From: a virus
Length of the DNA: 21,589 bases
IMG/VR virus record: IMGVR_UViG_3300025137_000351
Coordinates: 1-21,589 of that record
Direction: 5' to 3' (one strand)
Shown here: piece after piece, positions 1-21,589 of the stretch
Layout of the letters: each line of letters begins with the position of its first letter
Position numbering within the stretch: position 1 is the first letter of the stretch
Program-made: the position numbers and the translations under genes
The notes under the pieces: model-generated
What the model was told of the DNA's origin: nothing
What the model saw: only the letters and a program-made list of their open reading frames with translations
Database searches by the model: none

Positions 1-575
1 AAGTAAGATACAGTAAAAAGCTAACACCTAATGCTAAATTACTTTATGCTGAGATAACAGCTTTGTGCAATATGAATGGTAACTGTAAAGCTTCAACAGA
101 ATACTTTTGCAGACTTTATGAGGTTAGTAGGGCATCTATACAGAATTGGTTAAGACTACTAGAGAAAAATGGTTACATAACAAGAGTTGTAAAATATAGA
201 CCAGGTAGTAAAGAAATTTTGTCTAGGTCTATCAATTTATTAGACAACCCTAGTCTAAAAAACTATACAGATAATACTAATACTACGTATAGTAATACTA
301 ATCTTACAGATAGTAATAAAAAGGCGTTTTTTAAAAAACCAACTGTTGAAGAAGTACATCAATATTGTAATGAAAGGAAAAATAAAGTATGTGCAGATGC
401 TTTTATTGATTTTTACGAAAGCAAAGATTGGATGGTTGGAAGTAATAAGATGAAAAATTGGAAAGCTTGTGTTAGAACTTGGGAAAAACGAGAAGATAGA
501 AATAATAATAATAACGACAGATCTACGGCACATTGGCATAAGAAAGGTCAAGACTATGGAGATGGCACATTTTAA
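1..575 (+). CDS. Replication initiator / replisome organizer with winged helix, 5' end outside the window
   Basis: The reading frame is open from base 3 at the left edge, so the true start lies outside; an internal TTG at 63 or ATG at 72 is not a credible start. The visible N-terminal part reads KKLTPNAKLLYAEITALCN, followed by a helix-turn-helix stretch (KASTEYFCRLYEVSRASIQNW and a wing-like RLLEKNGYITR), the pattern of winged-helix domains in phage replication proteins. A low-complexity Asn/Thr linker follows (about bases 260-320). The C-terminal segment, with FIDFYESKDWMVGSNKMKNW and VRTWEKRE, resembles the C-terminal end of phage DnaD-like or HTH replication proteins. The DnaC-like loader starts 6 bases downstream, as expected for an initiator-loader pair. 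Inference: it binds the origin and recruits the loader and helicase. It could instead be a transcriptional regulator with the same fold, but the neighbour argues for replication. Confidence 0.75.
   Translation, partial: VRYSKKLTPNAKLLYAEITALCNMNGNCKASTEYFCRLYEVSRASIQNWLRLLEKNGYITRVVKYRPGSKEILSRSINLLDNPSLKNYTDNTNTTYSNTNLTDSNKKAFFKKPTVEEVHQYCNERKNKVCADAFIDFYESKDWMVGSNKMKNWKACVRTWEKREDRNNNNNDRSTAHWHKKGQDYGDGTF
272..300. repeat. Iteron-like AT-rich repeats inside the initiator gene (candidate origin)
   Basis: The octamer TAATACTA occurs at 272-279, 278-285 and 293-300. Between the last two lies a small inverted repeat, TACTA (281-285) and TAGTA (290-294), around CGTA. The stretch encodes the Asn/Thr-rich linker between the two domains of the replication initiator. 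In phage lambda the origin iterons lie inside the initiator gene O, so the location fits a replication origin. This is an inference; the repeats could also be a by-product of low-complexity AAT/ACT coding. Confidence 0.35.
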
Positions 576-581
576 AATAAT

Positions 582-1157
582 ATGAGAACAATAGAAGAAA
601 CATTTAGAGATGCTGAATACTTACAACCTAAAGTTTACATTAGGTATAAACTAGGAAGCAAAGAAAACTTAAAAGAAGACTTTATCAAAGCATTTGAATA
701 CTATGACAGAACTATTGATACTTATAAGCATTTGTCAGCTTATGATGAAATAATTGATTGGATGGTAGATACAAAAGGAAAGGGTTTAATAATTATGGGA
801 GAATGTGGTTTAGGTAAATCTACAATTCTTAATTATGTTATACCTGCTATATTTAGGACAAAAACAAATAAAGTACTTAGAAGCATACCTGCTAAAGAAT
901 TAGGAACAGTAGAGAGAAATATTGCACCTTTTATTATAATTGATGATCTAGGTACTGAAAGCATAAAAAATGATTATGGTACAAAGATAGATGCTGTTTC
1001 TGATGCTATTTCTTATGCAGAAGACAGTTCCAAAACATTAATAATAACTACTAATTTATCTCCTAATTCACTTAAAGAAAGATATGATGAAAGAACTTTA
1101 GATAGATTAAGAAAGTGTAAGGTGGTAATAATAAAAGGAAAAAGTTTTAGAAATTAA
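582..1157 (+). CDS. DnaC-like AAA+ helicase loader (IstB/DnaC type ATPase)
   Basis: 191 residues. A Walker A P-loop, GECGLGKS, is at residues 73-80. A Walker B, FIIIDD followed by LG, is at 117-124. A sensor-1-like TTN is at 156-158, and an Arg-rich segment (ERTLDRLRKC, about 170-179) is where DnaC/IstB proteins carry the arginine finger. Length and motif spacing match phage DnaC-type loaders, which lack a large N-terminal domain. Known role of the family: ATP-dependent loading of the replicative helicase onto origin DNA. It sits 6 bases after the initiator gene, and the two are likely co-transcribed. No replicative helicase is in the window, so it is encoded upstream or the host's DnaB is used. 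IstB-type transposition helpers share this fold, but there is no transposase nearby. Confidence 0.85.
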   Translation: MRTIEETFRDAEYLQPKVYIRYKLGSKENLKEDFIKAFEYYDRTIDTYKHLSAYDEIIDWMVDTKGKGLIIMGECGLGKSTILNYVIPAIFRTKTNKVLRSIPAKELGTVERNIAPFIIIDDLGTESIKNDYGTKIDAVSDAISYAEDSSKTLIITTNLSPNSLKERYDERTLDRLRKCKVVIIKGKSFRN

Positions 1158-1169
1158 AAATAAAAAAAA

Positions 1170-1352
1170 ATGAAATTGACAGACTACGAAATAGAAGATG
1201 TAAAATCTTGGGATTACCCTGACTTTTGTGATGCTTATATAAGTTATGCAGAAGATGAAAATGGTAAAGAAATGACTGAACAGCAGATAGAAGAATGGAC
1301 AGAAAACAATGAAGAAGAATTTTATGAAATGGTATTAGAATCTTTAAGATGA
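1170..1352 (+). CDS. Small acidic hypothetical protein
   Basis: 60 residues, strongly acidic (runs such as EDENGKE, EEWTENNEEEF) with few basic residues, no signal peptide and no membrane segment. I do not recognise the family. The ATG follows a nearly pure-A leader (1158-1169), a typical strong initiation context in Bacteroidota. Its stop codon overlaps the ATG of a 19-codon ORF by four bases (ATGA at 1349-1352). Small acidic early phage proteins are often DNA mimics or inhibitors of host factors, but nothing here shows that specifically. Confidence 0.6.
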   Translation: MKLTDYEIEDVKSWDYPDFCDAYISYAEDENGKEMTEQQIEEWTENNEEEFYEMVLESLR

Positions 1353-1408
1353 TAGGGTGGGTACTAATAACAGCTATTGGAATGTGGCTAATAAGAGAAC
1401 TAAGATGA
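1349..1408 (+). CDS. Candidate 19-residue membrane microprotein
   Basis: ORF of 19 codons plus stop encoding MIGWVLITAIGMWLIRELR. A hydrophobic segment of about 15 residues (including two Trp) is followed by a charged RELR end, the profile of a single membrane-spanning peptide. Its start overlaps the stop of the preceding 60-residue gene as ATGA (1349-1352), and its own stop overlaps the ATG of the cytosine methyltransferase as ATGA (1405-1408). It therefore fills exactly what would otherwise be a 52-base gap in a tightly coupled operon. Function unknown. It could be only a translational coupling leader for the methyltransferase. The double four-base overlap is the main support. Confidence 0.45.
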   Translation: MIGWVLITAIGMWLIRELR

Positions 1409-2031
1409 AGATACTAGAATTATTTGCTGGAAGCAGGTCGTTTAGCAAAGTAGCTGAAGAATTAGGACACGAAACTTTTGCAGTAGATATAAACGATTTT
1501 GAAAATATAGATTATGTAACTGATATATTAGAATTTGATTATTCTAAAATACCATTCAAACCTGATGTTATATGGGCAAGTCCACCTTGTACTTATTTTA
1601 GTGTTGCTAGTATAGGTAAACATTGGTATCAAGACCATACACCAAAAACAGAACAAGCAAAATTAGGAGTTAAAATAGTAAACAAAACTATTGAAATAAT
1701 AGAGTTGTTTCAACCTGATTACTTTTTTGTTGAGAATCCAAGAGGTAAATTAAGAAAGTTAGGTTTGTTTAAAGGTATAGCAGAAAGAACTACTGTTACA
1801 TATTGTCAGTATGGAGATACTAGAATGAAGCCAACAGATATATGGACTAACAATTTAAAAAATGTATTTAATCCAAATGGCTGGAATCCAAAGCCAATAT
1901 GTAAAAATGGAGATAGTTGCCACGTTTCAGCACCTAGAGGAAGTCAAACAGGTACACAAGGATTGAAAGGTAATTATGAAAGAAGTAAAGTACCTTATAA
2001 ATTATGTAAAGAAATATTATTATCATTATGA
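1405..2031 (+). CDS. DNA (cytosine-5) methyltransferase
   Basis: 208 residues from the ATG at 1405; an in-frame GTG at 1357 would add 16 residues overlapping the tiny upstream ORF and is less likely. Motif I, the SAM-binding LELFAGSRS, is at residues 4-12. The catalytic motif IV is ASPPCTYFS (58-66) with nucleophile Cys62. An ENP (110-112) replaces the classical ENV of motif VI, and a QYG lies at 135-137 near the motif VIII position. The protein is short for a C5 methyltransferase, so the target-recognition part must be small, as in many phage orphan enzymes. Known role: transfer of methyl from SAM to C5 of cytosine. No restriction endonuclease partner is adjacent, so protection of phage DNA from host restriction is the likely purpose. 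It overlaps the next gene by ATGA. Confidence 0.8.
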   Translation: MKILELFAGSRSFSKVAEELGHETFAVDINDFENIDYVTDILEFDYSKIPFKPDVIWASPPCTYFSVASIGKHWYQDHTPKTEQAKLGVKIVNKTIEIIELFQPDYFFVENPRGKLRKLGLFKGIAERTTVTYCQYGDTRMKPTDIWTNNLKNVFNPNGWNPKPICKNGDSCHVSAPRGSQTGTQGLKGNYERSKVPYKLCKEILLSL

Positions 2032-2333
2032 AAACAAAAGATACTATAAGAAAAATCCTATTAGAAAAACCTCACTTAAGAGACAATGACAATAAACTCA
2101 TAGCTTCTTTTTGGTATAGAGAATTGAACAGTAAGAATATAGATGCTGAAGAAATAACTGCATTAAATTTTTTACATAAGTATGCAGATAATGAATTAAC
2201 TAATGCTGAAAGTATAAGAAGAATGAGAGCAAAGCTCCAAGAAGAAGAACCAGGTTTAAGAGGAGAAGCATATAAAATACGTAAGGGTAAGCTACAAGAA
2301 GAATGGAAAAAAAACTTAGGATATGAATTATAG
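2028..2333 (+). CDS. Conserved-looking phage hypothetical protein (about 100 residues)
   Basis: 101 residues, start codon in an ATGA overlap with the methyltransferase stop. The pattern KPHLRDNDNKLIASFW, then LTNAESIRRMRAKLQEE and a basic tail (RKGKLQEEWKKNLG), is one I associate with small proteins in phage replication blocks. I know of no assigned function. It looks helical, charged and soluble, with no Cys clusters. The basic C-terminus and its position before two nuclease-type genes make a DNA-related role possible, but this is speculation. Confidence 0.65.
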   Translation: MKTKDTIRKILLEKPHLRDNDNKLIASFWYRELNSKNIDAEEITALNFLHKYADNELTNAESIRRMRAKLQEEEPGLRGEAYKIRKGKLQEEWKKNLGYEL

Positions 2334-2535
2334 AAAATTATATGAAGATAATGTAGGTATTATACCTAATAATTGGGAAATACATCACATAGATTTTAAT
2401 CATAATAATAATAAAATAAATAATTTAATAGCAGTTCCGTCTATGGTTCATATGATTATACATCAATCAGGATATATTCCAAGAGATGAAATAGAAAATT
2501 TAATACAAATATATGAAGACAATAAGCAAACTTAA
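2323..2535 (+). CDS. Small HNH-type endonuclease-like protein
   Basis: 70 residues; the start overlaps the previous gene by 11 bases. The segment WEIHHIDFNHNNNKINNLIAVP (residues 18-39) has the His-His-x-Asp, Asn and Asn-Leu arrangement of HNH nucleases: catalytic HH at 21-22, Asp at 24, and the N-x-x-N-L segment, followed by His residues at 43 and 47 (HMIIHQ) completing a metal site. Known family role: metal-dependent DNA nicking or cleavage, as in homing endonucleases and packaging-associated nucleases. At 70 residues it is only the minimal domain, without an obvious DNA-binding extension (the NUMOD modules of homing enzymes). It overlaps the NinG-like gene, so a role in recombination or DNA processing is plausible; it might also be a remnant of a homing endonuclease. 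Confidence 0.65.
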   Translation: MNYRKLYEDNVGIIPNNWEIHHIDFNHNNNKINNLIAVPSMVHMIIHQSGYIPRDEIENLIQIYEDNKQT

Positions 2536-2920
2536 GAAAGAACTTGATAAGTGGTTTAGTCTTTACATTAGACTTAGAGATGCTACATCAGAGGGAGCAG
2601 TAATTTGTATAACTTGTGGATGTGTTAAAAATTATAAGCAAGGTATGCAGAACGGACATTTTCAAAGTAGAAGTCATTTAGCTACAAGATTTGATGAACA
2701 AAACTGTCAGCCACAATGTGTAGGTTGTAATATGTTTAAACAAGGAGAACAATATAAATTCTCAATAGCATTAGATTCAAAGTATGGAGAAGGTACTGCA
2801 CAAGAGTTAGAGTTTAAAGCAAGACAAATAACTAAGTTTACTAGAGCTGACTATGAAGAAAAGATAACTTATTACAAATCAGCTGTTAAAAACTTAAAAG
2901 AAGAAAAGGGTATTGAATAA
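2513..2920 (+). CDS. ninG: NinG/Rap-type recombination endonuclease
   Basis: 135 residues. The central part carries the zinc/HNH-like signature of lambda NinG (Rap): CITCGC (residues 32-37), then QNGHFQSRSHLATRFDE (46-62) with His49, then NCQPQCVGCN (64-73) with Cys65, Cys69 and Cys72. The order C-x2-C, GHF-x-SR-x2-H-x-ATRFDE, C-x3-C-x2-C is distinctive. Known family role: structure-specific nuclease acting on branched recombination intermediates such as D-loops and Holliday junctions. The shorter length than lambda's protein is due to a reduced N-terminal arm. It overlaps the HNH gene by 23 bases. The start at 2513 is the only ATG before the conserved region. Confidence 0.85.
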   Translation: MKTISKLKKELDKWFSLYIRLRDATSEGAVICITCGCVKNYKQGMQNGHFQSRSHLATRFDEQNCQPQCVGCNMFKQGEQYKFSIALDSKYGEGTAQELEFKARQITKFTRADYEEKITYYKSAVKNLKEEKGIE

Positions 2921-2942
2921 AATATTATGATATATTTGGAAA

Positions 2943-3299
2943 ATGATAGAACTCATTTACTCAAGTCAGGAACACAAAGCAACACTAGACGTTTATATCA
3001 ATATGTGTAAAGAGTTCGCAAAAGACGTAAGTAGTAAAAATAAATATAATAATTACAAAGATGTAATGCAAGTTATATTTGAATATCACAATGGTTATGG
3101 TAATGGAGTTGAAGAAAACAACTTTTATGATTGGCTTATGATTATACCAATTAACTTATCAGTAGCAACAAATGGTTTTTTTGCTGGACTTGAAACAAAA
3201 CGTAACAGATCAGTTATTAGAGCGTATAAGGTAGTCCTTGAAGAAATGCTACAAGAAACAGTAGATAGAATAAGTTTATTAGAAATAACAAATGAATAA
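2943..3299 (+). CDS. Hypothetical phage protein
   Basis: 118 residues, not recognised. It looks alpha-helical, with a long C-terminal amphipathic helix (RSVIRAYKVVLEEMLQETVDRISLLE), a Tyr/Asn-rich middle, and no Cys cluster, signal peptide or clear membrane segment (IIPINLSVATNGFFAG is mildly hydrophobic). The start ATG follows AAA; the upstream 22-base gap contains no better in-frame start. It overlaps the sigma-like gene by 8 bases, so the two may be translationally coupled and functionally linked, for example as a regulator or partner, but that is only contextual. Confidence 0.6.
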   Translation: MIELIYSSQEHKATLDVYINMCKEFAKDVSSKNKYNNYKDVMQVIFEYHNGYGNGVEENNFYDWLMIIPINLSVATNGFFAGLETKRNRSVIRAYKVVLEEMLQETVDRISLLEITNE

Positions 3300-3876
3300 G
3301 ATATATCTTGAAATAGCTAAGCTTACAGATAAGTTTAGAACTATGTCATACAGATTAACGACAGATGAAAACAAGATAAACGAAGCAGTACAAGAACTTA
3401 TGTTGTATTTTATGCAAATGAATCCAACAACATTAAAGTCAATATACGATAAAGACGGAGTAGATGGTTTAACAAGATACGGAGCAGTAGCACTAAGACG
3501 AGCTTTGACAAGTAAGAGAAGTAATTTTTATTATAAGTATGAAAAGTATTATACACGTATTGATAGCTTTACTAACAATGTTAGCGTCTCTAGTAATCAT
3601 CCTGATTATACAGGGGATAATAATTATTATAAGAATCTATCAAACATTCCTAATGCAGAAATAGATAATGCTCAATTACATAAGTTAGAAATAATAGACA
3701 AAGAGTTAGACAAGCTAGATAATTGGTATGATAGAGAATTATTTAAGTTATATTACTATGAGGGCAATACATTAGACTCACTAGCTAAAAAGACTAAGAT
3801 AAGTAGAAATAGCTTATTTACAACAATAGACAAAGTAAGAACAATACTAAAAAATGAATTAAATGAAGATGTATGA
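3292..3876 (+). CDS. Putative phage sigma-70-like factor / late transcription regulator
   Basis: 194 residues. The C-terminal part (about 143-188, DNWYDRELFKLYYYEGNTLD then SLAKKTKISRNSLFTTIDKVRTILKN) has the layout of sigma region 4: an acidic helix, a short turn, then a helix-turn-helix with SLAKKTKISRNSL as first helix and turn. The N-terminal half (about 25-80, KINEAVQELMLYFMQMNP then ARG-free linker and ALRRALTSKRSNFYYKYEKYY) could be a diverged region 2. Overall size matches ECF-sized factors. Known: several phages encode sigma-like proteins that direct late transcription. Inference: it would recognise the repeated TCTATTATAT element upstream of the virion genes in this window. It could instead be a plain HTH regulator (ArpU/terminase-like HTH), since the region 2 match is weak. 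Confidence 0.6.
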   Translation: MNKIYLEIAKLTDKFRTMSYRLTTDENKINEAVQELMLYFMQMNPTTLKSIYDKDGVDGLTRYGAVALRRALTSKRSNFYYKYEKYYTRIDSFTNNVSVSSNHPDYTGDNNYYKNLSNIPNAEIDNAQLHKLEIIDKELDKLDNWYDRELFKLYYYEGNTLDSLAKKTKISRNSLFTTIDKVRTILKNELNEDV

Positions 3877-3943
3877 TCCTGTAAAGAATGATAGTTTTGT
3901 AATGATGTTTGGCTTTAGACATCCTGATTGGAGAAAGAAATGA
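3863..3943 (+). CDS. Candidate 26-residue peptide before the adenine methyltransferase
   Basis: ORF of 26 codons plus stop that begins inside the end of the sigma-like gene and ends with its stop overlapping the methyltransferase ATG as ATGA (3940-3943). It contains a mixed Met/Phe-rich stretch (SFVMMFGFRHPDW) and a basic end (RKK). In-frame Met codons at 3863 and 3869 are both possible starts. It accounts for the 63 bases between the two larger genes that otherwise have no coding role. Function unknown. It may be a coupling leader rather than a functional peptide. Confidence 0.35.
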   Translation: MKMYDPVKNDSFVMMFGFRHPDWRKK

Positions 3944-4557
3944 AAATAACAAACGAATGTAATATGGAGTTAATGGCTAGGTATGAAGATAATCACTTTG
4001 ACTTAGCAATAGTAGATCCTCCTTATGGGATAGGTGCTTCTAATATGACAATGGGTAAGGGTAAGAACAAGAAATGGGATAAAAAGAGTTGGGATAATGA
4101 AACTCCTAATGATGAGTATTTTGTTGAGTTGTTTAGAGTGTCAAAAAATCAAATAATCTGGGGTGGTAACTATTTCAGCTTGCCGTTAACTTCAGGATGG
4201 TTGTTTTGGGATAAAGAGAGGGGTAAGAATGTCTCTTTTGCAGACGGAGAGTTGGCTTGGGCTTCTTGTTCTAATGTATTAAGAAAAATAAGTTGTAGGT
4301 ATGACGGCTTTATAGGTGCAGACTATGATGGGAGAATACATCCTACTCAAAAGCCAATTAAACTTTACGAATGGTTGTTAATGAATTATGCAAAAGAAGG
4401 AGATAAGATATTAGACACACATCTTGGTAGTGGAAGTATTGCTATTGCCTGTCATAACTTAGGTTTCGACCTTACTGCTTGTGAGTTAGACAAAGAATAT
4501 TATGAAGCATCTATGAAAAGATTAAATGAACATACATCTCAATTAAGAATAATATGA
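3940..4557 (+). CDS. DNA N6-adenine methyltransferase (DPPY type)
   Basis: 205 residues from the ATG at 3940; the in-frame TTG at 3928 is less likely because the ATG is in an ATGA overlap. The catalytic motif IV is VDPPYG with DPPY at residues 26-29. HPTQKP is at 134-139, a segment that in this family precedes the SAM-binding region. Motif I is LDTHLGSGSIAIAC (158-171), followed by an acidic ELD. Having DPPY before the SAM-binding motif indicates a beta-class arrangement. Known role: methylation of adenine N6 in a specific DNA sequence. It is small and has no adjacent restriction partner, so it acts as an orphan enzyme. It follows the sigma-like gene and precedes a Cys-rich small protein with ATGA overlap. 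Confidence 0.85.
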   Translation: MKITNECNMELMARYEDNHFDLAIVDPPYGIGASNMTMGKGKNKKWDKKSWDNETPNDEYFVELFRVSKNQIIWGGNYFSLPLTSGWLFWDKERGKNVSFADGELAWASCSNVLRKISCRYDGFIGADYDGRIHPTQKPIKLYEWLLMNYAKEGDKILDTHLGSGSIAIACHNLGFDLTACELDKEYYEASMKRLNEHTSQLRII

Positions 4558-4958
4558 ATAGGTTTTTTGTTGAAAATGAAGTCTATGAAGATAGGATAGA
4601 AATCTGTAAGGGTTGTGCTTACTATTATAAGCCAACAGGTAGTTGCAAAATTTGTATGTGTTTTATGAAAATTAAGGCACGTATAGCTAACCAGCATTGT
4701 CCACAGAAGTATTGGGATAAAACGTCAGAGGTTATGAAAGCACCTGATGACTTACCACAAGAAATAATAGATGCTATATTAAATATGTGGGAAGACTTAA
4801 AGACAGGTAGAGCAAAGAACGTACAAGCTAAAAAATTAATGATAGAAACTTACAATACAATATACAATACAAACTATCAAACTAATACTAATTGTGGTTC
4901 TTGTATATCAACTTGCTTTGATGGTATAAAGAAACTATATAAAAAATACAGCCAATGA
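4554..4958 (+). CDS. Cys-rich small protein, probably metal-binding
   Basis: 134 residues with two Cys clusters. The N-terminal one is C18-x2-C21, C31-x2-C34-x-C36 and C49 (EICKGCAYYY, GSCKICMCFM, NQHCPQKYW). The C-terminal one is C114-x2-C117-x3-C121 (NTNCGSCISTCF). The N-terminal pattern (KGCAYY then CKICMCFMKIKARI then HCP) resembles small phage zinc-finger proteins of unassigned function. The linker between clusters is helical and acidic to basic. The start is in an ATGA overlap with the adenine methyltransferase and the end in an ATGA overlap with the next gene. Likely zinc or iron-sulfur binding; the exact role is unknown. Confidence 0.65.
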   Translation: MNRFFVENEVYEDRIEICKGCAYYYKPTGSCKICMCFMKIKARIANQHCPQKYWDKTSEVMKAPDDLPQEIIDAILNMWEDLKTGRAKNVQAKKLMIETYNTIYNTNYQTNTNCGSCISTCFDGIKKLYKKYSQ

Positions 4959-5161
4959 GTTACTTAGCACACCTAAAAAGAAATAAGATGCACTACTCAA
5001 GTAGATGGGTAGTGAAATACAATGAAGACTTAGTAAAAGAAGTAAAGCTTATATACTCTCCTGGAGAATATAGAAAGTTTACTGATGCTAAACCTTTACA
5101 CACACAAGACGGACTAATTAAAATACTAGAAAATGACAAAGAAAGAAGGAATCAATCCTAA
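4955..5161 (+). CDS. Small basic hypothetical protein
   Basis: 68 residues, basic, not recognised. The N-terminal part (SYLAHLKRNKMHYSSRWVVKY) is rich in Lys, Arg and His, and no Cys or membrane segment is present. The start sits in an ATGA overlap with the preceding Cys-rich gene and the end overlaps the beginning of the following DUF3310-type gene if that gene starts at 5133. Its position in the early block suggests a nucleic-acid or regulatory role, but there is no direct evidence. Confidence 0.55.
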   Translation: MSYLAHLKRNKMHYSSRWVVKYNEDLVKEVKLIYSPGEYRKFTDAKPLHTQDGLIKILENDKERRNQS

Positions 5162-5384
5162 GATGTTAATGAGCAAAGAAGAACTAGGAATACCTGACTA
5201 TTACGTTGGTAAGGTTTTTGGATATGAAGCACGTAGAGTAGTAGAAGACTTTGATCTAAGCTACAATATGGCAACAGCTGTAAGTTATCTATTACGTGCA
5301 AAACGCAAACATAGTGATGGTGGCATACAAGATATAAGAAAAGCTATAAACCACTTACACTTTGAACTAGATAAACTACAATGA
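5133..5384 (+). CDS. DUF3310-like protein
   Basis: 83 residues. The core, GIPDYYVGKVFGYEARRVVE then FDLSYNMATAVSYLLRAKRK and IQDIRKAINHLHFELDKL, follows the DUF3310 pattern I know from phage proteins: a short Tyr-rich start, E-x2-x-V-I-E, a helix ending in A-x2-YLLRAKRK, and a final helix D-x-x-KAI-x-x-L. DUF3310 proteins are common in phage genomes and some are fused to nucleotide kinases; function is not established. Start choice is uncertain: ATG 5133 overlaps the previous gene by 29 bases, whereas ATG 5163 comes immediately after its stop and would leave 73 residues including the whole core. It ends in an ATGA overlap with the next gene. Confidence 0.7.
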   Translation: MTKKEGINPKMLMSKEELGIPDYYVGKVFGYEARRVVEDFDLSYNMATAVSYLLRAKRKHSDGGIQDIRKAINHLHFELDKLQ

Positions 5385-5632
5385 CATTATATAGTTGCAA
5401 ATGTGGTAACACACAAGAAATAGGTAAACAGACTATTAGATATAGAGACAATGGCTGGAGAACAATAGAAGCTAGATGTGAATGTGGTCTATGGATGGAT
5501 AGTAAACCAGAAGAAGGTATGCCTACAATTAAACGTACAGAACCATCTCTAACTAAGAGAAGGAATAAACTATGGGAAGGTGCTAAAGAAAAGCTAGTAG
5601 GAGAAAGAGGTATAAATGAATCATTTGATTAA
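5381..5632 (+). CDS. Small zinc-ribbon-like protein
   Basis: 83 residues. Two CxCG knuckles, CKCG (residues 6-9) and CECG (33-36), are separated by a basic/aromatic stretch, the spacing of a four-Cys zinc ribbon. The C-terminal half is basic and probably helical (TKRRNKLWEGAKEKLVGE). No recognised family. It is linked to the DUF3310 gene by ATGA and to the next gene by TAATG (stop 5630-5632). Zinc-ribbon proteins of this size in phages often bind nucleic acid or polymerase, but nothing more specific can be read here. Confidence 0.6.
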   Translation: MTLYSCKCGNTQEIGKQTIRYRDNGWRTIEARCECGLWMDSKPEEGMPTIKRTEPSLTKRRNKLWEGAKEKLVGERGINESFD

Positions 5633-6015
5633 TGAAGTACGTCATAAACAATAGTGAAGACAAGCAAAAGTTATTTGATTATCTAAAAGAATTAGGTAAT
5701 GACTATATTGTAGATGTTAAGAAACAAAAAAATAATAGAAGCAAAATGCAGAACAATTACTATTGGGCGTGTATAGTACAACCATTAGCATCAGAGCTAG
5801 GTTACTTTCCTGATGAAATGCACGATACACTTAAAATAAAGTTTGCTAGTGAATGGCAAAGTATAGATATAAACGAAAGACAAATAGGATTACAAGTAGT
5901 AAACAGTACAGCTAAAATGAATACTAAAGACTTTGAAGTATATGCAGATCAAATAAGGATATGGGCATTGTATGAACTAGGTGTAAGACTAATGCTACCA
6001 AATGAATATGAGTAA
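5632..6015 (+). CDS. NinB-like recombination protein (tentative)
   Basis: 127 residues. The segment KKQKNNRSKMQNNYYWACIV (about 30-49), followed by GYFPDEMHDTLKIKF (about 57-71), matches a pattern I know from small phage proteins in which R-S-x2-QN-x-YYW precedes a helical PDEMHE/D-x-LK-x-KF. NinB (Orf) of lambda has a similar RS-x2-QN-R start, so a NinB-like fold is possible; Orf promotes RecA loading and recombination. The NinG-like gene upstream supports a recombination module. The assignment is by resemblance only. This is the last gene before the first TCTATTATAT element, and hence the end of the early block. Confidence 0.5.
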   Translation: MKYVINNSEDKQKLFDYLKELGNDYIVDVKKQKNNRSKMQNNYYWACIVQPLASELGYFPDEMHDTLKIKFASEWQSIDINERQIGLQVVNSTAKMNTKDFEVYADQIRIWALYELGVRLMLPNEYE

Positions 6016-6017
6016 TT

Positions 6018-6027
6018 TCTATTATAT
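6018..6027 (+). promoter_or_regulatory. TCTATTATAT element 1 (putative late promoter, terminase operon)
   Basis: First of five identical decamers in the window, 3 bases after the stop of the last early gene and 35 bases before the small terminase ATG. Followed by TAAAAAGA, an extension nearly shared with the copy at 17833. No -35-like TTG is visible upstream. Inferred -10-like core of a phage-specific promoter; the recurrence is directly visible, the function is not. Confidence 0.55.
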
Positions 6028-6042
6028 TAAAAAGATTAGATA

Positions 6043-6062
6043 ACTGAATAAAACTGAATAAA
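6043..6062 (+). repeat. Perfect tandem decamer in the small terminase leader
   Basis: ACTGAATAAA is repeated twice head to tail (6043-6052, 6053-6062) and the second copy abuts the ATG at 6063. It could be a protein-binding site (small terminases can bind DNA near their own gene), a translation leader element, or a recent slippage duplication. Confidence 0.5.
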
Positions 6063-6362
6063 ATGGACGGAAGAAGAAACAATAAAGGAACTAAAGGAAA
6101 CAAAGGAGGAAGACCAAGTAGGTCAGATGAACAAAAGCTTATAGAGAATCTAACACCTATGAATAGTTTAGCACTAGACTCACTACAACAAGGATTAGAA
6201 AAGAAAGAACAATGGGCAGTTAAGTTATTCTTTGAATACTTCTATGGTAAACCTCAACAAAGAGTTGATGTAACAACTAATGAAGAAAGTCTAAATATGC
6301 CTATCATTAACTTTGTAGAAACTGAACCTGTTATTAAACTTACAGGAATTGATACTGAATAA
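6063..6362 (+). CDS. terS: Terminase small subunit
   Basis: 99 residues. A basic Gly/Lys/Arg/Asn-rich start (RRNNKGTKGNKGGRPSRSDEQ) leads into a helical segment (LIENLTPMNSLALDSLQQGLEKKEQWAVKLFFEYFYGKPQQRVDVTT), the pattern of short small terminases in Bacteroidota phages, where the FEYFYGKPQQ-x-VDVTT stretch is characteristic. It lies directly before the large terminase, with which it overlaps by 14 bases. Known role: recognition of packaging sites on concatemeric DNA and regulation of the motor. The first gene of the putative late operon beginning at the 6018 element. Confidence 0.8.
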   Translation: MDGRRNNKGTKGNKGGRPSRSDEQKLIENLTPMNSLALDSLQQGLEKKEQWAVKLFFEYFYGKPQQRVDVTTNEESLNMPIINFVETEPVIKLTGIDTE

Positions 6363-7551
6363 GAAATACGAAGAACTATTTTCATCTAAAGCTAGATACT
6401 ACATTATCACAGGTGGTAGAGGATCGGGTAAGTCATTTGCCGTTACAGTCTTTCTTACACTACTAACAATGACAGAAGGCATTAGAGTATTGTTTACACG
6501 TTTTACAATGGTATCAGCTCACTTGTCAATCATACCTGAGTTCTTAGAAAAGATAATACTATTAGGATATGAGAATACCTTTAGTGTAAATAAAGCAGAG
6601 GTAGTCAATCTAAAGAATAAATCAGACATACTATTTAGAGGTATTAAAACATCAGCTGGTAATCAGACTGCAAGTCTAAAGTCATTACAAGGTGTAAGCA
6701 CTTGGGTACTTGATGAAGCAGAAGAACTTATTGATGAAGATATATTTGATACAATAGACTTAAGTATTAGAGAAAAGAATATACAGAATAGAATCATACT
6801 TATACTTAATCCTGTAACTAAAGAGCATTGGATATATAAAAGGTTTTTTGAAGACAAAGGAGTTGAAGCTGGTTTTAATGGTTTTAAAGACAATGTATGC
6901 TATATACATAGTACATACGAGGATAACAGAGAAAACCTCTCAGAGAGCTTCCTAGAGCGTATTAAGACTATAAAGCACAATAACTTTAAGAAGTATCAAC
7001 ACAAAATATTAGGTGGCTGGTTAGACAGAGCAGATGGTGTAGTATTTGATAATTGGAGTATAGGAGAATTTAATCCTGATAACTTACAAACATCTTGTGG
7101 TATGGACTTTGGATTCTCAGTTGATCCTGATTCATTAACTGAAGTTGCAATAGATAAAAAGAGACAAAGGATATATCTTAAAGAGCATATATACAAGAAT
7201 GGTTTGAAGTCAAATGAACTAGCACAGATAATACTTAACAAGGTAGGACAGAAGCTTATCATAGCAGACTCAGCAGAGCCAAGACTAATAGCAGACTTAA
7301 AGCATTTAGGAGTAAACATTAAACCTGTTAAGAAAGGAACTATTGAAAGTGGTATAACACGTATGCAAGACTATCACTTAGTAATAACACCTGAATCAAC
7401 TAACATAGCTAAAGAGCTAAATAATTATATATACAGCGACAAGGGTTCTAAATTATATCACGATTCATACAACCACGCAATAGACGGAATAAGGTATAAC
7501 GTAATCTACCATTTAGACAATCCAAACGCAGGAAGGTATTATGTACAATAA
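6349..7551 (+). CDS. terL: Terminase large subunit (packaging ATPase/nuclease)
   Basis: About 400 residues. Walker A GGRGSGKS is at residues 22-29 and Walker B TWVLDEAEE at 118-126 with Asp122/Glu123. A coupling-type LILNPVTKEHW is at 151-161. The C-terminal RNase H-like nuclease has Asp253 (MDFGFS), Asp307 (IADSAEP) and Asp379 (NHAIDGIRY). Known role: ATP-driven DNA translocation into the prohead and cutting of the concatemer. There is no ATG before the P-loop: the next in-frame Met is at residue 41. TTG at 6349 gives a start (LNKKYEELF) like that of related terminases, so TTG is the best start, though nearby CTG codons at 6322, 6328 and 6355 cannot be excluded. It overlaps the small subunit gene by 14 bases. 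Confidence 0.93.
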   Translation: MILNKKYEELFSSKARYYIITGGRGSGKSFAVTVFLTLLTMTEGIRVLFTRFTMVSAHLSIIPEFLEKIILLGYENTFSVNKAEVVNLKNKSDILFRGIKTSAGNQTASLKSLQGVSTWVLDEAEELIDEDIFDTIDLSIREKNIQNRIILILNPVTKEHWIYKRFFEDKGVEAGFNGFKDNVCYIHSTYEDNRENLSESFLERIKTIKHNNFKKYQHKILGGWLDRADGVVFDNWSIGEFNPDNLQTSCGMDFGFSVDPDSLTEVAIDKKRQRIYLKEHIYKNGLKSNELAQIILNKVGQKLIIADSAEPRLIADLKHLGVNIKPVKKGTIESGITRMQDYHLVITPESTNIAKELNNYIYSDKGSKLYHDSYNHAIDGIRYNVIYHLDNPNAGRYYVQ

Positions 7552-7631
7552 AAAAAGGGCAGCATAAAGCGTACCCTAATTATTAACTAAAACTAAGCAA
7601 AGATAACATTTTAAACTAAATATCAACAATT

Positions 7632-7641
7632 TCTATTATAT
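7632..7641 (+). promoter_or_regulatory. TCTATTATAT element 2 (putative late promoter, tail operon)
   Basis: Second identical decamer, in the 95-base gap between the large terminase and the tail chaperone gene. It is followed by AGTAT, as in the copy at 20183, and its last base is only 5 bases before the ATG at 7647. If it is a -10-like core, transcription would begin at or near the start codon. The rest of the gap (7552-7631) contains only a weak hairpin (AGGG 7556-7559 / CCCT 7574-7577) without a T tract. Confidence 0.55.
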
Positions 7642-7646
7642 AGTAT

Positions 7647-8246
7647 ATGAAGGTAAAGATTAAGAAGAAGGGAAAAGTAAAAGAGTTCAAGTTAATTAAT
7701 AAGTGGGAAGACGTAACATTAGAGAAGTGGATAAAACTTGTTGATTATCATAAACTTAGTAAAAGTAAAGAAGCTTTAGAAACTATAAAAGCATTATCTA
7801 ACATTCCTAAGAAGTTAATAAAGGAATTAGAATTAAAAGATATAGCTATTATAATGGGTAAAATTTCTGAGCTACAACAGAAGCAAGATAGTTCTTTAAA
7901 AAGGATAATTGAAATAGATGGTAAGAGATATGGGTTTCATCCTAATCTAGACTCTATCACGTTAGGAGAATGGGCTGACTTAGAGACTATGATTAAAATA
8001 GATATAGAGAAACAATTACCTGAAATAATGGCTATACTGTATAGACCACTAGTAGAAGAAAAGAATGATGTCTATACAATTAAAGCGTATGATGGAGATA
8101 TTAGAATACGAGCCGAACAGATGAAGCAGATGTCAGCTGAACAAGTGCAAAGTGCATTGGTTTTTTTTTACACTTTCGCCAACGAATCATTGGAGACTTT
8201 GCAATCATTTTTGACGGAACGGCTGAAGGAAACGAAGACGCAATAG
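7647..8246 (+). CDS. Tail assembly chaperone, short form (G-like)
   Basis: 199 residues from the ATG at 7647. A very basic start (KVKIKKKGKVKEFKL) leads into a Trp-containing helical domain (NKWEDVTLEKWIKLVDYHKL) and a middle with a WADLETMIKIDIEKQLPEIMAILYRP stretch, which resembles tail chaperone proteins of Bacteroidota phages. Near the end the frame crosses nine T residues (8161-8169) encoding VFFY, after which 25 more residues (TFANESLETLQSF and on) reach the stop at 8246. The same nine T allow -1 shifting into a longer open frame, as in lambda G/GT. Known role: the short form coats or guards the tape measure protein during tail assembly. Confidence 0.75.
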   Translation: MKVKIKKKGKVKEFKLINKWEDVTLEKWIKLVDYHKLSKSKEALETIKALSNIPKKLIKELELKDIAIIMGKISELQQKQDSSLKRIIEIDGKRYGFHPNLDSITLGEWADLETMIKIDIEKQLPEIMAILYRPLVEEKNDVYTIKAYDGDIRIRAEQMKQMSAEQVQSALVFFYTFANESLETLQSFLTERLKETKTQ

Positions 8247-8422
8247 CAACAGAATCCTTTGCTGATAAGTGGGGGTACTTTGGAATATTTTATAGATTAT
8301 GTAATGCAGATATTTCAAAACTAGAACAAATAACAAAGCTTAACCTATTAGAAGCATTTACTTGGTTAAGTTATGAAACAGACTTAGAGTCGCAAAATAA
8401 AGTAAAAAGAAATGGTAAGTAA
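7647..8422 (+). CDS. Tail assembly chaperone, frameshifted long form (GT-like)
   Basis: Product of -1 frameshifting after Phe174: residues 1-174 are shared with the short form and 84 residues are read in the new frame from 8168 to 8419 (stop 8420-8422), for 258 residues in total. The extension begins LHFRQRIIGDFAIIFDGTAE and contains SFADKWGYFGIFYRLCNADI then KLNLLEAFTWLSYETDLES, a helical domain of the type that follows the slippery site in other Bacteroidota phage chaperones. This frame explains the 166-base stretch after 8246 that has no other gene. It ends 11 bases inside the next gene. Known role of GT: the extra T domain binds the tape measure protein and recruits tail tube subunits. 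The shift efficiency cannot be read from sequence. Confidence 0.75.
8162..8168 (+). promoter_or_regulatory. -1 ribosomal frameshift slippery site T-TTT-TTT
   Basis: Within GTT-TTT-TTT-TAC (codons at 8160-8171) the heptamer T-TTT-TTT (8162-8168) satisfies the X-XXY-YYZ rule with both P- and A-site codons TTT, so tRNA-Phe can re-pair in the -1 frame. The -1 frame is open from here through 8419 and stops with TAA at 8420-8422. A possible small stem follows (CCAA/TTGG around 8179-8193), but I would not rely on it. Confidence 0.75.
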
Positions 8423-8957
8423 TAAGACATACAATAACGTAATAAACACTCTATGTAGGTTAGGAGAGTATCATAAACAAATATCTACTGTATCTGTTGG
8501 AGATATATATGACATTAATTTAGAGAAGTTGGAGAAGTTTCCATTACTACATATCAATCCATTAAACGTAGCAACAGGAGATAGTGAGTTAATCTATAAC
8601 TTTCAAATCTTTATTATGGATATGGTAAGCGAAAAGAATGATTGGAAAACTAAACAACAAACAGAGCTTACTAAATTAGTAAACACTAAGAACAATGAGC
8701 AAGAGGTATGGAATCAGACTTTAGAAATAGCTACTGACTTTATAGGTATGTTAAGACATAGTTCAAGGCAATCACTTGAAGGAGTCAATGATATTAATGC
8801 ACCAATATATTTTACGCAAGATCAATTCACAATAGAACCATTTCAAGAAAGGTTTGACAATCTTTGTTGTGGCTGGGTGTTTCAGATAGGAGTTAAAGTA
8901 ATGAATGACTTTAGTACTTGTAATATACCTGTATTAAATCAAGGAGCTGGTTACTAA
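8412..8957 (+). CDS. Probable tail terminator / tail completion protein
   Basis: 181 residues. The ATG follows AA and overlaps the end of the frameshifted chaperone by 11 bases. The N-terminal helix (NKTYNNVINTLCRLGEYHKQI) is followed by GDIYDIN, LLHINPLN and a beta-rich NFQIFIMDM, a layout I associate with short tail-completion or tail-terminator proteins in Bacteroidota phages (small alpha/beta fold). Cys at 133-134 (LCCGW, approx.) and near the end. Known role of such proteins: capping the tail tube at the head-proximal end. Assignment by resemblance and position among tail genes; another neck protein is possible. Its stop overlaps the next tiny ORF as TAATG. Confidence 0.45.
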   Translation: MVSNKTYNNVINTLCRLGEYHKQISTVSVGDIYDINLEKLEKFPLLHINPLNVATGDSELIYNFQIFIMDMVSEKNDWKTKQQTELTKLVNTKNNEQEVWNQTLEIATDFIGMLRHSSRQSLEGVNDINAPIYFTQDQFTIEPFQERFDNLCCGWVFQIGVKVMNDFSTCNIPVLNQGAGY

Positions 8958-9046
8958 TGATTGAGATATTAAAGAGATTAAATAAGATAAAGATAGGCAA
9001 AGTAATAATAAAAATAATACCACCAACAATAACAATTAAAATATAA
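8957..9046 (+). CDS. Candidate 29-residue basic, Ile-rich peptide
   Basis: 29 codons plus stop, with ATG at 8957 sharing one base with the upstream stop (TAATG, 8955-8959) and a stop 3 bases before the next ATG (9050). It fills an otherwise empty 92-base gap. Composition is unusual: nearly half Ile, about a quarter Lys/Arg, with KIKIGKVIIKII followed by PPTITIKI. This could be an amphipathic strand or short membrane-active peptide. All other virion-gene junctions nearby also use TAATG, which supports real translation. Function unknown. It could be a coupling peptide only. Confidence 0.4.
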   Translation: MIEILKRLNKIKIGKVIIKIIPPTITIKI

Positions 9047-9049
9047 AAT

Positions 9050-9499
9050 ATGGCAGATTTAGTAACAACAATATCAGAAACAGTAACCTTGAATGGTTCA
9101 CTAAGAGGTTCTACAAACTCAGTAACCACGACAGGTATCAATGATGTATTTGAAAGAATAGTATTATGTACACAAGGACAACTAACAACAGTATGTTCTT
9201 TTGCAGCAAATCCTTACACTTCAGTAGGTGCTATTGATGTAGACCGAACAAAGTATGTGAGACTCACTAACTTAAGCACAACAGAGAATATAGAGGTAGC
9301 ATTTATTGGTACTGCTACATTATATCAAGTTTTGATTACTCCAGGCAATTCACACGTTTTAAGTCAAGCAGATGCAGTTCTTTTAGCAGAAGCAGATTTA
9401 GCTCCTAGTTTTGGTGCATTAGAGAATTTATCTAAAATAACAGTACAACCTGTAAGTACAACAGATGCTAGAGTTGAAGTATTCGTAGGTTTAGAGTAA
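9050..9499 (+). CDS. Small virion structural protein (unassigned)
   Basis: 149 residues, with almost no Lys/Arg beyond the ends and rich in Thr, Ser, Ala and Val, suggesting a beta-sandwich. The sequence has a repeated beta rhythm (VTTISETVTLNGSLRGSTNS, YVRLTNLSTTENIEVAFIGT, VQPVSTTDARVEVFVGLE). I do not recognise the family. Similar small beta-rich proteins in phage tail blocks serve as tail or decoration proteins. It starts ATGGC after an A-rich leader and its stop overlaps the next start as TAATG. No signal peptide or membrane segment. Likely part of the virion, exact role unknown. Confidence 0.55.
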   Translation: MADLVTTISETVTLNGSLRGSTNSVTTTGINDVFERIVLCTQGQLTTVCSFAANPYTSVGAIDVDRTKYVRLTNLSTTENIEVAFIGTATLYQVLITPGNSHVLSQADAVLLAEADLAPSFGALENLSKITVQPVSTTDARVEVFVGLE

Positions 9500-10026
9500 T
9501 GAAGACTGACAATATAGAAAAGTATTTAAATAGCTTTGGTAAGCAAGTAGTCAATAGAGCTAAGGGTAGTCTCCAAAAAGCAAAAGGAGGAGGTACAAAC
9601 TTAGAAAACTCTATAAGCTTTAAAGTAGTTGCTGATGCTGATGGTTTTTCAGTACAATTCTATATGGATAGCTATGGTACATTTGTAGATAAAGGTGTAT
9701 CAGGTAATAAACAAAAAAGAACTTTTAAAGACTATACAGGACAGACAATATCTAGTCCTTATAAGTACACAAATAAACAACCACCTCCAGGAATATTAGC
9801 TAAATGGATAAAGAAGAAAGGAATTAAAGGTAGAGATAAAAAGACAGGAAGGTTTATTAGTAATATGTCTTTAGCTTTTATAATGGGTAGAGCAATAAAA
9901 AGAGACGGAATACAAGGTATAAGTTTCTTTCAAAAACCTTTAGGATTAGGCTTAAAGCAATTTGGTAAAGACTTATTAGGTAATTTAAAAGAAGATATAA
10001 TAGAAGGACTAACAACAGTAAAATAA
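9499..10026 (+). CDS. HK97 gp10-like neck/tail completion protein (tentative)
   Basis: 175 residues. The N-terminal part is helical (NIEKYLNSFGKQVVNRAKGS) with a Lys/Gly-rich KGSLQKAKGGG, then a beta segment FSVQFYMDSYGTFVDKGVSG, the segment that in HK97-gp10-like proteins has a Y-x2-x-x-D/E-x-G pattern. A central loop rich in Lys/Pro (SPYKYTNKQPPPGILAKWIKKKGIKG) and a C-terminal region with a glycine-rich GISFFQKPLGLGLKQFG follow. Known role of gp10-like proteins: head-tail connection and tail attachment. Assignment by this motif and by position among tail genes; confidence is moderate. Stop/start overlap TAATG on both sides. Confidence 0.45.
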   Translation: MKTDNIEKYLNSFGKQVVNRAKGSLQKAKGGGTNLENSISFKVVADADGFSVQFYMDSYGTFVDKGVSGNKQKRTFKDYTGQTISSPYKYTNKQPPPGILAKWIKKKGIKGRDKKTGRFISNMSLAFIMGRAIKRDGIQGISFFQKPLGLGLKQFGKDLLGNLKEDIIEGLTTVK

Positions 10027-11432
10027 TGGCTCAATCAGTAATAGAACAACATCCAAAATTCAATACACTACCAGCAGGACAAGATATTATATTTGTAGTA
10101 TCTAATAATACAGCAGTAGCAAATGAAACTAAAGTTAAATTTGGTGTAGAGGTACACATAAGTAATACAACACCACCAAACGTATCAACTGCTAATGACC
10201 TTATAGGTGTATTTAAAGCAACTCCTAACAATGCAGGTGTAGGTATATTTGATTTAAGAAATATAGTAGAGAACTATGTTAAGCCTGATAATATGGGTGC
10301 TTTAGGAAGTAGATATAAGACAACAACTACAACAGTAGATGATAGACATCCATTACATCTTATAGACTCATTTAGTTTAAGCAATAATTCATTTAGATAT
10401 ATGGCTTTACAATTCTTTGTAGAGTATTTAAACACTACAACTAACGTAGTAGAAAGAGCAGCAGGTACATCAGAAAATTCAGACTTATATCAAATATTCA
10501 ATGGCTACTTAAAGTATTCAGATGAATTAGAAATGTCAAGTCCTACATCAGCAAACTTTGGTTTTGATATGCAACCATACAGACCTAAAAGTACACAAGG
10601 TAAATTCTTGACTAATGCTCCAGCAACTTTATATTCTAATATTAATGACTATGGTACTTTATCATTTCTATCTGATAGCGTTTTAGCAAATGAAGTTACA
10701 AGTGTAAGATTTGAATACTATGCATCAGATGGAACTTTATTAGGAGGAGAATCAGTAGATAAAACAATAGCTAATGGTGCTTATGCTAGTTGGTCAGCAA
10801 GTGCAGAGAATCTATTAGTACACGTTGGGTGTTATCCTGGTAACTTACAAAATTGGTCAACTACATTTAAAGGATTAATAACAGCAGGTACAATACAAGG
10901 TGGGTATTATACAGTTAAACTAGCAGGAGTAGGAGCTAAGACACAAGATTACACTATAAACTTAAATTGTCCTAATTCAAAAGGATATGAAAGTGTAAGA
11001 CTTTGTTGGTTAAACCAATGGGGTGTATGGGATTACTACACATTCACACAGAAGTCTGTAAGAAGCACAACAACAAAAGGATCAACATATAATCAATTAC
11101 AGGGAACTTGGAATCAAAGCAAATACAGAATAGACAGTTTTAAAGGTGGTAAGAAAGCTTTTAGAGTAAATGCCACAGAAAAGATAACAATGAATACAGA
11201 ATTTGTTACTGAAGCAGATACAGTAGTCTTTGAGGAGCTTATTAATAGTCCTGAAGTATATCTATTAGAAGGTTATAGAGTAGAGATTACTAACGCAGCT
11301 TTAAATCAATATGTAACACCTGTAAGACTTACAACATCTAGCTTTACAAGAAAGACAGTAGCTAATGACAAACTAATGCAGTACACTTTTGAAGTAGAAA
11401 AGAGTAAAACACTAAGAACACAATCAGTATAA
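10026..11432 (+). CDS. Large virion structural protein (unassigned)
   Basis: 468 residues, rich in Thr, Ser, Asn and aromatic residues, with many short beta-like segments (FVVSNNTAVANETKVKFGVE, TWNQSKYRIDSFKGGKKAFRV). No catalytic motif and no signal peptide. I do not recognise the family by name. The position between a gp10-like protein and a large structural protein with tail-hub features suggests a tail, baseplate or fibre-attachment protein. Paired aromatic/Gly segments (VHVGCYPGNL, CWLNQWGVWDYY) may be carbohydrate-contact surfaces. It begins in a TAATGG overlap and ends in TAATGAG, so it is translated in series with its neighbours. It is unlikely to be the portal, as no portal-type helical wing region is seen. 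Confidence 0.55.
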   Translation: MAQSVIEQHPKFNTLPAGQDIIFVVSNNTAVANETKVKFGVEVHISNTTPPNVSTANDLIGVFKATPNNAGVGIFDLRNIVENYVKPDNMGALGSRYKTTTTTVDDRHPLHLIDSFSLSNNSFRYMALQFFVEYLNTTTNVVERAAGTSENSDLYQIFNGYLKYSDELEMSSPTSANFGFDMQPYRPKSTQGKFLTNAPATLYSNINDYGTLSFLSDSVLANEVTSVRFEYYASDGTLLGGESVDKTIANGAYASWSASAENLLVHVGCYPGNLQNWSTTFKGLITAGTIQGGYYTVKLAGVGAKTQDYTINLNCPNSKGYESVRLCWLNQWGVWDYYTFTQKSVRSTTTKGSTYNQLQGTWNQSKYRIDSFKGGKKAFRVNATEKITMNTEFVTEADTVVFEELINSPEVYLLEGYRVEITNAALNQYVTPVRLTTSSFTRKTVANDKLMQYTFEVEKSKTLRTQSV

Positions 11433-14113
11433 TGAGCATACAACTTATAATATATCCTCAATTTTATGATGGTACTAATCCAATAAGTGCTAACTTCACT
11501 CAATTTGTTGTAGATGGAATTAACTTTAATACTGTTAATACTTCTAATTCACAAGTAAATGTTACAGGTAATTTAGTACCGACAGCTATAAATACTGTAT
11601 CTCCTATGACATTAAACACTTGGTATAGATTTAGTCCAAATGCAAATTTTGTTACAGAATCTTCAGGAGTTTTAGGAATGGTATTAGATGTAGGTATAAT
11701 GCAGAAATTATCAAATTTGACTGTGGGTGTAACTTATGATATAATTTTAGACGCATCAGTTAACACATCAGGTATAAATTTTTATCAATATAATGGTAAC
11801 CTAATACAAAGCACATCAGTATTGACAGGAACAGGTTTACAATCTGTATCTTTTACTGCTTCTTCTACTGATGATATTATTGCGATACAATCAATAGGCG
11901 TATCACAAATATCAAGTATATCAGTACAGCAGTCTGTACAATCTCCTAGTGGTGCTATTCAATTATTAGGAAATGGACAACTAATAGTAGACCTTTATGA
12001 AGATGAAGATATACCATTGACTTTAAGTGTTGATGAATTTAAAAATGTAGCTGAACAAGTACAGTCTTATTCTAAAGCATTTAACTTACCAGCAACTAAA
12101 AGAAACAACCAAATCTTTGACAACATATTTGAAGTAACAAGAAACACTAATAGCTTTGTATTTAATCCTTATGTTAAAACACAATGTGAATTAAAGCAAG
12201 ATGGGTTCACTTTATTCCAAGGATATTTAAGACTTATAGATATACAAGATAAGTTAGGAGAAATAAGCTATAATGTAAATCTATATTCTGAAGCTATTGC
12301 ATTAGCTGATCTATTAGAGAATAGAACATTTAGCCAAATAGATTTTACAGAACTTACACATCCATATAACAAGCCAAATATCAAAGGTAGTTGGACAACA
12401 GGGGTTACTTATGATAATCCAGCTACAACAGTATATAGAACAAGTGATACAGTTAAATATCCTTTTGTAGATTGGACACATCAAATGTTAGTAGCAAATG
12501 GTGCAACAGGAAGTAACGCAACTCCTGACAATCCTGAATTAACTTCACTAGAACAAGCATTTAGACCTTTTTTAAATATTAAGTATTTAATAGATAGAAT
12601 ATTTGATGCAACACCATTTAGTTTTACAAGTAATTTCTTTGATACTGCTGATTTTAAAAAGTTGTATATGGATTTTAATTGGGGAGGAGACGAATCTCCT
12701 ATATCAGAAAATGAATATGAAGCTACTTGGCAATTTGGTACAGGAGCAGCTTCAAATATAGGTATCAATTATAATACTTATAAAGAATTAAGATTAATAC
12801 CTGATGGAGTTACAGGTGGTCAATCAGGTTCTAATGTTCCTCCTAATTATGATACTTCGACTTATATTATAACAGCAACAACTAACAATGAATTTTATAA
12901 TATTGATTATAAATTTCAATTTCAAAATAATAATTTACCTTCAGTTGAATTTGTTGGTGTTAGATGGGTACACACTACTGCAGCAGGGGTAGTAACACAA
13001 ATAAACTATAATCCTTTTTTACAAGTTATTGTTAATAATATATATCAAGGTAATTTACAAGTTATTTTAAATACAGGAGATACTTTGTCAGCTCAATTTA
13101 GAGCCACTACTAACGTAAGACAAGACGAAATACAAACTCCATCAGCATCTGTTGTATTTTTAGTATCTAATACTGCCGTAACTTCAGCAGCATTAAACAC
13201 ATTAAGAGGAGAGTTAGGACAATGGGAGTTCTTAAAAGGTATTATGACTATGTTTAATTTAGTTTCTATACCTGACAAATCTAATCCTAACAACATACTA
13301 ATAGAACCATACCAAGATATATTCTTAGAAAATGATGATACAACAGAATTAGATTGGACAGATAAAATAGATGTTTCAGAAATAAAGTTATTACCTCTGA
13401 CAGACTTAAATAAAAATACTATTTTTAAATTTGTTGAAGATGATGACGACTATGTATTTAATGTATATAAAAATTCTATATCAGGATTTTTGTATGGAAG
13501 TAAAAAATATGATGCTTCAGATTATACAATACTAAGTGGAACAGAAGAAATAGTAGCAGAACCTTTTGCAGCAACAGTACCAAAACCATTAATGTCTCAA
13601 TTTCCTGATTTTATAATTCCATCAATATATTCTTATAATGCAGATGATGGTACTTCTGAAGGTTTTGACAACAGTCCTAGAATAATGTTTAATGGTGGAG
13701 TTAAAACTTTAAATAGTTGTACTTACTACATACCACCACAAAATGGTTTCAGCTCAGAAAATGCAGATGACTTTTTACAATTTAGTCATTTAACAGATAT
13801 ACCAACTATAACAAATACACCTCCTTTAGTAACAGACACTAGAGATTTTCATTTTGGAGAATGTCAGCTTATACAACCTATTGGAAATAGTACACCTAAT
13901 AATCTATTTAATACTTATTGGCTACCTTATTTTAACGAGTTATATAATCCTGATACAAGAACTATGACTTTAAAGGTAAATCTAAAAGCTGGAGATATAA
14001 ACACTTTCAAATTTTATGATACTGTATTTATTAAAAATAGAAAATTTAGAGTAAACAAAATAAACTACAAACCAAACGACTTAGCAACAGTTGAATTTAT
14101 ACTTATACCATAA
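11432..14113 (+). CDS. Large tail/baseplate-type structural protein with N-terminal beta-sandwich
   Basis: 893 residues, the largest gene here. Residues about 20-175 form a beta-rich, Thr/Ser/Asn-rich segment resembling carbohydrate-binding modules. Residues about 180-270 (DLYEDEDIPLTLSVDEFKNV, EQVQSYSKAFNLPATKRNN, FNPYVKTQCELKQDGFTLFQ) follow a pattern common in large Bacteroidota phage structural proteins: a short strand, SKAF-x-LPAT, and an FQGYLRL-type strand. The C-terminal end has TMTLKVNLKAGDINTFKFYD and FIKNRKFRVNKINYKPNDLA, again a conserved-looking terminal beta domain. Likely a baseplate hub or distal tail protein; assigned by pattern, not by a known name. It lies before the fibre-like gene and the tape measure gene. 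Confidence 0.55.
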   Translation: MSIQLIIYPQFYDGTNPISANFTQFVVDGINFNTVNTSNSQVNVTGNLVPTAINTVSPMTLNTWYRFSPNANFVTESSGVLGMVLDVGIMQKLSNLTVGVTYDIILDASVNTSGINFYQYNGNLIQSTSVLTGTGLQSVSFTASSTDDIIAIQSIGVSQISSISVQQSVQSPSGAIQLLGNGQLIVDLYEDEDIPLTLSVDEFKNVAEQVQSYSKAFNLPATKRNNQIFDNIFEVTRNTNSFVFNPYVKTQCELKQDGFTLFQGYLRLIDIQDKLGEISYNVNLYSEAIALADLLENRTFSQIDFTELTHPYNKPNIKGSWTTGVTYDNPATTVYRTSDTVKYPFVDWTHQMLVANGATGSNATPDNPELTSLEQAFRPFLNIKYLIDRIFDATPFSFTSNFFDTADFKKLYMDFNWGGDESPISENEYEATWQFGTGAASNIGINYNTYKELRLIPDGVTGGQSGSNVPPNYDTSTYIITATTNNEFYNIDYKFQFQNNNLPSVEFVGVRWVHTTAAGVVTQINYNPFLQVIVNNIYQGNLQVILNTGDTLSAQFRATTNVRQDEIQTPSASVVFLVSNTAVTSAALNTLRGELGQWEFLKGIMTMFNLVSIPDKSNPNNILIEPYQDIFLENDDTTELDWTDKIDVSEIKLLPLTDLNKNTIFKFVEDDDDYVFNVYKNSISGFLYGSKKYDASDYTILSGTEEIVAEPFAATVPKPLMSQFPDFIIPSIYSYNADDGTSEGFDNSPRIMFNGGVKTLNSCTYYIPPQNGFSSENADDFLQFSHLTDIPTITNTPPLVTDTRDFHFGECQLIQPIGNSTPNNLFNTYWLPYFNELYNPDTRTMTLKVNLKAGDINTFKFYDTVFIKNRKFRVNKINYKPNDLATVEFILIP

Positions 14114-14964
14114 TGGCAAGAACACTAATTCCTTTTCTTTCTGATTATCCTGTAAAACCTAATTCTATAAATGGACTAGGTATAGTTAAGTTTACTGATG
14201 GTACTAATGATATAACTCCTAACCAACAGCAATGTGAAGCTTACGGATATACTTATGATGAATCAACAGGAACTTGTAAAGCATTTATGTACAATAGCAA
14301 TATAGAAAGAAACATTGCTAACGTAAATAACAATGTACAAGGATCAAGAAACGTAACAGAAACAGGTACTAACAATACCTACATAATGGGAGAAAGCAAT
14401 ACTGTAAAAGGTTTGTCAAGAAACAACATTATAATAGGAAGTAATAATGAAATAGCTAATGGTATCAATAATTCTAGCGTCTATGGTACTAAAGGAGAGG
14501 TTACAGCGACTAACTCAATAGTCTTAGGGGGTAATGCTCCAACAGACAATTTAGCTGAGAGACAAAGTATTCAATTAATGTATGGTACACAGACAACAGC
14601 AGGTTCAACAGTAAATAGTTACTTAAACAATATAACAGATAGTTTTTTTATTATACCTGACAATACTATTATGTATTTTCACGCTGATGTTATAGCAGTA
14701 AGGGTAGCAGGAACTAATACAGGAAATTTAGGAGACTATGCTTCTTTTGTTGAAAGAGGTGTAGTAATTAATGAAAGTGGTACTGTAACAATTAATAGGG
14801 AAAGAGAAACAGTTAAAACTAATGGTACTGTTACTGATTGGAGACCTACTGCTAGTGTTAGTGGTACTAATTTTATAATGCAAGTAAGAGGAGAAACAGA
14901 TGTAACAGTAGAATGGGCAAGTAATATAACATTTACACAAATTAAAACAGGAGTAGCACTTTAA
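14113..14964 (+). CDS. Fibre-like protein with Asn-rich beta-roll repeats
   Basis: 283 residues. Residues about 66-140 contain degenerate repeats of the form N-N-x-I/V-x-G-x-x-N (NIANVNNNVQGSRNVTETGT, NNTYIMGESNTVKG, NNIIIGSNNEIANG, NNSSVYG), like the left-handed beta-roll of trimeric adhesin heads. Two Cys at 41 and 55. The C-terminal 120 residues are beta-rich (NESGTVTINRERETVKTNGT, DWRPTASVSGTNFIMQV), a domain I have seen at the end of fibre-type proteins of Bacteroidota phages. Inferred role: trimeric fibre or host-recognition element near the tail. The start overlaps the previous stop as TAATGG; it is followed by the tape measure gene 10 bases later. Confidence 0.6.
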   Translation: MARTLIPFLSDYPVKPNSINGLGIVKFTDGTNDITPNQQQCEAYGYTYDESTGTCKAFMYNSNIERNIANVNNNVQGSRNVTETGTNNTYIMGESNTVKGLSRNNIIIGSNNEIANGINNSSVYGTKGEVTATNSIVLGGNAPTDNLAERQSIQLMYGTQTTAGSTVNSYLNNITDSFFIIPDNTIMYFHADVIAVRVAGTNTGNLGDYASFVERGVVINESGTVTINRERETVKTNGTVTDWRPTASVSGTNFIMQVRGETDVTVEWASNITFTQIKTGVAL

Positions 14965-14974
14965 AAATAAAGAT

Positions 14975-16633
14975 ATGGCAGATAAGGTAATATTAGAAGC
15001 AGAAGTAAAATCTAATGTAGGTAATGTAACAAAAGATGTAAAAAATCTTGATAAAGCTACTGATAAAGCTTCAGGTGGGTTTAAAGGAATGGGTACTGCT
15101 ATAAAAGGAGTAGGTACTGCATTAAAAGCAGCAGGTATTGGATTAGTAGTAGCACTTTTAGCTAAGCTTGGCGAAGTGTTTATGAAGAATCAAAAAGTAG
15201 TAGATGCTTTTAACACAACTATGGTTGCATTAGAGATAGCATTTAATGATTTATTTAGTTATATATCTGATAACGTAGGTGCAATAACAGGGTTTTTTAA
15301 AGAATTATTTGAAAACCCTAAAGAAAAAATTATAGAACTAGGAAATGCTATTAAAGAAGGTCTTGTAGATAGATTTAATCAAGCATTGGAAGTATTTGGA
15401 TTAGTAGCAAAATCATTTGGACAATTAATTAAAGGAGAATTTAGTGCAGCATTTGATACTATAAAAGAAGCTGGTAAACAAACTGTTGATGTATTTACAG
15501 GTGTAGATGATAGTTATGAAGAAGTAGCAAAAACTATAACAGACTATACTAAAAAAACAATAGATCAAGCTAAAGCAATAGTTGCAACGACTAAAGCAGC
15601 AGAAAGAGCAGCAGTAGAATTTGCTAAATTAAATGCTCAGTATTTAAAAGACGCAGAGATACAAAGACAAATAAGAGATGATGAAACTAAAACTTTTGAA
15701 GAAAGAATAGAAGCCAATGAAAAGTTAGATGAAATATTAGCAGAGCAACAAAAAGCACAGAAAGCACAAATACAATTACAGATCAATGCAGCACAAGCTC
15801 AATACAGTTTAAACGCAAGTGAAGAAAACTATATAGCACTACAAGAAGCTAAAGTAGGTATGTTAGAGCTTGAAGAAACTATAACAGGTCAATTATCTGA
15901 GCAAAAGACTAATCAGGTAGCATTAGAAAAAGAATTACTAGAAACTCAAAACGAATTAAGAGTTGCAGGACTTTCAGGAATAGAAAGAGAATTAGAAGAA
16001 TTACAAAACTCTTATGATTTGAAGCTAGAAATGGCACGAAAAGCAGGAGTTAATTCTACTGAAATTACAAAACAATTTGAAGATGAAAAACAAGCTATAA
16101 TTAAAGCAGCTGCAGATGAAGAAGAAGCACGAGCTAAAAAAGTAGCTGATGAAAAAATAGCATTAGAAAGAGCAGTAAAAGATGCTAAAGTAAATATAGC
16201 AGGACAGACTTTAGGCTTGATTGGAGAAATAGCAGGAGAAGGTTCTAAGGTAGCAAAAGCAGCAGCAGTAGCACAAGCAACAATTTCAGGTGTACAAGGT
16301 GTACAAAATGCCTTTACGACTGCATCAGCGTCTCCAATAACATCAGTATTTCCAGCTTATCCATTTGTTCAAGCAGGATTAGCAGGTGCTTTCTCAGCAA
16401 TGCAAATACAAAAGATAATGTCAGGAGGTTCAGCAGGTGGCAGTAGTGGTGGTGGTGGAGGTGGAGGTGGTGGAGGTATGGAAGCTCAAACTCCTGCTCC
16501 TCAAATGATGTCAGGTGCATTTCAATTAGGTGGTGGTATAGAACCTGAACCAGCTAAAGCTTATGTAGTTACAGATGAAATGACTAATAGTCAAAATCAG
16601 TTAGCTAATATAAGACGTAGAGCTACAATTTAA
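14975..16633 (+). CDS. Tape measure protein
   Basis: 552 residues. A Gly/Ala-rich N-terminal part with a hydrophobic helix (about 49-66, ALKAAGIGLVVALLAKLG), a second hydrophobic segment (about 84-110), a long coiled coil (about 200-400, rich in E, K, Q and A), a third Ala-rich segment (about 410-480), and an unusual Gly tract (492-501) followed by a typical tape measure end (KAYVVTDEMTNSQNQLANIR and so on). Known role: sets tail length by a roughly 0.15 nm per residue rule, giving about 80 nm if all residues contribute (an estimate, not a measurement), and may pass through the membrane during DNA injection. It lies well downstream of its chaperone pair (7647-8422), unlike lambda where they are adjacent. 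Confidence 0.85.
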   Translation: MADKVILEAEVKSNVGNVTKDVKNLDKATDKASGGFKGMGTAIKGVGTALKAAGIGLVVALLAKLGEVFMKNQKVVDAFNTTMVALEIAFNDLFSYISDNVGAITGFFKELFENPKEKIIELGNAIKEGLVDRFNQALEVFGLVAKSFGQLIKGEFSAAFDTIKEAGKQTVDVFTGVDDSYEEVAKTITDYTKKTIDQAKAIVATTKAAERAAVEFAKLNAQYLKDAEIQRQIRDDETKTFEERIEANEKLDEILAEQQKAQKAQIQLQINAAQAQYSLNASEENYIALQEAKVGMLELEETITGQLSEQKTNQVALEKELLETQNELRVAGLSGIERELEELQNSYDLKLEMARKAGVNSTEITKQFEDEKQAIIKAAADEEEARAKKVADEKIALERAVKDAKVNIAGQTLGLIGEIAGEGSKVAKAAAVAQATISGVQGVQNAFTTASASPITSVFPAYPFVQAGLAGAFSAMQIQKIMSGGSAGGSSGGGGGGGGGGMEAQTPAPQMMSGAFQLGGGIEPEPAKAYVVTDEMTNSQNQLANIRRRATI

Positions 16634-16656
16634 AAATCAAATAAATATTAATTAAA

Positions 16657-16666
16657 TCTATTATAT
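16657..16666 (+). promoter_or_regulatory. TCTATTATAT element 3 (putative late promoter, pre-head unit)
   Basis: Identical decamer in the 36-base gap after the tape measure gene, ending 3 bases before the ATG at 16670 (the bases between are AAT). No other recognisable signal is seen in the gap. Confidence 0.55.
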
Positions 16667-16669
16667 AAT

Positions 16670-17215
16670 ATGCCTTGTACAAAATGTGAGAACGGAAAAT
16701 ACAAATGGGGAAAGACAGGAGAATGTAAATATGACTCCAAAGAAGAATGTGAAAAAGCTAATCCAAAAAAATATAGTAAAATGAAACCAACACCACTAGG
16801 AAAGAAGTCGTATGAAGAATACGAAAAAGAATTAAAAGAATTTAACTTAAGTAAAGTTGAAAGAGTTGAGTTATCTTCTATAAAAGAATTAGAAAAACAA
16901 ATTAAAGGTATGAAAAGTGCTTTAAAATATGTTGATGCAAGAATAGATGAAGGAGATGAATATATAAAAGAATTAGTAAAATATAGAAATTTTTCTTTAG
17001 ATGTATATTCTAAATTAATTAAATTAAAACCAAAAATGCAAGAAGTAGCTCAAGAAAAATTAAATAATTTTGAAAAAGCTGCAAAAGAATTAGGTGTTTC
17101 AGTTAATAGTGTACCTCAAGTTAAAGAAATAAAAGGGTTAATTACTGATACTGAAAGTCAAATGAAAAGAACAAAAACTTTAATAAAAAGATTTGAACAA
17201 CAAGGATTAAAATAA
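16670..17215 (+). CDS. Cys-rich coiled-coil protein between tail and head genes
   Basis: 181 residues. The N-terminal 28 residues have four Cys in the pattern C3-x2-C6-x12-C19-x7-C27 with a KYKWGKTGEC segment, which may bind a metal. A Pro/Lys-rich linker (PKKYSKMKPTPLGKKSYEEY) follows, then two long helical stretches (about 55-90 and 110-175) rich in Lys, Glu and Leu, probably coiled coils. I recall such an N-terminus in flavobacterial phages but not a function. It is the first gene after a TCTATTATAT element and directly precedes the prohead protease, so a head-assembly role (for example with protease and scaffold) is likely by context. Start/stop spacing to the protease is 1 base. Confidence 0.55.
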   Translation: MPCTKCENGKYKWGKTGECKYDSKEECEKANPKKYSKMKPTPLGKKSYEEYEKELKEFNLSKVERVELSSIKELEKQIKGMKSALKYVDARIDEGDEYIKELVKYRNFSLDVYSKLIKLKPKMQEVAQEKLNNFEKAAKELGVSVNSVPQVKEIKGLITDTESQMKRTKTLIKRFEQQGLK

Positions 17216-17216
17216 T

Positions 17217-17831
17217 ATGAAAGAAACTAAAATAGTAGAATTAGTAATAGCAGATGATAGTCAAGAACTAGCTATTGATGCTATATCGCTCGTTCACAGC
17301 CCTGCGATAGAATCTGACTTTGTATTCTTTGGTAAAGAGAAAAACAACTTGACATTCGCAAAGGTAGATGAAGAAAAGCGTATGCTAGTAAGTCCAGCTT
17401 TAATACCTAACAAGCAAATCTTTAGATATGATCCTAACACAGACTCTGAGTATTATGTTTACTTTAGTCCTGAAACAGTTAGAAAAGCTAGTGAGTTATA
17501 TTTAAAACATAACAATCATCATAAAGCTACTTACGAACATAAAGACAGAGTATCAGGAGTTCTAACAGTAGAATCTTGGATTAAGGAAGGAGATAGTGAT
17601 AAGTCTAAGATGTATGGTTACGACTTACCTAACGGCACTTGGTTCGTTAAAATGAAGATAGAGAACGAAGACTTATGGAATAAAATAAAAGAAGGAGAAC
17701 TTAAAGGACTTTCAATAGAAGGTTATTTCACTAATAAATTTGAAGAAATGCAAAAACAAAAGCCAACAGACCAAGAAATACTAGAAGCTTTAAACGAAAT
17801 AATAAACGAAAATCAAATAAATTCAAAATAA
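17217..17831 (+). CDS. Prohead protease, XkdF / Peptidase S78_2-like
   Basis: 204 residues. The opening AISLVHSPAIESDFVFFG, then PALIPNKQIFRYDP, YVYFSPETVRKASELYL, ATYEHKDRVSGVLTVESWI and KGLSIEGYF follow the pattern of the XkdF-type serine protease domain. Candidate catalytic residues are His108 (in YEHKD) and Ser166 (in GLSIEG), with acidic Glu119 and Asp126 nearby. The gene order protease, scaffold, major capsid protein supports this. Known role: cleavage of scaffold and capsid N-terminal parts during head maturation. The C-terminal 30 residues are a helical acidic tail. It ends 2 bases before element 4's gap. Confidence 0.75.
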   Translation: MKETKIVELVIADDSQELAIDAISLVHSPAIESDFVFFGKEKNNLTFAKVDEEKRMLVSPALIPNKQIFRYDPNTDSEYYVYFSPETVRKASELYLKHNNHHKATYEHKDRVSGVLTVESWIKEGDSDKSKMYGYDLPNGTWFVKMKIENEDLWNKIKEGELKGLSIEGYFTNKFEEMQKQKPTDQEILEALNEIINENQINSK

Positions 17832-17832
17832 A

Positions 17833-17842
17833 TCTATTATAT
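17833..17842 (+). promoter_or_regulatory. TCTATTATAT element 4 (putative late promoter, scaffold/capsid)
   Basis: Identical decamer starting 2 bases after the protease stop and 13 bases before the scaffold ATG at 17856. Followed by TAAAAAAGA, nearly the extension of element 1. Drives, by inference, the scaffold and major capsid genes up to the hairpin at 19475. Confidence 0.55.
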
Positions 17843-17855
17843 TAAAAAAGAAACT

Positions 17856-18527
17856 ATGGACATTAAAGAACAAATATTAGTAGCACTAGGTCTAAACAAA
17901 GACGAAAGTGTTAAACTTGAATGGCAAGCAAAGTCAGAAGATGGCACTATTTTCGTATCAACTGCTGAAGAATTAGCATCAGGAGTAGATATATCTGTAC
18001 TCACAGAGGACGGAACGACTATCCTTTTACCTATTGGTACTTACAAGACTGCTGAGGGTGTAACTTTTAGAGTTGAAGAAGAAGGTGTAGTTGCTGAAGT
18101 TATGGAAACAGAAACTGAAGAAGAAGTAGAAGCTACTGAAGACAAAGAAGAAATGGCAGAAGAAGCAGATGTAGCTGATTGGGAAGGTATGGAGAAAAGA
18201 ATACAAAACCTAGAAGATGCAGTTGCTAAACTTAAAGAAGACAAAGTAGGAGGAGACGAAGAAGTAGAAGAACTAGCTGAAGAAGTAACAGAGCCAGGTA
18301 CTAATCCTAAGTCTATTAAAACAACTGAAGTAGTTGAATTTTCAGCAGAAGAAGAATTAGAGAAGTTAAAGTCTGAAAACGAAAAACTTAAAACTGAATT
18401 AGCTAAATCACCAGCTGACTCTCCAATTAATACAAATAAATTTAGCTCAGAAAGAAAAGCTCTATCAAGAAAAGAATACAGCAAACTATCTAAGCAAGAA
18501 AGATTTTTATACAACTTAAACAAATAA
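17856..18527 (+). CDS. Scaffold-like acidic protein
   Basis: 223 residues. A beta-rich N-terminal part (about 1-80, EGVTFRVEEEGVVAEVMETE) is followed by a very acidic stretch of Glu repeats (about 83-115), a Leu/Ile heptad-like coiled coil (MEKRIQNLEDAVAKLKEDKV, about 110-130), a second acidic part, another coiled coil (EEELEKLKSENEKLKTELAK) and a basic Ser/Lys-rich end (RKALSRKEYSKLSKQER). This layout, an acidic helical middle with a basic tail, is typical of scaffold proteins, and position between protease and major capsid protein supports it. Known role: guiding capsid assembly and then being removed, often by protease. It is followed by a 19-base gap to the capsid gene. Confidence 0.7.
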   Translation: MDIKEQILVALGLNKDESVKLEWQAKSEDGTIFVSTAEELASGVDISVLTEDGTTILLPIGTYKTAEGVTFRVEEEGVVAEVMETETEEEVEATEDKEEMAEEADVADWEGMEKRIQNLEDAVAKLKEDKVGGDEEVEELAEEVTEPGTNPKSIKTTEVVEFSAEEELEKLKSENEKLKTELAKSPADSPINTNKFSSERKALSRKEYSKLSKQERFLYNLNK

Positions 18528-18530
18528 TAA

Positions 18531-18544
18531 TTTAAAATTTTAAA
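18531..18544. repeat. Perfect 14-base palindrome in the capsid gene leader
   Basis: TTTAAAATTTTAAA ends two bases before the ATG at 18547. It is perfectly self-complementary. As an all-A/T leader it fits strong initiation in Bacteroidota, and the palindrome could be a chance result; it could also be a regulator site or a structured leader. Confidence 0.4.
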
Positions 18545-18546
18545 AA

Positions 18547-19461
18547 ATGGCGTTTACTACAACATCAAACTTTTCTGGAAAAGCAGCAGGTTTTTATATC
18601 TCAGCAGCTTTAAAAGAAGCAAAATCACTTGACTTTCTTAATGTAATAGAAAATATCAAGTTCAAATCTAATATTCAACGTATGGCTGGATCAGGAGTAG
18701 TTGCTGATGCAACTTGTGACTTTACAGGAGCAGGTACTTTAGCACTTACTGAGAAAGTATTAGAACCTAAAAACTTACAAATCAATTTAGACCTTTGTAA
18801 ATCTACTCTTTTAGATTCTTGGGAAGCTCTACAAATGAGAGCAGGAGCAGGAGCACCACCTCCAGCATCTTTTGATGACTATGTTATCTCTTATATGGGA
18901 GAAATCATTGCACAAGCAACAGAAGAAAGCATTTGGGAAGGTACAGCAGTAGCAGGGAAATTCAACGGATTCTTAGGAGCTGCAACAGGTCTTTTATTAC
19001 CAGGAGTTGATGCAACAGTTGTTCAATCATCAGCTTCAGCAGCTTATGTAGCAGGTAACATTATAGCTAACCTACAAACTTTAACAGCTGATATGGCTGC
19101 TAATATTTCAGCAGTATTAAGAAAAGAAGACTTACATATATATATGAGTCCTAAAACTTATGCTTTATATATCTCAGCAGTATCTACATTAGGATATGTT
19201 AATGCTTACAATATGAATGGAGATTATGAGCCTGTATTTGAAGGTTACAAAATTGCAGTTTGTCCAGGAATGGCAGATAACCAATTAGTAGCAGCTCAAA
19301 AATCTAACTTATTCTTCGGTACTGACTTATTATCAGATGCTACAAGAATAACATTGATGGATATGGCTCAGTTAGATGGTTCTGACAATATGAGATTAGT
19401 TGCAAGATACTCAGCAGGTGTTCAAACAGGAGTAGGAGCTGATATCGTAAGACAGTCGTAA
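18547..19461 (+). CDS. Major capsid protein
   Basis: 304 residues. Begins MAFTTTSNFSGKAAGFYISA, with a helix-rich N-terminal arm, a central TGLLLPGVDATVVQS loop region and a C-terminal half with the strand/helix rhythm of HK97-type capsids (HIYMSPKTYALYISAVSTLG, YKIAVCPGMADNQLVAAQKS, NLFFGTDLLSDATRI). Order protease, scaffold, this gene and its length, codon richness and A-rich leader all agree with the major capsid protein. Known role: building the icosahedral shell; maturation may involve cleavage by the upstream protease. A stem-loop follows 13 bases after its stop. The only doubt is the fold, which I infer rather than see. Confidence 0.8.
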   Translation: MAFTTTSNFSGKAAGFYISAALKEAKSLDFLNVIENIKFKSNIQRMAGSGVVADATCDFTGAGTLALTEKVLEPKNLQINLDLCKSTLLDSWEALQMRAGAGAPPPASFDDYVISYMGEIIAQATEESIWEGTAVAGKFNGFLGAATGLLLPGVDATVVQSSASAAYVAGNIIANLQTLTADMAANISAVLRKEDLHIYMSPKTYALYISAVSTLGYVNAYNMNGDYEPVFEGYKIAVCPGMADNQLVAAQKSNLFFGTDLLSDATRITLMDMAQLDGSDNMRLVARYSAGVQTGVGADIVRQS

Positions 19462-19474
19462 TAACAAAAATAAC

Positions 19475-19496
19475 GGGAGAGTGTAAAAGCTCTCCC
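19475..19496 (+). terminator. Stem-loop after the major capsid gene
   Basis: GGGAGAG (19475-19481) pairs with CTCTCCC (19490-19496), a 7-bp G/C-rich stem (8 with a T-G pair) around a TGTAAAAG loop. It is followed only by TTAACTTAAAAA, not a strong T tract, so it may be a leaky terminator or an mRNA-stabilising 3' structure. It is the clearest hairpin in the window besides the one at 20125. Confidence 0.6.
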
Positions 19497-19517
19497 TTAA
19501 CTTAAAAATAATAAACA

Positions 19518-20099
19518 ATGGCTTGTACAGCACTAACACGGGGTAGAGGACTTGATTGTAATAGAATATCAGGAGGAGTAAAAAAAATATTTTTTTCAGT
19601 ATATGATCCTAATGTTTCTTATACTTATGATGCAACACATAAGTTAGAAATTGATGCGATTGATTGGAACAGTACTACAATTTATGAATATGTTATGCCT
19701 TTAGGTGTTGCAAGTATTACAGATACTATTACTGGTTCTAGAGAAAATGGTACTATTTTTTACACTCCAACTGTAAATATTATATTAAATAGACTTACAA
19801 AAGAGGATCAAAACGAAATAAAACTTTTAGGACAAACTAAAGTAAGAATTTTTGCACAATTAAACCAGCAATTAGCTAATGGACACGATGTATTTATTGC
19901 ATTAGGAATGGCTAATGGATTAGAACTTAATGCAGGTACTATGGATTCTGGAGCAGCATTCGGAGATAGAAACGGTTATACTCTTACCTTTGATGGCTTG
20001 GAAGCAATTCCTTTTGCTTTCTTAGAAGACTATACTACAATTCCTTGGGATCAAAGTGGGTTTGTTAATGAAGCTGGAACTTTTCCAACAACATCTTAA
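19518..20099 (+). CDS. Probable major tail tube protein (abundant structural protein)
   Basis: 193 residues. The N-terminal CTALTRGRGLDCNRISGGVKKIFF (two Cys, GGVK-x-I-x-x motif), followed by ENGTIFYTPTVNIILNRLTK, and GMANGLELNAGTMDSGAAFG-DRNGYTLTFDGLE match a family I know from Bacteroidota phages that is usually described as a tail protein. It is beta-rich. It sits after the major capsid gene without its own TCTATTATAT element, so it is probably transcribed through the hairpin at 19475. A true terminator follows. Tail tube is the best reading, but an alternative is a head-decorating protein. Confidence reflects this. Confidence 0.5.
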   Translation: MACTALTRGRGLDCNRISGGVKKIFFSVYDPNVSYTYDATHKLEIDAIDWNSTTIYEYVMPLGVASITDTITGSRENGTIFYTPTVNIILNRLTKEDQNEIKLLGQTKVRIFAQLNQQLANGHDVFIALGMANGLELNAGTMDSGAAFGDRNGYTLTFDGLEAIPFAFLEDYTTIPWDQSGFVNEAGTFPTTS

Positions 20100-20124
20100 T
20101 TAGTAGTTTTCATATATTTCTTAG

Positions 20125-20158
20125 AGGAGAGTAGCTTAATTGTTACTCTTTTCTTTTT
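20125..20158 (+). terminator. Intrinsic transcription terminator
   Basis: AGAGTA (20128-20133) pairs with TACTCT (20144-20149) around GCTTAATTGT; the stem may extend with G-T pairs and inner C-G. It is followed by TTTCTTTTT, a good T-rich tract. It closes the capsid/tail-protein unit and precedes element 5 by 25 bases. Confidence 0.75.
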
Positions 20159-20182
20159 AAAGGCAAATAAAAACGGACTTTT

Positions 20183-20192
20183 TCTATTATAT
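20183..20192 (+). promoter_or_regulatory. TCTATTATAT element 5 (putative late promoter after a terminator)
   Basis: Identical decamer, 25 bases after the terminator and 3 bases before the ATG at 20196; followed by AGT, as in element 2. A promoter directly after a terminator is the arrangement expected of a new transcription unit, which is the strongest contextual support that the element is a promoter. Confidence 0.6.
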
Positions 20193-20195
20193 AGT

Positions 20196-20675
20196 ATGAT
20201 ACAAGCAATAACAGAGACTAATCTAACAACTTATTTACAAACTGAAGACAATCGTATCAACACTTCAGTAGATTCTAGTAAGATAAGATATTTAGTAAAA
20301 TTTACTAATGATATGGATAAGTCAGTTCAATATGCTTATTCTAACGTACATTTAGTTTACAACAGATATACTAAATTTAATTTTACTTATAATGCTACTC
20401 CTGATGTTTATACAGGTTATATAAATTTCTTACCAGCTGGATATTGGAAGTATGAAGTTTACGAAGTTAGCTGGACAGGAGCAGTAGCAATAAGTTCAGG
20501 AAATGCACCAATAAATGAGAATGACGTTTTACCTGTTGCACCTACTCACGGAATAGTGCAAGGGTTAGTTACTAAGGGTAAGATGTATGTAGCAGAGAAA
20601 GACGGAACACAACAAGTACAATACAATGAATATGAGCCAAGCTCAGGAACAAATTATATATATTACGGACAATAA
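20196..20675 (+). CDS. Virion-type structural protein (unassigned)
   Basis: 159 residues, rich in Tyr, Thr and Asn and beta-like (YSNVHLVYNRYTKFNFTY, YTGYINFLPAGYWKYEVYEV). Near the C-terminus it contains GIVQGLVTKGKMYVAEKDGT, a pattern I have seen in small structural proteins of Bacteroidota phages. No catalytic motif, membrane segment or signal peptide is visible. It opens the transcription unit following the terminator and precedes fibre-type genes; a tail or head completion role is a reasonable guess. Function not established. Confidence 0.55.
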   Translation: MIQAITETNLTTYLQTEDNRINTSVDSSKIRYLVKFTNDMDKSVQYAYSNVHLVYNRYTKFNFTYNATPDVYTGYINFLPAGYWKYEVYEVSWTGAVAISSGNAPINENDVLPVAPTHGIVQGLVTKGKMYVAEKDGTQQVQYNEYEPSSGTNYIYYGQ

Positions 20676-20686
20676 AAAATTAAAAA

Positions 20687-20971
20687 ATGGCAATAGAAAA
20701 CGTACAACAGCTTTTAACAGAGCAATTAGGAAAAAATAGATGTGATGTTATAGGCACAGTAGCTATGACAGGAAAAGACTACTATGCAATATATTTCCCT
20801 GTGGAAAGTGTAGTATCTGCAATTACTGCAACAAATATACAAACAGGTACAGGATCATCAGCAGCTAGATTACAAACTACTTTTGCAGCAGGTACTACAT
20901 TATTTCTTGCAGTAACAGCAATAACTTTAACAAGTGGAGTAGCTATTTGTTACTATGACCAAGTAATATAA
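20687..20971 (+). CDS. Small virion-type protein, possibly decoration-like
   Basis: 94 residues. A helix with ENVQQLLTEQLGKNRCD is followed by a beta-rich Thr/Ala/Gly-rich body (TATNIQTGTGSSAARLQTTF, LFLAVTAITLTSGVAICYYD). It has a single Cys in each half. The A-rich leader (TAAAAAATTAAAAA-type) and ATGGC start look like those of the highly expressed capsid gene. I know of no named family; small beta proteins of this length often decorate heads or tails. The stop overlaps the next start as TAATG. Confidence 0.5.
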   Translation: MAIENVQQLLTEQLGKNRCDVIGTVAMTGKDYYAIYFPVESVVSAITATNIQTGTGSSAARLQTTFAAGTTLFLAVTAITLTSGVAICYYDQVI

Positions 20972-21138
20972 TGAGATTAGCACTAGGAATGTCTTTACCT
21001 TCTAGTAATAAAGGAGGATTAACACCTGTACAAAAGCAGGTTAATGACTTTAAAGCAAGAGTTATTGCTAATGGTGGGGTATTTGAAGCTAAGGCTTGTT
21101 TAGAAGCACAATTAACAACTTTAAATAATATAGAATGA
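20971..21138 (+). CDS. Small hypothetical protein (55 residues)
   Basis: 55 residues (MRLALGMSLPSSNKGGLTPV, then a helical end with VIANGGVFEAKACLEAQLTT). The ATG shares one base with the upstream stop (TAATG at 20969-20973), and its stop TGA overlaps the next ATG as ATGA (21135-21138). It is thus enclosed by coupled neighbours on both sides, which supports reality despite its size. The PVQKQVNDFKARVIANGG segment resembles a pattern found next to fibre genes in Bacteroidota phages. Function unknown. Confidence 0.6.
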   Translation: MRLALGMSLPSSNKGGLTPVQKQVNDFKARVIANGGVFEAKACLEAQLTTLNNIE

Positions 21139-21589
21139 GTTTATTAGATGATGTTAGTATAGTAGTAACTCCTAACGGATATAAGGCAGGAACTTTATAT
21201 GGTGCAATTCCTGTACCTACTGAGGGTTCTGAAGAAGTAACTAATGGAGATTTTGCAACAAATAGTGATTGGGATTTAGGTTCAAGTTGGGATATTTCAG
21301 GTGGTAAAGCAAATTACGATGCAGTATCTACGGGTCAAGAATTAAGACAATTAATGTCAAGTATTGATGTAGGTCAATTAGTAAATATTGTATTTGAAGT
21401 ATCAGACATTGAAAATGGTAAAGATGCTTATTTTAAATTAGATTGTAGTGGTGCGCCTGAAAGTGTTTTTACATATACAAAGTTTTCAGCAGGAACATAT
21501 ACTTATGCACACGCAGTAACAAGTGGATTTAATAGACTAACTTTTACTGCTTTAAATAGTAGTACAGGTGGTTATTTTTCAATAGACAA
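21135..21589 (+). CDS. Fibre/adhesin protein with CBM-like module, 3' end outside the window
   Basis: At least 151 residues are visible and the frame is open at the right edge. It begins MSLLDDVSIVVTPNGYKAG, a start I associate with phage fibre-type proteins (S-L-L-D-x-x-S-I-x-x-T-P-x-x-Y-x-x-G), probably the virion attachment part. From about residue 35, EEVTNGDFATNSDWDLGSSW and DISGGKANYDAV begin a beta-sandwich of carbohydrate-binding type, with FKLDCSGAPESVFTYTKF further on. Inference: a receptor-binding or fibre protein. The full length and any C-terminal enzymatic or knob domain cannot be seen. The start is in an ATGA overlap with the upstream 55-residue gene. Confidence 0.65.
   Translation, partial: MSLLDDVSIVVTPNGYKAGTLYGAIPVPTEGSEEVTNGDFATNSDWDLGSSWDISGGKANYDAVSTGQELRQLMSSIDVGQLVNIVFEVSDIENGKDAYFKLDCSGAPESVFTYTKFSAGTYTYAHAVTSGFNRLTFTALNSSTGGYFSID

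Follow-up and report, generated by a model that had tools for sequence, protein, structure and literature searches.

A predicted ECF-like phage sigma factor and five bipartite candidate late promoters in an uncultured virus

The DNA analysed here, hereafter the window, is a stretch of 21,589 bases from an uncultured virus record (IMGVR_UViG_3300025137_000351). It carries a sigma-like gene, the terminase genes and a head gene block, along with five copies of a short element, each of which precedes a gene (Table 1). The ATG of the sigma-like gene overlaps the stop codon of the preceding ORF. A conserved 118-aa ORF (2943-3299), which overlaps the sigma start codon, also precedes the sigma gene in relative L183 (2898-3254); profile searches against Pfam and PHROG gave no significant family match for it, and its product is a candidate sigma partner or anti-sigma factor.

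Table 1. Coordinates, in the window, of the sigma-like gene, the putative late promoters and the genes that these would serve.
Feature	Position	Strand	Details
Phage sigma factor CDS (predicted)	3292..3876	+	194 aa; ECF-like, regions 2 and 4 joined by a linker
Sigma region 2-like domain, residues 1-75	3292..3516	+	TIGR02937 from residue 20; AF2 pLDDT about 90; region 2 of SigH/SigW/SigR/SigL aligns with the family profile
Sigma region 4-like helix-turn-helix domain, residues 126-190	3667..3861	+	VIA-align to region 4 of SigF and sigmaE
Putative late promoter 1	5999..6027	+	-35-like CAAATGAAT 5999-6007; -10-like CTATTATAT 6019-6027; score 30.4; same site in relatives; small terminase ATG at 6063, 35 nt downstream
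Small and large terminase genes, first served by putative promoter 1	6063..7551	+	TerL phrog_3717 E=5e-43
Putative late promoter 2	7613..7641	+	-35-like AAACTAAAT 7613-7621; -10-like CTATTATAT 7633-7641; score 36.7; ATG at 7647, 5 nt downstream
First gene served by putative promoter 2	7647..8246	+	directly 3' of the large terminase
Putative late promoter 3	16638..16666	+	-35-like CAAATAAAT; -10-like CTATTATAT; score 24.6; ATG at 16670, 3 nt downstream, ahead of the head protease block
Head block, putative promoters 3 and 4	16670..19461	+	ORF at 16670, head maturation protease 17217, ORF at 17856, virion protein 18547
Putative late promoter 4	17814..17842	+	-35-like CAAATAAAT; -10-like CTATTATAT; score 24.4; ATG at 17856, 13 nt downstream; gene precedes the virion protein gene
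Putative late promoter 5	20164..20192	+	-35-like CAAATAAAA; -10-like CTATTATAT; score 23.6; ATG at 20196, 3 nt downstream

Searches with the single protein sequence were nearly blind: no Pfam sigma model exceeded its own cut-off (Sigma70_r4 and UPF0122 both appeared sub-threshold) and tblastn against 50,697 phage records returned no match. The NCBIfam model TIGR02937 (sigma70-ECF) aligned with residues 20-190 (model positions 19-165 of 165, E=1.2e-8), at a score of 34.8, which is below the curated cut-off of 42.9. A profile search of the PDB with a narrow alignment (A1) returned no sigma factor. What overcame this was a broad, combined alignment of 34 sequences (A3), which joins the window-type proteins, of which IMG/VR holds at least 241 relatives, to a second group reached via the terminase. 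With the A3 profile, a PDB search retrieved SigH, SigW and SigL (E=7e-8 to 9e-6) and aligned the region 2.2-like motif NEAVQELML (residues 30-38) with region 2 of solved sigma factors; TIGR02937 matched all 34 of the diverse family members in the alignment. The same family includes gp33 of Nonlabens phage P12024S, annotated as 'containing Sigma-70 region 2' (A3 profile E=8e-42, A3 itself including close relatives of gp33): BLASTP gave no significant alignment between the window protein and gp33, and the two are connected by intermediates that match both the window-type and the gp33 profiles, such as L138 (3.6e-7 and 6.5e-9). We also observed matches of phrog_31712, whose function is unannotated, to 9 of these 34 proteins (best E=7e-112); this PHROG is probably a family of sigma factors.

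The AlphaFold2 model of the window protein (mean pLDDT 75) displays two confident helical domains, at residues 1-75 and 126-190, and neither a region 1.1 nor a region 3. The C-terminal domain is built of helices 126-139, 145-155, 161-168 and 172-189, in agreement with the region-4-like helix-turn-helix that the initial annotation had placed at about residues 143-188; the N-terminal domain, which is also covered by the TIGR02937 match, gives substance to what that annotation had called a possible weak region 2. Between the two lies a linker of about 50 residues (roughly 76-125), the usual limit for ECF sigma factors, of which residues 92-125 are predicted to be disordered, and the model gives no relative placement of the domains. 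The best 50 Foldseek matches in the PDB were all sigma factors, the top one being SigL (E=3e-4). VIA-align yielded Z=10.0 with SigL, 9.7 with region 4 of SigF (8jzt; rmsd 1.7 A over 63 residues) and 9.3 with region 4 of sigmaE on -35 DNA (2h27). Note that Z values of such size are modest on their own for helical proteins and that the near-uniform list of sigma factors counts more. An isolated helix-turn-helix, which had been named beforehand as an outcome that would speak against a sigma factor, is thus not what the model presents. Computation places the window protein in the sigma family, and the profiles and the predicted fold together indicate that it is a two-domain, ECF-like factor of the sigma-70 type, with regions 2 and 4 only.

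The window contains exactly five sense copies of TCTATTATAT (at 6018, 7632, 16657, 17833 and 20183), all of them 3' of the sigma ORF, as the initial annotation had claimed. When both strands are counted, six copies were found against 0.45 expected, a number that none of 100 shuffles reached. The antisense copy, at 9995-10004, lies inside ORF 9499-10026, is not among the top sites of the matrix described below and is a chance match. Alignment of non-redundant copies revealed a second box, AA[A/C]TAAAT, spanning positions -18 to -11 relative to the first T, followed by a T-rich stretch and then by CTATTATAT. The element, first described as lacking a -35, is consequently bipartite, with the layout AA[A/C]TAAAT - 11 bp - CTATTATAT and a fixed spacing between the boxes. 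A bipartite matrix trained on other phages, with the window left out, was used to scan both strands: exactly five sites were found, with scores ranging from 23.6 to 36.7, and the next best site on either strand scored 1.5.

The leader between the terminase element and its ATG (6028-6062) contains a direct repeat (ACTGAATAAA) and is devoid of inverted repeat; in L031 and L001, the same leader, about 30 nt long, contains an inverted repeat (GATTGAATAATCAATC or TTGATTAATCAA). These terminase-leader repeats could possibly be an operator or a hairpin controlling the terminase.

The element is not peculiar to the window. Together with its one-base shift TTCTATTATA, TCTATTATAT is the 10-mer most widely shared upstream of ORFs, being present in 62 of the 80 relatives' loci. 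Nearly all sense copies in the relatives (107 of 109) stand ahead of an ATG, as compared to 2 of 28 antisense copies. The distance to this ATG is 3-6 nt for 63 copies and 30-35 nt for 38, the others lying at 11-20 or 45 nt. The two relatives of nearly genome length (28,998 and 29,342 bases) each have five strong matrix sites, four of which precede the same genes in both (post-TerL, MKVKIKK type; MPC...; MDIKEQ...; MIQAIT...); the fifth precedes the small terminase in one and the MKQQVK gene in the other.

We then compared the type of sigma protein with the type of element, in loci picked by their terminase (TerL) alone. A sigma family member was found upstream of the terminase in all 25 loci with more than 5.5 kb of upstream sequence, making the gene a fixture of the lineage. 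The element stands ahead of an ATG in 17 of 17 loci with a window-type sigma and in 0 of 29 loci with another sigma, so that the co-variation called for by the initial proposal is present. For the idea that relatives devoid of the gene should also lack the element, hardly any cases are available, because close relatives always have the sigma; RAP44, Harreka_1 and the examined part of BS-TP2, three cultured phages whose terminases are more distant, carry neither sigma nor bipartite element. Two long records that seemed to combine the element with no sigma gene (L150 and L163) proved to have the gene elsewhere, outside the fetched piece. The A3 profile detected a sigma in each of three apparently sigma-less relatives (L120, L121 and L122), which were therefore unusable as negative controls. 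In the other branches, the P12024-type sigma accompanies AAAAC-N16/17-CGTTAATAT, and further sigma types have their own sequences near late-gene ATGs, e.g. ACGTTTATA, GTTATATAAGT and GTATTATATAAAT. The P12024 branch has the letters of ECF promoters, whose AAC-type -35 and CGT-type -10 boxes stand 16-17 nt apart (AAAAC-N16/17-CGTTA), and the window branch has AA[A/C]TAAAT and CTATTATAT: the layout is the same, the letters differ. A partial Mantel test gave r=0.20 (p=0.001) for sigma versus promoter given TerL and 0.22 for TerL given sigma; since the phylogenies of the sigma and of its target gene, the terminase, are strongly collinear, most of the pairing statistics are explained by shared descent.

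The reading that we favor, to which we assign a probability of about 0.86, is that the phage sigma factor directs the host core RNA polymerase to the five bipartite promoters ahead of late genes, those for terminase and head among them. Three other readings were weighed against it. In the first, which we regard as unlikely, the protein is a late activator with a sigma-4 domain only, of the RinA/ArpU/LtrC type (PHROG 36), that recruits the host holoenzyme near the element, sigma not being replaced. Genes for such regulators sit just ahead of the terminase in such phages, and so does the window gene; moreover, among the PHROGs, the window protein best matches phrog_36 ('transcriptional regulator'; E=5e-5 over residues 131-188). 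This match is partial, however, covering profile positions 129-185 of 220 and not the full length of a RinA/ArpU-type protein, whereas both the profile and the model show an N-terminal region 2, and the family profile aligns over both regions with gp47 of phage 7-11, a remote homologue (hhalign E=6e-7, 130 columns). The AT-rich -10-like sequence also differs from the consensus of the host polymerase, TTTG/TANNTTTG (PMC6847099). This last point bears on a second reading as well, in which genuine promoters are indeed present but are recognised by host sigma A or some other factor, the sigma-like protein having its targets elsewhere. The pairing statistics, which are not fully separable from shared descent, leave some room for it, but TTTG, present in the host -7 box, is missing from the element, relative L182 instead has perfect host-type promoters ahead of its early cluster (two, TTG...TANNTTTG, at 12580-12660, the cluster including the sigma gene), and no second sigma-like protein was noticed among the window ORFs that were profile-searched; we consider this reading very improbable. 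Finally, that TCTATTATAT is a signal for translation initiation or RNA processing, with neither promoter function nor tie to the sigma protein, is hardly credible: the element often lies 3-6 nt ahead of an ATG, but we rejected this reading because the distance to the ATG varies, with one mode at 3-6 nt and another at about 32 nt, whereas the upstream box keeps a constant distance; the element is also found on just five genes per genome and varies in sequence with the type of sigma.

Assuming that the phage sigma factor does direct the host core polymerase to these promoters, we infer physical recognition, late timing, use of the host core enzyme and start sites as follows. The early genes would be transcribed by the host holoenzyme, and the sigma factor, produced together with the replication genes, would bind the host core RNA polymerase and then open the late promoters, its region 4 reading the upstream box and its region 2 the -10-like CTATTATAT. 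A scan for host-type promoters (TTTG/TANNTTTG) revealed no overall sense-strand enrichment, so that early promoters such as those of L182 are suggested at most. In Flavobacterium johnsoniae, 4-5 nt separate the transcription start from the 8-nt -7 element (PMC6847099); in phage 7-11, starts are located 6-9 bp from the promoter element (PMC8948821). According to either rule, when the ATG is located 3-6 nt past CTATTATAT, transcription would begin on this codon or right next to it. As three of the five window start codons lie 3-5 nt past the -10, leaderless or nearly leaderless mRNAs are expected; the two other promoters would give short leaders. Given that 87% of the predicted leaders of F. johnsoniae are longer than 10 nt (PMC6847099), late mRNAs of this kind, if indeed leaderless, would be exceptional within its phylum.

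The host is taken to be of the Bacteroidetes type because the nearest cultured relative, P12024S (TerL 64% identical), infects a marine flavobacterium. Two database labels deserve mention here. A 29 kb phage of the group, L081 (PBGL02000003.1), is found inside a MAG labelled Euryarchaeota archaeon; this label is probably a binning error, an archaeal host being less likely. The terminase match to OQ791282.1, 'Shigella phage Henu10', has the same identity and the same coordinates as that to Riemerella phage PT15, which makes the Shigella label look doubtful. On a broader scale, we see an even chance that an entire Bacteroidetes phage lineage, of which this terminase is the mark, drives its virion genes via nearly leaderless mRNAs from diversifying, matched sigma/promoter pairs. 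If such lineage-wide pairs are true, the code of sigma recognition could be read directly from sequence. The analysis suggests how a large and almost uncultured group of phages from marine and other Bacteroidetes-type hosts could seize transcription from an unusual host polymerase. It also provides names for genes so far devoid of annotation, PHROG 31712 among them, and lets late operons be marked by a simple rule. The many mutually distinct natural pairs, one of them in a cultured phage (P12024S), could be used to study promoter choice by sigma factors and as orthogonal expression tools for Bacteroidetes.

We found no earlier description of such a sigma/promoter pair in Bacteroidetes phages in the open-access literature, nor any published description of the P12024S promoters. 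The claim that the pairing is undescribed for this type of phage appears to hold for the setting, the family and the nearly leaderless design, and not for the strategy, which is known from 7-11 gp47 and phiEco32 gp36. What appears new is the family and its seemingly universal presence in this Bacteroidetes-type lineage, together with the nearly leaderless arrangement and the large number of natural sigma/promoter pairs; that a phage late sigma factor can act on bipartite promoters is already known from 7-11. There, gp47 (SaPh711_gp47) is an experimentally proven late sigma factor that directs the host core polymerase to late promoters of sequence GTAAtg-(16)-aCTA (PMC8948821). Like the window protein, it is encoded by a phage, is ECF-like, with regions 2 and 4, and has bipartite sites before late genes, with about 16 nt separating the promoter boxes; unlike the window phage, 7-11 is an enterobacterial phage, facing a sigma-70 host polymerase and using other box sequences, and the consulted passages report no nearly leaderless arrangement for it (PMC8948821). 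Similarly, gp36 of phiEco32 is a phage sigma that drives middle/late genes, but from a single-element promoter, tAATGTAtA (PMC8948821); it is noted as of the ECF type in the 7-11 record and, unlike the window sigma, lacks region 4 homology. Bacterial ECF factors (SigW, SigL, sigmaE) have the two-domain, sigma-2/sigma-4 layout of the window protein, and their promoters have AAC at -35 and CGT at -10 (PMC8103513). The window sigma differs from them in that no anti-sigma partner was identified, its own gene is not preceded by the element and its targets would be phage morphogenesis genes. A further counterpart is P12024S, in which gp33 shares the position upstream of the terminase and equivalent elements lie about 3 nt ahead of the ATGs, with a sequence of their own that closely matches the AAC/CGT hallmarks of bacterial ECF promoters.

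Follow-up and report, generated by a model that had tools for sequence, protein, structure and literature searches.

The gene at positions 7647-8422 of the stretch of DNA analysed here (hereafter the window, an IMG/VR virus record of 21,589 bases) is most likely, judging from its sequence, a tail assembly chaperone pair of a phage. It would be expressed as two proteins with 174 residues in common, a short form of 199 aa and a long form of 258 aa carrying an 84-aa extension, the latter reached through a −1 frame change on a run of nine T residues (T9). The comparison of relatives leaves hardly any doubt that a programmed frame change at T9 is real and conserved, whichever agent produces it, and a probability of about 80% is assigned to the fuller reading, in which the products of this frame change would be a tail chaperone pair, again independently of the agent. 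As to the agent itself, the balance between ribosome and RNA polymerase is nearly even, tilting slightly to the ribosome. The frame change, the position of the junction just after FF and the selection acting on the extension emerge from comparative genomics, and the chaperone identity is proposed because of weak but gene-specific family matches and the position of the gene in the tail module. The probable chaperone belongs to phages of Flavobacteria and relatives, and the window itself comes from a marine phage of flavobacterial type.

The frame-change site and the two frames

The 199-aa zero frame reads the codons GTT TTT TTT TAC at 8160-8171, as had been proposed in a preliminary description of this DNA, and contains the heptamer T_TTT_TTT in phase, i.e., in the X_XXY_YYZ arrangement of −1 ribosomal frameshift sites. 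T9 is the sole run of at least eight T residues in the window. After a −1 shift the reading continues as LHFRQR...NGK over 84 codons (8168-8419) up to a TAA at 8420-8422, and translation agrees with the length and the end point previously suggested for this open frame. The −1 frame of the window opens only from 8141 and contains no ATG, GTG or TTG, so that in this phage the extension is not separately translatable from a common start codon. The next ORF begins at 8412, overlapping the end of the extension, and the interval 8247-8411 would otherwise be empty, again as described before. The coordinates of the relevant features are collected in Table 1.

Table 1. Features of the frame-change gene and of its surroundings in the window
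Feature	Position	Strand	Basis or remark
Terminase large subunit, just upstream	6349..7551	+	3′-end DNA similarity to the annotated terminase of P12024S/L
Short form, G-like, zero frame, 199 aa; residues 1-174 common to the long form	7647..8246	+	ORF; homologues in 224 loci; AlphaFold2 pLDDT 88.5; phrog_32199 in 57/57 aligned members
Weak hairpin ending 2 nt before T9; lead only	8144..8158	+	No better than other stretches against a codon-preserving null
T9 frame-change site; in-frame heptamer T_TTT_TTT at 8162-8168	8161..8169	+	9 T in 142/146 and 10 T in 4/146 distinct sequences
−1 extension, T-like, 84 codons + TAA; C-terminal part of the predicted 258-aa long form	8168..8422	+	Conserved; pN/pS 0.08 beyond the zero-frame stop; no ATG/GTG/TTG
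Next ORF, 181 aa, start overlapping the extension stop; gene of about 150 aa here in relatives	8412..8957	+	
Probable tail-completion/neck protein	9499..10026	+	phrog_29822
Tape-measure-like gene	14975..16633	+	Three PHROG tape measure families, best E 1.1e-12

Conservation of the run and of the extension

Relatives were gathered using three queries, the short form, the extension and the P12024S protein, and consist of viral contigs from 96% down to about 25% identity. The 224 loci comprise 146 distinct sequences, judged by the 210 bases around the site, and no run shorter than nine T was found among them; these sequences, to which the cultured Nonlabens phages P12024S and P12024L belong, are related, and the counts given for them here are not independent of one another. 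The loci L016/L017/L106, L109 and L153 have the run shifted by one codon phase, still with nine T. The extension, of about 80-92 codons, was found in every relative whose contig reaches far enough; the position of the zero-frame stop differs between relatives. The T9 observation is confirmed as real and far beyond chance. The preliminary description had suggested looking for the same T run and extension in relatives, and both are present; it had also indicated that a separate start for the extension, or a lack of conservation, would speak against a frame change. Relatives have no shared start, and in most of them none is present ahead of the conserved part or near its beginning; as to conservation, few parts of the region are as well conserved as the extension.

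Furthermore, variability in close relatives peaks at third codon positions, those of the zero frame upstream of T9 and those of the −1 frame downstream of it. In these relatives the pN/pS ratio amounts to 0.17 upstream of T9 and to 0.08 in the part of the extension that lies past the zero-frame stop; where the frames overlap, it is lowest in the −1 frame (0.38), compared with 0.74 in the zero frame and 1.8 in the third one. Purifying selection on the extension is strong.

Two other explanations have to be weighed against these data. In the P12024S/L records the extension is annotated as a separate short ORF, as would be expected if it were a gene with its own start; nevertheless, the lack of start codons described above, both in the window and in most relatives, and the existence of relatives in which the two parts are fused in a single frame make this extremely improbable. 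In turn, homopolymers are error-prone and single-ORF relatives exist, which is what a sequencing or assembly error splitting one real gene would predict. Such an error is hardly credible, given that the out-of-frame arrangement is repeated in the 146 distinct sequences, from many samples and from separately deposited isolate genomes, and that nearly all relatives keep an open zero frame far beyond the run, for about 25 codons or more.

A minor observation concerns the origin of some of these contigs: two metagenome bins, labelled Euryarchaeota and Pseudooceanicola (L162, L163), contain contigs of this phage family, which are probably stray phage contigs.

Isolates and single-ORF relatives

In the phage collection searched, the only DNA relatives of the window for this stretch are the Nonlabens phages P12024S and P12024L, detected through the end of the terminase gene. 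They share with the window T9, the extension and the place after the terminase, and differ in the deposited annotation, which splits the probable chaperone gene (L082 11824-12518 in P12024S, L083 2824-3518 in P12024L) into two separate hypothetical proteins (ORFs 38/39 and 40/41). At the level of protein families, the two halves correspond to phrog_32199 and phrog_38404 and the fused form to phrog_25418; three PHROG families without an assigned function would be joined in this way into one probable tail chaperone.

The AlphaFold2 model of the short form, compared with BFVD, retrieved, among predicted phage proteins, one of P12024S (E 6e-13) and a protein of Flavobacterium phage 6H (E 1.7e-4). 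Starting from the latter, a homologous single ORF of 259-301 aa was reached in the Duneviridae laban6-1 and Ingeline_1, whose proteins belong to phrog_25418, as well as in Leef_1 and in Microcystis phage Mea-Yong924-1. In these phages one open frame is continuous through the FF junction and, unlike in the window, a frame change is not needed; one and the same protein is found as a frameshifted pair in some phages and as a single ORF in others. The profile of the fused window family aligns with the single-ORF relatives from residue 1 through the junction (after residue 174) to column 222 with E 1.3e-10, a stronger match than that of the short form alone (E 1e-7); the extension alone has no significant homology to them, only the fused profile does. 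The alignment across the junction provides independent support for the junction and for the predicted product. In phage 6H, the short form has a homologue in gp10 (L228 10031-10927, on the minus strand of that record); the T-like part lies in a different frame, with no T9, apparently as a result of indels, and joining the two would require more than one shift. Unlike 6H, laban6-1 carries both parts in one frame.

Identity as a tail assembly chaperone

The members of the G/GT class bind the tape measure and tail tube proteins, are absent from the virion and are made as two forms in a set ratio. Their genes adjoin the tape measure gene in lambda and P2, a location that is usual and not strictly defining. 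From the sequence of the window gene and of its relatives, the features of this class that can be recognised are a pair of overlapping frames, connected through a −1 change at a conserved slippery site shortly before the first one ends, and an extension that forms a conserved coding domain and has no start of its own. By analogy, the two forms would act like lambda G/GT or P2 E/E+E′: the tape measure protein would be bound through the common part, and tail tube subunits would be recruited by the long form.

Six-frame searches of 23 whole records gave weak matches to PF10109 (Phage_TAC_7) in 6 of them (E 0.0016-0.0055 per genome) and to phrog_166, 'tail protein', in 10 (E 4e-5 to 0.007 per genome), with one match per record, located at the frame-change gene wherever coordinates were checked. 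PF10109 is the Pfam family that most members of the window family touch, every match being below the Pfam cut-off; the best score in the whole-record search was 13.8 bits against a curated cut-off of 25 bits, and the gene is therefore not filed as a member. The Pfam and NCBIfam searches yielded no hit above cut-off, to a curated chaperone family or otherwise. Among the matches of the short-form model in BFVD one is annotated as tail assembly chaperone (E 0.027); searches of the PDB with the short form, by sequence and by fold, returned nothing usable, and the predicted model of the extension was too poor to serve as a structural query.

The closest parallels are found in P2 and lambda. The P2 gpE/gpE+E′ pair and those of P2-like phages (PF10109) also consist of a short form and a −1 extension at a T run, the sites being T6G in P2 and T7G and T7C in relatives (PMC3931495); the window family differs from P2 in its uninterrupted T9/T10 and in its gene order. 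Lambda gpG/gpGT likewise are a short and a long product of one gene, the −1 change taking place shortly before the short frame ends (PMC5009743), whereas the window gene has T9 instead of the lambda site, does not adjoin the tape measure gene and gives no match above cut-off to a curated chaperone family. A literature search, with subscription papers mostly outside reach, found no published account of the T9 site among the hits listed, and an earlier description is possible.

The same points of difference, namely the missing curated match and the location of the gene as the first of the cluster after the terminase, away from the tape measure gene, would fit a frame-change pair that encodes some other assembly or neck protein. 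This is considered unlikely, since the weak chaperone and tail-protein matches in whole records fall only on the frame-change gene, the production of a short and a long product by a −1 shift is the tail chaperone pattern (PMC5009743), and in Ingeline_1 about 1 kb separates the fused homologue from the annotated tape measure gene downstream of it. Regarding the −1 frameshifted G/GT pair put forward in the preliminary description, the frame change stands, upheld by the relatives and by the junction of the single-ORF forms; the chaperone identity is a probable one, and the data accommodate ribosomal and polymerase slippage alike.

Gene neighbourhood

The place of the pair had been described as unusual, right after the terminase and about 6.5 kb from the tape measure gene. 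This is true, and it is kept across the frameshifting family. Pair and tape-measure-like gene are on the same strand, the former upstream, with 6.5 kb and six larger ORFs between them. Several remote relatives repeat the order terminase, pair, gene of about 150 aa, tail-completion-like gene and larger genes. A remote counterpart of the probable tail-completion/neck gene (L199 5203-5721) also matches phrog_5, tail completion or Neck1 (E 0.0019).

Some additional features of the surroundings deserve mention. The ORF at 14113-14964, just upstream of the tape-measure-like gene, contains NxxxGxxN-type repeats that resemble those of fibres or adhesin heads and not the usual chaperone genes. Head genes (an XkdF-type protease, a probable scaffold and a capsid protein) lie downstream of the tail genes, at 16670-19461, and a non-systematic look at the ORFs searched recognised no portal gene.

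Ribosome or RNA polymerase

The tail pairs of lambda and P2 are made by translational frameshift, and a ribosomal −1 slip on U_UUU_UUU is taken as the default agent for this reason. Almost as likely, the same two proteins would be obtained by slippage of RNA polymerase on T9, one U being added to part of the mRNAs and those with ten U giving the long form. Indeed, one added U in the T9 transcript leads exactly to the −1 frame.

U_UUU_UUU and U_UUU_UUC are among the efficient −1 heptamers in E. coli, where the best heptamers without a stimulator reach only about tenfold over a background of 0.055% (PMC4066793). Runs of nine T are prone to slippage by bacterial RNA polymerase, with insertions favoured (PMC1088944; PMC6260861), and a conserved run of at least nine A or T within a coding frame, one of the features of transcriptional slippage genes, is what the window family has. 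In Thermus dnaX, Shigella mxiE and IS elements a slippage-prone homopolymer of nine A or T lies between two frames, as in the window (PMC1088944); polymerase slippage has been demonstrated for those genes, and for the window gene it is possible.

Several features of the alignment argue for the polymerase. The run never falls below nine in the 146 distinct sequences and keeps this length when its codon phase is displaced. Moreover, a T-to-C change at 8168 would leave the residues of both frames unaltered and would preserve an efficient ribosomal heptamer, yet it is absent: TTC is used in 0/112 cases at the two Phe columns of the slip site against 56/253 at five other well conserved Phe columns. 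Many remote loci may have been retrieved through a peptide pattern that includes FFY, but such patterns are codon-degenerate and therefore introduce no bias toward TTT over TTC. Likewise, no signal of conserved RNA structure, a common and not required ribosomal stimulator, was found in the region after the run, and unstimulated heptamers shift little in E. coli (PMC4066793).

On the other side, hydrophobic residues in the two frames can account for the constancy of the outer T residues (8161, 8169), and a length of nine, taken alone, was therefore rejected as proof of transcriptional slippage. The relatedness of the sequences, the translational origin of the lambda and P2 pairs and the lack of significance of a hairpin next to T9 also weigh against the polymerase. 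That the long form comes mainly from polymerase slippage, with a G/GT-type ratio set in transcription and maintained among deeply divergent phages of Flavobacteria and kin, remains a serious contender, put at somewhat below even odds. The invariant T9 makes the question testable in P12024S/L, which have a cultured host.

Among the 30-nt stretches compared in close relatives, the hairpin just mentioned ranks first in stability, with a mean of −5.1 kcal/mol. Against a codon-preserving null it has a z of −2.75, and several unrelated stretches reach z values of −3 to −7; given that these score as well or better, the hairpin is only a lead. In most close relatives it lies 2 bases before T9, a terminator-like arrangement.
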